Source of the DNA: Kineosporia babensis
GTDB taxonomy: Bacteria > Actinomycetota > Actinomycetes > Actinomycetales > Kineosporiaceae
DNA: 64,000 nucleotides
Assembly: GCF_021129305.1 (NCBI RefSeq)
Contig: NZ_JAJOMB010000012.1
Span: forward strand, 1-64,000
Reading direction: 5' to 3'
The first letter of the stretch is position 1; the number at the start of each line of letters is the position of its first letter. The position numbers and the translations under genes were made by a program. Shown here in pieces: positions 1 through 64,000 of the stretch. The notes under the pieces are model-generated. The model did not search any database and was not told where the DNA came from. It saw only the letters and a program-made list of their open reading frames with translations.

Positions 1-414
1 GACACGGCGTCGTACTTCGACGCGCTGACCGCATTCCGTACCGGCGACCCGAGCCCCATCGTGCAGCGCTTCACCGAGGCGTCCTTTGCCGCAGTCGGGA
101 ACGGGCGCACCTTGCATCGCGACATCACCAACGCCTACGAACAGTGGACGCGTCGGGTCACGGCTCGCAGCGATGCGGCGGTCTGGAAGGTGCTGCCGCA
201 CATCGTCAGTCAGCCTGTGGTGACGGTTCGGTTCATCCAGGAGGCGGTTGGGGTTTCCAGCACGGCCGCGCTGAACGCGGTCAATCACCTGGTGAAGGTG
301 GGTGTGCTGACACCGGCGAGCGCAGCGCAGCGGGACCGGTTGTGGGTGGCCAACGAGATCATCTCGGCACTTGATGACTTCGCTGCCCGGGCAGGGCGTC
401 GGCAACTTGGCTGA
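1..414 (+). CDS. Fic family protein, C-terminal fragment
   Basis: The window opens inside this gene; the reading frame is open from base 1. The first residues (YFDALTAFRTGDPSPIV) match the region that follows the catalytic loop in Fic-domain AMP-transferases, which attach AMP or other phosphate-linked groups to target proteins. The rest is a winged-helix tail (about residues 65-135) common in Fic/DUF4172-type proteins, probably for DNA binding or autoregulation. The catalytic HPFxxGNGR loop lies upstream of the window, so activity cannot be judged. It converges on the next gene, with a perfect hairpin between them. Confidence 0.7.
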   Translation, partial: DTASYFDALTAFRTGDPSPIVQRFTEASFAAVGNGRTLHRDITNAYEQWTRRVTARSDAAVWKVLPHIVSQPVVTVRFIQEAVGVSSTAALNAVNHLVKVGVLTPASAAQRDRLWVANEIISALDDFAARAGRRQLG

Positions 415-418
415 CAGC

Positions 419-452
419 GCCGTGCATGTGTCAATAGAGACACATGCACGGT
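419..452. terminator. Perfect hairpin between convergent genes
   Basis: A perfect inverted repeat has arms at 420-432 and 439-451 and a 6-nt loop. It sits between the Fic gene and the convergent pRiA4b-type gene, so it probably acts as a two-way terminator. There is no clear T tract on either side. An operator is the alternative reading. Confidence 0.5.
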
Positions 453-529
453 GCGCATCGATATCTGCCCACGCGCAAGGGCGGCGGTCTTCGCTGGGCC
501 CTGCCTGTCCAGCTGTTAGCCGACCGTCG

Positions 530-3010
530 TCAGTCCATTCCGTGTTTGCGCACGTGATCGACCAACCGCGGTGTCAACGGAACGATCCGCGGTTTCTCCT
601 GGGCAGCAAACGGTTTGAACTCGCGCAGCAGATTTTCGCCGTCGCGCACCCACGAGAACCCACGTCGTCCCAAAGCCTGTTGGTACACGCGGTCGACCGT
701 GTCGGGATAGCGCTCGGCGACCCGGCGCAGCGGGCCCGCACCGATGCTGTCGTCGGTGAGGTACGAGAGCAACAACTCGGCGTGCTCGTCTCGGGGAATC
801 TCACCGGTGTTTGCGAAACCGGCCAGGATCAGGTGGTAGTTGGTGAAGAAGCCCAGGCCTTCGAGGTCGTCGTAGATCATGGCAACCGGCTCGTCGTCCG
901 GCAGACCCAGCTCCTCCCACTGACCACTGGCGTCAACGCCGGCGTGCTCACCACGGAAGGCCTGCAACTGCTCGCGGCACTCGGCGCCGGGCAGGATCAC
1001 CGTGTCGGTACCAAAGAACGTGAGGAACTCGGCGCGATCCTTGCGCTGCACCTCCCACGCCTTCTCCAAGGTCTGTGGGTTGCGGAAGACCAGTTCCGGA
1101 TTCTCCATCGACCGCCGGGCAGCGAAGCTCAGGACCTGCTGGCTCAGTTCGACGGGGAACGGCACCATCACGCCGCTGATCAGCCACTCGTCCATCAAAG
1201 GAACGAGTTTCAGGGTGACGAACGAGCCCGGCGCCATCATCCGGAACACCTGCAGGCCCGCGCTCGAGCGGACGCGGTACGGCAGGTCGTTGAGCACGCT
1301 GGTGGCCACCAGCGACTGCCCATCGACCCGCTCGACCTGCAGGACCTCCTCGATCGGGTCGACCCAGTCCAGAAGCATCGCCCGCTCGCTCCGGGACAGT
1401 TCCGGACGCTCGTCCACGAACTTCTCCACCAGCGTGCGTCCATCATCGAACCGCTGCCGCAGCATGAAGTGCTCGAGCATCTCGATGGTCTCGGCCTCGG
1501 GTTCGATGTCGGTCGATCCCATCTTGGCCGCCGCCGCGTCGAGGGCCGACGAAAAGCGTGGGCTACGGGCGAATGTCAGCAGTTCAGCCTTGAGATCGGC
1601 GCTTAGTGCAACCAGCCGATCGAGCTGGTCCTGGGCCGACGGCGGCTGGAGAACGAAACGCGCCAGAGCCGCATCGACCAAGGACACGTCAAAGTCGGCT
1701 GAGGCAGTACCTTCAGCAGCCGACAACAGGTTAGGTGGGGCTGCTCGCCGGCCGCCGGTGCAGCGCGGGTACCCGATGTCCTCCTGCGGGTCGAAGATCT
1801 TCTCGCATTCGAGTGTGAGCTGCCAGGGCCCGTACGTGTAGGTCGCCTTCTCGCCGATGCCCTTGAGCAACCAGAACAAGCGCATGGTGTCCAATGCCTC
1901 GTCCAGAGGTTTGCGGTTGCGTCCGGTGCCGTAGACGAACTCGTGGCTGTGCTTGTCGCTCCAGCCGAAGGCGGCCTGGATGATCTGGTGCAGGGCAGGC
2001 AGGGTCAGGGCGTCAGGCAGTTCCAGACGGCGCCAGGTCGGCGGTTTGCTGCCCACGATCGACACCTTGACCTGCAGAATCTCCTCGACGTGGACGTCCG
2101 GTTCGACGCCGCCGTTGCTCCAGAGGACGTCCGAGTACAGAGAGACGTCCGGCGCACCCAGGCGCTCGGCCAGCTGTCGGGAACGGGTGTGGGTCAGGTA
2201 GAGGAAAGCATCGACGTCCTCGATCTGGTCGGGTTGCTCAGGGCAGGCCGGCCGGCTGAGGGCGTCCTGCAGATAGCCCAGAGCTTCCTTCTCCTCGATG
2301 TCCCGGAAGTAGGCGCCCGGGTTCTCAGCCGCCATCGCTGCAGCCCCCTCTCGCGCGCGCAGCCCGTCGCTGCCCTGGACGAACCAGGTGTCCTTGATGC
2401 CGCCGCCCAGGTCATGATCGATCAGCACCATCAGGGTGTGCTCGCGGTGGCCGTAGGAGAAGTGGATGCCGCAGGAGCTCTGGACGCCGCTGACGTCTCC
2501 GTAGAGCCAGGTCCGCTGCACGACCAGGGACGCCGGCTGAGCCCAGCGGGGCGGAGCGATGTTCAGCCCCTGAAGTTGTTGGGCCGCATCGAGAGCCAAC
2601 TCGCGGACGTGCGCGGGGCCCTGGTCAGCCAGCAGCAGGAGGAGCCCGAGTGCTTCGGGTGAGGGGGCCTGCAGACAGGAGGCCACCGCATACTTGAGCA
2701 GAAGGCTGGTCGCGTCGATGCGCCGTAGGTCGTCGGCGTCGTCCAGACCATCCGTGACAGTGCCGAAGATCGAGGCGATCGCCAGTTCCGCGTCCATCCG
2801 GTGCCGGGTCTGGCCGAGTGCCTTGAGAAGACTCGTGACAACGCCCTGCGCAATTTCCCGGCCCTCATCGTCCGGCAGGTCACTGAGCTCGTCCGGCAAA
2901 GGCAGGGGAGCGAGCGCCTGGGCGGACGCCGGAACGATCGGTGCCAGGGACAGAGATGCGCTGGAACGGGTTGCCGAACGGCGGGGAGGACGTCGCTTCT
3001 TCTGCGCCAT
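530..3010 (-). CDS. Plasmid pRiA4b ORF-3-like domain protein, 826 aa
   Basis: The centre of the protein (about residues 305-420) matches the plasmid pRiA4b ORF-3-like domain: LQVKVSIVGSKPPTWRRLEL followed by an LHQIIQAAFGW and HSHEF pattern. The domain is common in accessory regions and its biochemical role is unknown to me. It is usually found in much shorter proteins; here it is flanked by about 300 N-terminal residues (helical, low complexity at the start) and 400 C-terminal residues that I do not recognise. The ATG at 3010 begins a basic stretch (MAQKKRRPPRR). The gene is isolated, convergent with the Fic gene and divergent from the Uma2-like gene. Confidence 0.75.
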   Translation of the reverse strand: MAQKKRRPPRRSATRSSASLSLAPIVPASAQALAPLPLPDELSDLPDDEGREIAQGVVTSLLKALGQTRHRMDAELAIASIFGTVTDGLDDADDLRRIDATSLLLKYAVASCLQAPSPEALGLLLLLADQGPAHVRELALDAAQQLQGLNIAPPRWAQPASLVVQRTWLYGDVSGVQSSCGIHFSYGHREHTLMVLIDHDLGGGIKDTWFVQGSDGLRAREGAAAMAAENPGAYFRDIEEKEALGYLQDALSRPACPEQPDQIEDVDAFLYLTHTRSRQLAERLGAPDVSLYSDVLWSNGGVEPDVHVEEILQVKVSIVGSKPPTWRRLELPDALTLPALHQIIQAAFGWSDKHSHEFVYGTGRNRKPLDEALDTMRLFWLLKGIGEKATYTYGPWQLTLECEKIFDPQEDIGYPRCTGGRRAAPPNLLSAAEGTASADFDVSLVDAALARFVLQPPSAQDQLDRLVALSADLKAELLTFARSPRFSSALDAAAAKMGSTDIEPEAETIEMLEHFMLRQRFDDGRTLVEKFVDERPELSRSERAMLLDWVDPIEEVLQVERVDGQSLVATSVLNDLPYRVRSSAGLQVFRMMAPGSFVTLKLVPLMDEWLISGVMVPFPVELSQQVLSFAARRSMENPELVFRNPQTLEKAWEVQRKDRAEFLTFFGTDTVILPGAECREQLQAFRGEHAGVDASGQWEELGLPDDEPVAMIYDDLEGLGFFTNYHLILAGFANTGEIPRDEHAELLLSYLTDDSIGAGPLRRVAERYPDTVDRVYQQALGRRGFSWVRDGENLLREFKPFAAQEKPRIVPLTPRLVDHVRKHGMD

Positions 3011-3305
3011 GGGTCCTGATGCTGCCAGGCCAAGCGTCCGGGAGTCGAAACCTCGGTTGGCCTAACCACCCAGGCAGACCGCTTGCTGGCAGGCCGCTGA
3101 AACAGTGGCGCTCGTGGACCGGCCAGACCTGTCGCCTCCGTCTCGTCGTGCGATTTGACCGAACGGCCAGAATTGGCAAAGATCGAAACCTGATCGGAAA
3201 ATCCGGATGGCCTCGACGAGGTACGACACCCGAGCCGGAACACCAACACCGTGCGCAATGCGTTCAGTCGCTCCTATCCTGAGGAGTCGCGAACGGAGAG
3301 GTGCG

Positions 3306-3887
3306 ATGTCAGCTGAACCTGTGTTGCCTCCGGCAGCGGTCGCTCCGGTCGAGGAGTGGACGCCGCAGGACTGGGTCTTGGCCAAGCTTGGGTACCTGTC
3401 GCGTCACCGGCCGCTGACAGTCGCCGACCTGCACGGGGTAGACCCGTCGGTGGGGCGCCTGGAACTGCTGGACGGAGTGCTCCTGGTGACCCCGCATGCT
3501 GACGTGGATCACACCCGTCGGGCCCGGCGGCTGGCCAATCAACTGGACGGGTTGGTGCCCCCGGGATGCGAGGCGCTGGACGGGGTGAACGTCTTCGAGC
3601 CGGGAACCGACCGTGTGTGCGTCATCCCGGACGTGGCGGTGATCCGGACGGACCGCATCGTCCAAGTACCGGGGCAGGGCGAAGGTGTCTTCCCGGACGG
3701 GCTGGAACTGATCATCGAGATCACCTCTTCCAATCGCGAGGTGGATCTCGGCGTGAAGAAGCAGCGGTACGAATCGTGGGGGGTGCCTTACCTGGCGGTG
3801 GACCGCTCCACCGACCCGTACTCGTATCTGACCTTTGGGGATTGGCCGGAGTGGGCAGGTCCGTTGCTGCCTAGCGGGCGGGATTGA
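3306..3887 (+). CDS. Uma2 family (DUF820) restriction-endonuclease-like protein
   Basis: The 193-aa product has the Uma2 layout: an N-terminal LELLDGVLLVTP strand-turn, a conserved IPDVAVIRTD, then LIIEITSSN and a KKQRY basic motif. These fit the PD-(D/E)xK fold residues (Asp, Glu, Lys). Uma2 proteins are abundant in actinobacteria and cyanobacteria and of unproven function. The start at 3306 is chosen because GGAGAG lies 5 nt upstream; an in-frame start at 3207 has no such site. The end (YLTFGDWPEWAGPLLPSGRD) is shorter than usual, and its last codons overlap the tail of a degraded HTH gene on the other strand, so the C-terminus may have been cut by a rearrangement. Confidence 0.75.
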   Translation: MSAEPVLPPAAVAPVEEWTPQDWVLAKLGYLSRHRPLTVADLHGVDPSVGRLELLDGVLLVTPHADVDHTRRARRLANQLDGLVPPGCEALDGVNVFEPGTDRVCVIPDVAVIRTDRIVQVPGQGEGVFPDGLELIIEITSSNREVDLGVKKQRYESWGVPYLAVDRSTDPYSYLTFGDWPEWAGPLLPSGRD

Positions 3888-4075
3888 GAAACGGCTCGTC
3901 GGTCTCGGCCTTGGCCAGTTCGTAGAACCGACACAGGGCGAAGACTTCGCCCGGGTCGCCTTGCAGGCCCTTCTCGATCTCGCACAGCTTCGAGAGCCCG
4001 AACAGTTTGGCCTCGGCCACGTCTGCCTGAGTTTTTTCTCGCCCGCTTCCGCGCGGCCTCCAGTCGCAGCCCCAA
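3871..4075 (-). pseudogene. Frameshifted and truncated XRE-type HTH gene remnant
   Basis: Read on the minus strand, one frame gives LGLRLEAARKRAR and another gives TQADVAEAKLFGLSKLCEIE followed by VFALCRFYELAKAETDEPF and a TAG stop. Together they form an XRE helix-turn-helix domain of the kind at the N-terminus of Scr1/DUF5753 regulators. The switch falls exactly at a run of six A (T run at 4032-4037 on the plus strand); removing one A joins the halves in frame. A TAG precedes the first codon (TTG) and the DUF5753 half is missing, so the gene is cut at both ends. The stop region overlaps the end of the convergent Uma2-like gene. A sequencing error could explain the A run but not the missing ends. 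Confidence 0.55.
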
Positions 4076-4250
4076 CTAGCTGCGCGCCAATTGTGATCCC
4101 GGCACGTTGTCCCCGTGTCCGTGCGAATCCGACTGTCGAAGGGCCGTGCTTGGAAACCAAGCGTTGCCCGGCATGGTGGCTTCGGTGAACCGTTGACCTA
4201 CGGCCCGGCCGATGGCAAAGACTGTAGCCGAACACTTTACAGGGGAGAAG
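3888..4250. other. Gap holding only the HTH remnant and unassigned sequence
   Basis: Apart from the degraded HTH gene up to 4075, this stretch shows no convincing coding frame. The small palindrome at 4148-4162 (GCTTGGAAACCAAGC) resembles a tRNA-Ser anticodon arm but lacks the other arms. The promoter of the downstream small-ORF group should lie here; a TTGACC at about 4193 is the only candidate and its spacing to a -10 is poor. Confidence 0.4.
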
Positions 4251-4490
4251 ATGGAGTCAACGGAATGGGACACCGCCTGGCTCAGCACGTTGATGATTCA
4301 CCTCAGGCGCAACGGCATCCTGGTGCATGAGGCGAGGATCGTTCAGAGCGGCGTTGTTTCGATCTGTTTCGAACCGCATCTCACCCAGGCGGAAATCCTG
4401 GAAGGGCTGCTGCTCTCCTGGCCCGACATCGCGACGGTCGAGCGCGTAGACGATCGGATGCTGCGAGCCTCGCGAAAGCGCGCCCGGTGA
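4251..4490 (+). CDS. Hypothetical protein, 79 aa
   Basis: The ATG at 4251 has GGGGAG upstream and is preferred over the in-frame ATG at 4212. The product begins MESTEWDTAWLSTLMIHLRR; it is of mixed charge with a compact alpha/beta look, no signal peptide and no membrane segment. I do not recognise a family. Its stop overlaps the GTG of the next ORF (GTGA), so the two are probably translated together as the first genes of a small operon leading toward the DprA-like gene. Confidence 0.55.
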   Translation: MESTEWDTAWLSTLMIHLRRNGILVHEARIVQSGVVSICFEPHLTQAEILEGLLLSWPDIATVERVDDRMLRASRKRAR

Positions 4491-4774
4491 AACGGATCGA
4501 CGTCTTGGTCTGCGATGAAGAGACGGTGCTGGCGCTGGAGTTCGTCTACCGCAGCGAGGATATTACGGTCTGGTTCGGCAACCGCACCCTGGCCGTCATG
4601 GCCCGAGAGGCGTTCGCCCGCTGGAGCCTTCGCGGCGGTGACCTGATCATTGACGATCTCGTTTTCTCGAGCAGAGGACGCGCGGCGCACCTCACGATCG
4701 ATGGTCGCCACACGTACGTGCTGGCCGAGGCCACCTTGGCCGACTTGGCGCACCACACCCGAACGGGGCGCTGA
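4487..4774 (+). CDS. Hypothetical protein, 95 aa
   Basis: It starts at a GTG overlapping the preceding stop by 4 nt, a typical coupled arrangement. The product (MKRIDVLVCDEETVLALEFV at the start) is predicted to be soluble and beta-rich, ending in a helix. No domain is recognised. The alternation of hydrophobic and charged residues and the coupling support a real gene; its function is unknown. Confidence 0.55.
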   Translation: MKRIDVLVCDEETVLALEFVYRSEDITVWFGNRTLAVMAREAFARWSLRGGDLIIDDLVFSSRGRAAHLTIDGRHTYVLAEATLADLAHHTRTGR

Positions 4775-4831
4775 CAGAACTGCCGGCGGACCCACGTCCT
4801 CAATTTCAAGGCTCACGAGAAGAGATCTGTG

Positions 4832-5161
4832 ATGCGTCAGATTCGGCACGACATCGACCACCGTTGGGTGGCGAGCGCAGTGGTCGACGGCGAGGCCGTC
4901 GACCACGAGCGTCCCATTGCCCGAGTGGCTTTGGAGAATGAGACGCTTCTGATTCGGGTCGCGCAGCGGGTCGAGTTCGACCTGCTCAAGGCTCCGGTGG
5001 GGGTGATGCCGCACCCGCCGCGGATCACGCTGGGGGACTACGAGCTGAATGATGTTCAGGCGCGGGAGATTGCGCGACATTTGCTGGAAGCGGTGGAGTT
5101 CGTCGAGGGGCTGGGGCCGGCCCGGATGATCCGGCGGCGGCTGTTGGTGCCGCGGGGATGA
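4832..5161 (+). CDS. Hypothetical protein, about 109 aa
   Basis: It starts at ATG 4832 (a GTG directly before it at 4829 is possible) with GAGAAGAG upstream. It is a soluble protein with short beta strands then a helix near the end (REIARHLLEAVEFVEGL). No family is recognised. A perfect 12-bp inverted repeat with a 3-nt loop lies inside the gene at 4880-4906, encoding VVDGEAVDH. It follows two coupled small ORFs and may share their transcript. Confidence 0.5.
   Translation: MRQIRHDIDHRWVASAVVDGEAVDHERPIARVALENETLLIRVAQRVEFDLLKAPVGVMPHPPRITLGDYELNDVQAREIARHLLEAVEFVEGLGPARMIRRRLLVPRG
4880..4906. repeat. Perfect intragenic palindrome
   Basis: The arms GTGGTCGACGGC and GCCGTCGACCAC are exact reverse complements around GAG. 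The element lies within the first 75 bases of the small ORF at 4832. As RNA it would make a very stable hairpin near the ribosome entry region. It could dampen translation, or be a chance result of the VVDGEAVDH codons. Confidence 0.6.
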
Positions 5162-5229
5162 TGTCCTTCGGCTGGGCCCGCTGTACGTGAGTCGTAAGTG
5201 CATATTTGGCGCCTTCCGAGCAAAGCAAC

Positions 5230-5259
5230 TTGTGAAAAAGCCAAAACTGGACGTATGTT
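5230..5259 (+). promoter_or_regulatory. Leaderless promoter of the DprA-like gene
   Basis: TTGTGA at 5230-5235 and TATGTT at 5254-5259 are separated by 18 bp. Six bases lie between the -10 box and the ATG at 5266, and there is no ribosome binding site. Together this suggests a leaderless transcript starting at the ATG. The local AT content is unusually high for this genome. Confidence 0.45.
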
Positions 5260-5265
5260 CGAGCG

Positions 5266-6219
5266 ATGAGCTTCTCGGCGGTGGCGGCGCCCCCTCGGCT
5301 GGTGCGCATGGAGTCCGAGTGCAGGCGGGAGCAGATCGCGGTTGTCGCGCTGCTGCGCTCTCGCCCGCAAGGGCTGGTCCTGGCGCAGGTGGCCGGTCGT
5401 ATCCTCGAATGCGGCAGTGCAGTAGGCCTGTGGGAAGAGCTCACAGGTGATGCTCTGCTGGCCGACCCGGCCCAGGTGAATGCGCTCGAGGAGGCCGAGG
5501 CGGAGGTCGATGGCTGGGCTGCGGCTGGGATTTCGCTGTCGACCATTCTCGATGCTGAGTATCCCCAGCGCCTGCGAGCTGTGCATGAGGCGCCAGCTCT
5601 CCTGTTCTCCCGCGGCCGGCTTCTAGGTAAGGACCGCGCGGTGTCGGTGGTGGGTAGCCGGAAGGCTTCTGCTGAAGGGCTCAGACGGGCTTCGGCCATT
5701 GCTCAGTTTCTGGTGGGTGAAGGCCTGACTGTGCTTTCGGGTCTCGCGGAAGGCATCGATACAGCGGCGCACACGGCGGCTCTCGAAAATGGGGGACGCA
5801 CGGTGGCGGTGATCGGTACGGGGATCCAGCGGCACTTCCCGGCCCAGAATCGAGAGCTGCAAGAGGCCATCGCCGAGCGAGGCCTGCTGTTGTCTCAGTT
5901 CTGGCCGGATGTCCCCGGCGCTCGCCACACCTTTCCTCTGCGCAACGCCACCATGTCGGGGTACGGGATGGCGACCGTTGTAGTCGAGGCGGGGGAGAAG
6001 AGCGGCGCTCGGATCCAAGCGCGGGTGGCCGTTGAGCATGGCCGCCAGGTCGTGCTGACTGATCTGGTGGTGCAGCAGAATCAGTGGGCCCGGGATCTGA
6101 TTGGGCGTCCGGGGGTGCATCAGGTGGGCAGTCTGGACGAAGTGGCCCAGACGATCAGACGGATCGTCGAGGATTATGACAAGGCCCGGGCGGCGGTGCG
6201 TTCACTCCTGAGCTTCTGA
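5266..6219 (+). CDS. Stand-alone DprA/Smf-like protein
   Basis: The product is 317 aa. After an N-terminal helical region (about 1-95) it carries the DprA Rossmann-like core: SVVGSRKAS, then GLTVLSGLAEGIDTAAHTAAL, RTVAVIGTGI, and HTFPLRNATMSGYG with VVVEAGEKSGARIQAR. DprA proteins bind single-stranded DNA and load RecA during transformation. Classical dprA sits elsewhere in genomes with rnhB or topA, so this is probably an accessory paralogue; related orphan DprA-like proteins occur in defence-type contexts. It lacks the C-terminal winged-helix domain of full DprA. Neighbours are small unknown ORFs, and no phosphoribosyltransferase gene is present beside it. Confidence 0.8.
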   Translation: MSFSAVAAPPRLVRMESECRREQIAVVALLRSRPQGLVLAQVAGRILECGSAVGLWEELTGDALLADPAQVNALEEAEAEVDGWAAAGISLSTILDAEYPQRLRAVHEAPALLFSRGRLLGKDRAVSVVGSRKASAEGLRRASAIAQFLVGEGLTVLSGLAEGIDTAAHTAALENGGRTVAVIGTGIQRHFPAQNRELQEAIAERGLLLSQFWPDVPGARHTFPLRNATMSGYGMATVVVEAGEKSGARIQARVAVEHGRQVVLTDLVVQQNQWARDLIGRPGVHQVGSLDEVAQTIRRIVEDYDKARAAVRSLLSF

Positions 6220-6396
6220 TGCCGGTTCCGAGGTTTCCGGAAGGGCTGCAGCAGTTTCTTGGCTCCTGTCCAGTGATTCCCGCGAGCGAGACGCTTGGTT
6301 CTTGGCCCAGCCTCAGCAAGGGCTCGCACCTGATGTAGTCGGAAAGAGTTTCGTTCAGGCGCATTCCGGGATATCACGGAAGGTAGAGTTGCCCGG

Positions 6397-6741
6397 GTGG
6401 CCTCACCTCTACCTCCCCGCGATCCGTCACTCGCCAGTGATGGCAACGTTTTCGCCCAGTCAGATAAGGAAGAAGCCCGCAGTATTCCGCTCGAGATCTC
6501 GCGGGCCATGCGGCGAAGCTATGTCTCCTATCGAACGCCAGAATCACGGGCGAAGGCACTCTCTCCGCTCCTGGAGGTCAGGGCTGACGCGCTGCTGCCA
6601 TGGATCGTCGCGGCCGATGAGTCCGACGACCAGCAATCTGCCCAGCCGACTCGGGAAGAGACGTTGGCGGATGCGCGGCTCATCTGGAACTTGGGTCTGG
6701 ACCCTGACGATGATGCGTACGCCTTCGACGGGCCTGGGTGA
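6397..6741 (+). CDS. Hypothetical acidic protein, 114 aa
   Basis: A GTG-started ORF downstream of the DprA-like gene. The product has a basic N-terminal half (ISRAMRRSYVSYRTPESRAK) and an acidic tail (DPDDDAYAFDGPG). Codon use is only moderately GC3-biased, like the other genes of this accessory stretch. No family is recognised. Being on the same strand and 177 bp behind the DprA-like gene, it may be its partner. A longer ORF in another frame over the same bases looks like an artefact because its composition is Arg/Ser-rich. Confidence 0.5.
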   Translation: MASPLPPRDPSLASDGNVFAQSDKEEARSIPLEISRAMRRSYVSYRTPESRAKALSPLLEVRADALLPWIVAADESDDQQSAQPTREETLADARLIWNLGLDPDDDAYAFDGPG

Positions 6742-6787
6742 CGTCCCCTTCGCCAGGACTACGAGGCTGTCGAGATGACGCCAGCAG

Positions 6788-7225
6788 TCACCGGGGCAGA
6801 GCGGCCAACGTTGGCCGAAGGGTCTTCGCATATTCCGTGGCGGCAGGGCGCAGGGCCCGGCACTCCTCTGCAGTCAGGTATTCACTGCTGAGCAGGATCA
6901 GGCCAAGAATGTGAACACCGCTCATGGTCGACGGGTCGGTGGCAGCCATCGCGTCTCGGTCGCCTTCGACGCTTCTCAGGGCTGCTTCCACCATCCAGGC
7001 CTGAACCTGCCCCTCGGACAAGGCAGCGGCCTGTCGGCAGAATCCGCGCCGCTGGTCCTCGTTCAAGCGCTCAAGCGCATACCGGGAGGCTACCGAAAAG
7101 GAGGCCAAAGACGCGGCCAGGGTGCCCACTTGGTCCTCGTCATTGAAGGCAGACTCAGCGGCGTCTACGTCGAAGGGCAGGAACCCGGCGACCAGGCCCT
7201 CCAGCGGCGGGCCGCTCTCAGCCAT
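6788..7225 (-). CDS. Hypothetical helical protein, 145 aa
   Basis: An all-helical, acidic, Ala-rich soluble protein (MAESGPPLEGLVAGFLPFDV at the start), with no signal or membrane segment. It begins 2 nt after the stop of the gene at 7228-7650, so the two are co-translated. Both are similar in size and general character. Together with the membrane-linked helical protein upstream they form a three-gene set. I do not recognise the family; an immunity- or chaperone-like role is only a guess from the context. Confidence 0.6.
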   Translation of the reverse strand: MAESGPPLEGLVAGFLPFDVDAAESAFNDEDQVGTLAASLASFSVASRYALERLNEDQRRGFCRQAAALSEGQVQAWMVEAALRSVEGDRDAMAATDPSTMSGVHILGLILLSSEYLTAEECRALRPAATEYAKTLRPTLAALPR

Positions 7226-7227
7226 CT

Positions 7228-7650
7228 TCAGTTCTCATCCTCGAGAGTGTTCAGCAGCGCCATGCTCTCGCGGATGAACTCCTCGACTGCAGGGCCGGCG
7301 AGGCCCAGGTCGTTCACGATGGCGTAGGTGAGAAGGTTCTGGGTTTCCGTGAGCTCCGCGATCGGGACGTCATCGACCAAGCCTTCCTCGCCCAGCCCGT
7401 CCATAATGGCCAGCTCGGCGAGGACCGGGTTGAGCGCGTCTGACTTCACCCACTTGCCCCGAACATGCCCGACGAACTCGCGGGCTTCATCAGGTGAAGC
7501 GCCGTCCTCGAAGCGCTTCTCCAGAGCGGTCGAGAAGGCAGCGATCGACGTGGTGACTGCAGTCTTGGCCCCCAGCTCAGCGATCGGGACGTTGTACGCG
7601 CCATCCAACTGGAGAATCCAGCGGACGTAGTCTTCTGCCTTGCTTGACAT
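7228..7650 (-). CDS. Hypothetical helical protein, 140 aa
   Basis: It starts at ATG 7650 (a GTG at 7653 is also possible). The product is predicted to be entirely helical and acidic (for example FIRESMALLNTLEDEN at the end). It sits between the coiled-coil membrane protein gene and the 145-aa gene, with 80 bp and 2 bp gaps. No known domain is seen. The arrangement of one anchored helical protein and two small acidic soluble proteins is reminiscent of effector/immunity sets but is not diagnostic. Confidence 0.6.
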   Translation of the reverse strand: MSSKAEDYVRWILQLDGAYNVPIAELGAKTAVTTSIAAFSTALEKRFEDGASPDEAREFVGHVRGKWVKSDALNPVLAELAIMDGLGEEGLVDDVPIAELTETQNLLTYAIVNDLGLAGPAVEEFIRESMALLNTLEDEN

Positions 7651-7730
7651 CACAGCCCAATCTGTTGCGGCCCGGCCATCGGACTCTAGTTCTTGTGTGC
7701 TTACGGATATTGGTGAACAGAGCCGCAGCG

Positions 7731-8429
7731 CTACGTTGGTGGCGGTTCTTCACCCTCGGGAAACTGCTGTGGGGTCTGGAAGGCGCGCTTTCTTCGTCGA
7801 GCCATCTCTCGTGCCCCGAAGTAGACGACGCCAAGGCCAATGCCGGCGCTGGCCAACGAAGGGGCCTCGATGCCGGGACCCGGTGCCGCTGATCCGGATG
7901 CCGCTTCGTGAGTTCCGGCCGAGGTATTGGTGGGAGGCTCAGGCGCCTTGATCACCTTCTCGGCGAAATCCGTTCCCCTGTCCTGAAGCTCGCCGACCAG
8001 ATCTTCAGCGTCTTCAACCTTCTTGGCGGCCCGGGTGGCGGCCCGCTGCGCGGCACCAGGTTTCTTGACCTTCTTGCTCCGGTAAGAATTCCTCGACTGA
8101 ACAGGCGTTGGGACGGCTGTCGGATCGGTGCTCGCTGACATGGGGCCGGGCGAAGCACCCGACGCCCCGGAGCCACTGGTGGAGAGGCTGGCTATGAGGG
8201 CTTGAGTCTGCCCTGCCTGAGCAGAAGCGCCTTTCAGATCGGCGGTCAGACGGGCGAGATCGTCCTTGGCCTGATCTGCCCGCTCCAGGGAGGCCTGGGC
8301 ACCCAAGGCTTCCAGCGCGTTGACCACGTCTTGAGCCTTCTGGGACGCCTCGTCGCAACGGTCGATCGCCTCATCGATCGAGGCAGCCAAACCACCGACA
8401 CGCTTCGCGAGGTCCCCGATCCCCGACAC
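7731..8429 (-). CDS. Helical protein with C-terminal membrane segment, 232 aa
   Basis: The GTG at 8429 is chosen because GGAGGG lies 8 nt upstream; longer in-frame starts read through the intergenic DNA. Residues 1-85 form amphipathic helices (IGDLAKRVGGLAASIDEAID and following), like the N-terminal helical regions of actinobacterial secreted or polymorphic toxin proteins. Then come a Ser/Pro/Lys linker with SKKVKKPGAAQRAATRAAKK, a second helical part, and one hydrophobic stretch (ASAGIGLGVVYFGA) followed by RRRKR. No catalytic domain is seen. It heads the three-gene group running to 6788. Confidence 0.6.
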   Translation of the reverse strand: MSGIGDLAKRVGGLAASIDEAIDRCDEASQKAQDVVNALEALGAQASLERADQAKDDLARLTADLKGASAQAGQTQALIASLSTSGSGASGASPGPMSASTDPTAVPTPVQSRNSYRSKKVKKPGAAQRAATRAAKKVEDAEDLVGELQDRGTDFAEKVIKAPEPPTNTSAGTHEAASGSAAPGPGIEAPSLASAGIGLGVVYFGAREMARRRKRAFQTPQQFPEGEEPPPT

Positions 8430-8605
8430 CAAGCTGTCCCTCCGCCACGACCGAGTTGTGCGCGTCCCAAACCTACCGAAAGTGGCATTTGGCGACCAGG
8501 GGTTATGGCGGTTGGCGCGGCATCTACGCGACCAGACGCCTTCGGGCGTCCCTGGAGCCGGGGACGGCTGGGACCGGCGGCCGAAGACCCTCGGTGAGCC
8601 AAACG

Positions 8606-8650
8606 TCCAAAAGCAAAACAGACCCGGCCCCCGCCGAAACGGGAGCCGGG
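8606..8650 (-). terminator. Terminator of the groES-groEL operon
   Basis: An imperfect GC-rich hairpin (arms near 8623-8631 and 8641-8650) lies directly after the groEL stop. On the minus strand it is followed by a T-rich run (complement of AAAAGCAAAACA at 8609-8620), giving a standard Rho-independent terminator. Confidence 0.75.
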
Positions 8651-8668
8651 CCTGCAATTACCAGTGGA

Positions 8669-10294
<1,626 letters not shown>

Positions 10295-10341
10295 TCAAGT
10301 CCCTTGGATCGAGGTGTGCTTTTGGGTACTAGAACGGCACG

Positions 10342-10402
10342 CGCCCCGGCCGCCACGAAGGCAGACCGGGGCGGGTGCGCGTGGACCCGTTCTCAGAACG
10401 GG
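10342..10402 (-). promoter_or_regulatory. Two hairpins in the groES-groEL intergenic region
   Basis: The first has arms CGCCCCGG (10342-10349) and CCGGGGCG (10366-10373). The second is the near-palindrome CCCGTTCT/AGAACGGG at 10386-10402, right after the groES stop. Without T tracts they are more likely RNA-stability or processing elements than terminators. Confidence 0.5.
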
Positions 10403-10411
10403 CCCGGCAGA

Positions 10412-10711
10412 TCACTTCTCGATGATCGCGAGAACGTCACGGGCCGAGAGGATGAGGTACTCCTCGCCCGAGTACTTGACCTCGGTGCCGCCGTACTTGC
10501 TGTACAGCACCGTGTCGCCGACCTTGACGTCGAGCGGAATCCGCTTCTCGCCCTCGTCGTCGAACCGGCCGGGACCAACCGCCAGGACCTCGCCCTCCTG
10601 GGGCTTCTCCTTGGCGGTGTCCGGGATGACCAGGCCCGAGGCCGTCGTCTGCTCCGCGTCCAGCGGCTTGACGACAATGCGGTCCTCGAGCGGCTTGATG
10701 GAGACCGACAC
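10412..10711 (-). CDS. groES: Co-chaperonin GroES
   Basis: The 99-aa product has the GroES signature [14 protein letters not shown] at the N-terminus, the mobile loop region [18 protein letters not shown], and the conserved [15 protein letters not shown] end. It caps the GroEL ring. The start is the GTG at 10711, with GGGGAGG upstream at the right distance; an in-frame extension to 10837 runs through the promoter and is rejected. It is the first gene of the operon with groEL, under CIRCE control. Confidence 0.97.
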
Positions 10712-10824
10712 TGGCGGACCTCCCCTTCTCCGAACGGCGATGGAATTACTCAGGACTGTGGTCCCCAGCTGGGGCATCGACCGTCGTCGCGGGTGCCGAT
10801 CGGGGCCTGCTGAGGGTGGTGTTG

Positions 10825-10851
10825 CTGGCAATCTCACCAGGAGAGTGCCAG
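10825..10851. promoter_or_regulatory. Second, degenerate CIRCE operator
   Basis: CTGGCAATC, 9 bp, then GAGTGCCAG keeps the CIRCE 9-9-9 geometry, with a few changes from TTAGCACTC-N9-GAGTGCTAA. It covers the predicted transcription start of groES. HrcA is the expected repressor. Confidence 0.75.
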
Positions 10852-10856
10852 CACCG

Positions 10857-10886
10857 AATCTAGAACGCTCGTTAGCACTCGGTCAA
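10857..10886 (-). promoter_or_regulatory. groES promoter embedded in CIRCE
   Basis: On the minus strand TTGACC (10886-10881) lies inside the spacer of the upstream CIRCE and TAGATT (10862-10857) follows after 18 bp. Transcription would start near 10850, inside the second CIRCE, so HrcA bound at either site would block the polymerase. Confidence 0.65.
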
Positions 10887-10898
10887 CCCGAGTGCCAA
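10872..10898. promoter_or_regulatory. CIRCE operator
   Basis: TTAGCACTC, GGTCAACCC, GAGTGCCAA: the HrcA-binding CIRCE inverted repeat, with only one position differing from consensus. It lies 161-187 bp before groES and ends 45 bp before the divergent methyltransferase gene, so it could influence both directions. Confidence 0.92.
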
Positions 10899-10943
10899 AG
10901 CCGGAGCGTCGGGAACGCACTTGGTGCGTGGCAGAATCCCGAC

Positions 10944-12140
10944 GTGGAGCTGACCGGAATCGCGACCCTGCTGACGGCGGACGGATGGGCCCTGCTGGAG
11001 TCACTGCCGTCCTACGACGAGGCCAGTGCGATGTCGCTGGGCGAGCAGTTGCGGCGGGACGGGCACCCGGCCGACCGGGTCGCCGCCGCGCTCACCCAGT
11101 CCCGGCTCAGATCTGCGGCCAGAGCCAAGTTCGGCCCGTTCGCCGACGGCATGCTGTTCACCCCGACCGGGCTGGAGCAGGCCACCCGGCTGCCGGTCGC
11201 GGCCCGGCACGCGCAGCGCTTCGCCGCCGCCGACGTGCAGCGGGTCGGTGACCTGGGCTGCGGCGTCGGGGCCGACTCGATGGCCCTGGCCACCCTCGAC
11301 CGGGAGGTCGTGGCGGTGGAGAAGGACGAGGTCACCGCGGCGATCGCGACGGTCAACCTGCGGCACTGGCCCGAGGCCGTGGTGCGGCACGAGGACGCGA
11401 TGACGACCCGTCTGGACGGGCTGGACGGGGCGTTCCTGGACCCGGCCCGGCGCGAGGCCTCGGGCAAGCGGCTGCTCGACCCGCGCACCGGCAACCCGCC
11501 GCTGTCGTTCGTGCGGGAGCTGGCCGGGCGACTGCCCGCGGTCGGTATGAAGACTGCACCCGGAGTGCCGCATCACCTGGTCCCCGAGGACACCGAGGCG
11601 CAGTGGGTCTCGGTGGACGGTGACGTGGTCGAGTGCGGGCTGTGGTTCGGTAAGGTTCGCCGGGAGGGGGTGCGGCGCAGCGCGCTGGTGCTCGACTCCG
11701 CCGGTGGCGGCGCCGAGATCAACGACAGCTCGATGGCCGACACGGTGCCCGCCGAGGTGGGCAAGGTCGGTGGTTTCCTCTACGAGCCCGACGGCGCGGT
11801 GATCCGCGCCGGTCTGGTCGCCGCGGTGGCCAACCAGCTCGGCGGGCGGTTGATCGACCCGACCATCGCCTACGTCACCGCCGACCGGATCGAGCACAAC
11901 CCGCTGGCCAAGGTCTACGCGGTCGACGACGTGTTCGGCTTCCAGCTCAAGGCGCTGCGCACCTATCTGCGCGACCGCGGCGTCGGCCGGATCACGATCA
12001 AGAAGCGCGGCACCGCGGTGGAGCCCGAGCAGCTGCGCCGGCAGTTGCGGCTGGCCGGCCCGAACGAGGCGACGATCGTGCTCACCCGGGTCGCCGGGCG
12101 TCAGTCGGTGATCGTGGTGCGTCCTTACAAACAGAACTGA
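10944..12140 (+). CDS. Class I SAM-dependent methyltransferase with THUMP-like domain
   Basis: The 398-aa protein has the SAM-binding motif [13 protein letters not shown] (about residues 105-117), the acidic end of strand 2 (VVAVEKDE), and the DPARRE stretch characteristic of this actinobacterial family. The last about 90 residues form the THUMP-like domain, suggesting RNA (rRNA or tRNA) as substrate, which is inferred and not shown. The GTG at 10944 is chosen because upstream frames would run antisense through groES-groEL. It is divergent from groES and shares the CIRCE-containing intergenic region. The same neighbourhood is found in related actinomycetes. Confidence 0.85.
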
Positions 12141-12289
12141 CTGGAACGTTTGGGGTCGCCGGAGCGGTCGGGTCCGGTCCCGGCCGTACCCGGCTCCACC
12201 CCCGCGAGCGGGTGGGCGGCCGGGTGGGTGGCGCGCTGGGTATACGCCATTTGGTCCAGTAGGGCCGGGCACCTTCGGCCGCTGGCGGT

Positions 12290-12604
12290 TCAGCTCGCCG
12301 CGGTCTGCGGCTCGGGCACCGCGCCGGGACGGCCGGAAGCGTAGATGCTCTCCCGCTCGTCCTCGGTCAGGCCGCCCCATACTCCATACGGCTCACGTAC
12401 CTGCAGCGCGTGTGAGCGGCACTGAGCCAGCACCGGGCACCGGGCGCAGACGGACTTGGCCGCCACGTCGCGTTGCCGGCGGGCCGGGCCGCGCTCACCC
12501 TCGGGGTGGAAGAAGACCCGGGGATCCGCGGTTCGGCAGGCCCCGTCGAGCTGCCATTCCCACAGATCGGCAACGGGCCCGGGAAGACGAGAGATCTCAG
12601 CCAT
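12290..12604 (-). CDS. whiD: WhiB-family iron-sulfur regulator, WhiD/WhiB3 type
   Basis: The 104-aa protein has four cysteines at 23, 53, 56 and 62 (Cx29Cx2Cx5C) that bind a redox-sensitive [4Fe-4S] cluster. These are followed by the GVWGG turn and an R/E-rich tail. The cysteine numbering equals that of M. tuberculosis WhiB3, and the place between groEL1 and the SigD-type sigma gene is that of whiB3 and of Streptomyces whiD. The family controls redox homeostasis and, in Streptomyces, late sporulation, by binding the principal sigma factor. ATG 12604 is preferred; ATG 12607 is adjacent. It is divergent from the MerR/B12-type regulator across a region with repeated TGAAGCG boxes. Confidence 0.92.
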   Translation of the reverse strand: MAEISRLPGPVADLWEWQLDGACRTADPRVFFHPEGERGPARRQRDVAAKSVCARCPVLAQCRSHALQVREPYGVWGGLTEDERESIYASGRPGAVPEPQTAAS

Positions 12605-12748
12605 CATGGACACACCATTCCGATCGAAGAGCCTGAGGGCGGCCTTGAGGCCGCAGGTTCTGTTGATGCCGAGGTTGTGCTGCGCTGTACTGCCGGAGCA
12701 TCGGCGGTGCACCTGGCTCTAGATGCATCGGCCGCCTCGGGGCGCGCT

Positions 12749-12828
12749 TGAAGCGTCGGTGAACTACCTTTGAAGCGGTTACCGAAACCGGCCACCGCTT
12801 CAGCAGTTGTTCACGGGTCATCGCTTCA
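12749..12828. promoter_or_regulatory. Four symmetric TGAAGCG boxes between whiD and the MerR-type gene
   Basis: TGAAGCG occurs at 12749-12755 and 12771-12777, and its reverse complement CGCTTCA at 12796-12802 and 12822-12828: two forward and two reverse copies placed nearly symmetrically. The inner pair extends to GAAGCGGT/ACCGCTTC. The element sits in the 301-bp divergent promoter region, so it is a good candidate operator for either regulator. The binding protein is unknown. Confidence 0.5.
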
Positions 12829-12905
12829 CTACTTGTTCGACTCGGGCGGCGCCGGGAGGCGATCTGGGTTAGTGTCTGTTTCTCTAGTGCCAGGGGGCGG
12901 GTGAA

Positions 12906-14396
12906 GTGTCAGAAACGTCTCGGCAGGCCGAGACCGGAGCTGAAGAGCCCGTCGAAGGTCCGATCGAGGTGATGGAGGCGAGTTCGACGCCCCCCTCACC
13001 GACTCTCACGGTCGCCGCCGTGGCCCGCCGCCTCGGTGTGGCACCCCCGACTCTGCGCACCTGGGACCGCCGTTACGGCCTGGGCCCCTCGGCCCACACC
13101 GCAGGCGCTCACCGTCGTTACTCCCCGGCCGACGTGGCCCGGTTGATGGTCATGCGCCGGCTCACCCTGGAGGGCGTGGCCCCCAGCGACGCCGCCAAGA
13201 TCGCCCTGGCCACCGCGCTCACCCCCGAGGGCCGCCCGGTCCAGCCGGAGGGCGAGGAGCACACCCCGGTCGAGGGTTTCGATGCCTCAGCCCTGAACAA
13301 CGATCCGTTCGGCACGGTCCGCCCGGCCGAGCCCACCCGCCCGGGCCCGAGCATTGCGCCGGACGAGGACCGCTACCCGCCCGGCTCCTTCCTGGACGAG
13401 ATCGACCTCGACCGGGACGTGAAGAGCCGTGGGCTGGGCCGTCCGGACGACAACGTGCTGGACGACGTGGAACTTGCGGACGGCTACCGCGCCGACGGTT
13501 ACAGCCAGGCCTTCCAGGACCCCGACCGCCGGGCCGAGCGCGACCGCACGCCGGACCGCGAGCGTACGCCGGACCGGATGCCGGAACGGGACGAGCCCAC
13601 CGCGTGGTCGGCCCGCGGCCAGGCCTGGGAGGCACCGACCCCGGAGAACCACCCGGGCGACGAGCTGTCGCTGGAGGGCTTCGGGGAGTACGAGCGCAAC
13701 GAGGACGACTGGCCCGGCGTGTTGCGCTCGGTCGAGACCGCCCGCGGCGGGCCCTCCGGCGGCGGCCGGATCATGGCCCTGCCCGACGGCACCCCGCAGA
13801 GCCGGGGCCTGGCCCGCGCGGCCATGGCGCTGGACTCGTTCGAGACACACCGGATCCTGCGCGAGAGCATCCGCCGCCAGGGCACGGTGCCCACCTGGAA
13901 CACGATGATCATGCCGGTGCTGCGGGCACTGGGTGAGCGCGTTCGGGTCTCGGGCGAGGGCATCGACGTCGAGCACGCCTTCTCCGAGGTCGTCCTGGGG
14001 GTGTTCCGCAACACCGCGGTCAGCGTGCGGATCACCCGTAACTCGCCGATGGTGCTGCTGGCCTGCGCCGACTCGGACTACCACTCGCTGCCCCTGCACG
14101 CCCTGGCCGCGGCCCTGGCCGAGCACGAGGTGCCCACCCGAATGCTCGGCTCGGGCCTGCCCCCGCACGCGCTGGCCTCCTCGGTGCGCCGGACCGGCCC
14201 CTCAGTCATCGTGCTCTTCGCCCGGATGCCAGGTGCCGACGCCGGCGACTCCCAGGTGCTCCGGCGCCAGCGCCCCGCCCCCACGGTGATCTTGGCCGGC
14301 CCCGGCTGGCGTCCAGACACGATCCCGGCCAGCGCCCGGACCGCCGGTTCGCTGATCGAGGCCATCGACGAAGTCCTGCGCGGCCTGCACAACTGA
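12906..14396 (+). CDS. MerR-type HTH regulator with B12-binding-like C-terminus
   Basis: The 496-aa protein starts at a GTG with GGGGGCGG upstream. Residues about 37-110 are a MerR helix-turn-helix (VAAVARRLGVAPPTLRTWDR, then GAHRRYSPADVARL). A long charged, Pro/Arg/Glu-rich linker (about 120-290) has RRAERDRTPDRERTPDRMPE. The C-terminal part (about 310-490) looks like the helical cap plus Rossmann domain of B12-binding regulators such as CarH/LitR. Where those have a cobalamin His motif, this protein has DYHSLP, so the His is kept but the following Gly is not. Its ligand is therefore open. It lies between whiD and bldM, which are adjacent in Streptomyces. Confidence 0.8.
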   Translation: MSETSRQAETGAEEPVEGPIEVMEASSTPPSPTLTVAAVARRLGVAPPTLRTWDRRYGLGPSAHTAGAHRRYSPADVARLMVMRRLTLEGVAPSDAAKIALATALTPEGRPVQPEGEEHTPVEGFDASALNNDPFGTVRPAEPTRPGPSIAPDEDRYPPGSFLDEIDLDRDVKSRGLGRPDDNVLDDVELADGYRADGYSQAFQDPDRRAERDRTPDRERTPDRMPERDEPTAWSARGQAWEAPTPENHPGDELSLEGFGEYERNEDDWPGVLRSVETARGGPSGGGRIMALPDGTPQSRGLARAAMALDSFETHRILRESIRRQGTVPTWNTMIMPVLRALGERVRVSGEGIDVEHAFSEVVLGVFRNTAVSVRITRNSPMVLLACADSDYHSLPLHALAAALAEHEVPTRMLGSGLPPHALASSVRRTGPSVIVLFARMPGADAGDSQVLRRQRPAPTVILAGPGWRPDTIPASARTAGSLIEAIDEVLRGLHN

Positions 14397-14549
14397 TCCG
14401 GGCCCAAACCTGGGGCTGGGACCAAGCCGATATGCCTCTGGCGAGGTCATGACCGGGTACTTGTCCGCTGCCATCTCCAGCACTGCCCAGGCCACTCTTG
14501 GCCAACTGATTGCAAGCGGGCCCGGCCCGGCTGCCCGCTGGTGATGGCT

Positions 14550-14675
14550 GGTGGTGAAGGGGCCCAGCCCGGGGGACGCTGTTGGGATCCGGTGGTGAAC
14601 GGGCACTGCCCGGGGGAGTGCTGTCGGGGGCCGGTGGTGACCGAGCCCAGCTCGGGCGGAACACTTCTGGCGGCT
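14550..14675 (+). repeat. Three imperfect 41-43-bp tandem repeats
   Basis: Units begin at 14550, 14591 and 14633, each with GGTGGTGA, then a GGGC...GCCC-type small hairpin (for example CGGGCACTGCCCG), then a variable GC-rich tail. The tandem layout in a non-coding region is clear; drift between units is about one base in four. Function unknown. Confidence 0.65.
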
Positions 14676-14708
14676 GGTTGTCGCAGTGCGCTGCTGGTTG
14701 TTGCACTT

Positions 14709-14829
14709 GGCGGTCGCAAGTCGCAGAAATGGGCCGTTTTCGGGCGGTTTTCTGCGACTTGCAGCCGCCACCTGCGACTTGGCGCCGCCAACCTCGACTT
14801 GGCGCCGCTGACTGCGACAAGCGGCCGCC
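14709..14829. repeat. Inverted repeat followed by four 17-21-bp tandem repeats
   Basis: Arms at 14709-14730 and 14748-14769 match at about 20 of 22 positions around a 17-nt loop. The right arm is also the first of four tandem units at 14752, 14772, 14793 and 14813 (consensus CTGCGACTTGGCGCCGCCAA). The block could form a strong RNA structure or be a multi-site protein target upstream of bldM. Confidence 0.65.
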
Positions 14830-15176
14830 TTTGCTGCCGGCAGGGTCGTGTGATGCCGCCTTGATGCAGCCACGGCCAGGTGCCGAGCCCCTGCCGGTGG
14901 GGTGTGTCCGGCCCCACGCCCGGCCGGGAAGAGGAGCTCGTCGCCCGCCCCGACCCGCGGCAGGCTCCCTGCCCCACGAACCGGCTGCCTCCGTGTCCCC
15001 CGGCCACCTGCACAGGTGCGCCCACCCCGCGACGCGCCCACAGCGTCCATCATTTGCCGCCTTGACCGAACGGCTGATCTCCGCCTCCGGCTCAAGTCCG
15101 TCTCGCCACGGTCGAAACCTTGGACCAGGGACATCTCCCACGGATGGGGGATGCCAAGGTCTCGTGAGGTGTATCT

Positions 15177-15791
15177 GTGGCAACGGTTCTGGTGTGCGAC
15201 GACTCTGCGCTGGTCAGGGAGACCTTGCACAGGGCATTGTCCTCAGTTCCAGGCATTACCCGTGTCGTGGACGCATCCTCGGGTGAGGAGGCGCTGGCGC
15301 GCTGGCCGGTCGAACGGCCGTCCCTGGTGCTGATGGACGTCCGAATGCCTGGTATCGGTGGTGTCGAGGCGGCGCGGAGGTTGCTCTCGCGCCATCCCGA
15401 GGCGATCGTGGTTATGGTGACCATGGCCGAGGACGCCGACGGGGTGGCCCGGTCGGTGGCCGGAGGTGCTCGCGGCTATCTGGTGAAGGACGCGTCCCGG
15501 GAGGAGGTGGCGGCAACGGTGGTCTACGCCCTGAGCGACGGCCTGGCCCGGCGAACGGTCCCGGCCCCCCGTAGCAACGACGCGAACGTGTCGGCCCCGC
15601 CGCTCACCGAGCGTGAGATGCAGGTGCTCACCGGAATGAGTCGTGGTCGGAGCAACGCCGAGATCGGCAAGGAGCTGTACCTCTCCGAGGACACCGTGAA
15701 GACACACGCGCGCAGGCTTTTTCGGAAGATGGGGGCCGCAGATCGGGCTCAGGCCGTTGCGGTCGGCTTCCGTTGGGGCCTGATACGGTGA
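15177..15791 (+). CDS. bldM: BldM-type response regulator (NarL/LuxR family)
   Basis: The 204-aa product has a receiver domain with the acidic pair CDD (residues 7-9), the phosphoacceptor-position Asp54 in [10 protein letters not shown], and the conserved T and K (VMVTM, YLVKDAS). A LuxR-type HTH follows ([20 protein letters not shown] then [17 protein letters not shown]). Sequence, Asp54 numbering, and position before a SigD/ShbA sigma gene and near whiD match Streptomyces BldM. That protein controls sporulation genes as a homodimer or as a heterodimer with WhiI, apparently without classical phosphorylation. The start is GTG 15177 with GAGGTG upstream. No partner kinase is adjacent. A repeat-rich 780-bp region lies upstream. 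Confidence 0.88.
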
Positions 15792-15795
15792 AGTA

Positions 15796-16437
15796 ATGGC
15801 CGTCCGGGGCGGCAAGTCGAATGCCGTAGGTGTAACGCCGAGGCCTCCTGTCGCGATGTCTCAACCGGACGACACAGAGAACTTCCAGGAGCTGTCGTCC
15901 CGCGCCGTCCAGGGTGACGACGCGGCCACCGAACGATTGCTCAAACTCGTCCACCGCATGGCCCGGCGTTACTGCCGCGCCCGGCTCGCCCGCATGCCTG
16001 GGGGTGAGCACACGGCGGACGATGTTGCGCAGGAGGTTTGCATCGCTGTGCTTTCGGCCTTGGGACGGTACCGAGACGAGGGGCGCCCGTTTGAGGCGTT
16101 CGTCTACCGGATCGCTGCGAACAAGGTGGCGGACGCCCAGCGGGCCTTCTACCGGGCTGCTGTACCGGTAGCCGAGGTCCCGGAGACTCCGGAGACCGCG
16201 GCCGGGCCGGAGGAGCTGGCCGAACGGGCCGGCGACGCCCAGCAGGTCCGGGAACTCCTGGGCCGGCTCCCCGACCAGTTGCGCGAGCTACTCGTGCTGC
16301 GCGTGGCGGTGGGGATGTCGGCGGAGGAGACAGGCCGGGCTCTGGGCATGACCGCGGGGGCGGTCAGAGTGGCCCAGCACCGGGCGATGCAACGCCTGCG
16401 GAGCATGATCGACGTTCCCGCGACGGAGACGGCATGA
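15796..16437 (+). CDS. sigD: ECF-type RNA polymerase sigma factor, SigD/ShbA group
   Basis: The 213-aa protein has region 2 ([20 protein letters not shown], then [16 protein letters not shown] and [20 protein letters not shown]) and region 4 ([40 protein letters not shown]). It is orthologous by position and sequence to M. tuberculosis SigD and to Streptomyces ShbA, which drives transcription of the principal sigma gene hrdB. It starts 4 bp after bldM; an ATG at 15856 is an alternative start. Its stop overlaps the ATG of the anti-sigma gene. Confidence 0.9.
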
Positions 16438-17588
16438 GTACTGCGCCCCCGCCCCCTGAAGACGACGCCAAGGTCGACCCGGCGGACCTGCCCACGGCTG
16501 ATCTGTCCGAGCTGGCGGCCACCGATGCGCTGCTCGACCGGCTGGCCGCACGTTCGGCGAGCGAGCAGGACCTGCTCGACCCGACCACGCTCGCGCTGAA
16601 CTCGCTGCTGACCGAGATCGATGCCGAGTCCGGCGCCGACTCGGCCACCGCCCGCCTGGTCGAGGTGCTGGCCGGGCGCCCGCTGTACATCGACGGGCCG
16701 GCCGTGGTCGAGGCCGAGGAGGAGCTGATCGACCTCACCGGCCAGGCGCCGGAGGCCGAGGCGACGGCGGAGACGGCCGAGGAGAAGCCGAAGGACGAGG
16801 ACGACTCCGCGGGCGGCCCGCCGGTGGGGGTCGAGGTCACCCCGATCACGGCGGCCCGCAGCAAGCGCTGGCGCACCGCCGCGGGCAAGATCTCGGCGCC
16901 GGTCGCGGCCGCCTCGATCGCGGTCATGGTGCTGCTCGGCGGCGGCGTCAGCGCGGCCGTCGCGGGCGACCCGCTGGCCCCGCTGAGCGGTGTCGGCTCA
17001 GTGGTGGCCAAGCTGCCCGGGGTCAAGCAGGCCGACAAGAACGAGGACAAGCTGAAGGAGGCCCAGGCCGAACTGGTCCTGGCCCAGCAGCTGGCCTCCA
17101 GTGACCCGGTGCAGGCCGCGGCCCACCTGGCCGCTGCCCAGCAGATGCTGGCGGAACTGCCCGACGACGACACGGCCGACCTGGACCAGCGGGCCGAGGT
17201 GCTGGCCTCGCAGCTGGCGCCGATCGACCCGACCGACCCCTCGTCCATTCCAGGGGTGACCACTGTGGCGGCCACCGACACCCCGGCCGCCACCCCGACC
17301 GACGGCTCGGCCACCACCGGCCCCACCACGGATCCGACCACCGACGGTCCCACCACCGCGCCTCCCACCAGCGACGGCAGTGGAGGGGGAGTGACCACGC
17401 CGCCCACGTCCTCCAGCGACGCGCCGAGCGATCCCCCCACCACGGCGCCGACGGCCCCCACCGCACCTACCACCGAGCCTTCCAGCGGCAGCGGGGGCAG
17501 CGGCGGGGGGCCGAGCGACCCGCCGGCCGCCAACACGAACGACCCCACGACCGACCCGGCACCGGCCACCGCGCCCTCCGGGAGCTGA
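16434..17588 (+). CDS. rsdA: Anti-sigma-D factor RsdA-like membrane protein
   Basis: The 384-aa product overlaps the sigma gene by ATGA, the usual sigma/anti-sigma coupling. The N-terminus (about 1-130) is acidic and carries a short [17 protein letters not shown] sigma-binding-like helix. One membrane segment follows (about 150-172, [20 protein letters not shown]), then an outer helical part (about 190-260) and a Thr/Pro/Ser-rich tail. This layout matches actinobacterial RsdA, which holds SigD inactive until it is proteolysed. The low-complexity [13 protein letters not shown]-type tail suggests a cell-wall spanning region. Confidence 0.85.
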
Positions 17589-17633
17589 GCACTTACCGGA
17601 CGCGTGTCAAGAGCACCCTCCGATCGTGACTAG

Positions 17634-19223
<1,590 letters not shown>

Positions 19224-19229
19224 CTTCAA

Positions 19230-19273
19230 GGGCCCGGTGCTTCGCAGGAACTCTCCGACGAAGCACCGGGCCC
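19230..19273 (+). terminator. Terminator of guaB
   Basis: A perfect 15-bp stem (GGGCCCGGTGCTTCG at 19230-19244 with CGAAGCACCGGGCCC at 19259-19273) and 14-nt loop directly after the guaB stop. No T run follows. The next gene starts only 14 nt later. Confidence 0.8.
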
Positions 19274-19287
19274 GTAGTCTGTGGGGT

Positions 19288-20427
19288 ATGACAGCGGCAC
19301 TGAAATCAGTACGGATCACCGGCCTGACTTCGGTGCACGACTGTGAGCTCTCCCTCGAAACGCCGGTCAGTGTGCTGATCGGGCCCAACGGCTCCGGTAA
19401 GAGCAATCTGGTCCAGTCGTTCGAGATGCTGGGCCGCATCGTTGATCAGCAGCTGCAGACCTTTGTCGTCGAGCAGGGTGGTCTCTCCAATCTGCTGCAC
19501 CGATCGGCCCGGCCTGGACTGAGTGCGGGCGAGATCGGGATCGATATCTGGGGTGCCGATGAATTCGGAGCTCAACTCGGGTATCGCGCAGTGGTCCGGC
19601 CCGGGCCCGGGGATCAGGGGCTGATCACCGAATACCTGCGGTCCCGCTCACCGGAGCGTGAACTCGAGCAGGTCGGGCCAACCACCCGGGAGAGTCTGGT
19701 CACCGCCGGCGTCGACCACCCGGTTTTTCCGCCTGAGATTCGTTCGGCGATGACCGCAGTCCTGACCGGCTGCCGGGTGTTCCACTTTCATGACACCAGT
19801 TCGGATGCTCCGGTGAAACGCCGCACGGATGAGGCGGACAATCTTTCCCTCGCGCCGGATGCCGCCAACCTTGCTCCGCTTCTCGCCCGTCTACAGAACG
19901 AAGTTCCGGAGACTTATCAGCGGATCGTCCGGACGGTGCGATCGGTAGCACCCTTCTTCGGGAGCTTCGTGCTGAAAGCCGAGTCCGGAAGAATGCGACT
20001 ACGCTGGCAGGAAGAAGGACTCGACGGGGTCTTCTCAGCTGATGCGTTGAGCGATGGCACCCTCAGATTCATCTGTCTGACCACCCTGTTGCTGCAGCCG
20101 GACCCACCCAGCACCATCGTCCTGGACGAGCCGGAACTAGGACTGCACCCATTCGCCATTGATCTCCTGGGCAGCCTGATCCGGAATGCGGCGGTCGAGG
20201 ACCGAAAGATCATCGTGGCCACCCAGTCGGTTACGCTGCTCTCGCATTTCCGGCCGGAAGAGATCGTGGTCATCGAACGCGGGGAACAAGGGACGTCAGC
20301 CCAGCATCTGGACGTGCAAGATCTGGATGACTGGCTGGCCGACTATTCTTTGGGGGAGTTGTGGGAGAAGAATGTGCTGGGCGGGCGGCCGCGCTCGAGC
20401 AGGACGAATCCGCCGGCGCCGATCTGA
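19288..20427 (+). CDS. AAA/ABC-type ATPase (AAA15/OLD-like), partner of DUF4276
   Basis: The 379-aa protein has Walker A GPNGSGKSN (residues 32-40), an ABC-signature-like ALSDGTLRFICL, Walker B STIVLDEPELGLHP, and a switch-like IIVATQSVTLLSHF. Its tail (SLGELWEKNVLGGRP) is typical of ATPases that co-occur with DUF4276 proteins. The family resembles the ATPase halves of OLD-type and PARIS-like anti-phage systems, where an SMC-like ATPase gates an effector. The ATG at 19288 is 14 nt after the guaB terminator; a TAGTCT box 7 nt before it suggests a leaderless start. Codon use is less GC3-biased than in guaB and guaB3, consistent with transfer. Confidence 0.88.
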   Translation: MTAALKSVRITGLTSVHDCELSLETPVSVLIGPNGSGKSNLVQSFEMLGRIVDQQLQTFVVEQGGLSNLLHRSARPGLSAGEIGIDIWGADEFGAQLGYRAVVRPGPGDQGLITEYLRSRSPERELEQVGPTTRESLVTAGVDHPVFPPEIRSAMTAVLTGCRVFHFHDTSSDAPVKRRTDEADNLSLAPDAANLAPLLARLQNEVPETYQRIVRTVRSVAPFFGSFVLKAESGRMRLRWQEEGLDGVFSADALSDGTLRFICLTTLLLQPDPPSTIVLDEPELGLHPFAIDLLGSLIRNAAVEDRKIIVATQSVTLLSHFRPEEIVVIERGEQGTSAQHLDVQDLDDWLADYSLGELWEKNVLGGRPRSSRTNPPAPI

Positions 20428-20431
20428 ACCG

Positions 20432-21094
20432 ATGAAGCGGATCGCTGTCCTGGTGGAAGGGCAGACCGAGGAACGCTTTGTCGAGCAGATTCTGCAGCCT
20501 CACCTCAATCCGTCTTCCGAATTCGACGGCTTCTGGTTGCAGCCCATAGTGGTGATGACTTCACGAACTCCATTAGGGGCCAAGAACCGGGGCGGGGGCG
20601 GCTGGTCCCACTACGACCGGGACCTGAGGCGATTACTCGTCCAAAAGCACTGGTACCGAATCGGACTTTTGCTGGACTACTACGCCTATCCCGCAGATGC
20701 CCCGGGCGTGCGAACAGCCGGTGCTGGAAGAACCCGGCACCAGCAATTACTCGAGGCGCTGGCCCAGAAGTATCCGGATCCCCGCTTCGTGCCGGGGGTG
20801 GCTCTTCACGAGTTCGAGACCTGGGTCATCGCGGCGCTGCTGGCGGTCCGCCCGTCGCTGGGTGGTCCTGAAGTCCACGAACGGCTGCAGGTGGTCGCCG
20901 GAGAGCACGCGGGTGACCTCGAACTGATCGACGACGGCCCGGCCACAGCACCGTCGAAGCGGCTGAAGGACGCCTGGCCCGGGTATCTCAAGACAGTCGA
21001 CGGCATCGACGCACTGCGGGAGTCCGGGCTGGAGAAGATTTCGGACGACTGCCCGGTACTCGGGAACTGGATCCGGCGGCTCGCCGAAGGCTGA
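20432..21094 (+). CDS. DUF4276 family protein, putative effector of the ATPase
   Basis: The 220-aa product starts 4 bp after the ATPase stop. The N-terminus RIAVLVEGQTEERFVEQIL is the family hallmark and resembles the first acidic motif of TOPRIM-type nuclease domains. Later acidic motifs are LLLDYYAYP and VALHEFETWVIAAL. Inference: it is the effector, possibly a TOPRIM-like nuclease, controlled by the ATPase. It ends 63 bp before guaB3. I know no established activity for DUF4276. Confidence 0.85.
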   Translation: MKRIAVLVEGQTEERFVEQILQPHLNPSSEFDGFWLQPIVVMTSRTPLGAKNRGGGGWSHYDRDLRRLLVQKHWYRIGLLLDYYAYPADAPGVRTAGAGRTRHQQLLEALAQKYPDPRFVPGVALHEFETWVIAALLAVRPSLGGPEVHERLQVVAGEHAGDLELIDDGPATAPSKRLKDAWPGYLKTVDGIDALRESGLEKISDDCPVLGNWIRRLAEG

Positions 21095-21157
21095 TCATGG
21101 CTCTCCCTAGACACGGCGCTGCCACGTGAGCCCACCCCTATCGGTAACCTGCTGTTC

Positions 21158-22279
21158 GTGACTGAGATCGAGATCGGCCGGGGCAAGCGAGGCCGGCGCG
21201 CCTACACGTTCGACGACATCGCGATCGTCCCCAGCCGGCGGACCCGCGATCCCGAAGAGGTGTCGACGCACTGGCAGATCGACGCCTACCGTTTCGACCT
21301 GCCGATCGTGGCCGCCCCGATGGACTCGGTGATGTCGCCCACCTCGGCGATCGCGATGGGCAACCTGGGCGGTCTCGGGGTGCTGGACCTCGAGGGCCTG
21401 TGGACCCGGTACGAGGACCCGGCCCCGCTGCTCGCCGAGATCGCGGGCCTGGAGCCGGCGGTGGCCACCCGGCGCATGCAGGAGCTGTACGCCGAGCCGA
21501 TCAAGCCCGAGCTGATCGTGGAGCGGATCAAGCAGATCCGGGACGGCGGCGTGACCGTGGCGGCCGCGCTCACCCCGCAGCGCACCCAGGAGTTCTGGAA
21601 GACCGTGGTGGACGCCGGGGTCGACCTGTTCGTCATCCGCGGCACCACTGTGTCGGCCGAGCACGTCTCTGGCCGGGCCGAGCCGCTGAACCTCAAGCGT
21701 TTCATCTACGAGCTCGACGTGCCGGTGATCGTCGGCGGCTGCGCCACCTACACCGCGGCGCTGCACCTGATGCGGACCGGCGCGGCCGGCGTGCTGGTCG
21801 GCTTCGGCGGTGGCGCCACCCACACCACCCGCGACACGCTGGGTATCCACGCCCCGATGGCGAGCGCCGTGGCCGATGTGGCCGCCGCCCGCCGCGACTA
21901 CATGGACGAGTCCGGCGGCCGCTACGTGCACGTCATCGCCGATGGGGGACTGGGCCGCTCGGGTGAGATCGTCAAGGCGATCGCCTGTGGCGCCGACGCC
22001 GTCATGCTCGGCGCCGCGCTGGCCCGGGCGTCCGACGCTCCGGGCCGCGGTTTCCACTGGGGTCCGGAGGCGCACCACCCGTCGGTGCCGCGCGGTACCC
22101 GGGCCCAGGTCGGCACGGTCGGCACCCTGGAGGAGATCCTCTACGGTCCGGGCCGGGTCGCCGACGGCACCACCAACCTGATCGGGGCGCTGCGCCGGTC
22201 GATGGCCACCACCGGCTACTCCGACCTCAAGGAGTTCCAGCGGGTCGAGGTCGTCGTCTCGCCGTACCAGCCGAGCTGA
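21158..22279 (+). CDS. guaB3: GuaB3 family IMP dehydrogenase-related protein
   Basis: The 373-aa protein has the IMPDH/GMP reductase barrel (YTFDDIAIVPSRRTRDPEEV, PIVAAPMDSVMSP, VIADGGLGRSGEIVKAIACG) but no CBS domains. I see no GSICTTR catalytic-cysteine motif; the loop regions read IRGTTVSAEH and VGFGGGATHTT. Actinobacteria typically carry it as a second copy beside guaB, and its own role is unclear; some GuaB3 proteins elsewhere have IMPDH activity. GTG 21158 has no good ribosome site, but TAACCT lies 7 nt upstream, as for a leaderless start. A strong terminator follows. Confidence 0.92.
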   Translation: MTEIEIGRGKRGRRAYTFDDIAIVPSRRTRDPEEVSTHWQIDAYRFDLPIVAAPMDSVMSPTSAIAMGNLGGLGVLDLEGLWTRYEDPAPLLAEIAGLEPAVATRRMQELYAEPIKPELIVERIKQIRDGGVTVAAALTPQRTQEFWKTVVDAGVDLFVIRGTTVSAEHVSGRAEPLNLKRFIYELDVPVIVGGCATYTAALHLMRTGAAGVLVGFGGGATHTTRDTLGIHAPMASAVADVAAARRDYMDESGGRYVHVIADGGLGRSGEIVKAIACGADAVMLGAALARASDAPGRGFHWGPEAHHPSVPRGTRAQVGTVGTLEEILYGPGRVADGTTNLIGALRRSMATTGYSDLKEFQRVEVVVSPYQPS

Positions 22280-22304
22280 GCCACTGGCACCAAGCTCAGA
22301 ACGA

Positions 22305-22340
22305 CGGATGGGCCCGGAATGATCCGGGCCCATCCGCGTT
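22305..22340 (+). terminator. Terminator of guaB3
   Basis: A perfect 14-bp stem (22305-22318 with 22323-22336), 4-nt loop, followed by CGTTTT. A classical Rho-independent terminator 26 bp after the stop. Confidence 0.9.
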
Positions 22341-22465
22341 TTGCCGAGCTGTACCTGCCGGTCACGTTTCGTTGCGGCAGGCTGTGATCCGACGTCGATC
22401 CAAGCCTGGTTGAGCCGGAAGGACGTGGCGGTCCGGATGAGCACGAAAATATTCCGAAGATCGAG

Positions 22466-22493
22466 GCATCCGCACCGGCCCTCGGCTCCGAAG
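22466..22493 (+). promoter_or_regulatory. SigK-like ECF promoter of the lipid-modification operon
   Basis: GCATCC (22466-22471), a 16-bp spacer and CCGAAG (22488-22493) match the M. tuberculosis SigK consensus as I recall it (CCATCC-N16/17-CCGAAT) at 10 of 12 positions. Seven bases later comes the GTG start at 22501, so the transcript would be leaderless. The downstream genes are related to the SigK-controlled Rv0446c-Rv0449c genes, which strengthens the match. No sigma gene of that type is in the window next to it. Confidence 0.6.
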
Positions 22494-22500
22494 CATTCAC

Positions 22501-23160
22501 GTGGGTAATCGATTCCTGCAGACCGGCCGGCATCTGGCTGTACGTGGTGCCGGGTTGTCGCCCGAGCAGGTCCGGGCTGTCGCGCTGGTGCTGCACGGCG
22601 GCCGGGTGAGCGGGCGTGAGCCGGTCACCTGGTACCAGCCTGCCGTGCTCCGGATGAACCTGCTGGCCGAGGCCCTGCATCGCCGGGTACACCGGCACGG
22701 CGTCCAGGTCTGGAACCTGCGCTTCGCGGTGCGGGGGTGGAACGGCCCCGAAGCCTCGCCGCTCGCCGATGCCCGCTGGGCTTTAGAGCAAATCAGAGGA
22801 CGTTGTGCTCGCCCGATCGTGTTGGTCGGACATTCGATGGGGGCCCGGACGGCACTGCGCGTCTCGGGTGAACCGGATGTTTGCGGCGCGGTGGGGCTGG
22901 CGCCGTGGGTTCCCCCGGAGGATCCGGTGGACCAACTCGCCGGGCGCTCGGTGGTACTGGTGCACGGCACGGCCGACCGGGTCACCGATCCGGCGTTGAC
23001 CGCCGCCTACGCGCAGCGGGCTCGGCCAGTGGCCAAATCGTTGGTGCACCAAGAAATACCGGAGGCCGGGCATGCCATGCTGCAGTCGGTCCGACGGTGG
23101 GACGATCTGGCGGCGGCCGGGGTGCTGGACATCCTGGCGGCGAACGGGGTTCGCTCATGA
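22501..23160 (+). CDS. Alpha/beta hydrolase
   Basis: The 219-aa product has the nucleophile elbow GHSMGA (Ser within PIVLVGHSMGART), a late Asp in VHGTADRVTD and a His in EAGHAML, completing the catalytic triad. It is likely an esterase or thioesterase acting on an acyl substrate, judging from the operon. It is the first gene after the SigK-like promoter and overlaps the next by ATGA. It is absent from the M. tuberculosis Rv0446c-Rv0449c gene set, so it is an addition here. Confidence 0.82.
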   Translation: MGNRFLQTGRHLAVRGAGLSPEQVRAVALVLHGGRVSGREPVTWYQPAVLRMNLLAEALHRRVHRHGVQVWNLRFAVRGWNGPEASPLADARWALEQIRGRCARPIVLVGHSMGARTALRVSGEPDVCGAVGLAPWVPPEDPVDQLAGRSVVLVHGTADRVTDPALTAAYAQRARPVAKSLVHQEIPEAGHAMLQSVRRWDDLAAAGVLDILAANGVRS

Positions 23161-24407
23161 GACGCCGGATTGCGGTGATCGGCAGCGGAGTCTCCGGGCT
23201 GACAGCCGCCTACGTCCTGCAGAAGTCGGCCGACGTCACGCTGTACGAGGCGGATTCCCGGCCGGGCGGGCACGCGGACACTCACACCGTGATCGGCTCG
23301 GAAGGTCGAGAATTGTTTATGGACACCGGTTTTCTGGTGCACAACGCTCGTACCTATCCCACCCTGCTACGGCTGTTCGACGAGCTCGGGGTGGCCACGC
23401 AGGAGACCGATATGAGCATGTCGGTGCGCTGCGACGGTTGTGGGCTGGAATATTCGGGCGGGCAGGGCGCTCGCGGAATCGTGCCTCGGGCAGGCCTTCT
23501 GGTCAATGCCCGGTTCCTGAAAATGCTGCTGGAGATCCTGCGTTTTCACCGTCAGGCCCGGGAAATGCCGCCCGACGACGATCTGACCATGGCCGAATTC
23601 CTCAGCCGGGGCCGTTATTCGGACTACTTCACCGCGCATTTCATCGTGCCGTTGATCGCCGCGGTCTGGTCGTGCAGTGCCGAGACCGCGCTGCGTTATC
23701 CGGCGCGATACCTGTTCGTCTTTCTGGACAATCACGGCATGCTCGCGGTCGGCGGTTCGCCGAGTTGGCGCACGGTCGTGGGCGGTTCGGTGCGTTACGT
23801 CGAGCTGATCACCAAGCAGCTCTCCACGGTCAAATTGGGGACGTCGGTGCGCACCTTGCGTCGTTGTCCGGAGGGTGGCGTCGAGATCCGTTCGCAGAAC
23901 GACGAGCTTGAACGATTCGATGCGGCGGTGGTGGCCACGCATCCGGATCAGGCTCTGCGGCTGCTGGATTCGCCGTCGGGTGCCGAAAGAAAGGCCCTCG
24001 GGGCTTTTCGGTACAGCATCAATCCGGCTGTTCTGCACACGGATTCATCGGTCATGCCCCGGGCTGAGCGAGCGGCCGCATCGTGGAACTACCTGATGCC
24101 GCGCTGCTCCGGCGGAGCCGAGTCGGTGCAGGTCAGCTACGACCTGACCCGGCTGATGCGACTGGACGTACCGCAGCGCTACCTGGTTTCGCTGAATGCG
24201 GCGGCGGTGCGGCCGGATCTGGTCATCGATCAGATGAAGTACGCGCACCCGCAGTACACGCCGGAGTCCGTGGCCGCCCAGAAGCTGCTGCCCGCGCTGA
24301 ACGACGGCACGCTCGCCTTCGCCGGGGCCTATCACGGCTGGGGATTCCACGAAGACGGAGCCCGATCCGGCCTGGCCGCAGCTTCTTCACTGGGAGGCCA
24401 CTGGTGA
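23157..24407 (+). CDS. FAD-dependent amine-oxidase-like oxidoreductase (Rv0449c type)
   Basis: The 416-aa protein starts with the dinucleotide-binding RIAVIGSGVSGLTAAYVLQK motif, then the acidic strand end YEADSRPGGHADT and MDTGFLVHN. Late in the chain LAFAGAYHGWGFHEDGARSG is the FAD-binding end seen in COG2907 proteins. These are encoded with DUF1365 and CFA-synthase-family genes in many bacteria, where they are thought to act on unsaturated or methylated fatty acyl chains; the exact reaction is not known to me. It is coupled to both neighbours by 4-nt overlaps. Confidence 0.88.
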   Translation: MRRRIAVIGSGVSGLTAAYVLQKSADVTLYEADSRPGGHADTHTVIGSEGRELFMDTGFLVHNARTYPTLLRLFDELGVATQETDMSMSVRCDGCGLEYSGGQGARGIVPRAGLLVNARFLKMLLEILRFHRQAREMPPDDDLTMAEFLSRGRYSDYFTAHFIVPLIAAVWSCSAETALRYPARYLFVFLDNHGMLAVGGSPSWRTVVGGSVRYVELITKQLSTVKLGTSVRTLRRCPEGGVEIRSQNDELERFDAAVVATHPDQALRLLDSPSGAERKALGAFRYSINPAVLHTDSSVMPRAERAAASWNYLMPRCSGGAESVQVSYDLTRLMRLDVPQRYLVSLNAAAVRPDLVIDQMKYAHPQYTPESVAAQKLLPALNDGTLAFAGAYHGWGFHEDGARSGLAAASSLGGHW

Positions 24408-25165
24408 GGCATCGCCTTCGAGTTCCCAACGCCGTCGTCGATCGATCCGGTGGCCCGGCCATCTACTCATGTTCCATCCGGCATACTCGGACCACGCCGC
24501 TGCGTAACCATTTTCAGTACCGCAGCTACCTCTGGTTCGTCGACCTGGACGACCTACCCCGCGCCCCTCGTCCATTGGCTGATTTTCGGGCCTCTGACCA
24601 CCTCGGCTCCGGGCCGCAGATCCGCGCCAACCTGGACGACTACCTGGCCACGCAGGGCATTGATCTGGACGGTGGCCGGGTTCGGCTGCTCACCGCCGCG
24701 CGGGTGCTCGGATATGTGTTCAACCCGCTGTCGGTGTACTGGTGCCACGACCGTTCCGGCGAGCTGGTCTGCGTGGTGGCCGAGGTGCACAACACCTACG
24801 GCGGGCGGCACTGCTATCTGATCCGCACCGACGAGCATGGCCGGGGACAGGTCGAAAAAGACTTCTACGTATCCCCGTTCGAGCCATCCTCCGGCGGTCA
24901 CTACACCATGTCGCTGCCCGAACCCGGCGAAGATCTCGACCTCACCGTCACCCTGCACCGACCCGGTCAGGCCCCCTTCGTCACCGGAGTGAAAGGCCGC
25001 CGTCACCCGGCCACCCGCCGCGTCATCGCCCGCTTCGCCCTCCGCTTCCCGTTGGCTCCGCTCGCCGTCACTGCCCGTATCCGTTTCCAGGGCATCAAAC
25101 TCTGGGCCCGGGGCCTGCGCATCGTGCCCCGCCCGGCCCACGTTCGTCAGGAGGCAGTCGAATGA
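24404..25165 (+). CDS. DUF1365 family protein (Rv0448c type)
   Basis: The 253-aa product shows DUF1365 motifs: YSCSIRHTRTTPLRNHFQYR near the N-terminus, RVLGYVFNPLSVYWCHD and VVAEVHNTYGGRHCYL, and KDFYVSPFEP. The family always keeps company with CFA-type methyltransferases and FAD oxidoreductases; its reaction is unproven. The GTG at 24404 overlaps the preceding stop (GTGA), and its stop overlaps the ATG of the next gene. Confidence 0.9.
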   Translation: MRHRLRVPNAVVDRSGGPAIYSCSIRHTRTTPLRNHFQYRSYLWFVDLDDLPRAPRPLADFRASDHLGSGPQIRANLDDYLATQGIDLDGGRVRLLTAARVLGYVFNPLSVYWCHDRSGELVCVVAEVHNTYGGRHCYLIRTDEHGRGQVEKDFYVSPFEPSSGGHYTMSLPEPGEDLDLTVTLHRPGQAPFVTGVKGRRHPATRRVIARFALRFPLAPLAVTARIRFQGIKLWARGLRIVPRPAHVRQEAVE

Positions 25166-26478
25166 GCACTACCGATCCGACCGGGTTCGGCGTTGCCCTT
25201 CCGGCCCTGGCCTGGCCCGACGTGGTGCGGGTACCCCCGGGCGGACTACGCGCGGTGGCGGCGCGAGCACTCTTCCGACAGGCGGTCACCCGGTTGCCCA
25301 TCCGCGTCGAACTAGGCGATCGCCGAGGCGAACGAGTGTTCGGTGCGGGCGGCCCGGGCGATCCGGTCATGCGCATCGTCCGGCCCGAGGACTTCTTCGC
25401 CCGGGTCGGCAATGACGGGCTGATCGGGTTCGGCGAGTCCTTCCAGGCCAGCGACTGGCAGGCGCTGCCCCCGGCCGAACCGGCGCCCGGGCGCGGCGAG
25501 GATCCGCTGGTCGAGTTGCTCACCGTCTTCGCCACTCAGCTGTCCCGGCTGGTCCCGCCCACCCTGCAACGCCTACGCCGCTTCGCCGTGCGCAGCCGCC
25601 CGGCCGCCGACGAGAACACCCCCGACGGCTCGCGGACCAACATCGCCCGGCACTACGACCTGTCCAACGAGCTCTTCGCCACGTTCCTCGATCCCACGCT
25701 GACCTATTCCGCCGCCCTGTTCGACCACGAGGTCGGCAATACCTGGAACGACCTGGAAGCCGCGCAGCTGCGCAAGATCGACCGCCTGCTGGACGAATGC
25801 CGGGTCGGGCCGGGCAGCCGGATGCTCGAGATCGGAACCGGATGGGGGCAACTGGCTCTGCGGGCAGCCCAGCGAGGTGCCTCGGTACATTCGATCACGC
25901 TCTCCCACGAGCAATTGCTGCTGGCCCGCCAACGCGTAGCACAGGCCGGGCAGTCCGAGCGGGTGACGATAGAACTGCGCGACTACCGTGATGTGGCTGG
26001 ACAGTACGACGCCATCGTCAGCGTCGAAATGATCGAGGCGGTCGGCGAAGCCTATTGGCCGGCGTACTTCGACGCTGTCGACCGTTGCCTGGCCCCCGGC
26101 GGAAGCGTCGGTGTGCAGGCCATCACCATGCCGCACGAGCGTTACGTTGCCTCCCGAAACACCTGGACCTGGATCCAGAAGTACGTATTCCCAGGCGGTC
26201 TCATTCCCTCGGTAACGGCCTTGCAGCAGGCCGTCGGAGGTACCTCGCTGCGGGTGACGAGCGATCTGTCGTTCGGCCCGGCCTATGCCGAGACCCTGCG
26301 ACTGTGGAGACAGCGCTTCGAGGCCGCGTCGGAAGAGCTTCAGGCGCTCGGCTTCGACGACATCTTCCGCCGGATGTGGACGCTGTACCTGGCCTACTCC
26401 GAGGCCGGATTCCGCGCTCGCTACCTGGACGTGCACCAGTTCGTCCTGCGCCGGCCCGAAGCGCAGGACCGGTCATGA
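25162..26478 (+). CDS. Cyclopropane-fatty-acid-synthase-family methyltransferase, first copy
   Basis: The 438-aa protein has the family marks: IARHYDLSNELFATFLDPTL, the SAM motif MLEIGTGWGQLALRAA, and VSVEMIEAVGEAYWPAYF. It moves a methyl or methylene group from SAM to a double bond of phospholipid acyl chains. The N-terminal about 150 residues are the usual lipid-facing module. It keeps the paired DUF1365-CFA order seen in many bacteria and is distinct from the second copy, so it is probably the partner of the FAD/DUF1365 pair. It overlaps both neighbours by 4 nt. Confidence 0.9.
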   Translation: MSTTDPTGFGVALPALAWPDVVRVPPGGLRAVAARALFRQAVTRLPIRVELGDRRGERVFGAGGPGDPVMRIVRPEDFFARVGNDGLIGFGESFQASDWQALPPAEPAPGRGEDPLVELLTVFATQLSRLVPPTLQRLRRFAVRSRPAADENTPDGSRTNIARHYDLSNELFATFLDPTLTYSAALFDHEVGNTWNDLEAAQLRKIDRLLDECRVGPGSRMLEIGTGWGQLALRAAQRGASVHSITLSHEQLLLARQRVAQAGQSERVTIELRDYRDVAGQYDAIVSVEMIEAVGEAYWPAYFDAVDRCLAPGGSVGVQAITMPHERYVASRNTWTWIQKYVFPGGLIPSVTALQQAVGGTSLRVTSDLSFGPAYAETLRLWRQRFEAASEELQALGFDDIFRRMWTLYLAYSEAGFRARYLDVHQFVLRRPEAQDRS

Positions 26479-27698
26479 ACGCGGCCCAGCGTCTGGTACC
26501 TGTCGCCGAGGCACTACTCGGCCCCAGCCTGCCGATCCAGATCCGCCTCTGGGACGGCTCTCAGATCGGCCCGCCCGATGCCCCGGCCCTGGTCGTCCGA
26601 TCACCTCGGGCGCTGCGCCGGTTGCTCTGGCATCCGGGCGAACTCGGACTGGCTCAGGCCTACGTGAGCGGTGAGATCGACGTCGAGGGCGACCTGACCG
26701 ACGGCCTGCGCCGAGTCTGGTCGCAGGCCCGGCAACGCGGCCTGTCCACCCGTTCTTTGCTTGCCCTGGCGCCCCAGATCCTGTCTCTGGCCAAGGAATC
26801 CGGTGCTCTCGGCCGCCCGCTCCCGCCCCCGCGTTCCCAGGCTCGAATCCGCGGCCAGCTACACACTTCCGCCCGGGACAAGGCTGCGATCGCTCATCAC
26901 TACGACCTGTCCAACGATTTCTACGAACTCGTCCTCGACCCCCAGATGGCCTACTCCTGCGCCTACTTCACCCACGCCGAGCAGTCCCTGGAGTCCGCCC
27001 AGAAGGCCAAGCTCGACCTGGTCTGCGGCAAGCTGGAACTGCAGCCCGGCAACCGGCTGCTCGACGTGGGCTGCGGCTGGGGATCGCTGAGCATCCATGC
27101 GGCGCAGCACTTCGACGTCCAGGTAACCGGCATCACGCTTTCGGCGCAGCAAGCTGCGTTCGTGCGCACACGCGTCCAAAAGCTGGGTCTTGAGCACCGG
27201 ATCACGATCAAGCTGCTCGACTACCGTGACCTGGCCGGCGAACCGTTCGATGCGGTGGCCTCACTGGAGATGGGCGAGCACGTGGGCCAGGCCAACTACC
27301 CGGTGTACGCCCAAACCCTGCGGCGGATGGTGGTTCCGGGCGGTCGGGTCCTGGTGCAGCAGATGTCCCGGAGCGCCGGTCGTCCCGGTGGCGGGGCGTT
27401 CATCGAGGCCTACATCGCCCCGGACATGCACATGCGCCCGCTGGGCGAGACCGTGGCCCTTCTGGAACAGGGCGGGCTGGAGGTACTCGGCGTGCAGGCC
27501 CTGCGCGAGCACTACGTCCGCACCGCCCACGCCTGGTCACAACTGCTCGAACAACGTTGGGACGAGGTGGTCGCCCGGGTCGGCGAGGAAATGGCCCGGG
27601 TCTGGCGGATCTACCTGGCCGGTGGTGCTCTGGCGTTCGAGGAGGGACGGATGGGCGTGGATCAGATCCTGGCCGTGCGAGCCGATTCGAAGGGTTGA
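26475..27698 (+). CDS. ufaA1: Cyclopropane-fatty-acid-synthase-family methyltransferase, second copy (UfaA1-like)
   Basis: The 407-aa protein has IAHHYDLSNDFYELVLDPQM, SAM motif LLDVGCGWGSLSIHAAQ, and SLEMGEHVGQANYPVY with a later QMSRSAGRPGGGAFIEAYI. The position before DUF1295, the size and the sequence fit M. tuberculosis UfaA1 (Rv0447c), reported to make 10-methyl (tuberculostearic) acid from oleate. Whether this product makes a cyclopropane or a methyl branch cannot be told from sequence. It begins inside the end of the first copy (ATGA). Confidence 0.88.
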   Translation: MNAAQRLVPVAEALLGPSLPIQIRLWDGSQIGPPDAPALVVRSPRALRRLLWHPGELGLAQAYVSGEIDVEGDLTDGLRRVWSQARQRGLSTRSLLALAPQILSLAKESGALGRPLPPPRSQARIRGQLHTSARDKAAIAHHYDLSNDFYELVLDPQMAYSCAYFTHAEQSLESAQKAKLDLVCGKLELQPGNRLLDVGCGWGSLSIHAAQHFDVQVTGITLSAQQAAFVRTRVQKLGLEHRITIKLLDYRDLAGEPFDAVASLEMGEHVGQANYPVYAQTLRRMVVPGGRVLVQQMSRSAGRPGGGAFIEAYIAPDMHMRPLGETVALLEQGGLEVLGVQALREHYVRTAHAWSQLLEQRWDEVVARVGEEMARVWRIYLAGGALAFEEGRMGVDQILAVRADSKG

Positions 27699-27704
27699 TC
27701 GTTC

Positions 27705-28508
27705 ATGCTGGCGGATATCTGGCCGGTGCTGCTCACCGGCCTGGTCGCGGCCCTGGTGCTGCAGGTGCTCACCTTCTTCTACGCCCTGCGGGTGCGGCGA
27801 TTCAGCGTTGTCGACGTCACCTGGGGCCTGAGCTTCGCGCTGATCGCCGTTCTCGCCTGGCTGGTCTCGACGGGTGGCCCGGCCGATCCGCTGCGCCGGG
27901 GCCTGATGCTGGTGCTGGTAACGGTCTGGGGCGTGCGGCTGGCCTGGCACATCGGCCAACGCCAGCGCGGTGAGACGGCCGACGACCCGCGGTACACGGA
28001 AATGCTGTCGCGCTCGTCTGGTCACCCGAAGCTCGTCGCCCTGCGCAAGGTGTTCCTGCTGCAGGCGGTGGTGGCCTGGTTCGTCGCCTTGCCGGTGCAG
28101 TTCTCAATGGCAGACGCCGGTGGTCCGGGCCCGCTGTTGTGGCTCGGGGTGGCGGTCTGGGGCATCGGGTTCTTCTTCGAGGCGGTGGGCGATCGGCAAC
28201 TGCGGCGCTTCAAGGCTTCACCGGCCAACCGCGGCCGGGTGATGGACCAAGGCCTGTGGCGATACACCCGCCACCCGAACTACTTCGGCGACGCCTGCGT
28301 GTGGTGGGGCATCTACCTGATCGCCGCCGACGCCGGATGGTCCGCCCTGACCGTGCTCTCGCCCCTGCTGATGACCTGGTTCCTGGCCGCCAAGACCGGC
28401 AAACCGCTGTTGGAGAAGCAGCTTTCCCGCTCCCGTCCGGGCTATGCCGACTACGTCGAACGAACCAGCGGGTTCATTCCCTGGCCGCCTCGGCGCCCCC
28501 GATCCTGA
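27705..28508 (+). CDS. DUF1295 membrane protein (Rv0446c type)
   Basis: The 267-aa integral membrane protein has about six hydrophobic segments and the reductase/methyltransferase-like C-terminal motif GLWRYTRHPNYFGDACVWWG, shared with steroid 5-alpha-reductase and isoprenylcysteine methyltransferase families. It is likely a membrane reductase that completes the acyl-chain modification (inferred). It begins 6 bp after the UfaA1-like gene and ends the operon. Confidence 0.88.
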   Translation: MLADIWPVLLTGLVAALVLQVLTFFYALRVRRFSVVDVTWGLSFALIAVLAWLVSTGGPADPLRRGLMLVLVTVWGVRLAWHIGQRQRGETADDPRYTEMLSRSSGHPKLVALRKVFLLQAVVAWFVALPVQFSMADAGGPGPLLWLGVAVWGIGFFFEAVGDRQLRRFKASPANRGRVMDQGLWRYTRHPNYFGDACVWWGIYLIAADAGWSALTVLSPLLMTWFLAAKTGKPLLEKQLSRSRPGYADYVERTSGFIPWPPRRPRS

Positions 28509-28873
28509 CCAGCCCTCTCCTCGGCCCTGTTCCTGGTCTGCTGTCCCCTCGCTGGCTGTCTTCTCCTTGGACCGCCCTTTCTCTCGGCCCGACTTCCCTC
28601 GCCCGGCACACGGCTCCTTCCGCCTCCTGTCCGCCGGTCCTTTCTCTTCCCGGCCCTGGCCCACTCGAGTTCGGGCCTTCGTGGCCTGCCCTTCCTGAGC
28701 CACAGGACGGAGTAGGGCCACACCGGAAATGTGTACACCTGGTACCCACAAGGTGACCGGAGCTCCCGGCCGTCCACAGTTCGTATGAGTCGTGACCTGT
28801 GAGAAGTCCTCCTTGTCCACCTACCCGCCTGCCGGGTTCCTGGTCCTCCGGCCGCAAAACCTAAGGTGTCGGC
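28509..28873. other. Pyrimidine-rich intergenic region with a GTGTACACCTGG motif
   Basis: No coding frame is supported. The first about 190 bp are strongly C/T-rich on the plus strand (CCTCTCCTCGG, CTTCTCCTTGG and similar), an asymmetric tract that could act as a Rho-dependent termination site. GTGTACACCTGG at 28731-28742 recurs in two other intergenic regions of this window. TAAGGT at 28862-28867, six bases before the next ATG, is a leaderless -10 candidate. Confidence 0.5.
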
Positions 28874-30268
28874 ATGGGTAGCAGAGACCGCCGCAAGAGC
28901 AGCGGCACCGGGTTCAGAGGCGCTGACGGCCTCGCCGCTGATCTTCCGCCGGTCCGGCTGGCCGAGATTCTGCTGCAGTCGGCCATGAACGTGCTCAGCA
29001 GCAACGATCGGGCGGGCTTCGAGTCGGTGTCCGAGGTTCTGGTGCAACGGCCGGACGTGGACGAGTGGCGTTCGTACGTGGTGCGCGACCTGGCCACACG
29101 CCTGCCTTCGGCTGTGCAACAGGCCTGGTCACGGGGCTGGGAACCGGCCGACGTGATCCGCTACGTCGGCCGTCGGCTGGGCCCCGGCCGGGCCGGGCTG
29201 GCCGCCGAGGCGGTCTCCGAGCAGTTGGCCGGGTATGCCGCGGTCACCGTCGATCCGCGGTGGCATGCCCAGGTGGCCGAGTTCGAGGTGGACCGCTGGT
29301 GGCCGGCCGGGCAGAGCGTTGTGCAAGCCCGCCTGGAACGGGACAGCTGGGTGGTGTTCGCGCCGGAGCTGCTGGAGCTGGTTGCTTTCCTGCTGGTGTT
29401 GCCCGGCCTGGAGCGCATCGGGCCGCCGCCGGGGGAGTACCGAGCCTCCGAGGCCAATGGCGCTGGTGGAGCGAACGGCCCCGGGGCTGGGCCGGCAGGA
29501 GCTGGGCCGAACGGCGCCGGACCGATGGGCGCCGGTGGGGGAGCCCGGCCGGTGGACGAGCGGGTGCTCAGCCGGATCCGGGCGCTGTTGGCCAAAGCCG
29601 AGGCCACCACCTCAGAAGCCGAGGCCGAGGCCTTCACCGCCGGGGCGCAGGAACGCATGGCTCGGCACAGCATCGACCTGGCCATGGTGCAGGCCGCCTC
29701 CGGGCAGGGCCATGGTGGCGCTCACGGCGAACGCCCGGCCACCCGCCGCATCTGGATCGACCCGCCCTACGAACAGTCCAAAACAGTTCTGCTGAATGCC
29801 GTTGCCTCGGCCAACCGCACCCGCTCGGTCTGGACCAAGAACATCGGCTTCTGCACGGTGATCGGTTTCGGCGCCGACCTGGATGCGGTCGAGGCGTTGT
29901 TCACCTCGCTGCTGGTCCAGGCCACGGCCGCGATGAACCGGGCCGGGCGGATCGAAGAGGCCGGCGGCCGGGCGCGCAGCAAGACCTTCCGGCAGTCGTT
30001 CCTGGCCGCCTACGCCTTCCGGATCGGTGAACGCCTGACCGAGGTCACCCAGCAGCAGACCGAGGCGGCGCGCACCGAGATCGGCGACGACCGCCTGCTG
30101 CCGGTGCTGGCCAGCCGTCAGCAGGACGTGGAGGACCGGTTCGCCGAGTTGTTCCCCAGCGTGACCCGGGGCCGCAGCATCCGGGTGGGCGACGCGATGG
30201 GCTGGGCCAGCGGCCGGGGCGCCGCCGACCAGGCCACCTTCGGGACCTCGGCGCAGGTGAGGCCGTAG
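28874..30268 (+). CDS. DUF2786 domain protein, 464 aa
   Basis: The central part holds the DUF2786 motif (RVLSRIRALLAKAEATTSEA followed by EAFTAGAQERMARHSID), a helical domain of unknown function found with protease-like or phage-related proteins. N-terminal about 180 residues are helical. A Gly/Ala/Pro/Asn-rich linker (about 190-225) joins it to DUF2786, and about 200 residues follow with KTFRQSFLAAYAFRIGERL. The start ATG 28874 has a TAAGGT box 6 nt before it. It is a single gene between the lipid operon and small hypotheticals. Confidence 0.75.
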   Translation: MGSRDRRKSSGTGFRGADGLAADLPPVRLAEILLQSAMNVLSSNDRAGFESVSEVLVQRPDVDEWRSYVVRDLATRLPSAVQQAWSRGWEPADVIRYVGRRLGPGRAGLAAEAVSEQLAGYAAVTVDPRWHAQVAEFEVDRWWPAGQSVVQARLERDSWVVFAPELLELVAFLLVLPGLERIGPPPGEYRASEANGAGGANGPGAGPAGAGPNGAGPMGAGGGARPVDERVLSRIRALLAKAEATTSEAEAEAFTAGAQERMARHSIDLAMVQAASGQGHGGAHGERPATRRIWIDPPYEQSKTVLLNAVASANRTRSVWTKNIGFCTVIGFGADLDAVEALFTSLLVQATAAMNRAGRIEEAGGRARSKTFRQSFLAAYAFRIGERLTEVTQQQTEAARTEIGDDRLLPVLASRQQDVEDRFAELFPSVTRGRSIRVGDAMGWASGRGAADQATFGTSAQVRP

Positions 30269-30390
30269 GAGAGGTAATCAGGACAACCGAACTGAGGACG
30301 GGTCCCATCCTTTGGTCGCATCGGTGGTCTTCGAGGGATCAGACGGTTGAGTGACGCCGGTCAGGGTGCCCCGCCCATAGCTTCTTGCTC

Positions 30391-30807
30391 ATGGAGACGA
30401 CGAGTAAGACCCAGCTTCAATCCGGCGCTGCTGCTCCTCGCGGACGTCGTCGGTGGCCGGTGATGGTCGGCACCGCAGTGGTCGTGGTGCTGTTCATCCT
30501 GGGCTGCCGCTGGGTGGTCGGAGACAACCTGGCCGTACTCGAGAAGACCAACCGCAAGGAGTGCGTGGCGGAGCAGTACTGCGTGACCTGGGTCAGCTAT
30601 CCGGATCTGCTGGTCTCCAAGGGAAGGGATGAGGTGCACGTCTATCGCGTGGGACAGGAGAACGGCCGCTTCTACTCGGTGACCGACCCGTTCGCCGGTG
30701 ACGTCGCCGACGCCGAGGTGAGCCTGACCGACGGCGGGATCACCGTCTCCAACAGCAGCGTCACGATCACCTGGAGCGCCGACACCCTGGGCCTGCTCGC
30801 AGATTGA
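30391..30807 (+). CDS. Hypothetical single-pass membrane protein, 138 aa
   Basis: Residues about 22-44 (WPVMVGTAVVVVLFILGCRW) form one membrane segment after a basic N-terminus (RGRRR), so the rest is likely outside. The outer part has two cysteines close together (KECVAEQYCVTW) and a beta-rich end (ITVSNSSVTITWSADTLG). No family is recognised. The ribosome site is weak; an ATG at 30463 would start inside the membrane segment and is unlikely. Confidence 0.55.
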   Translation: METTSKTQLQSGAAAPRGRRRWPVMVGTAVVVVLFILGCRWVVGDNLAVLEKTNRKECVAEQYCVTWVSYPDLLVSKGRDEVHVYRVGQENGRFYSVTDPFAGDVADAEVSLTDGGITVSNSSVTITWSADTLGLLAD

Positions 30808-30915
30808 CGCCGAAATGCCCGATGAGTTCGGCCCGGGGGAGCGGTCTGATCGGGTAGGACTGCGGTAGTCCGCGTAGCCAGCAGTCTGCAGTAGCCAGCA
30901 GCACGAGGAGAAGCG

Positions 30916-31197
30916 ATGTCTTTCCAGGCCTACATCGACGCCGTCGAGGTCAAGTCCGGCATGATCCCGTCCGCCCTGCTCGAGGTGGCCCGGGAACGCG
31001 GTTTCAGCGAGACCAGCAAGGCAAACGACGTAGCGGCCTGGCTGAAGGAGGATTACGGCATCGGGCGGGGCCACGCCATGGCGTTCTTCCACGTGCTGAA
31101 GAACGGTCCGGAGATCAGCGAAAAGCACGTCGGCAGCGGCGGTACCCACGAAGACGAGTCCGCAGTACTGCGGCTGGACGGCAAAGCCAACCGCTGA
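30916..31197 (+). CDS. DUF4287 domain protein
   Basis: The 93-aa product has the DUF4287 pattern: MSFQAYIDAVEVKSGM, then ANDVAAWLKEDYGIGRGHAM and AFFHVLKNG. These small proteins appear widely in actinobacteria and are often found with DUF5655; the fold is thought to be helical and DNA-related, without proof. GAGGAG lies before the ATG. A short GAGCCGGAGCCGG-type repeat follows the stop, and convergent SRPBCC genes lie beyond. Confidence 0.82.
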   Translation: MSFQAYIDAVEVKSGMIPSALLEVARERGFSETSKANDVAAWLKEDYGIGRGHAMAFFHVLKNGPEISEKHVGSGGTHEDESAVLRLDGKANR

Positions 31198-31291
31198 GCC
31201 GGAGCCGGAACCAGAGTCGGAGCCGGGCACGGGAGCGACGCCGAAGTTCGAAGCCGGAGCCGAGGGCCCGGTGGCCGGAGGTGGTGGCCGG

Positions 31292-32179
31292 TCAGGCCGA
31301 GTTCGGCCCAGCGGCCCCGACCTCGGCGTTGGCTTCGGCGTTGGCCAGGTCAGCCGTTGCCCGGGCCAAGGCCTCCACCAAGTCGGCGCCCCAGACCTGC
31401 GCAGCAGCATCCAACTCCGATTCACCAGAGCCCGACACCTCCAGGATCAGCCGGGCTCCCTGACCCGTGCCTGCCCCGAACCGAGCCCGGCCCTCCTGCC
31501 CCGGCACCCCGTCGGCGACCTCGAAAGCGAACTCGCGTGGGGCGTCTACCGTTGTGATCTTCCCGAGCAACGAATCCGAGCCCGCCGAAGCACCAAAAGC
31601 ACTGCCCACCGAGACCGCCGATGCGCCCAGCCACAAGCTCCAGACGCGATCGGCCGAAGTGCTCAACTGGCGCTCGTAATTCAGTCGCCACCCAGAAGCG
31701 GTGCGCGTCACGTCCGGAGCATCAAGGCCGAATCGCCGGGCCAGTTCCTCGTGTCGATCGGACTTCTTGCGGCCCTGCGGTGCCGGAGCATTCTCCGAGA
31801 ACATCGCCTCGAGGCAGATCTCCCAGCCGGTGGCGAAACTGGCTGCGCCGGGCCGGTCGTCGAACAGGTGCACCAGCGTGAACACGGTGCCTTCGCCGTC
31901 CGGGGTCAGAGTGAACTCCAGCTGGTCGGTGTCCCAGGTGAACACCAGGCGGTGCGGCGGATCGGCCTCGAGCACGATGCCGAAGAAGGGTTCGTCGCCC
32001 TGCGGGTCGAACACTACTTTGCCTGCGGTCAGATCGAACTCGACCTGGCTGGGGAACCACTTGGCCAGGCTGGCGGGCTCGGTCACGGCGCGCCAGACCT
32101 GCTCCACCGGATGGTCGTAGCGCCGCTCCAGCCGGACGGCGGGGCGCTCACGGTCGTTCAGGTACTGCGGCTCGGTCAT
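31292..32179 (-). CDS. SRPBCC (AHSA1/START-like) domain protein
   Basis: The 295-aa product carries an SRPBCC/AHSA1 fold (VRLERRYDHPVEQVWRAVTE, PASLAKWFPSQVEF, LVFTWDTDQLEFTL). A C-terminal extension repeats a weaker version (YERQLSTSADRVWSLW), so it may be a tandem SRPBCC protein. These bind hydrophobic ligands or act as Hsp90 co-chaperone-like proteins. ATG 32179 has GAGGAGG before it and overlaps the upstream ArsR-type gene by 4 nt. Confidence 0.8.
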   Translation of the reverse strand: MTEPQYLNDRERPAVRLERRYDHPVEQVWRAVTEPASLAKWFPSQVEFDLTAGKVVFDPQGDEPFFGIVLEADPPHRLVFTWDTDQLEFTLTPDGEGTVFTLVHLFDDRPGAASFATGWEICLEAMFSENAPAPQGRKKSDRHEELARRFGLDAPDVTRTASGWRLNYERQLSTSADRVWSLWLGASAVSVGSAFGASAGSDSLLGKITTVDAPREFAFEVADGVPGQEGRARFGAGTGQGARLILEVSGSGESELDAAAQVWGADLVEALARATADLANAEANAEVGAAGPNSA

Positions 32180-32505
32180 CGATCCTCCTCGGGCGGGGCG
32201 GCAGCAAGGGCGTCGAGTTGGTCCCCGAGCCGGTCCAGGTGCTCGGACCAGATCCAGCGGTACGGCTCGAGCCAGTTCGCCACCTCGGTGAAGGGTTCCG
32301 GGCGAAGCTCGTACCAGCGGCGCTGGGCCTCGGCCCGCACGCTGACGAATCCGGCCTCGCGCAGCACCCGCAGCTGCTTGGACACGATCGGCTGGCTGAT
32401 CCCGAGCTCCTCGACCAGTTCCCCGACCGAGCGAGGACCCTGCCGCAGGAGGCTCAGGATCTCGCGCCGGGCCGGCAGCGCAAGGATTTCGAAGACGGTC
32501 AGCAC
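32176..32505 (-). CDS. ArsR-type HTH repressor
   Basis: The 109-aa winged-helix protein (FEILALPARREILSLLRQGP, ELGISQPIVSKQLRVLREAG, AEAQRRWYELRPE) belongs to the ArsR branch usually paired with SRPBCC genes. No metal-binding CxC is present, so it is likely not metal responsive. The GTG start lies 6 bp after a TACTTT -10 box, indicating a leaderless mRNA. It is coupled to the downstream SRPBCC gene and divergent from a second SRPBCC-ArsR pair. Confidence 0.88.
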   Translation of the reverse strand: MLTVFEILALPARREILSLLRQGPRSVGELVEELGISQPIVSKQLRVLREAGFVSVRAEAQRRWYELRPEPFTEVANWLEPYRWIWSEHLDRLGDQLDALAAAPPEEDR

Positions 32506-32615
32506 CCACTGAAAGTAGCGCGTCAGATATATACCGTCAAGGGAATGTAGCGTGAATGGAGGCTATGTATAGACTGGAATTTATATAAGCAGCCATCGAT
32601 CTGAGGAGTGCGAAC
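32506..32615. promoter_or_regulatory. AT-rich divergent promoter of the two ArsR-SRPBCC modules
   Basis: On the minus strand TTGACG (32540-32535), 17 bp and TACTTT (32517-32512) form a good promoter ending 6 bp before the GTG of the leftward ArsR gene. The 110-bp stretch contains AT-rich blocks (GATATATACC, CTATGTATAGAC, TTTATATAAG), very unusual here and likely ArsR operators. No -35/-10 for the rightward gene is as clear. Confidence 0.6.
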
Positions 32616-33260
32616 GTGGACGTTGCAACCGCGGCAGGCCTGGTGGTCCGGGAGATCCGGAACTCCACCAGGGACGGGGTGTCGACCAAGGTGCAGATCG
32701 CTCGCCGCACCTACGCCACTGATCAGGCCGATCTCTGGGACACCCTGACCAACGCCGAGCGCATCCCCCGCTGGTTCCTGCCGATCAGCGGCGATCTGCA
32801 GGTCGGTGGCAAGTATCAGCTCGAAGGCAATGCCGGGGGTACGGTCGAGCGCTGCGAGGCCCCCGAGGTCTTCGCCATCACCTGGGAGTTCGGCGGGATG
32901 ACGTCGTGGGTCCAGGTCCGCGTACAGCCGGACGGGGCGGGGGCGACGCTGGAGCTGGAGCACGAAGCGGTTGTGCCGCAGGAGATGTGGGACCAGTTCG
33001 GCCCGGGCGCCACCGGCGTCGGCTGGGACGGCGGGCTCTACGGGCTCGGCCTGTACCTGGAGACGAATGCGCCGATGGATCCGGCCGCAGCCGCCCTGTG
33101 GGGTACCACGCCGGAGGGGAAGGAATTCATGCGGCTCTGCTCGGAGAGCTGGGCCGAGGCGGCCATCGCGTCAGGGGACGAGCCCGAGGCGGCGCGTGCG
33201 TCGGCAGCTCGGGTCCTGGCGTTCTACACCACCGCCCCCGAGGACGAATCGGGCAACTGA
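32616..33260 (+). CDS. SRPBCC family protein
   Basis: The 214-aa SRPBCC/AHSA1-type protein (VQIARRTYATDQADLWDTLT, ERIPRWFLPISGDLQVGGKY, EVFAITWEFGG) shares its family with the 31292-32179 product. The GTG at 32616 has GAGGAG upstream. An ArsR-type gene follows 14 bp after it. Order here is effector then regulator, while the leftward module has regulator then effector, so the two are not a simple inverted duplicate. Confidence 0.85.
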   Translation: MDVATAAGLVVREIRNSTRDGVSTKVQIARRTYATDQADLWDTLTNAERIPRWFLPISGDLQVGGKYQLEGNAGGTVERCEAPEVFAITWEFGGMTSWVQVRVQPDGAGATLELEHEAVVPQEMWDQFGPGATGVGWDGGLYGLGLYLETNAPMDPAAAALWGTTPEGKEFMRLCSESWAEAAIASGDEPEAARASAARVLAFYTTAPEDESGN

Positions 33261-33274
33261 CAGGATCTCCCGCT

Positions 33275-33667
33275 ATGGAAGGCGTGTTCGAGGCGTTAGG
33301 CGATCCAGTGCGGCGGCACCTCCTGGAGTTGCTGTCGGCCGGAGAGTTGCCGGTGGGCGCGTTGGTGACGGCGGTCGGTACGCGGACCGCCGTCACCCAG
33401 CCGGCCGTCTCGCACCACCTGAAGGTGTTGCGGGAGGCCGGTCTGGTCACGGTGCGGGCGCAGGGGCAGCGCAGGCTGTACGCGATCGACGAGGCGGGGG
33501 TAGCAGCGGCCCGCGACTGGCTGGACGCGCTGCGCAACCCCGTCGAAATGCTGGCGCAGCCGCTCGATGCCCTGGCCACCGAGATCTCGCGGGGGCAGCG
33601 CGAACGGCGTAAAGGGCAGCAGAACAATGGACGTGGGGCGCCGGGGAGCGCTCGTGAGGCCGGTTGA
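33275..33667 (+). CDS. ArsR-type HTH repressor, second copy
   Basis: The 130-aa winged-helix protein (MEGVFEALGDPVRRHLLELL, VTQPAVSHHLKVLREAGLVT, AQGQRRLYAIDEAG) has a basic C-terminal extension. ATG 33275 is chosen since longer in-frame versions overlap the SRPBCC coding region in another frame. It probably represses its own SRPBCC partner upstream. Confidence 0.86.
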   Translation: MEGVFEALGDPVRRHLLELLSAGELPVGALVTAVGTRTAVTQPAVSHHLKVLREAGLVTVRAQGQRRLYAIDEAGVAAARDWLDALRNPVEMLAQPLDALATEISRGQRERRKGQQNNGRGAPGSAREAG

Positions 33668-33710
33668 TCAGGGCGGCTGGGTCAACCGGGGGACGCACGT
33701 GGGCGCGGTG

Positions 33711-35489
33711 TCAGGGAGCGTCGCCCTGGTCCTGCCAGGAACGCCATAGCGCGGCATAGGAACCGTCTCGCTGCAGCAACTCCTCGTGCGTGCCCAGTTC
33801 GCTGATCCGGCCGTCCTCCACCACCGCCACCCGGTCGGCATCGTGCGCAGTGTGCAGCCGGTGTGCCACCGCCACCACCGTTCGGCCGGTCAGCACCGCC
33901 GACAGCGAGCGCTCCAGATGCCGGGCCGCCCGCGGGTCGAGCAGCGAGGTGGCCTCGTCCAGCACCAGGGTGTGCGGATCGGAGAGCGTCAGCCGGGCCA
34001 GGGCAACCTGCTGCGCCTGACTCGGCCGCAGGCTGTGCCCGCCCGAACCCACCACCGTCGCCAGCCCTTCCGGCAACTGCGCAACCCAGCCCGACGCGTC
34101 CACTGCTGAAATCGCCCGGAGCAGCTCCTCGTCCGAGGCATCCGGCCGGGCCAGCCGTAGGTTGTCCGCCAGAGTCCCGACGAAGACATGCTGTTCCTGC
34201 GTGACCAGGGCGACCTGTTGACGCAACTGCGGCAGCGGCAGATCGACCAGATCAAGGCCGTCCTGATCCGAGGTGACTCGGGCCCGGCCGGCCCGGGGCG
34301 GATGAATCCCGGCCAGCAACCGGCCCAGGGTGGATTTCCCGGCACCGCTCGGCCCCACCACCGCCAGCCGCTCACCCGGCCGTAGCGTCAACGAGATCCC
34401 GTGCAGCACATCGATTCCGTCGCGATAGGCGTACCGCACCTCCTCGGTCGCGATCGAGCGCGGGCCGGCCGGCAACGTGGCGACGTCAGCCCGGACCTCC
34501 CGATCGTCGGGCACCTGGCCGACTCCGATGATCCGGGCCAGTGAGGCCCCACCGGTCTGCAGTTCGTCCATGAAATCCAGCACCAGGACGAACGGGCCGA
34601 TCAACTGCGACGCGTACAGCGCGATCGTGGTGACCTCGCCGATCTGCGCGTGCCCGGCGCTGATCAGCCAGCCACCCCAGGCCAGGGCAACGGCAACCGG
34701 CAGGAGATATCCGAACTCGGCGCAGGGGTACCAGACCGAGCGCAGCCACAGCGTGTACCGCTCGGCCCGGTAGATCCGCGACAGGTTCTGATCGGTCCGT
34801 TGCTTACGCTGCGCCCCGAGCCGCAGCGCGGTGACCGTCCTTGCCCCATCCAGGGTTTCGCTCACCGTACCGTCGAGCTCGGCGTACGCCGCCATCTCGG
34901 CCAGGTAGCCGTCCCGCACCCGGCGCAGGTACCAGCGAGTACCCGGAACTACCACGAGCAGCGCGCTCAGAGTGCCCAGGCCGACCAGCGGGGCGGTGAT
35001 CACGATCGCGACCGCGGTCACCACCGTGCCGACTGCTCCGACCAGCAGGTTGGGAACGGCGTAACGCACGCTGTAGCTGACCGATTCGACATCGCTGGTG
35101 GTCCTCGCGATCAGGTCACCGCTGCCGGCCTTCTCCACCACGGACAGCGGCAACCGGGTGACGTCGCGCAGAAACCCTTCCCGCAGTTCGGCAAAGACTC
35201 GTTCGCCCAGCACCAGCGAACTGCGGTGCGCGTACCAGGCCAGGGCCGCCTGCAGCAGGGTGGCCACCACGAGCAGAGCCACGGCCTGGTTGATGGTCGC
35301 CGCGGTGGCCGTGCCGCGGGTGAAATCCTCGACCAGCGCACCCAGCAGCGCAGGCCCGGCCAGACCGGCTACGGCGGCCGCACAGTGCGCCGCGGCAGAA
35401 CCGGCGAAGCCACCCCGATGCCGGCCCAGCAACCGCGAGGTCTCGCGGCGCACCAGCTCAGGCGAGGCGACCGGAAGCTGCGTGTTCAC
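33711..35489 (-). CDS. Heterodimeric ABC exporter subunit with intact Walker A
   Basis: The 592-aa exporter half has six membrane helices in the first about 320 residues and an NBD: Walker A VGPSGAGKST, Walker B TLVLDEATSLLD and the H-loop VAVAHRLH. Its signature motif is degenerate (SLRPSQAQQ instead of LSGGQ). It overlaps its partner upstream by 4 nt. In a dimer, its own ATP site pairs with the good signature of the partner and would be the active one. Substrate unknown. Confidence 0.9.
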   Translation of the reverse strand: MNTQLPVASPELVRRETSRLLGRHRGGFAGSAAAHCAAAVAGLAGPALLGALVEDFTRGTATAATINQAVALLVVATLLQAALAWYAHRSSLVLGERVFAELREGFLRDVTRLPLSVVEKAGSGDLIARTTSDVESVSYSVRYAVPNLLVGAVGTVVTAVAIVITAPLVGLGTLSALLVVVPGTRWYLRRVRDGYLAEMAAYAELDGTVSETLDGARTVTALRLGAQRKQRTDQNLSRIYRAERYTLWLRSVWYPCAEFGYLLPVAVALAWGGWLISAGHAQIGEVTTIALYASQLIGPFVLVLDFMDELQTGGASLARIIGVGQVPDDREVRADVATLPAGPRSIATEEVRYAYRDGIDVLHGISLTLRPGERLAVVGPSGAGKSTLGRLLAGIHPPRAGRARVTSDQDGLDLVDLPLPQLRQQVALVTQEQHVFVGTLADNLRLARPDASDEELLRAISAVDASGWVAQLPEGLATVVGSGGHSLRPSQAQQVALARLTLSDPHTLVLDEATSLLDPRAARHLERSLSAVLTGRTVVAVAHRLHTAHDADRVAVVEDGRISELGTHEELLQRDGSYAALWRSWQDQGDAP

Positions 35490-37225
35490 GACAACACCTC
35501 CAGCGGAGAATCTTCGCGCACCACGACATCTCGGTACCGGGCGTCGGAACGCAGAAGCTGTCGGTGCGTGCCCTCGGCGATCACTCGTCCGTCCTCCAGC
35601 AGCACCACGTGGTCGCAGCCCTCCAGCAGCAGCGGACTGGCCGTGACCACCAGGGTCGTTTCCCCCGAACGGGCCCGGCTCAGTCGTTCGGCGATCCGGG
35701 CCTCGGTATGGGCGTCCACCGCAGAGGTCGGCTCGACCAGAATCAGCACCTGCACCTCCGGCCGCGACGCCAGAAGCACGGCCCGGGCCAGAGCCAGCCG
35801 TTGCCGCTGCCCGCCGGAGAAGTCCCTACCCCGTTCCCCGACCGTCGCCGTCAGCCCGTCCGGCAGCCCCGCCAGCACATCCTCCGCAGCGGCCGTGCGC
35901 ACCGCCGCCAGCACCTCGGCATCCGTAAACGCCGAGGCCGGATCGATCTGCTCGCGCAAAGTGCCGGTGAAGAGCCAAGGTTCGGCATCGCTCAAGAGAA
36001 TCCGCCGGCGCACCTCATCGGCCGCAATCTCCGCCAGAGCCACCCCGCCCCAGGTCGGCGAGGGCCCCACCGAGGAAAGCCGCACGAACCGGTCCGTGAT
36101 CTCGATACCGGTCTCCGGCCGGGCGCTGACCAGGGCAGTCAGCTGCCCCGGGCGAACCCGCAGACCTGACCCGGGGTCAACCAGCTCGGAAGGTGAACCG
36201 GGCAGCGCGACCCCAGCCACAACGTCCTCTGGTGGGCTTTTCTGCTCCAGCACCGCGATGATCCGCCCGGCGGCCACTCTCGAGCGCACCCACATCGCGA
36301 GCACGCCCGTCGCCGTCTCCAGCGGAAGCCGCAGGAACGCGGTGACGGCGTACACCGTGACCAGGTCGCCCACACTCAGCCGCCCGGTCAGCACTCCGTG
36401 CGCCGCCAGCCAGGTCAGCCCGGCCAGGAACAGCCCCGGCAGCAACACCTGCGCAGCCTCCAGCAGAGCCTGCAGCCCGGCCACCACCACACCCGCCCGC
36501 CGCACCTCCTGACTGCGCTCGGCGTACCGGTCGGTGAACTGCTGCTCCCCGCCGATACCCCGCAGCACCCGCAGACCGGCCACGGTGTCCGCGCCCAGCG
36601 AGGTCAGCTCACCCTCGGCCGTGCGGTGCCGGGACTGCCGGGTCTGCAACGGCCGGACCAGCACGATCGAGCAGGCTGCGAGCAACGGCAGGCCGATCAC
36701 CACGAACAGCCCGACCGTGACGTCGATCCGCAGCAGGTACACCGTGACCGCGATGAACGAGACCAGCGCACCGGTACCGCGCGCCACCATGTCCATCAGG
36801 TCGGCGAAGCGGGTGGCGTCGGTGCCGGCGGCCTGCATCACCTCACCGGTGGTGGTCCGGGAGGCCACGGTCAGGCCGTGATCGGCCACGTGATGCCCGA
36901 TCAGCTGCTGAGTGCGCAGCGCCGCCAGCAGCCAGTTGGACACGGAGAACCGGTGCCGCACCACACTGGTCACCGCTGCGGCCACGCACAGCCCGAGCAG
37001 CAGCAGGCAGCCCAGCACCAGATCGGAGCGGTTGCCGCGGACCAGCCCGGCGTCCACCGTGTTGCCCACCACCAGCGGGATCGCGGCCTGGGTGCCCATC
37101 CACAGCACCCCCGCCAGCCCCGCTCCGCACAGCGTCAGCCGCTGAGCCCCGCTGATCGAACGGAGGTAGGCCCCGGCCGAGGCGATCGAAGGTTGCTGAG
37201 GTGATGCATCGGGGAGAGTGATCAC
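35486..37225 (-). CDS. Heterodimeric ABC exporter subunit with degenerate Walker A
   Basis: The 579-aa exporter half has membrane helices in residues about 25-310. The NBD has no recognisable Walker A (ALVSARPETGIEITDRF where the P-loop is expected), Walker B VLILVEPTSAVD lacks its Asp, and the H-loop His is missing (VVTASPLLLEG). The signature FSGGQRQRLALARAV is intact. These changes, with the bad signature of the partner, all fall in the same composite ATP site. It starts at GTG 37225, without a clear ribosome site, and is the first gene of the pair. Confidence 0.9.
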   Translation of the reverse strand: MITLPDASPQQPSIASAGAYLRSISGAQRLTLCGAGLAGVLWMGTQAAIPLVVGNTVDAGLVRGNRSDLVLGCLLLLGLCVAAAVTSVVRHRFSVSNWLLAALRTQQLIGHHVADHGLTVASRTTTGEVMQAAGTDATRFADLMDMVARGTGALVSFIAVTVYLLRIDVTVGLFVVIGLPLLAACSIVLVRPLQTRQSRHRTAEGELTSLGADTVAGLRVLRGIGGEQQFTDRYAERSQEVRRAGVVVAGLQALLEAAQVLLPGLFLAGLTWLAAHGVLTGRLSVGDLVTVYAVTAFLRLPLETATGVLAMWVRSRVAAGRIIAVLEQKSPPEDVVAGVALPGSPSELVDPGSGLRVRPGQLTALVSARPETGIEITDRFVRLSSVGPSPTWGGVALAEIAADEVRRRILLSDAEPWLFTGTLREQIDPASAFTDAEVLAAVRTAAAEDVLAGLPDGLTATVGERGRDFSGGQRQRLALARAVLLASRPEVQVLILVEPTSAVDAHTEARIAERLSRARSGETTLVVTASPLLLEGCDHVVLLEDGRVIAEGTHRQLLRSDARYRDVVVREDSPLEVLS

Positions 37226-37306
37226 AGCTAGTCACGCTACGGACGCGCACCGGTCTTGCGCACCCCAGTTTCCAGGGCCGCACCGGCGCCGCGTTACCGT
37301 TGTCGG

Positions 37307-38107
37307 GTGCTGCGTACCGCCCTCAAGCCGAGATGGCTGGCGCTCCTGGTGGTGATGCTGCTCGCCGCCTCGGTGATGGCCAAGCTCGGCGACTGGCAGC
37401 TGCAGCGTGCCCGCGAGCACGGCGACTCCGCGCAGAAGGCCGAGCAGGCCGCCGAATCCGGCGCCTCGGTCCCGATCGGCGAGGTGCTGCGACCGAGCCA
37501 GACCTTCCAGCGCGAGGCGATCAACGCCAAGGTCTCCGCCACCGGGCACTGGAGCGGCGCGGACCAGTTGCTGGTACCCGACCGCGAACTCGACGGTGAG
37601 CCCGGGCTGTGGGTGCTCACCCCGCTGATCACCGAGGACGGCACCACCGTGCCCGTGGTCCGCGGCTGGGTGGCCGACGCCGCCGAGGCCACCGAACCCG
37701 ACAGCGACACCGAGGTCACCGTGGTCGGCCTGGTGCAGCCGACCGAACCGTCCGCGGTGCGCGACCCGGGCGAGACCAGCGGCCTGCCCGAGGGCCAGAT
37801 CGACCGGGTGGCCGCCGCCCAGCTGGCCGGGCTGTGGCCGCAGCCGATGGTCACCGGCTTCGTGGTGATGAGCTCGCAGACTCCGCAGACCGACCCGGCG
37901 CTGACCCTGGTGCCGCCGCCCACCTCGGACGGCAAGCTCGACTGGGGCAACGTCTCGTACGCGATCCAGTGGTGGGCCTTCGCCCTGATCGCCCTGCTGT
38001 TCTGGTTCCGCCTGGTCCGTGACGACCACAAGGGCCTGCTGCGCCGCGACCTCGAAGAAGAAGACGACGACGAGGACGAGGCCGCACCGGCCGTCTCCCA
38101 CTCCTGA
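37307..38107 (+). CDS. SURF1 family cytochrome oxidase biogenesis protein
   Basis: The 266-aa protein has two membrane helices, one at each end (WLALLVVMLLAASVMAKLGD and IQWWAFALIALLFWFRLV), with an outer loop between. It carries the family motif GDWQLQRAREH and PVVRGWV, so it should help assemble aa3-type cytochrome oxidase. An acidic tail (EEEDDDEDEAA) follows. GTG 37307 lies 6 bp after TACCGT, a leaderless arrangement; an upstream GTG is in frame but adds an unlikely Arg-rich lead. Confidence 0.88.
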   Translation: MLRTALKPRWLALLVVMLLAASVMAKLGDWQLQRAREHGDSAQKAEQAAESGASVPIGEVLRPSQTFQREAINAKVSATGHWSGADQLLVPDRELDGEPGLWVLTPLITEDGTTVPVVRGWVADAAEATEPDSDTEVTVVGLVQPTEPSAVRDPGETSGLPEGQIDRVAAAQLAGLWPQPMVTGFVVMSSQTPQTDPALTLVPPPTSDGKLDWGNVSYAIQWWAFALIALLFWFRLVRDDHKGLLRRDLEEEDDDEDEAAPAVSHS

Positions 38108-38133
38108 AGAACCGCACGAAAGAGGACGACACC

Positions 38134-38544
38134 ATGGCCACCGGCCCACGCGCGAAGGCGCTCAGCAACGCCCTGCTGCGGTACCGGGTCCTGGCCTGGA
38201 CCACCGGTATCTTCCTGCTGCTGCTGACCCTGCACATCGTGCTGCAGGGGTTCCAGGCCGCCGACACCGGCGAGTTCTGGTTCTCGAACGAGGGGATGAG
38301 CCAGATCGTCCCGGGCAGCGGCCACATCATCCCGATGATCCACGGCTGGCTCTACCTGGCCTACGTGATCGTCGCCGTGGACCTGTGGATGCGCACTCGG
38401 CTGCCCGCCTGGGGCACCGTCGGCGTGGTGCTGGCCGGGACCATTCCGGTGATGTCGTTCGTGGCCGAGCGCTGGGTGACCGCCCGGGTGCAGCCCATGG
38501 TCGGCGCGGTGAAGGAGAAGAAGGCCGGAACGGTCAGCTCCTGA
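38134..38544 (+). CDS. DUF3817 membrane protein
   Basis: The 136-aa protein has three to four membrane segments with the DUF3817 signature: YRVLAWTTGIFLLLLTLHIV and IPMIHGWLYLAYVIVAVDLW. Function unknown. It is found between SURF1 and guaA in many actinomycetes. GAAAGAGGA lies before the ATG, and the gene is 26 bp downstream of SURF1, so they are probably co-transcribed. Confidence 0.9.
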   Translation: MATGPRAKALSNALLRYRVLAWTTGIFLLLLTLHIVLQGFQAADTGEFWFSNEGMSQIVPGSGHIIPMIHGWLYLAYVIVAVDLWMRTRLPAWGTVGVVLAGTIPVMSFVAERWVTARVQPMVGAVKEKKAGTVSS

Positions 38545-38565
38545 AACAGCACTACCCTGGTCCGC

Positions 38566-40149
<1,584 letters not shown>

Positions 40150-40161
40150 AAGCCCTTTGAG

Positions 40162-40210
40162 CAACGGACGGTGTGGTCACCTACCTCGGTGACCACACCG
40201 TCCGTTGTTT
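40162..40210. terminator. 20-bp perfect hairpin after guaA
   Basis: Arms at 40162-40181 and 40188-40207 are perfect reverse complements around a 6-nt loop, then TTTG. CAACGGACG, the outer part of the arm, recurs at 40224-40232. It lies between convergent genes and probably ends both. Confidence 0.9.
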
Positions 40211-40250
40211 GAAAGCTCTGGACCAACGGACGTTGTGGCTGGGTGGCGCT

Positions 40251-41114
40251 TCAGAAATCCCCGCCCGGGGTGGGCAGGAACGAGCGGGTGATCCCGCCCA
40301 GCGGCATCGAGGTCATCGGCCCCCCGACGCGCTCGGGCGCCGGCGGCGGCTGCTGACCAGTCCGCGAACGACGGCTTGTCTCCGGCGGAATCGATTCGGC
40401 AAAGGCCTCCGCGTCGTCCTCCGGCATGTACCCCAGCGCCCGCGCAGACCCCAGATCCCACCACGCCCGGGTGTTCGCCGAGATGCCGTACGCGATCACG
40501 TGACCCCGCACCTTGCCGCGCAGACTGGCGTCCATCAATCGCGCCGCGTCCGCCGGACTCAGCCAGGTGGACAGCTCCCGGCGATTCACTGGCGCGTCCT
40601 TACAAGCGCCGATCCGCAGCGAAACGACCTCCAGGCCGAACCGATCGGCGTACAGCTGGCCGAGCGCCTCCAGGGCGACCTTGGCCACGCCGTAGAACGT
40701 GTCGGGCCGGGGACGTACGTCTACCCCCAGGTCGCTACCGCCGGCGGTGCGTTCCCAGAAGCCGACGGCATGGCAGCTGCTGGCCAGCACCACACGCCGG
40801 ATTCCCCGGCGCAGCGCCGCATCCAGCACCGCCTGGGTGCCCTGGACGTTGGCCTCGAGAATCTGCGCCAGGGGCGCCTCGTGCGGGATACCGGCCAGGT
40901 GGATCACCGCACCGCAGCCCACCGTGGCAGCGTCGAGCGCGTCCGCGTCGAGCACGTCGATGGAGCTGATGTCCGGGTCGCCGTCCGGCTCCCGGTCCAG
41001 CGAGTGCAGTTCCCAGCCCATGGCGGCCAGGCGCGGGCGCACCATCCGGCCGATGGTGCCCGCTGCCCCGGTGATCAGCACCGGGGACTGCGAGGAGGCC
41101 GCAAGGGTGGTCAC
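40251..41114 (-). CDS. NAD-dependent epimerase/dehydratase, uronate-dehydrogenase-like
   Basis: An extended-SDR enzyme: NAD-binding VLITGAAGTIGRMV, catalytic YGVAK (Tyr, Lys), and VVSLRIGACKDAPVNRRELS with STWLSPADAARL, resembling uronate dehydrogenases, which oxidise galacturonate or glucuronate. GTG 41114 places the Rossmann strand near the N-terminus (287 aa); starts further upstream, to 41195, are possible but add a non-conserved lead. The C-terminus has an extra Pro-rich tail. It is followed by nucleotidyltransferase and Nudix genes on the same strand, so a sugar-linked role fits. Confidence 0.8.
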   Translation of the reverse strand: MTTLAASSQSPVLITGAAGTIGRMVRPRLAAMGWELHSLDREPDGDPDISSIDVLDADALDAATVGCGAVIHLAGIPHEAPLAQILEANVQGTQAVLDAALRRGIRRVVLASSCHAVGFWERTAGGSDLGVDVRPRPDTFYGVAKVALEALGQLYADRFGLEVVSLRIGACKDAPVNRRELSTWLSPADAARLMDASLRGKVRGHVIAYGISANTRAWWDLGSARALGYMPEDDAEAFAESIPPETSRRSRTGQQPPPAPERVGGPMTSMPLGGITRSFLPTPGGDF

Positions 41115-41213
41115 CGTGGCGACAGTAGCCGGGCCCGCCGCGCTTGGCATCCCCCGATCGCGTGTCCGGACGGCGCTGGAGAGTGACCGGGGCATCCTCC
41201 GGTTCCCGCTCGA

Positions 41214-42011
41214 TCAGCCCGCAACAGTGACCCTCCGCTCCCGGGAACCGGCCCGGATCTGGTGTTTCAGCGTCTCCTCGGGCCCCACGTAGGCGCCGTC
41301 CCAGACCACGCACGCGCTGACCTGACCCAGCACCTGAGCCCCGGCGCCGATCACGTTCTCGCCCTTTGAGGCGTGCAGATTGGCCTGGAGGTAGTCGGCC
41401 GGGGTGCCGCAGTCGATCGCCACGGTGGCCTCCGGCACCACGAAAAGGTCGAGCTGGTCCAGCTGGTGGCGCCACAGCACCTCGTACAGGCCGGTCGGCT
41501 CGGCCTTGAGGTCCTTGATCAGGTTCCAGGGCAGCAGACAGGCGCCGATGTACCGCACGCCCTGACCCGCGGCGGTGGTGAAGTCCTGCTTCACCGGATC
41601 CGGGCGGCACAGCAGCCGGCAGCGCTCGCCGTCCCAGCCGTCGGTGAAACCTGCCAGGCCGTCGGGCAGGTACTGGTCGGCGTTGGTCACCAGGGCGTCC
41701 CGGCCGTCCAGCCAGGGCAGCAGGTTGGCCACCCCGCCGGCCGTGCCCAGGGCCTCTTCGCCGGGTTCGACGGAGACCGTGGCCCGGGTGCCGCAGTGCT
41801 GCCGGATCTGGTCGGCGTGGTGGAACGCGTTGACGGCCAGGTGGGCCGGGCCGGCGCCGGTGAGCGGAGACAGGCGGTTCAGCGCGTGGTCGAGCAGCGC
41901 GACGTTGCCCACCGGGCACAACGGCTTGGGACGCAGCTCGGTCAGCGGCCGCAACCGCCTGCCCTCACCGGCGGCCAGGGCGATCCCGGCCGGCCGGTGC
42001 TCAGACAACAC
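41214..42011 (-). CDS. Sugar-phosphate nucleotidyltransferase
   Basis: The 265-aa protein has the NTP_transferase signature: IALAAGEGRRLRPLTELRPK followed by PLCPVGNVALLDHALN, and a later VTNADQY metal-binding Asp. It transfers NMP from an NTP to a sugar-1-phosphate; the sugar is not determined (it resembles MurNAc-1-P uridylyl- and mannose-1-P guanylyltransferases). GTG 42011 overlaps the end of the Nudix gene by 11 nt, so the two are coupled. Confidence 0.82.
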   Translation of the reverse strand: MLSEHRPAGIALAAGEGRRLRPLTELRPKPLCPVGNVALLDHALNRLSPLTGAGPAHLAVNAFHHADQIRQHCGTRATVSVEPGEEALGTAGGVANLLPWLDGRDALVTNADQYLPDGLAGFTDGWDGERCRLLCRPDPVKQDFTTAAGQGVRYIGACLLPWNLIKDLKAEPTGLYEVLWRHQLDQLDLFVVPEATVAIDCGTPADYLQANLHASKGENVIGAGAQVLGQVSACVVWDGAYVGPEETLKHQIRAGSRERRVTVAG

Positions 42012-42528
42012 CGAGCTTGCGGCCCTGGTGCGGAGCCGGGTTGGCGCCCTGGAACCGCACGAACTCGGCCACAGCGGTGCGGGTGGGCTCGTCGGTGGTG
42101 GCCGGGTCCATCAGGTCCTCGATCGCGATCCAGCCGGCCTCCAGCGCCTCGCCGGCGGCCTCGACCGGGAACTGCTCCTCGACCCGGACCCAGAACAGGA
42201 TGTCCACCCGGCGCGAGCCCGGCTCGACCACGGTGGAGAAGGGCAGGCCGACCTCGACCCGCAGGCCGGTCTCCTCCTCGACTTCGCGGACCACGGCCGA
42301 GGAGCCGTTCTCGCCCCGGTTGAGCAGGCCGCCGGGGAACGTCCAGCCTCTTCTGTGCCGCTGCTTGAGCATGAGTAAGTGGCCGTCGTGCTCGATCAGG
42401 GCCAGGGCACCGACCGTGTGGCCCGGGGCGACCCGGCGGATGATCCACAGACGGAGGAATCGGGGCAGACGGCGATAGAGGCTCAGAGCCATCGCATACG
42501 GGCGGCGCACTACCTGACGGCCGGACAT
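42001..42528 (-). CDS. Nudix hydrolase
   Basis: The 175-aa protein has a complete Nudix box: GGLLNRGENGSSAVVREVEE followed by ETGL. It cleaves a nucleoside diphosphate linked to another group; the substrate is unknown. ATG 42528 (MSGRQVVRRPY) is chosen over in-frame upstream codons because the product before it is Pro/Thr-rich and unlike the family. ATG 42492 is another option. It is the first gene of a leftward set with the nucleotidyltransferase. Confidence 0.85.
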   Translation of the reverse strand: MSGRQVVRRPYAMALSLYRRLPRFLRLWIIRRVAPGHTVGALALIEHDGHLLMLKQRHRRGWTFPGGLLNRGENGSSAVVREVEEETGLRVEVGLPFSTVVEPGSRRVDILFWVRVEEQFPVEAAGEALEAGWIAIEDLMDPATTDEPTRTAVAEFVRFQGANPAPHQGRKLGVV

Positions 42529-42691
42529 CCCCGCAGGATAGGGCAGATGCCCGTTCCGGGTGATTCGGGTGGGGCCGTTGGGGTCGCGATCGGGCTCGTG
42601 AGGGGTGGTGGGCGGCGGCGTCAGGGCTGACCGGGCGGGTGTGCAGGACAACTGTCCAACAATTGACGGCGGTGGCCTGTAGCGTCTTCGG

Positions 42692-43909
42692 GTGCCGTCC
42701 GCCGAATCAGATCCTGATGTTCAGCCCTCTTCGTCCGCGTTGCGCCCAGTACAGCGGACCGCGGCGTACGGCGTGGTCAGTGACGGGTCGGGGGGTGTGC
42801 TGCTGCTGCGCGTGCCGGGTGGGCGCGATCCCGAGGGGCGTTGGTCGCTGCCTGGGGGAGTGGTGCGGCACGGGGAGCATCCGCGGGACCGGGTGCAGGC
42901 CGGGTTGCTGGAGCAGACCGGGCTGCGGGCGGCGAGCATCACGCCCCGCGATGCCACGGCCGACGTGGTGGAAATGCCGGAGCAGGGCGTGAGCGTGCAC
43001 ACGCTGCGGTTGCTGTTCGACGTGACGTTGTACGGGCAGCCGGCCGGGATCGGGGGGCCGGGGCGGTCTGCGGTGGTTGATGGCTCCGGGGTGCTGGCGC
43101 AGCAGCTGGAACTGGATCGGGTGGATCGGCTGCCGGGGGAGGACCCGGTGGTTGCCCCGGCGCTGGATGGTTCTCCGGTGGCGGTGGTCGTGCCACCGGA
43201 CCCCGAACGTCCGGTGGCGCAGTTCGTCGGGCGGTTCATGGCGCCGCACGAGCTGGCCGGGTTGCCGCTCTCGGCCTTCCTGCACTCGGCTCTGCTGGCG
43301 GATGCTTCGGCCGAGGTGGTTCCCCCGAACATTGCGGTAGGGGGCGTGGAACTGCTGGACCCGGCGATCGATCCGACCCTGCTGGCAGGCCTGGGTGTCG
43401 TGGCCGAGACCGCTGCCGGGGCGGCCGAGGTACCGGTGTTCGTGCAGCGGCCGGCGGCCTATGCGGTGCTGGTGGACGAGAACGCCCCGGGCGGGGCCCG
43501 GATGCTGCTGAGCAAGCTGGCCAGCAGCGAGAGCACCTGGACGTTGCCCGGCGGCGGGATCGATCACGGCGAGCACCCCCGGCTGGCGCTGCAGCGAGAG
43601 ATCTACGAGGAGGCGGGGCTGCCGTACACGGCCGGTCCGTTGATCGACATCTCCAGCCGGCACTTTGTCGGGCGGGCGCCGCACGGCCGGCTCGAGGACT
43701 TCCATGCCCTGCGGCTGATCTACGCGGGCTCGGTGCCGGTGGACCAGGAGCCAGAGGTGATCGAGGTGGACGGGTCGACCGACGAGGTGGCCTGGATCCC
43801 GGTGGCCGACTTCGACCGGGTCGGAGCGGTGCCGACTGCGCACGAAGCTCTGGCGGCATGGCGGGCGTACCGCGATGATGCTGAGTCGCAGGCAGTGGGG
43901 GAGAACTGA
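42692..43909 (+). CDS. Double Nudix-domain protein
   Basis: The 405-aa product has two Nudix domains. The first (about residues 20-130) has box GGVVRHGEHPRDRVQAGLLEQTGL with the REUxEE catalytic residues changed to AG and EQ, so it is likely inactive. The second (about 245-390) has GGGIDHGEHPRLALQREIYEEAGL, which is intact. An acidic spacer joins them. GTG 42692 has TAGCGT 6 bp before it. Divergent from the Nudix/nucleotidyltransferase pair. Confidence 0.87.
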   Translation: MPSAESDPDVQPSSSALRPVQRTAAYGVVSDGSGGVLLLRVPGGRDPEGRWSLPGGVVRHGEHPRDRVQAGLLEQTGLRAASITPRDATADVVEMPEQGVSVHTLRLLFDVTLYGQPAGIGGPGRSAVVDGSGVLAQQLELDRVDRLPGEDPVVAPALDGSPVAVVVPPDPERPVAQFVGRFMAPHELAGLPLSAFLHSALLADASAEVVPPNIAVGGVELLDPAIDPTLLAGLGVVAETAAGAAEVPVFVQRPAAYAVLVDENAPGGARMLLSKLASSESTWTLPGGGIDHGEHPRLALQREIYEEAGLPYTAGPLIDISSRHFVGRAPHGRLEDFHALRLIYAGSVPVDQEPEVIEVDGSTDEVAWIPVADFDRVGAVPTAHEALAAWRAYRDDAESQAVGEN

Positions 43910-44025
43910 TGGCGGGGACCTGGCGGATGCTGCGTAGGACGAGCCGTACCGTGCGGCGCTGGACTCGTCGTGCGGTGCGTCGGGCGGCTTGGGGACGGCG
44001 CAGACGCACCCGAGGTATCTGGTGA
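43909..44025 (+). CDS. Arg-rich micro-ORF, 38 aa
   Basis: ATG 43909 overlaps the stop of the double Nudix gene (TGATG) with GGGGGAGAACTG upstream. The frame runs to TGA at 44023-44025, which overlaps the GTG of the methyltransferase at 44022. The product (MAGTWRMLRRTSRTVRRWTR then RAVRRAAWGRRRRTRGIW) has 17 Arg in 38 residues. Double overlap supports translation, perhaps only as a coupling or regulatory peptide. It could also be chance in GC-rich DNA. Confidence 0.4.
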   Translation: MAGTWRMLRRTSRTVRRWTRRAVRRAAWGRRRRTRGIW

Positions 44026-46190
44026 ACCGTCGCGTGCGGGTCGCCCCCGAACTGACCGGCCAAGCCGGGCTGGTCCTTGCGGCGGCTGTGGAAATAGCCG
44101 CCGAACCGATTGCCCAGACCACCGATTCCGCTGCCGAGGAGCCTCAGGACCAGGAGCTCGACCCTCAGCTCTGGCGTGACCAGGCCGTTCTGCGGGCGGC
44201 CGAGAAAGCCTGGGCGGCCGGCGACATGGTCACGGTCGGTGCGCTGGCCACCGGCTACGACGCACTCCTGCTCTACGTGCCGGCCGAAATCGGCGGCGCC
44301 CTCGCACTTCAGCCCATCGGCAACGCCGAACGTCGTCACCGCGGCGCATTCAGCACCCCCGCCGTCTACGCCGATTCGTTGGCCCGGCGGGCGATCCCCG
44401 AGCTCCCGGCCGACGGATCCGTCCCCACCGTCGTCGACCCTGCCTGCGGTGCGGGCAATCTGCTGCGCGCCGCACTGGCCCGTCTCCTCTCCCTGGGAGT
44501 TCCGCCGGAGCAGGCGATCTGGGCGCTGCACGGGGTAGACGCCGATCCCGTGGCCGCATCACTGGCCCGGTCGGCCCTCGCCGCAGACCTCAGCCTGGCC
44601 GGCCGCCCGACCGAACCGGCCGAGCTGGAGAACCGGATCGTGGCCGGAGATGGCTTGTCCGGCGCATCGCCCAACCAAGCGGCGGCCGGCGCCGGGCTTA
44701 ACTGGCACGAGGCTTTCCCAGCGGTGCTCGATGTCGAAGGGGCTGAGCCGGAGCCGGTTACCGGGTGGCGCGGCGGCTTCGACGTGGTGGTGGCCAACCC
44801 GCCCTGGGAAAGGCTGAAGGTGCATGCCCGCGACTGGGGCGGCGCCATTCCGGTAGGTCTGCGTGATCACCGGGCCGGAACCGCTCGGGCGCTGCGCGAT
44901 GCCGGCCGGCACCCGCTGACCGGCGCCGGGGAGCTGAACGCCTACCTGCCCTTCGTCGAGACGTGCTGGCGTCTGCTCTCCCCGCAGGGCCGGGCCGCCC
45001 TGCTGGTCCCCGCCGGTATCGCCTCCGACCGCTCGGCCGCCCGCCTGCTGGAAGCCCTCTGCAACGCCGGTTCGCTGAGCCGCCTGCACCTGATCGAGCC
45101 CCGGGGGCCGATTTTCGCCGGGGTAAGCGGACGCGTCGGCGTGGCCTTCGTCGAGTTGCACGGGGGACCCACGTCATCCCGGGGCCCGGCCAGCGCCGAG
45201 GTAGCGGTAGGCCTGGCGGGCCCGGACCAACCGCCGGGGGAGCGGGCCTGGCAGCTGCCGGCCCACCTGCTGCGCGTGCTGAACCCCAACACGGCCACCG
45301 CGCCACTGTTCGCCTCCGCCACCGACGCCACCATCGTCACCGAAGCCCACCGCCGCACTCCGGTGCTGTTGCGTCGCGAACCCAGCACCGGCGTCCCCAG
45401 TTCTGATCCCTGGCAGTTGCGCCTCGTAACCCCGCTGCACATGACTCGCGACGCCCGGCACTTCCGCTCCGCGCCCGGCGAAGGCCTGGTACCGCTGTGG
45501 GAAGCGAAGCACTGCGCCATGCTCGACCCGAACGGCGGTACGACCACCGCGCCGCGCTACTGGGTGCCCATGGAGGTCGTCCAAGAACGCTACGGCGATC
45601 TGTGCCAAAGGGGGTGGCTGGCCGGATATCGCAACGTCTCCACCACCGTGGCCCCGCGCACGTTGCTGCCTACCCCGCTGCCCGTCGTGGCCGTAGGCAA
45701 TTCGCTGCCCCTGATCTCCGCCGAGCGCCTGCCGCTGCTCCTGGCCGCCATGTCCACGCTGCCGGTGGACTACTTGCTCAGGCAGAAACATGCTGGCGCC
45801 AACGTGAATTTCTTTAAGCTTGAACAGGTGCCGGTGCCGCCGCCCGAGGCCTACGACCGCCCCTCACCCTGGGGCGAAGGCACGATCAACGATTGGGTGC
45901 TGGAGCGCTTCGCCCGGTCGGTGGTGTGGTCGGACGATCTGGCCGGGCTGGCCGCGGAGCTGCGGACGGCCGGGGTCGAGCCGGTGCCGGATCTGCCGTC
46001 GGAAGAGGTGGTGGCCGCCCGGGCCGAGCTCGATGCGGCCCACGCCATCCTGCTCGGTTTCGACCGGGTTGAACTTGTCCATCTGATGGGCACTTTCACT
46101 GCACTGCGCCGTCAGGAAGAGCTGCGGCACGGCGCCTGGCTGAGCGCCGAACGGGTGCTGCGCTCCTACGACCGCCTGAAAGCGGTGTGA
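44022..46190 (+). CDS. Solitary N6-adenine DNA methyltransferase, Eco57I/type IIG-like
   Basis: The 722-aa protein has SAM motif VDPACGAGNLLRAA (about residue 138), catalytic motif IV VVANPPWERLK (about 259), and a large C-terminal part with RYWVPMEVV and GWLAGYRNVSTTVAPRT, resembling the target-recognition half of type IIG or PglX-like enzymes. The first about 90 residues show no nuclease PD-(D/E)xK motif, so it is a modification enzyme without visible restriction activity. No helicase or nuclease gene is adjacent. GTG 44022 with GAGGT upstream is preferred over TTG 43989. Confidence 0.85.
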   Translation: MNRRVRVAPELTGQAGLVLAAAVEIAAEPIAQTTDSAAEEPQDQELDPQLWRDQAVLRAAEKAWAAGDMVTVGALATGYDALLLYVPAEIGGALALQPIGNAERRHRGAFSTPAVYADSLARRAIPELPADGSVPTVVDPACGAGNLLRAALARLLSLGVPPEQAIWALHGVDADPVAASLARSALAADLSLAGRPTEPAELENRIVAGDGLSGASPNQAAAGAGLNWHEAFPAVLDVEGAEPEPVTGWRGGFDVVVANPPWERLKVHARDWGGAIPVGLRDHRAGTARALRDAGRHPLTGAGELNAYLPFVETCWRLLSPQGRAALLVPAGIASDRSAARLLEALCNAGSLSRLHLIEPRGPIFAGVSGRVGVAFVELHGGPTSSRGPASAEVAVGLAGPDQPPGERAWQLPAHLLRVLNPNTATAPLFASATDATIVTEAHRRTPVLLRREPSTGVPSSDPWQLRLVTPLHMTRDARHFRSAPGEGLVPLWEAKHCAMLDPNGGTTTAPRYWVPMEVVQERYGDLCQRGWLAGYRNVSTTVAPRTLLPTPLPVVAVGNSLPLISAERLPLLLAAMSTLPVDYLLRQKHAGANVNFFKLEQVPVPPPEAYDRPSPWGEGTINDWVLERFARSVVWSDDLAGLAAELRTAGVEPVPDLPSEEVVAARAELDAAHAILLGFDRVELVHLMGTFTALRRQEELRHGAWLSAERVLRSYDRLKAV

Positions 46191-46355
46191 ATTCTCGGGG
46201 CAGGTGAAACGCCGGGTAACTGAACTGCGCCGTAGTTCATCCCCGCGTCGCCCAGCAGACACATCGTGTCGGGGCGGGCGTCGGCCGGTCTCGGTTTCCT
46301 GCCGTGTCGGGGGCGCCGCAACGGCGAAGGTCGCCACGGGCGCCATGGAGGAAAG

Positions 46356-47495
46356 ATGAACCGTCGCACGGTCATCACCGGCCTGGCAGTCACCCCGCTC
46401 GCTGCTGCTACCGGCGCGGTCACCGGTCTGGAGCCCGCCCTGGCGGCAGAGGCAGCACCGCTGTCGGTCTCGGCCAGCTCGCGCAAGGGCGCCACGCTCG
46501 TGATCGGGCACCGCGGTGCCAGCGGTTACCGGCCCGAGCACACTCTGGTCGCTTACGAGCTGGCCGCCCGGATGGGCGCGGACTTCATCGAGCCCGACGT
46601 CGTGATCACCAAGGACGGGGTGCTGGTCTGCCGGCACGAGCCGGAGATCGGCGGCACCACAGACGTGGCCGAGCGCCCGGAGTTCGCCGACCGCAAGAAG
46701 ACCAAGAAGCTCGACGGTGTGGAGGTGAGCGGCTGGTGGGCAGAGGATTTCACGCTCAAGGAGCTGAAATCGCTGTACGCGGCCGAGCGCCTGCCCGCCG
46801 TACGCCAGGAGAACACGCTGTACAACAAGCGGCTGCGGGTGCCAACTCTGGACGAGGTGTTCCAGTTGCGCGCCGAGCTCTCCCGCCGGCTGGGGCGCCG
46901 GATCGGCATCTACCCCGAGACCAAGCACCCCACGTACTTCCAGGAGCTGGGCCTGCCGCTGGAGAAGCGGCTGCTGGGCCTGGTCCGCAAGCACGGCCTG
47001 AACCACCCGGACGCCCCGATCTTCGTGCAGTCGTTCGAGACCACCAACCTGCAGCAGTTGCGCAAGCTGGGCCTGAAATCGCCGGTCGTGCAGCTACTCA
47101 GCGCTGCTGGGGCCCCGTACGACCTGGTTGCTGCCGGCGATCCGCGTACCTATGCCGACCTGATCACCCCGAAGGGCCTGAAGGTTATTGCCAAGTATGC
47201 CCAGGGGCTCGGGCCGGAGAAGAACCTGGTGATCGCGCGGACTGCAGCCGGTGCCCTGGGCGAGCCCACCGAGCTGGTTGACAACGCCCACGCCAAGGGT
47301 CTTCTCGTGCATCCGTACACCTTCCGCGCCGAGAACAGCTTCCTGCCCACGGACTTCCGGGTGGGAACGAGCGAGACCGACTACGGCCGGGCGATCGACG
47401 AGCAGATCGCCTTCCTGGCCGTGGGGGTCGACGGCCTGTTCACCGACCAGCCCGACATTGGGGTGTTCGCCCGTTCGGAGCGCGCGGCCGCCTGA
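46356..47495 (+). CDS. Secreted glycerophosphodiester phosphodiesterase
   Basis: The 379-aa product has a signal peptide with an RR near the start (MNRRTVITGLAVTPLAAATG), so Tat export is possible. The GDPD core has IGHRGASGYRPEHT, IEPDVVITKDG with the metal-binding Glu/Asp, and CRHEPEI with the second His. It hydrolyses glycerophosphodiesters to an alcohol and glycerol-3-phosphate. GGAGGAAAG lies before ATG 46356, and the in-frame upstream extension is rejected. A terminator hairpin follows. Confidence 0.92.
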   Translation: MNRRTVITGLAVTPLAAATGAVTGLEPALAAEAAPLSVSASSRKGATLVIGHRGASGYRPEHTLVAYELAARMGADFIEPDVVITKDGVLVCRHEPEIGGTTDVAERPEFADRKKTKKLDGVEVSGWWAEDFTLKELKSLYAAERLPAVRQENTLYNKRLRVPTLDEVFQLRAELSRRLGRRIGIYPETKHPTYFQELGLPLEKRLLGLVRKHGLNHPDAPIFVQSFETTNLQQLRKLGLKSPVVQLLSAAGAPYDLVAAGDPRTYADLITPKGLKVIAKYAQGLGPEKNLVIARTAAGALGEPTELVDNAHAKGLLVHPYTFRAENSFLPTDFRVGTSETDYGRAIDEQIAFLAVGVDGLFTDQPDIGVFARSERAAA

Positions 47496-47505
47496 TCGCA
47501 AGCGT

Positions 47506-47544
47506 CCGAGGGCCCTCCCTCCAACACGGAGAGAGGGCCCTCGG
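47506..47544. terminator. Hairpin between convergent genes
   Basis: Arms CCGAGGGCCCTC (47506-47517) and GAGGGCCCTCGG (47533-47544) are perfect complements. It lies just after the diesterase gene and before the convergent membrane protein gene. Confidence 0.85.
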
Positions 47545-47547
47545 CTG

Positions 47548-48552
47548 TTACGCCCGGCTTTTCTGAGAACGCTTGATCGCGGCGGACATCAGGGTGACGC
47601 CCACTCCGAGCATGATTGCCAGGATCACCGCGCCCGGGTTGACCGAGATGCCGCTGAGTTGGCTGACCAGGGTGCTGAGGCCGATGGCGAGCAGGATCAG
47701 GCCGATCACCACGGTGTGAATCCGGATGCCCGGGTGGCCCAGCGGGGGCGGTGGGGCAACTGCGCTGACCGGTGCTCCGGGGGCTGGGTTGTCGGCGGGG
47801 GTGAATTGCGGTGCTTGAGGACGTGCGGCGTCACCCTGCGGGGGCATCTGCGGCCCACGCTTGGAGGTGATGTACCCGACGAAGCCGGTTTCGGACTCGT
47901 TCTCGGGCCGGAACGCCGGGGCAGGGTTCTCGGCGGCGATGAAGGCGGCTGCCTGTTCCTCGACCGTGGGCTTGGCTGGCTTGGTTCCGGGTTCCTGCGG
48001 CGCCGACTTGGCCGCCGTCTGATCCGCGGGCTCTCCTCCAGAAAACGTGGTGGGCATGGATGGCAGGCCTTCGGATGATGTGGTTCCGAGAGAGGCGGCG
48101 CCCGGCGAGGCGGCCTCAGCGGGAATGGCCCCGGGCGGTGTGATTCCGCTTGGGGTGACCCCGGACTGCGTGCTCTCGAACTGCGCAGGATCTGGTGACC
48201 CGCTACCCGTTGTGCCTGGCCTGACCGGCTCACTCAGATCGAGCGGGTTCGAGCTGGGGACCGGCGCGTTTACCGGCACGATCGGATCGAACGTGCGCTT
48301 CGCGCCCGCCTCACCGCTCTTGTCCGCCGTGTCCTTCTCGATCTCGCCGGCATCCTCAGCCGAACCCGCCGGCTCAACCCCACCGGCTACGTCCGTTGCT
48401 TCTGCTTCGAAAGACCGGGTCTGGTCCAGCTCGAACTTCCGCGTGGCGCCAGGAGCGTCGACCGGCAGTTGCTCGGTGTTCCCCGCAGGGTCGTCCGCGT
48501 CTGGAACCCGCTTGGCCGGTGCCACCTCGTTCTCGAAGTCGTTGTTGCTCAT
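47548..48552 (-). CDS. Hypothetical protein with disordered N-terminus and two C-terminal membrane segments
   Basis: The 334-aa product is low-complexity and acidic for about 230 residues (Pro/Ser/Ala/Gly-rich). Then follow two hydrophobic segments (TVVIGLILLAIGLSTLVSQL and PGAVILAIMLGVGVTLMSAA) like the LiaF-type or DUF5668 membrane pair. It overlaps the stop of the PspC/LiaF-like gene by 1 nt, so the two are co-expressed and may form one membrane complex. The repetitive PSGITPPGAIPAEAASPGAA stretch is notable. Confidence 0.65.
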   Translation of the reverse strand: MSNNDFENEVAPAKRVPDADDPAGNTEQLPVDAPGATRKFELDQTRSFEAEATDVAGGVEPAGSAEDAGEIEKDTADKSGEAGAKRTFDPIVPVNAPVPSSNPLDLSEPVRPGTTGSGSPDPAQFESTQSGVTPSGITPPGAIPAEAASPGAASLGTTSSEGLPSMPTTFSGGEPADQTAAKSAPQEPGTKPAKPTVEEQAAAFIAAENPAPAFRPENESETGFVGYITSKRGPQMPPQGDAARPQAPQFTPADNPAPGAPVSAVAPPPPLGHPGIRIHTVVIGLILLAIGLSTLVSQLSGISVNPGAVILAIMLGVGVTLMSAAIKRSQKSRA

Positions 48553-50231
48553 CAGTTCTCCCCTTCCGAGTTGCTACCGCTGGGCAGCTCATCGGCCGGA
48601 GTCTCGAGTCCGGACGGAAGGCCCTGCCCCTCCTGCTTGATCTCCAGCTGGCCGGCACCCTGCTGCGCCACCACTTTCAGCACGGGTTCACCGGAACCGT
48701 AGGTGAGCGTGCGGGTCTGGCGGTCGGAGTCGTTGCGGACCTCGATCCGCGTACCGTCGGGCTTCACCACTTCACCGGCGCCGAGCCGGGTCTCGACCTC
48801 CACCGGCAGCCAGTCCGGAATGGTCAGGACCAGACGCCCGAGCCCGACGTTGGCCTCTACCTCCAGTGGGTTCTCGGCAGTGGCGCCACGCAGTGCGGCT
48901 TCCGAGGTCAGGTCCAGGCTGGCCTCGCCGATGCCCAGGTTGTACTGGCTTTCGGCGGCGCTACGGCTTTCCGGCGCCCAGCGAGCCTCGCCGACCACGG
49001 CCAGGTGCTGATTGGTGTCTACCCCGGCGCGTTGGGCGGCAACCCCGGCCCCCATGATCAGGGCGAGCAGGATGCCCAGCGCGGCCAGGCCCGGACTGCG
49101 CCGGCCCAGCAGCCCGTTCGCCACCACTCCGCAGGCGATCACCACCACGGCCGCACCCAGCGCGGTCAGCCCGGCCCAGCCCGGAACGTCGCCGTAGGCC
49201 TCGGCGATCAGGATCGACGTGGCCGCGATCAGGGCGCCGCCCAGGGTGAGCAGCCGAACCCGCCGTGAGGGAGCCGTGCGGGCCCGCGCCTGCCGCTGCG
49301 CCTCGGCCCGGGCCCAGGAGGCCTCGGCGTGCGGTGAGCGCTGGCTGAAGTCCTTGGCCCAGGCGTGCACCGCGTCGCCGGTCTCCCGGCCCCAGCGGGC
49401 CGCGTTGTCGGCGAGCTGTTTACTGCCCTCGGGCGTGGTCCAGTGCGGCATCCCGTGGTTCGGAACCCCGCCGCCGTGCATACCGCCGCCGTGCACACCG
49501 CCCCCGTGCAGGCCGCCGCTGTGCACGCCGCCGGTCGCCTGGTTCTGCTGGGTCTGGTCCGGCTGCGGCAGCTTCTTGGCCATCCACCAGAGACCGGCGA
49601 CGATCAGCCCGGCCAGGACCAGCGTGCCCGGGAAGTTCCAGAAGCCCGCGCTGCCGAACATGCTGCCGCTACCCCCGCCGACCAGCGCCAGCGACAGCAG
49701 GACGGCCGCGAAGAAGCCCGCGCTGAACCGCCCGCGAATCGCTTCCTGCAGGTGGATCCGGCCGTCATGCTGCTGCGGAAGGAGCATCCAGCAGATCCCG
49801 TACAGCGCCACGCCGATCCCGCCGACGATCGAAAGAGCCACGAAACCACCGCGGATCAGCGTCTGGTCAATGTCCAGCCGGCGCGCCAGACCGCTGGCCA
49901 CACCGGCGACCCAACGCCCCTCGGAGGGCCGGGCCGCACCGAAATCCCGGATCCGGCCGAAGAAGTCGTCACCCGGACGGCGGTCCGGCGAGCCCGGCTC
50001 GGGCGGCGGGCCCCAGCCGGACGGCGCGCCCGGCGCTGCGTTGCCCGCGCCCCAGTTACCTGGGCCGCCTGGGCCGCCTGAGCTGCCAGGGCCGCCAGGG
50101 CTGCCCGGGGTGCTCGCACCCCAGGAGTTCGGGCCGGCCGGTCCAGGGCCGGGTGCGCCCTGCTGCCCCTGGTTCGGTGGCGGCTCGGGCGTACCCCAGA
50201 CAGCGCCGCCCGGTTCCTGCGTTCCGGACAT
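48552..50231 (-). CDS. PspC/LiaF-like membrane protein
   Basis: The 559-aa protein has a Gly/Pro-rich N-terminus (about 1-90), a PspC domain (about 100-150, WVAGVASGLARRLDIDQTLI), four to five more membrane segments, and a C-terminal LiaF-like outer sheet domain (YNLGIGEASLDL, LGRLVLTIPDWLPVEVETRL). LiaF proteins sense or damp cell-envelope antibiotic stress by binding the kinase. A His-Gly repeat sits around residues 235-255. ATG 50231 with GAGGGGG upstream is chosen; upstream in-frame sequence is intergenic. Divergent from the kinase gene. Confidence 0.86.
   Translation of the reverse strand: MSGTQEPGGAVWGTPEPPPNQGQQGAPGPGPAGPNSWGASTPGSPGGPGSSGGPGGPGNWGAGNAAPGAPSGWGPPPEPGSPDRRPGDDFFGRIRDFGAARPSEGRWVAGVASGLARRLDIDQTLIRGGFVALSIVGGIGVALYGICWMLLPQQHDGRIHLQEAIRGRFSAGFFAAVLLSLALVGGGSGSMFGSAGFWNFPGTLVLAGLIVAGLWWMAKKLPQPDQTQQNQATGGVHSGGLHGGGVHGGGMHGGGVPNHGMPHWTTPEGSKQLADNAARWGRETGDAVHAWAKDFSQRSPHAEASWARAEAQRQARARTAPSRRVRLLTLGGALIAATSILIAEAYGDVPGWAGLTALGAAVVVIACGVVANGLLGRRSPGLAALGILLALIMGAGVAAQRAGVDTNQHLAVVGEARWAPESRSAAESQYNLGIGEASLDLTSEAALRGATAENPLEVEANVGLGRLVLTIPDWLPVEVETRLGAGEVVKPDGTRIEVRNDSDRQTRTLTYGSGEPVLKVVAQQGAGQLEIKQEGQGLPSGLETPADELPSGSNSEGEN
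49468..49527. repeat. Four tandem 15-bp repeats encoding GG(V/L/M)HG-type motifs
   Basis: Units at 49468, 49483, 49498 and 49513 (consensus CCGCCGCCGTGCACA) lie inside the PspC/LiaF-like gene and encode the His-Gly stretch HSGGLHGGGVHGGGMHGGGV. Such in-frame repeats can change copy number by slippage. His may bind metal or sense pH. Confidence 0.8.
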
Positions 50232-50422
50232 GTGATGGCCCCCTCGATCGGTGCTCGGTGGTACTGAGCCGGCTCCTGCGGGAGAGCAGGGCCGGAGGTC
50301 TACCGAAGATGCTGCTCGCTCAAGGCTCTCAGCGGGATCGGGGGTGCCCCGGAGACCACCCTGATCCGAAGACCGGGCTCGTCCCTGAGGGCAAGCGCGT
50401 AGGTACGTGTGACGATTGACCG

Positions 50423-52126
50423 GTGAGCACACCGCCTGGCCTGATCGGCCCGGATCCGAGCGTCGGGGCACCGGCGGCGCGGCCTCCCATGGCTGCGCCC
50501 CTGTCGTCTGCCCCGCTGTCGTCCGGGCCCGTGCCTCCTGGCTCGATGCCGCCCGGTCCCCGCCGCCGTCCTGCGCTGGTCCGCCCGCAGCACCACCGGA
50601 TGCTGGCCGGAGTGGCGGCCGGAGTAGCGGTTCACCTGGGCCTGCCGGTTCGCGCGGTCCGCTTCATCTTCATCGTGGCCACCTTCATGGGCGGCCCGGG
50701 CGCAGTTCTGTACGCCTGGTTGTGGGCCCTGGTGCCGGACGAGTCGTCGGCTGCCGCAGCCGAGGCCGCTGAACAGGCGCTACGCCAGTCCAGCTACACC
50801 CCCTACACCGGCGGGCCGATCCTGGGCACACAGATCGGGGGTAGGCCGTTCCCCGCGTCCGGGGCGGTTCCGGCGGCCGCGCCCGCTTCCGCGCCCGAGG
50901 TAGGCACCGCACCGGTGACCCAGCCGGAAGCGGCGCCCGACGCGTCCAAAATTTCTGAAGAGCCCACCAGCGAAACAATGGACGTAGGTGAGCCAGAAAC
51001 GCTGTCGGCCCCGGCGTCCGTTGCTGCGAACGTAGAGCCCGGCGCCCAGCCCACCAGCAGCGCCACCGACGCGGCCCAGGCCGCCCGGGCCGCCGCCGTC
51101 GCCGCCGCAGTCGAGCAAGTGGAGCAGGAAGAACGCTCCACCCGGCGCACCCGGCTACGAGCGGATCTTTTCGCGGGGCTCTGCCTGCTCGCCGCCGCGG
51201 CCGTCCTGGTCGCCTCCTGGAGCGGCTGGGACGTACAGGCCGGGCTGGTCCTGCCCATGCTGATCGTCGCCTCCGGCGCCGTGATCGCCTACGCCCAGTT
51301 CGACGAGGCCGACCGTTCGCGCTGGTTCTCGCCCACCGGCTTCACCACCCGCGCCGCCACGCTCCGGCTGTTGCTCGGCGTAGTGCTGGTGGTGCTGGGC
51401 ATCGTGCTCATGGTCCTGCAGAACACAGACCCTCTGCTGCTCGGCCAGACCCTGCTGGCCACCTTCGCCGTGCTGGTCGGGGTGGCCGTGGTATTCGCCC
51501 CCTGGGGAGTGCGGTTCTGGCGCGCGCTGGACAGTGAGCGCGCCGGCCGGGTGCGCGAGGCCGAACGGGCCGACATTGCCGCCCACCTGCACGATTCGGT
51601 GCTCCAGACCCTCGCGCTGATCCAGCGCCGCAGCTCGGACGGCGCGGAGGTGAACCGGCTGGCGCGCGCTCAGGAACGTGACCTGCGCGGCTGGCTGTAC
51701 GGCGGGGCGGACAACGACCCGACGATGATCTCGGCCCGGGTGCAAGCCCTGGCGGCCGAGGCGGAAGACGTGCACGGCGCCGTGATCGAGGTGGTCACGG
51801 TGGGCGACCGGCCGGTGGACGAGCGGGCCATCTCGCTGCTGTCGGCCCTGCGCGAAGCCGTGGCGAATGCGGCGCGGCACGCCGGAGGTGAGTCGGTCCG
51901 GGTGTACGTGGAGTGCATGCCCGACGGGATCGAGGCGTTTGTCCGCGACCGGGGCCCGGGCTTCGACCTGGCCGCAGTGCCGGAGGACCGGCTGGGCGTG
52001 CGGGAGTCGATCATCGGCAGGATGGAACGGCACGGCGGATCGGCCCGGATCCGCAGCGAAGCAGGCGAGGGCACCGAGGTCCGGCTGTTGCTGCCGGACG
52101 ACGGCGCCCCGGAGGAGGAAAAGTGA
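50423..52126 (+). CDS. PspC-fused histidine kinase (LiaS-like)
   Basis: The 567-aa protein has a PspC domain (about 55-110, RMLAGVAAGVAVHLGLPVRA), a long Ala/Pro/Glu linker, four membrane helices (about 245-365), and a NarL-class kinase with the phosphoacceptor His in DIAAHLHDSVLQTLALIQ, N-box ALREAVANAARHAG and G-box DRGPGFD. It shares the PspC module with the divergent PspC/LiaF-like protein, so both may sense the same signal. GTG 50423. Its stop overlaps the regulator gene (GTGA). Confidence 0.9.
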   Translation: MSTPPGLIGPDPSVGAPAARPPMAAPLSSAPLSSGPVPPGSMPPGPRRRPALVRPQHHRMLAGVAAGVAVHLGLPVRAVRFIFIVATFMGGPGAVLYAWLWALVPDESSAAAAEAAEQALRQSSYTPYTGGPILGTQIGGRPFPASGAVPAAAPASAPEVGTAPVTQPEAAPDASKISEEPTSETMDVGEPETLSAPASVAANVEPGAQPTSSATDAAQAARAAAVAAAVEQVEQEERSTRRTRLRADLFAGLCLLAAAAVLVASWSGWDVQAGLVLPMLIVASGAVIAYAQFDEADRSRWFSPTGFTTRAATLRLLLGVVLVVLGIVLMVLQNTDPLLLGQTLLATFAVLVGVAVVFAPWGVRFWRALDSERAGRVREAERADIAAHLHDSVLQTLALIQRRSSDGAEVNRLARAQERDLRGWLYGGADNDPTMISARVQALAAEAEDVHGAVIEVVTVGDRPVDERAISLLSALREAVANAARHAGGESVRVYVECMPDGIEAFVRDRGPGFDLAAVPEDRLGVRESIIGRMERHGGSARIRSEAGEGTEVRLLLPDDGAPEEEK

Positions 52127-52863
52127 GTCAGGAAGCAACCCCCGCCGTGAAGTTGCCCGTGCGGGTGGTGATCGTGGACGACCACCGGGTGTTCCGCAGC
52201 GGGGTCCGGGCCGAGCTCGCCCCGGCGGTCGCCGACGGAAGGCTGGACATTGTCGGCGAGGCCGGCGATGTGGAAGAGGCGATCGCCGTGGTCGCCCAGG
52301 CCCGGCCGGACGTGGTGCTGCTCGACGTGCACCTGCCCGGGGGAACGATGCGCCCCGGCGGACGGGAAGTGCTGTCCAGGTCGGCCTCACTGATCGGGCC
52401 CACGTCGCCGAACGGTCAGCCGGCCGAGGGCGCCGAGCCGGTCACCCGCTTCCTGGCGTTGAGCGTGTCGGACGCCGCCGAAGACGTGATCGCGGTGATC
52501 CGGGCTGGGGCACGGGGGTACGTGACCAAGTCGATCACCGGTACCGAGCTGATCGCGGCCGTGCTGACCGTGGCTTCCGGCGATGCGGTGTTCTCGCCCC
52601 GGCTGGCTGGTTTCGTGCTGGACGCGTTCGGCACCGGGGCGGGTGAGGTGGCTGCGGTGGACGACGAGCTGGACCGGCTCTCGGCCCGCGAGCGCGAGGT
52701 GATGCGGCTGATCGCCCGGGGCTACGCCTACAAGGAGGTGGCCAAGGAGCTGTTCATCTCGGTGAAGACGGTGGAGACCCATGTCTCGGCGGTGCTGCGC
52801 AAGCTCCAGCTCTCCAGCCGGCACGAACTCACCCGCTGGGCGGCCGACCGCCGTCTGCTCTAG
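52123..52863 (+). CDS. NarL/LuxR-type response regulator (LiaR-like)
   Basis: The 246-aa protein has the receiver with VVIVDDHRVFRSGV and DVVLLDVHLPGG (phosphoacceptor Asp), then LALSVSD and YVTKSITG with the conserved Lys. An HTH follows (LSAREREVMRLIARGYAYKE, KTVETHVSAVLRKL). About 25 extra residues (TMRPGGREVLSRSASLIGPT and following) lie between helix 3 and strand 4 of the receiver, longer than usual. The kinase gene is coupled by a 4-nt overlap; they form one two-component system for envelope stress. Confidence 0.92.
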   Translation: MSQEATPAVKLPVRVVIVDDHRVFRSGVRAELAPAVADGRLDIVGEAGDVEEAIAVVAQARPDVVLLDVHLPGGTMRPGGREVLSRSASLIGPTSPNGQPAEGAEPVTRFLALSVSDAAEDVIAVIRAGARGYVTKSITGTELIAAVLTVASGDAVFSPRLAGFVLDAFGTGAGEVAAVDDELDRLSAREREVMRLIARGYAYKEVAKELFISVKTVETHVSAVLRKLQLSSRHELTRWAADRRLL

Positions 52864-53279
52864 GTCGGGCTTCGGAGGTCATGCCGACCGTGATGGCTTG
52901 TTCGGCGAATTCGCGACAACGCGGAGACAAAGTGTGCTCTGGCTGCACTTTGTTTCCGCGATCCCTGGAATCGCCCGCTCCAGCGCCCGGTCGGCGGATC
53001 CACCCCCTCTCGCTGCGGTGCGCCCGCGCGGCCCTTACCTCAGTGCTATGGCACAGGGCCCGGCGAACGACTGCTCGCGATGTGTAAAGGTGGTCCATCC
53101 GGTGCCAGGTGTACACGTCGTCGAGGTGTCCCTGTCCGCCCGCCTGCTCACGGTTCGGGGACTACTTTGCGACTGCTCGGCGGGCTCAGCCTCGAAACCA
53201 GGGTGACTGCTCGGTGGCTCGGCCTCGGACCGGGATCGAGGGTCATGGCTGTCGGTGCGGGCACGTAGGCTGATTTCCG
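52864..53279. other. 416-bp intergenic region between the regulator and pcrA
   Basis: No real gene is seen, although short ORFs exist. It holds a hairpin (52920-52960) behind the regulator gene and a CCAGGTGTACAC motif (53105-53116) shared with two other intergenic regions. CGATGTGTAAAGG at 53079-53091 is a weaker relative. TAGGCT at 53266-53271, 8 bp before the pcrA ATG, is a possible -10. Confidence 0.6.
52920..52960. terminator. Hairpin after the response regulator
   Basis: Arms CGCGGAGACAAAGTG (52920-52934) and CACTTTGTTTCCGCG (52946-52960) pair over 15 bp with one G-T pair and an 11-nt loop. No T run follows, so it may act as a terminator or an RNA-stability element. Confidence 0.6.
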
Positions 53280-56009
53280 ATGAGCACGCTATTCGACCTC
53301 CCCGACGACTTCCCGGCGCCCAAGAAGGGCAAGGCGGGCAATCGGCGCGCCACCGCCACAGCCCCCGAGGCGGCGCCGGTGGTCGTCGAGCCCACCTCTT
53401 CAGTGGTGCAGGAGTCTGCCGCGGCCCAAGAGCCGGCGACGCCCCAGCGTCCCGGTGGGGTGGTGTGGACCGAGACCCCGCGGCCGCGCAATGTGGGGCA
53501 GGCGGGCGTTAGCGGGCAGGTCGGCACGGCGGGGCAAGCAGAAGGGGCCGGGCAGCCGGGGGAAGTTGGGCAGGCTGAGGGGGCTGGCGAGCCGGTGGAG
53601 CTGTCCAAGAAGGAGAACGCCAAGCAGCTGGCCGCCGAGCGGTCGGCCAAGCGCTACCCGCTGCCCCGGATCGCCAAGGGCGAGAACGAGGAAGCGGGCG
53701 AGGAGCCCAAGCGTGACCTGCGGGCGGTGGCACCCAACCTGGACCCGGCCAAGCTGGTCGAGGGCCTGAACGAGCAGCAGGCCGCCGCTGTGCTGCACCG
53801 CGACTCGCCGCTGCTGATCATGGCCGGGGCCGGCTCGGGCAAGACCCGGGTGCTCACCCACCGGATCGGTTACCTGCTGGCCGCCCGCAACGTCCGGCCC
53901 GGCCAGATCCTGGCGATCACCTTCACCAACAAGGCCGCCGCCGAGATGCGTGAGCGGGTGGCCACCATGGTCGGCCCGCGGGCCGCCTCGATCTGGGTGT
54001 CCACCTTCCACTCCTCCTGCGTGCGGATCCTGCGCCGCGAGGCGCCGAAGGTGGGCCTGCGCTCCAACTTCTCGATCTACGACTCGGCCGACTCGCAGCG
54101 CCTGATCGGCCTGGTCGCCCGCGAGCTCGACCTGGACCCGAAGAAGTACTCCCCGCGCAGCCTGGGCGCGCAGATCTCGAACCTGAAGAACGAGCTGATC
54201 GACGAGGAGACCAACGCCTCCCGGGTCAGCGACAGCAACCCGGCCGAGCGCAACCTGGCCGAGGTCTACACCGGGTACCAGCGTCGGCTGCGCCAGGCCA
54301 ACGCGCTCGACTTCGACGACCTGATCATGACCACGGTGAACATCCTGCAGGCCTTCCCTGAGGTGGCCGAGCAGTACCGGCGGCGGTTCCGGCACATCAT
54401 GGTGGACGAGTACCAGGACACCAACCACGCCCAGTACGTCCTGATCCGCGAGCTGGTCGGCGGCGAGACCGCCACCCAGGGCAAGCCGGATCCGGACAAG
54501 CCGGTCATCCCGATGGCCGAGCTCACCGTGGTGGGTGACGCCGACCAGTCGATCTACGCCTTCCGCGGTGCCTCGATCCGCAACATCATCGAGTTCGAGC
54601 TGGACTACCCGCAGGCCCACACCATCATGCTGGAGCAGAACTACCGCTCCACCCAGACCATCCTGTCCGCGGCCAACGCGGTGATCGAGAACAACCCCGA
54701 CCGCAAACCGAAGAAGCTCTGGACCGCCGGGGCCGACGGCGCCGAGATCACCGGCTACGTGGCCGACGACGAGCACGACGAGGCCGCCTTCGTCGCCGAG
54801 GAGATCGAGCGGCTGGGCAAGAACGAGAAGGTCCGCCCGGGCGACGTGGCGATCTTCTACCGCACCAACGCCCAGTCCCGGGCGCTGGAAGAGGTGCTGG
54901 TGCGCGCGGGCGTGCCCTACAAGGTGGTCGGCGGCACCCGGTTCTACGAGCGCCGCGAGATCAAGGACGCGCTGGCCTACCTGCGGGTCCTGGTCAACCC
55001 GCAGGACACGGTCAACCTGCGGCGGATCATCAACGTGCCCAAGCGCGGCATCGGCGACCGGGCCGAGGGGGCGCTGGCGGCGCTGGCCGAGCGCGAGAAC
55101 ATCGGCTTCGGCGACGCGCTGTTCCGGGCCCAGGAAGCACCCGGCATCGCCACCCGCTCGCTCACCGCGGTGAAGAAGTTCGCCCTGCTGCTGGACGAGC
55201 TGCGCACCCTGGTCGAGGCCGGTTCCGACCCGGGCACGGTGCTGGAGGCCGTGCTGGAGCAGACCGGCTACCTGGACGAGCTGCAGTCCAGCCACGACCC
55301 GCAGGACGAGACCCGGGTGGAGAACCTGGCCGAACTCGTCGCCGTCACCCAGGAGTACGCCCGCACCACCCCGGACGGCTCGCTGCAGGACTTCCTCGAG
55401 CAGGTCTCGCTGGTCGCCGACGCGGACGAGATCCCCGACGAGGACGAGGACGAGGCCAAGCGCAAGGCCGACGAGGGCGTGGTCACGCTGATGACCCTGC
55501 ACACCGCCAAGGGCCTGGAGTTCCCGGTCGTGTTCCTGACCGGCATGGAGGACGGCAACTTCCCGCACATGCGCTCGCTGCAGGAGCCGAAAGAGCTGGC
55601 CGAGGAACGCCGTCTGGCCTACGTCGGCCTGACCCGGGCCGAGCAGCGGCTCTACATCACCCGGGCGGCCATCCGAAGTGCCTGGGGCCAGCCCAGTTAC
55701 AACCCGCCCAGCCGCTTCCTCAACGAGATCCCGCCCGGCCTGGTCACCTGGCGGCGTAGCGAGTCCACCCAGATGCGCACGTCCGCCAGCCCGGCGGTGG
55801 CCCGGCTGGCCCAGCGCCCGGGTGGGCGTGGTCCGGGGAACCGGGCGCTGATCAACCTTTCCCCCGGCGACCGGGTCACCCACGACGCGTTCGGCATGGG
55901 CAAGGTGGTCGAGGTGGTCGGCGAGGGCGACAAGACGGTGGCACACATCGACTTCGGCGGTGAGGTGAAGCGGCTCCTGCTGCGCTACGCCCCGGTCACG
56001 AAGTTGTAG
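53280..56009 (+). CDS. pcrA: ATP-dependent DNA helicase PcrA/UvrD1
   Basis: The 909-aa 3'-5' superfamily 1 helicase acts in DNA repair and plasmid replication. Visible motifs are Walker A MAGAGSGKTRVLTHRIGYLL (about residue 182), Walker B and the Q pair in MVDEYQDTNHAQYV (about 374), GDADQSIYAFRGA, and motifs V/VI around TLHTAKGLEFPVVFLTGMED and YVGLTRAEQRLY. An N-terminal extension of about 150 residues is Gly/Gln/Ala/Glu-rich (GQAEGAGQPGEVGQAEGAGE). The C-terminus has the PcrA Tudor-like domain (DRVTHDAFGMGKVVEV). ATG 53280 follows TAGGCT by 8 bp. Confidence 0.97.
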   Translation: MSTLFDLPDDFPAPKKGKAGNRRATATAPEAAPVVVEPTSSVVQESAAAQEPATPQRPGGVVWTETPRPRNVGQAGVSGQVGTAGQAEGAGQPGEVGQAEGAGEPVELSKKENAKQLAAERSAKRYPLPRIAKGENEEAGEEPKRDLRAVAPNLDPAKLVEGLNEQQAAAVLHRDSPLLIMAGAGSGKTRVLTHRIGYLLAARNVRPGQILAITFTNKAAAEMRERVATMVGPRAASIWVSTFHSSCVRILRREAPKVGLRSNFSIYDSADSQRLIGLVARELDLDPKKYSPRSLGAQISNLKNELIDEETNASRVSDSNPAERNLAEVYTGYQRRLRQANALDFDDLIMTTVNILQAFPEVAEQYRRRFRHIMVDEYQDTNHAQYVLIRELVGGETATQGKPDPDKPVIPMAELTVVGDADQSIYAFRGASIRNIIEFELDYPQAHTIMLEQNYRSTQTILSAANAVIENNPDRKPKKLWTAGADGAEITGYVADDEHDEAAFVAEEIERLGKNEKVRPGDVAIFYRTNAQSRALEEVLVRAGVPYKVVGGTRFYERREIKDALAYLRVLVNPQDTVNLRRIINVPKRGIGDRAEGALAALAERENIGFGDALFRAQEAPGIATRSLTAVKKFALLLDELRTLVEAGSDPGTVLEAVLEQTGYLDELQSSHDPQDETRVENLAELVAVTQEYARTTPDGSLQDFLEQVSLVADADEIPDEDEDEAKRKADEGVVTLMTLHTAKGLEFPVVFLTGMEDGNFPHMRSLQEPKELAEERRLAYVGLTRAEQRLYITRAAIRSAWGQPSYNPPSRFLNEIPPGLVTWRRSESTQMRTSASPAVARLAQRPGGRGPGNRALINLSPGDRVTHDAFGMGKVVEVVGEGDKTVAHIDFGGEVKRLLLRYAPVTKL

Positions 56010-57279
56010 AACCGGCTTCCGGAGAACAGGTCAGGAGCCCGGCCGTCTGCTTCAGGGTGAGCACGCGGGTGGCCGCGGCCTCGATCTTGTCGCCGAAGTC
56101 CGCGTCGTTGGCGCCCTTCGTGGCCAGTGCCCGCATCATCTCGCGGGCCAGGCCCGGCTCCACGGTCAGCACCAGGTCACCGCCGGCGTCCACGAAACGC
56201 ACGGCCCGCTGCCCGGGCTTCACGTCGGCGACCGCCTTGGCCGCGCCCACGTCGTCGGTCATCACCACGCCCTGCCAGCCCAGTTGGCCGCGCAGCAGCT
56301 CGGTGATCACCGTCGGCGAGAACACCGCCCGGTTCTCCGAGTCGATCCGGTCGTACGTCGCCGACGACATCATCACCGCGCCCGCCCCGGCCTCCATGCC
56401 TGCCACGAACGGCTGCAGGTAGGCGTCGTCCGCACTGGTCCTGGTGTCGATCACGTTGGCCGACAGGTCGGTGTTCAGCGAAACCCGGCCCAGACCGGGG
56501 AAATGCTTCACCGTCGCCACCACGTTCTGCGCCTGCAGCGCCTGCGTGACCCGGGCCACCGCATCGGCGACCTGGGTGCTGCTGGTGCCGTACTCGCGTC
56601 CGTACTTACCGATCGGCGGGTTACGGTCCTCCGTGCCGCTCGGCACCACGTCGGCCACCGGGGCCAGGTTCATCGTGATCCCGGCCTTGGCCAGGTCCTC
56701 GGCCCAGGCCTCGGTCTCCTGCGTGAGCTGCGCCGGGTCCCATTCCCCCTGCTTGCGGGCGGCCGGCAGGTTGCCCCAGCGCGCACCCCGCAGCGATTGC
56801 ACGTTCCCGCCCTCTTGGTCGATCGAGACCAGCGGCTCGATCGTGGCCTCGCCCGCCTGCATCGCCGGGATCCGGTTGATCTCCTTCTTCAGCCCGGCCG
56901 CCGAACGGCTGCTGCGCCCGTGCAGGAACACCGAGCCCAGGTGATTGCGCTTCACCACCGGCACCACGGCATCGGCGTCGGTCAGCGGGGTGCCCGCCAT
57001 CACCAGCTGCCCGGCCTGCTCGGCGGTGGTCATCGCGGAGACCGCTGACTGCACGCAGGCCTCCGCCGGATCCGTAGTCGCCTCGGGCGATGCAGTGCCG
57101 GTGCCAGTAGGCAGGTCACGGCTGTCCGCAGTGGGCGAGACGCCCGGCTGACCCGGCTGCGCCTCAGGCTCGTCCGAGGACGAGCAACCGGCCAGCACCA
57201 GGCCGCTGACCAGCAGACTCGTCACCGCACCGGAGCGCGCCAGGCCGTACCGTCGATGCTGCCGAGAAGCCACAATCAC
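55996..57279 (-). CDS. Glycoside hydrolase family 3 lipoprotein, beta-N-acetylglucosaminidase-like
   Basis: The 427-aa product is a lipoprotein with lipobox LVLAGC (about residues 27-32), then a Ser/Pro/Thr-rich linker. The GH3 barrel has VSIDQEGGNVQSL, NLAPVADV, the KHFPGLGRV motif (Leu where NagZ has His), and the nucleophile region VVMTDDVGAAKAV. It would trim N-acetylglucosamine from cell-wall fragments. It converges on pcrA and overlaps it by 14 bp at the 3' end; in M. tuberculosis the equivalent place holds Rv0950c, a peptidase. GTG 57279 is the start. Confidence 0.87.
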   Translation of the reverse strand: MIVASRQHRRYGLARSGAVTSLLVSGLVLAGCSSSDEPEAQPGQPGVSPTADSRDLPTGTGTASPEATTDPAEACVQSAVSAMTTAEQAGQLVMAGTPLTDADAVVPVVKRNHLGSVFLHGRSSRSAAGLKKEINRIPAMQAGEATIEPLVSIDQEGGNVQSLRGARWGNLPAARKQGEWDPAQLTQETEAWAEDLAKAGITMNLAPVADVVPSGTEDRNPPIGKYGREYGTSSTQVADAVARVTQALQAQNVVATVKHFPGLGRVSLNTDLSANVIDTRTSADDAYLQPFVAGMEAGAGAVMMSSATYDRIDSENRAVFSPTVITELLRGQLGWQGVVMTDDVGAAKAVADVKPGQRAVRFVDAGGDLVLTVEPGLAREMMRALATKGANDADFGDKIEAAATRVLTLKQTAGLLTCSPEAGSTTS

Positions 57280-57459
57280 CCCCGCAGCCTGCCATGCCGA
57301 GCTGTCCCTCCCGACCCGGCCCGCACGTCCTCTGCTTGCTGCCCGACCCGCGCGTCACCCGGACCGGTGACCACGGACGTCTGCAATCGGCCCCTGAATC
57401 CCGGCGGCCAGAGGCGAACGTCCGGATCGCGGCCCTGACGTGACGCGCTACACGGTTAC

Positions 57460-57476
57460 TTGGTCCGGCAGACCAA
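57460..57476. promoter_or_regulatory. Inverted repeat TTGGTC-N5-GACCAA upstream of sucC
   Basis: A perfect 6-bp inverted repeat with a 5-bp spacer, 56 bp before the sucC start and in a plausible promoter position (TAGGCT at 57488-57493 could be the -10). It is a candidate operator for the sucCD operon. Confidence 0.5.
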
Positions 57477-57531
57477 CCTGTCCGGACTAGGCTCGACGAA
57501 CACAACCGTCCCCGTCGTTGAGGACCCACCC

Positions 57532-58713
57532 GTGGATCTGTACGAATACCAGGCTCGCGACCTGTTCGCGGCCCACGGCGTACCGGTGCTGGACGCCGTC
57601 GTGGCCGACACACCGGAACAGGCCGCCGAGGCCGCCAGCAAGCTCGAAGGTTCCGTTGTCGTCGTCAAGGCGCAGGTCAAGGCCGGTGGCCGGGGTAAGG
57701 CGGGCGGCGTCAAGCTCGCCAAGTCCCCGGAAGAGGCCGCCGAGCGCGCCAAGGACATCCTCGCGCTGACCATCAAGGACCTGCCCGTGCGCCGGGTCAT
57801 GGTCACCCAGGGCGCCGACATCGCCGAGGAGTACTACTTCTCGGTCCTGCTCGACCGGGCCAACCGTACCTACCTCGCCATGGCCTCCCGTGAGGGCGGC
57901 ATGGAGATCGAGGAGCTCGCGGTCGAGCGGCCCGAGGCTCTGGCCCGCATCCCCGTCGACGCGATCACCGGCATCGACGCGGCCAAGGCCCAGGAGATCG
58001 TCGACGCCGCCGGTTTCGCCGAAGACGTGAAGCCGCAGATCATCGAGGTCATCCAGAAGCTCTGGACCGTCTTCAAGTCCGAGGACGCCACCCTCGTCGA
58101 GGTCAACCCGCTGATCAAGAGCGGTGACGGCAAGATCATCGCGCTCGACGGCAAGGTCTCGCTGGACGAGAACGCCGGCTTCCGCCACCCCGGGCACGAG
58201 GAGCTGGCCGACAAGGCCGCCGCCGACCCGCTCGAGGCGAAGGCCAAGGAGAAGAACCTCAACTACGTGAAGCTCGACGGCAACGTCGGGATCATCGGCA
58301 ACGGCGCCGGGCTCGTGATGAGCACGCTCGACGTGGTCGCCTACGCGGGTGAGAACTTCGGCGGCTCCAAGCCGGCCAACTTCCTCGACATCGGTGGTGG
58401 CGCCAGCGCCGAGGTGATGGCCAACGGCCTGGAGATCATCCTCTCCGACCCGCAGGTGAAGTCCGTCTTCGTCAACGTCTTCGGCGGGATCACCGCCTGT
58501 GACGCGGTGGCGAACGGCATCGTGCAGGCCTTCGCGCTGCTGGAGTCCCGCGGCGAGGCCGTCACCCGTCCGCTCGTGGTCCGGCTCGACGGCAACAACG
58601 CCGAACTGGGGCGGAAGATCCTGACCGACGCCAAGCTGGCCGGTCTGGAACAGGTGGACACGATGGACGGCGCCGCCTCCCGCGCGGCCGAGCTCGCAGC
58701 CAAGGGAGCCTGA
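57532..58713 (+). CDS. sucC: Succinyl-CoA synthetase beta subunit (ADP-forming)
   Basis: The 393-aa protein binds the nucleotide and CoA thioester side of the TCA-cycle step succinyl-CoA + ADP + Pi to succinate + ATP. Features are [20 protein letters not shown] at the N-terminus, the ATP-grasp domain with [20 protein letters not shown], and [13 protein letters not shown] plus [12 protein letters not shown] near the end. GTG 57532 has GAGGA before it; an in-frame extension to 57460 is not conserved. It is followed by sucD after 3 bp. Confidence 0.97.
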
Positions 58714-58716
58714 GCG

Positions 58717-59604
58717 ATGGCGATCTTCATCGACGAGAACAGCAAGGTCATCGTCCAGGGCCTGACCGGTTCCGAGGGCAAGAAGCACGCCCAGCTGATG
58801 CTCAAGTCCGGCACCCAGATCGTCGGCGGCGTGAACCCGCGCAAGGCCGGCACCACGGTCGAGTTCGAGGGCGGCGTGTCCGTCCCGGTCTTCGGCTCGG
58901 TCGCCGAGGCGATCAAGGAGACCGGCGCCGACGTCAGCGTCATCTTCGTGCCCGCCGCCTTCACCAAGGCCGCGGCGTACGAGGCGATCGACGCGGGCAT
59001 CCCGCTGGCCGTCGTGATCACCGAGGGCGTGCCGGTGCACGACACCGCCGACTTCTACCAGCACGCGGTCAACTCCGGCACCACCCGGCTGATCGGCCCG
59101 AACTGCCCGGGCCTGATCAGCCCCGGGAAGTCGAACGTCGGCATCATCCCGGCCAGCATCACCGGCGCCGGCCCGATCGGCCTGGTCAGCAAGTCCGGCA
59201 CGCTGACCTACCAGATGATGTACGAACTGCGGGACATCGGCTTCTCCTCCGGCGTCGGGATCGGCGGTGACCCGGTGATCGGGACCACCCACATCGACGC
59301 GCTCGCCGCGTTCGAGGCCGACCCCGACACCAAGGCGATCGTGATGATCGGCGAGATCGGTGGCGACGCCGAGGAGCGGGCCGCGGCCTACATCAAGGAG
59401 CACGTGACCAAGCCGGTCGTCGGCTACGTCGCGGGCTTCACCGCCCCCGAGGGCAAGACGATGGGTCACGCCGGCGCGATCGTTTCCGGCTCGTCCGGTA
59501 CCGCCCAGGCCAAGAAGGAGGCCCTCGAGGCCGCCGGGGTCAAGGTCGGCAAGACGCCGAGCGAAACCGCCCAGCTGATGCGGGAGATCGTCTCCGCTCT
59601 CTGA
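58717..59604 (+). CDS. sucD: Succinyl-CoA synthetase alpha subunit
   Basis: The 295-aa subunit has the CoA-binding Rossmann region ([20 protein letters not shown]), the [17 protein letters not shown] segment, and the phosphorylated His251 in [16 protein letters not shown]. It forms the enzyme with SucC. The 3-bp gap after sucC shows a single operon. A strong terminator lies behind it. Confidence 0.98.
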
Positions 59605-59618
59605 TCCGGTTCGCACAG

Positions 59619-59672
59619 CGGTTCGGCCGCAGGGGCCCGTAGGTTCGGGCTTCCTGCGGCCGAACCGTTTTG
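59619..59672 (+). terminator. Terminator of sucCD
   Basis: Arms at 59619-59633 and 59653-59667 form a perfect 15-bp stem, followed by TTTTG. A strong Rho-independent terminator. Confidence 0.9.
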
Positions 59673-59837
59673 TGGTTGGTGTTTGAGGACGAAACGGGTG
59701 TGGGCACGTTGGGTGCTTTCGGCCGCTTCTGCGAATGGTCGGCCGGGTAGACGCCCTTCGCCCCAAACCTGTGACTCGTCACCTATCCGGCGACACCCCC
59801 GCCCAGTTCCCACGTCACGGGGGCTTCCTGGACCAGC

Positions 59838-61520
59838 ATGACTCGGATGAGCACCGTACGGGACCGCATCCGGCCAGAGGCGGTGGCCGAGCCGATCCGA
59901 GCCCGGGGACGGCATCCACACGTCGTCCTCTACTCCGCGGTCGTCGCCGCTCAGGCCGCCATCGCCTCGCTCGTGGTGGTGATGGTCCCGGTGGTGCTGG
60001 CCTGGGCCACCGCCTCGTACAGCCGGGCGCCGTGGACCGACGTGGTCCAGCTCGGCACCGGCACCTGGCTGCTCGCGCACCACTCCGGCCTCGTGATCGC
60101 CGAGGGGCAGATCGGACTGGTCCCGATCGGCCTGCTGCTGGTGCCGGTGATCGCCTGCTGGATCGGCGGAGTACGCCTGGCCCGCGGCCTGGACCCGAAC
60201 GCCGACCAGATCCGCGAAGGCATCGGCCGGGCCCGCCCGCGCGCTCCCCGGCCCAAGGCGATGGCCGTGTTCGCCTTCACCTACACCGGCCTGGTCACCG
60301 CCGTCGCGGTGTTCGTGACCACGCAGGAGGTTCGTCCCCTGCTCGGCCAGACCTTCGCCGGGGCCATGACGATCGTCTGCCTGGCCGGTGCCGCGGGCAT
60401 GGCGGCCTGGGTCGGCGGGGGAGTGATCCCCGGCCTGCGTCTGCTGGTGGACAAGTCGCGAGCCCCCAAGGTGATCCGCCGCTGCTTCCGGCCGGTCCTG
60501 CTCGGTGTCGGCGTCCAGCTCGGCGCGGCCCTGATCCTGCTGATCACCGCCACCGTCCTCGGCTGGGACCGGGTGACGATGCTGCACTCGGCGCTGAACA
60601 CCGGTGTCGTCGGTGGCATCGTGCTGACCCTGGCCCAGCTTCTGGTGGTGCCCAACCTGGTGATCTGGTCGGGCTCCTACGCCTCCGGGGCCGGCTTCTC
60701 GGTCGGCACCGATACCACGGTCGCCCCCGGGCAACTGGACCTTGGCGCACTGCCGGCCCTACCCGTCCTGGGCGCGTTGCCTTCTGCCCCCGGCCCGGAA
60801 ACCCTTTGGCTGCTCGTCGCCATCCCCGTGGTCGGCGGCATGGTCACGGGATATCGAGTGCTGCGGATGCCCCTGGGCCGCAACCTCATCCACGTCGACG
60901 CATCGTCCACCCGCAGGATGATCGAGCGCGTTCCGCACCACGTGCGCGTACCCCTGGTCCGCTCCCTGGTTGCCGCCGTGCTGATGGTTCTGGTCTGGGC
61001 CCTGCTCGGCTGGCTCTCCGGTGGTCCGGCCGGCCCAGGCCGACTGACCGTCATGGGCCCCGACGTACCTGCACTCGCCCTGTTCATAGCCGCCGAGGCC
61101 GGCGCCGCGATCGTCCTGACGGTTGCCTTCGGTCTGGTCGTGCGCTGGCTTGGACGTCCCGCCTTTAACAACCCTGTTGAGGCTGGCGCCTCTGGACAAG
61201 GAACGGCAACGGGCGCTGTCGGGCTCGGCGGCCAAACCGAATCCGTTGGGGCCGCGCCCGCAACCCCACGTTCTGGCGTCCGGACCCCGCCCAGGCAAAC
61301 CCCCGCAGGCGGCCTGCCCAAGAACCGGGCACCGCGACGACCAGGGGTCCAAGAGCCGGACAACCCTTTCGCCAACCTGCCCGCAGCCTCCGCCTCGGCC
61401 TCTGAGTCGGGCCCCGCGTCCCTGGCCGACGCCACCCACGACCCCTTGTCCTGGCTGGACCGACCTGACCCACCGACCAGCCCTCGCAAGCGGACCGATC
61501 CGCCTCGCCACGCCTCTTGA
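59838..61520 (+). CDS. DUF6350 membrane protein (PerM-like)
   Basis: The 560-aa protein has about eight to ten hydrophobic segments in residues 30-440 (for example VVAAQAAIASLVVVMVPVVL and LIPIGL-type stretches), then a Pro/Ala/Ser-rich cytoplasmic tail. It belongs to DUF6350, whose M. tuberculosis member PerM is needed for cell division under stress. The neighbours sucCD and purN are the same as in M. tuberculosis. Start ATG 59838 lacks a clear ribosome site; ATG 59847 is in frame. Confidence 0.82.
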   Translation: MTRMSTVRDRIRPEAVAEPIRARGRHPHVVLYSAVVAAQAAIASLVVVMVPVVLAWATASYSRAPWTDVVQLGTGTWLLAHHSGLVIAEGQIGLVPIGLLLVPVIACWIGGVRLARGLDPNADQIREGIGRARPRAPRPKAMAVFAFTYTGLVTAVAVFVTTQEVRPLLGQTFAGAMTIVCLAGAAGMAAWVGGGVIPGLRLLVDKSRAPKVIRRCFRPVLLGVGVQLGAALILLITATVLGWDRVTMLHSALNTGVVGGIVLTLAQLLVVPNLVIWSGSYASGAGFSVGTDTTVAPGQLDLGALPALPVLGALPSAPGPETLWLLVAIPVVGGMVTGYRVLRMPLGRNLIHVDASSTRRMIERVPHHVRVPLVRSLVAAVLMVLVWALLGWLSGGPAGPGRLTVMGPDVPALALFIAAEAGAAIVLTVAFGLVVRWLGRPAFNNPVEAGASGQGTATGAVGLGGQTESVGAAPATPRSGVRTPPRQTPAGGLPKNRAPRRPGVQEPDNPFANLPAASASASESGPASLADATHDPLSWLDRPDPPTSPRKRTDPPRHAS

Positions 61521-61907
61521 CCCCTGGTCGGGCCTTTGGCTCGCCTGACTCTCAGTCGGGCCTTTGACCCGTTTGACTCCTTGGGCATGCCTTTTGGCCC
61601 GCCTAAACCGGCGCGGAGCCGCTTTGGAGGTCCGGCGAGGTCACCCCTGAATGCGTACATCGAGTACGCCTGGGACCAGGTGTACACATCGCGGAGTAGG
61701 CGGTGCTCTCAGAGCACGGCTGATCCCGGCCGGAAGCCACTAACGACAAAGCTCGTCCAGGGACGCGCACCGGCCGACAGTCAGCCGCACCAGCTCACGG
61801 CCTCATCACAACCCGAGCGCGAAGTCGGCCCGTAACACCAGGCCGACCCCGCTCGTCCTACGTTGCTGATCGCTGCCGTTGCTGCGGGGCGTCTTTCGGA
61901 ACGGCGA
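61521..61907. other. 387-bp intergenic region with 28-bp direct repeats and a GTGTACAC motif
   Basis: No credible gene. Two 28-bp direct repeats begin at 61527 and 61555 (GTCGGGCCTTTG and onwards). A third weaker copy follows near 61583. The motif CCAGGTGTACAC at 61676-61687 is shared with two other intergenic regions in this window. The region lies between convergent genes, so termination signals may be among the repeats. Confidence 0.5.
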
Positions 61908-63191
61908 TCAGTTGCGGATGCGCTGGTTCATGTTCTCGAGGATGTTCTCGAAGCGAGCATTCGTCTCGTCCACACAGGTCTCGGCGGCCGAGGTGGTGAT
62001 GGCTCGCTCCTGGCACTCCTCCAGATCGGCGACCACAGGGTAGTAGACCGCCTGGGTCACCAGAACGAACAGAAGCATGCCGCTGAGCCCGAGACCGAAC
62101 ACGGTGAAAACCACTCCGCGCGCGCCCAGTCCAGCCCGGCGCATCTCGGCCAGACCGATCAGCACCTTGACCCCGACGAAGCCCGCGGCCAGACCCAGCC
62201 CGATGCCGGCCAACCGGAACGGCAGAGCCAGCTCAGACACGATGAGCAGGCCGATCACCATGACGATGAACAGTCGGAGCCGGTCCCGGGTGCGCAGGAC
62301 CGAGGCCTTCAACTCCTCGGGAGACTTGCGCTTGGCCTCCGGCAGATGCCAGCCCGGCTGACCGTGCGGCCCCTGCGGGCTCGGCGGCCCGGACTGTTCA
62401 GGCCCACCGAGCGGGTACTGGCCCGGCGGGAACTGCCCCGGTGAGGATTGGCCGGCGAGGTGCTGGTCCGGTGGGAACTGTCCAGACGGGTGTTGGCCGG
62501 CGGGGTGTTGGTCCGGCGTGAATTGCCCGGCCGGGAACTGCCCAGGCGGGTATGGGCCCGGTGGGTACTGGCCGGCCGGGGACTGGCCTGGCGGGAACTG
62601 TCCAGGTGGGTATTGGCCCGGTGAGGGTTGGCCGGTGGGGTGCTGGCCGGGCCAGGGTGCCCCAGGCTCATTTGCTCCGTCCTGGTGCTGGGCGGACGGA
62701 GTCTGGCCGGGCGGGGATACCGCTTGGGCAGAAGCGTTCGGCTTGGGCTCGGCCGGGCTCGGGCTGGCGGAGGTTCCCGGCCCGTCGCTCGCGGTTCCGT
62801 GGTCGGAGGACTGCTCGGGCGAAGTCTGGTCGGGCGAAGACCGGCCGGGAGCGTCCGGGTTCACGGCGTCGTTCTGGGTGTCTGGCTGGGGGTTGTCCCG
62901 GCTGGATTCGGGGTGCTCGTTCTCGGGTGACTGGGCCGGCTGGGCCGGTTGAACCGGGAGCCAGGACGCGGGGATCTCACCGAGGGAGAGCGGCGGACGG
63001 TGCGTGGCCCCGGTCTCGCCGGGCGGGATCGGGCTGGTCCCGGGCTCCGGCGGAACTGTCTCTGGGGCATGCGGGCTCCCTGCGGGGGCGCCGGCCACCT
63101 CGGTGCGGCGGTCGTCGTCCTGCGGCACCGGACGGTTCTCCGGTGCTTCGGGCCAGGTGTTACCCGGCCCGGGGTTCGGGATGCTCGGCAC
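61908..63191 (-). CDS. Membrane protein with Pro-Gly-Gln pentapeptide repeats
   Basis: The 427-aa protein has an acidic, Pro/Ser/Glu-rich N-terminal half. Then comes a repeat region (about residues 180-265) built of five-residue units like PPGQF, PAGQY, PPGQS and PSGQF. Three hydrophobic segments follow (for example LFIVMVIGLLIVSELALPF), then a short outer end with two Cys (LEECQERAITTSAAETCVDE). Topology suggests a cytoplasmic repeat domain and an outer tail. GTG 63191 has GAGGAG upstream. Function unknown; divergent from purN. Confidence 0.7.
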   Translation of the reverse strand: MPSIPNPGPGNTWPEAPENRPVPQDDDRRTEVAGAPAGSPHAPETVPPEPGTSPIPPGETGATHRPPLSLGEIPASWLPVQPAQPAQSPENEHPESSRDNPQPDTQNDAVNPDAPGRSSPDQTSPEQSSDHGTASDGPGTSASPSPAEPKPNASAQAVSPPGQTPSAQHQDGANEPGAPWPGQHPTGQPSPGQYPPGQFPPGQSPAGQYPPGPYPPGQFPAGQFTPDQHPAGQHPSGQFPPDQHLAGQSSPGQFPPGQYPLGGPEQSGPPSPQGPHGQPGWHLPEAKRKSPEELKASVLRTRDRLRLFIVMVIGLLIVSELALPFRLAGIGLGLAAGFVGVKVLIGLAEMRRAGLGARGVVFTVFGLGLSGMLLFVLVTQAVYYPVVADLEECQERAITTSAAETCVDETNARFENILENMNQRIRN

Positions 63192-63352
63192 GGCTCCTCA
63201 TCGCTGACTCGGGGCCACCCGGGGGCAGCCGCTCTTCCAAGGTTCTCAAAACATCTTCTACCGGCAGTTCGTGACGGCTGCGCACCGTTCCCGGACCCTT
63301 GTGCGGGGTCCGGCGGGCCGGGACCGGCCCGACCTGGCTATCGTCTCCGTTC

Positions 63353-63997
63353 GTGACCGAGGATCCCCAGGTACCCGCCGACGCCGGAACCAAGGGCGCA
63401 GCCGCGCTACCGCGGGTCGCCGTCATCGTGTCCGGCAGCGGCACTCTGCTGCAGGCACTCTTGGACAACGCACAGGGTTACACCATCAGTTCCGTGCTCT
63501 CGGACCGTGCTGACGCGCTGGGCCTGGAGCGGGCCCGGAAGGCGGGCGTACCCACCGCGGTCGTCCAGCTGAAGGACTTTCCCGACCGCGCGGCCTGGGA
63601 CCGCGGCCTGCTGAAGGCCGTGGACGCGTTCGCACCCGATCTGGTGGTGCTGGCCGGGTTCATGCGGATCCTCGGCGAGCCGCTGCTGAACCGTTACGGC
63701 GGCAAGATCATCAACACCCATCCGGCGCTGCTGCCCGCCTTCCCCGGCGCGCACGGCGTGCGGGACGCGATGGCGCACGGGGTGAAGGTGACCGGCTGCT
63801 CGGTGATCCTGGTCGACGCGGGCACCGACACCGGGCCGATCATCGCCCAGCGGGCCACCGAGGTGCTGGACGAGGACACCGAGGAGACGCTGCACGAGCG
63901 GATCAAGGTGCTGGAGCGGGACCTGCTGGTGGACGTGGTGGAACGGATGGCCACCCAGGGCTGGACGGTGGACGGCCGTAAGGTCCGGCTGAACTGA
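63353..63997 (+). CDS. purN: Phosphoribosylglycinamide formyltransferase
   Basis: The 214-aa enzyme formylates GAR with 10-formyl-THF in purine synthesis. It has VAVIVSGSGTLLQALLD near the start, the catalytic Asn/His in INTHPALLPAFPGAHGVRDA, and the Asp in VDAGTDTGPIIAQ. GTG 63353 follows TATCGT by 8 bp. The gene ends 3 bases before the window end; purH would be expected next. Divergent from the repeat-containing membrane protein. Confidence 0.96.
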   Translation: MTEDPQVPADAGTKGAAALPRVAVIVSGSGTLLQALLDNAQGYTISSVLSDRADALGLERARKAGVPTAVVQLKDFPDRAAWDRGLLKAVDAFAPDLVVLAGFMRILGEPLLNRYGGKIINTHPALLPAFPGAHGVRDAMAHGVKVTGCSVILVDAGTDTGPIIAQRATEVLDEDTEETLHERIKVLERDLLVDVVERMATQGWTVDGRKVRLN

Positions 63998-64000
63998 TCC

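Follow-up and report, generated by a model that had tools for sequence, protein, structure and literature searches.

PARIS, as described in two papers (PMC12409363, PMC12839542), relies on an ATPase that detects a phage protein, for instance the anti-restriction protein Ocr, and then releases a TOPRIM nuclease, which cleaves tRNA of the host. A review notes a proposal to place PARIS in the OLD family as Class 4, with the domains carried on separate genes (PMC10568477). A further set of systems has been catalogued as HEC, for Hma-embedded candidate (PMC10855318, PMC12988326). Several HECs including HEC-06 are active as reported by a citing paper, and HEC-01 is recorded as present in Desulfovibrio piger in a paper that does no more than list the system. 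DUF4276 goes unnamed in the literature searched, which says little given that most subscription papers and preprints lie outside that search.

The window analyzed here, the first 64,000 nucleotides of a Kineosporia babensis contig (NZ_JAJOMB010000012.1), contains an ATPase gene and a DUF4276 gene between guaB and guaB3 (Table 1). The pair is a member of HEC-01, a catalogued but little-studied kind of candidate defence system. Our best reading, at a probability of roughly 0.68, is that it forms a two-gene PARIS-like defence unit in which an ATPase sensor restrains a TOPRIM nuclease, probably with an abortive outcome. This reading rests on tight linkage, ABC motifs, invariant acidic residues, co-occurrence in three phyla, patchiness with signs of repeated movement, and a promoter-like element belonging to the pair itself. 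New here are the TOPRIM assignment, for which candidate residues are given, the recurrence of the pair at guaB-guaB3 and the leaderless-type start.

Table 1. Features of the guaB-guaB3 region, in window coordinates.
Feature	Position	Strand	Remarks
guaB (IMP dehydrogenase), left flank	17718..19223	+	97.6% identity over the aligned part to same-genus guaB in L006
Strong hairpin after guaB, probably a guaB 3' end structure	19230..19273	+	z -5.6; no T run
TAGTCT, putative leaderless-type -10 element	19275..19280	+	7 nt before the ATPase ATG; starts one base past the hairpin
OLD-type ABC ATPase (HEC-01A), putative sensor/regulator	19288..20427	+	379 aa; Pfam AAA_21, PADLOC HEC-01A, ABC motifs
DUF4276 protein (HEC-01B), putative TOPRIM nuclease effector	20432..21094	+	220 aa; Pfam, PADLOC, invariant residues, fold and profile matches
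TAACCT, putative leaderless-type -10 element	21145..21150	+	7 nt before the guaB3 GTG; intact beside the insert
guaB3 (IMP dehydrogenase family protein), right flank	21158..22279	+	98% identity to same-genus guaB3 in G001

The gene pair and the DUF4276 protein

Both reading frames open with ATG and run to their stop codons 4 bp apart, flanked by genes that we take, from knowledge of the families, to be guaB and guaB3. The initial annotation had placed the pair in this way, and its coordinates, motifs and gene order all proved exact. The ATPase has the Walker A sequence GPNGSGKSN and the tail SLGELWEKNVLGGRP; Walker A, SDG[TS], DEPELGLHP and TQS are its conserved motifs. The product of the second gene contains VEGQTEERF. 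Pfam searches assigned the ATPase to AAA_21 (E 1.1e-29) and its partner to DUF4276 (E 1.6e-31), and the best PADLOC models (PADLOC-DB 2.0.0) were HEC-01A for the first (PDLC04175, 2e-119, residues 3-368 of 379) and HEC-01B for the second (PDLC04188, 4.9e-58, residues 1-218 of 220); HEC-01 profiles also match the copies at three other loci (L021, L024 and L030) over almost their whole length. Genome-wide, K. babensis has a single DUF4276 gene and a single full-length ATPase of the HEC-01A kind. That the pair is less GC3-biased than its neighbors was also noted correctly (0.73 for the ATPase and 0.76 for DUF4276, against 0.97 for guaB and 0.94 for guaB3). Eight related pairs from other genomes are low as well (0.56-0.85, the DUF4276 frame used for L025 being too long). 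Low GC3 is therefore in part characteristic of the family and a weak sign of recent arrival, and its use as proof of recent import is correspondingly weakened.

The proposal that DUF4276 is a TOPRIM-like effector stands up to three tests that agree. Seven residues (E9, E13, D82, Y84, E127, E129 and K187) are invariant in 18/18 sequences, forming E-x3-E, D-x-Y and E-x-E motifs in OLD-like order and spacing. The protein gives a profile match to OLD-like TOPRIM domains in which E9, situated just after strand 3-8 of the predicted structure, aligns with their Glu; at the position of the TOPRIM DxD the first Asp is kept and the second is Tyr (D82-x-Y84). OLD, GajA and AriB, finally, are among the best fold matches of the structural model, which is shallow, and a structure unlike any nuclease was not what emerged from the prediction. 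Foldseek returned no match at E<=0.001, and neither the protein nor the 18-row profile yielded anything useful when searched by sequence against the PDB. Because motif order and spacing, profile match and fold matches point the same way, DUF4276 is likely a TOPRIM-like nuclease, the fold itself being likely and not proven on a shallow model. A domain of unknown function would thereby gain a likely enzymatic role, that of an OLD-type TOPRIM nuclease, together with a residue-level test set consisting of E9, E13, D82, E127, E129 and K176/K187. The model of the ATPase is weak (pLDDT 60.3), with matches that include SMC, Rad50, PtuA and AriA and do not separate these families.

The guaB-guaB3 junction and its expression signals

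In 5/5 other same-genus genomes, guaB and guaB3 are adjacent, 24-132 bp apart, and the pair is absent, which bears out the earlier statement that the two genes are neighbors in related actinomycetes and supplies the empty sites that were to be sought there; a cassette present at guaB-guaB3 in all relatives with vertical codon use was not found. A search with the DUF4276 protein of 98 relatives, including the source genome, gave three matches (the query itself, a true pair in G061, and G079), and a search of 396 phylum genomes gave another three (the query, a true pair in G264, and G228). The matches in G079 and G228 were dropped as pairs, being weak and partial and having no ATPase relative in the surrounding stretches fetched. 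Among the 30 loci of family f24, 13 have guaB-guaB3 gaps of at most 108 bp, seven have gaps of 343-1206 bp and ten have no guaB end inside the 1.5 kb flank, within which the pair occurs in 0/30. Unrelated genes occupy the junction in two further genomes, with about 2.6 kb including a DedA-like gene in G007 (L023) and 1.1 kb including an exonuclease-like gene in G014 (L029), the names being assigned by eye. The junction is best read as a tolerated landing site that lies outside the mechanism.

The initial annotation had described a hairpin terminator 14 bp before the ATPase gene that might keep expression low. The strong hairpin is real (-46.3 kcal/mol for an 81-nt stretch, with 0/200 shuffles as stable), but it has no T run and is absent from the terminator scan. 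Strong hairpins also follow guaB in three of the five pair-free same-genus junctions (G001, z -7.5; G003, z -5.1; G004, z -3.4), so the structure is most likely guaB's own 3' end; folding of the other two, each 24 nt long (G002 and G005), revealed no strong hairpin. The repressive role was rejected as the main reading, since pair-free junctions fold too and TAGTCT lies downstream of the hairpin.

A TANNNT element stands 6 or 7 nt before the ATPase start in 7/7 non-Kribbella actinomycete pairs (the window, L024, L025, L083, L084, L085 and L075). These loci have 1213 plus-strand ATGs, of which 14 are preceded in this way, a figure to which some of the pairs contribute. These positions suggest that the pair has its own candidate leaderless promoter. 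The TAACCT hexamer just before guaB3 recurs in 5/5 pair-free same-genus junctions. All five Kribbella copies have GGAGG at the ATPase start in place of TANNNT. Four of these five (L021, L079, L082 and L081) share a TTG...TGACAA-like inverted motif about 40-70 bp before the ATPase start in surrounding DNA that is otherwise divergent, and the motif is possibly an operator.

Kribbella carriers and movement of the pair

Kribbella belongs to the same class as Kineosporia and to a different order, and its carriers, among them K. catacumbae and K. sindirgiensis, have the pair at the same junction. Five of 38 Kribbella genomes carry it, and in 5/5 carriers it lies between guaB and guaB3; one of them, G827, has both genes frameshifted. 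The junction was covered in 31/38 genomes, comprising the five carriers and 26 others, of which 20 have gaps of 28-150 bp and six have gaps of 607-2982 bp filled with other sequence. Four Kribbella junctions (L116-L119, from G895, G906, G857 and G836) hold 1.3-3 kb of other DNA, and hypothetical proteins encoded there in G895, G857 and G836 look related to one another by eye.

This shared position, in the window and in every carrier from a second order, could be functional, with the pair sensing, or being regulated together with, guanine-nucleotide synthesis. We consider that extremely improbable, as relatives elsewhere adjoin topA-like (L024), groEL-like (L085) or pglW (L025) genes or sit on plasmids, the junction accepts other DNA in the six long-gap Kribbella loci, and the hairpin stands between guaB and the ATPase gene, which has a promoter-like element to itself.

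An ATPase tree of 20 rows, the broken G827 copy left out, places the window and four Kribbella copies in one group with support of 93/93, just below the strong-support mark of the tool, and the guaB-resident clade of pairs may have a single origin. On a guaB3 tree of 31 of the 38 genomes the Kribbella carriers are scattered, requiring five changes, at least four of which are forced by well-supported branches; shuffling gave a mean of 4.8 changes, with 500/500 shuffles as low as the observed five. Between four carriers dS is 0.76-1.74 for the pair. In the flanking genes it is 0.23-0.28 (guaB), 0.21-0.39 (guaB3), 0.15-0.52 (a nearby sigma-factor gene) and 0.38-0.56 (the gene that follows it). 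The nearest carriers by all four flanking genes are L022 and L079 (sigma dS 0.147), while by nucleotide identity of both pair genes they are L021 and L079. Since the carriers are scattered, divergence is greater in the pair than in the flanks and the nearest neighbors conflict, copies were probably exchanged or independently gained at guaB-guaB3, entering more than once. The conflict in topology is better evidence than the dS excess because codon bias lowers dS in the flanks. A single gain followed by vertical descent within Kribbella is disfavored by the scatter of carriers and by a pair dS above that of the four nearby genes. Flank-guided recombination or convergence may have brought the pair to one junction in two orders, or it may be an ancient resident there that was lost in other lineages. 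Values of dN/dS among the four intact copies (ATPase, 0.07-0.14; DUF4276, 0.15-0.27) indicate purifying selection on each protein, even as the pair comes and goes.

Distribution, proposed mechanism and known systems

A DUF4276 domain was found in 23/296 genomes of the class, 21 of them above the Pfam cut-off. Such sparseness weighs against a cellular repair or RNA-processing pair, made up of a RecF/SMC-like ATPase and a TOPRIM partner with no defence role, as does the presence of a relative of the DUF4276 protein in 0/5 same-genus genomes. Besides AriA, the ATPase model does match the heads of SMC, Rad50 and RecN, and an archaeal OLD-family ATPase is reported to be apparently not antiviral and to be required in the cell cycle (PMC12796447); we nonetheless judge such a housekeeping role highly unlikely.

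The preferred defence reading accords with how the two genes keep company. A same-strand OLD-type ATPase match is found no more than 1.5 kb upstream in 16 of 19 class loci examined out of the 23 (L140-L158), one of the 16 (L153) holding only the front of the ATPase and the end of the DUF4276 gene and looking truncated. No upstream ATPase match was seen at L147, which is a contig edge, or at L151 and L155, which were examined as ORF lists. DUF4435, the effector domain of PARIS, was found in 2/296 class genomes, making DUF4276 about ten times commoner by the same kind of Pfam search. One could go further and suppose that in actinomycetes DUF4276 is what stand-alone OLD-type ATPases chiefly pair with, in the place held elsewhere by DUF4435, and that guaB-guaB3 of actinomycetes is an integrase-free exchange site, where homologous recombination guided by the conserved flanks lets the pair enter and leave, so that one clade of pairs arrives repeatedly in different lineages, even across orders. 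We advance this combined proposal tentatively, as one that is possible yet on balance doubtful. With one housekeeping junction seemingly entered repeatedly by a defence unit, integrase-free movement of defence genes becomes testable.

Relatives of the DUF4276 protein, all below 60% identity, occur on 12 plasmid records, and the ATPase gene is directly upstream in 8/8 plasmids read, from Pseudomonadota and Cyanobacteriota; with the actinomycetes, the order holds in three phyla. The pair is among restriction-like genes in 3/8 plasmids, and in Aeromonas veronii pHX3 (L034, 4972-11722) a type III RM system has the pair lodged between its modification gene and its restriction gene. A Piwi-domain gene is several kb from the pair on Nostoc pCENA543b, and in actinomycete G264 the pair adjoins full-length PglW. 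Overall, 4/13 loci read away from guaB (L024, L025, L083-L085 and the eight plasmids) are in or beside restriction or BREX-like genes, the window copy standing alone. In G838 (L085, 5712-7484), next to a groEL-like gene, the ATPase is open and the DUF4276 gene is in pieces; the effector has decayed ahead of the ATPase there. The DUF4276 protein has no relative among 50,697 phage records, and the ATPase has weak matches in five. IMG/VR scans gave one locus holding the pair, none in a second scan and six ATPase loci in a third; at the first (L133, 6898-8660 of a putative viral contig) the pair has a repressor-like gene on one side and phage-type genes on the other, named by eye.

Carriage on those 12 plasmid records might instead reflect a stabilization module of the toxin-antitoxin kind, in which DUF4276 is a toxic nuclease neutralized by the ATPase. 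Addiction would then maintain the module on plasmids and chromosomes, and any phage defence would be a by-product at most. The pair adjoins vapBC on a 10,958-bp Acinetobacter plasmid, directly follows parA/parB-like genes in Scytonema and is about 1 kb from parA/parB in Nostoc, and the Pfam description of AAA_21 mentions the AbiEii toxin. Absence from most close kin (5/38 Kribbella carry the pair, and 0/5 other same-genus genomes) is odd for an addiction module, however, and the restriction-locus settings are left unexplained; the broken DUF4276 gene in G838 beside an open ATPase fits either view. We regard stabilization as unlikely.

Under the preferred reading of a HEC-01 defence unit, an ATPase oligomer would hold the DUF4276 nuclease silent until it detects a sign of phage, perhaps that a restriction or BREX-like system resident in the cell is under attack. 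An ATP-dependent rearrangement would then free or activate the nuclease, which might cut nucleic acid by two-metal catalysis, the target being either tRNA, like that of AriB, or DNA, like that of OLD, and cleavage would stop growth ahead of phage release. Sensing, release and substrate are drawn by analogy here, and the relatives inside restriction loci are compatible with a guard role there. The initial annotation's two-gene defence or abortive-infection unit thus holds as a mobile ATPase-plus-effector unit, given the junction empty in 5/5 same-genus genomes and the HEC-01 assignment by PADLOC, with defence as its putative function.

Among described systems, Mad3 of MADS has a similar ATPase (PADLOC mad3 7.7e-21; NCBIfam 2e-25), but the score of 89.8 bits falls far short of the NCBIfam cut-off of 420 and the adjoining genes are guaB and guaB3 rather than MADS genes; the literature search found no paper on Mad3/Mad4. 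OLD and GajA of Gabija have the same two domains, with catalytic residues in the same order and at nearly the same spacing, yet they join ATPase and TOPRIM in one chain where two genes are present here. The second Asp of their DxD is Tyr in DUF4276 and the T506 position is Glu, and the UvrD-like gajB that comes next in Gabija is replaced by guaB3. PARIS combines the AriA ATPase with AriB, a DUF4435 TOPRIM protein, whereas the effector here is DUF4276. DUF4435 (PF14491) is not among the Pfam hits of the DUF4276 protein at E<=1 and has no match in the K. babensis genome, and the ATPase matches the AriA profile at 6e-29, with HEC-01A scoring far higher. To HEC-01 itself the likeness extends over nearly the full length of both proteins and to the order of the genes; other members lie among restriction genes, whereas the K. 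babensis copy is solitary between housekeeping genes.
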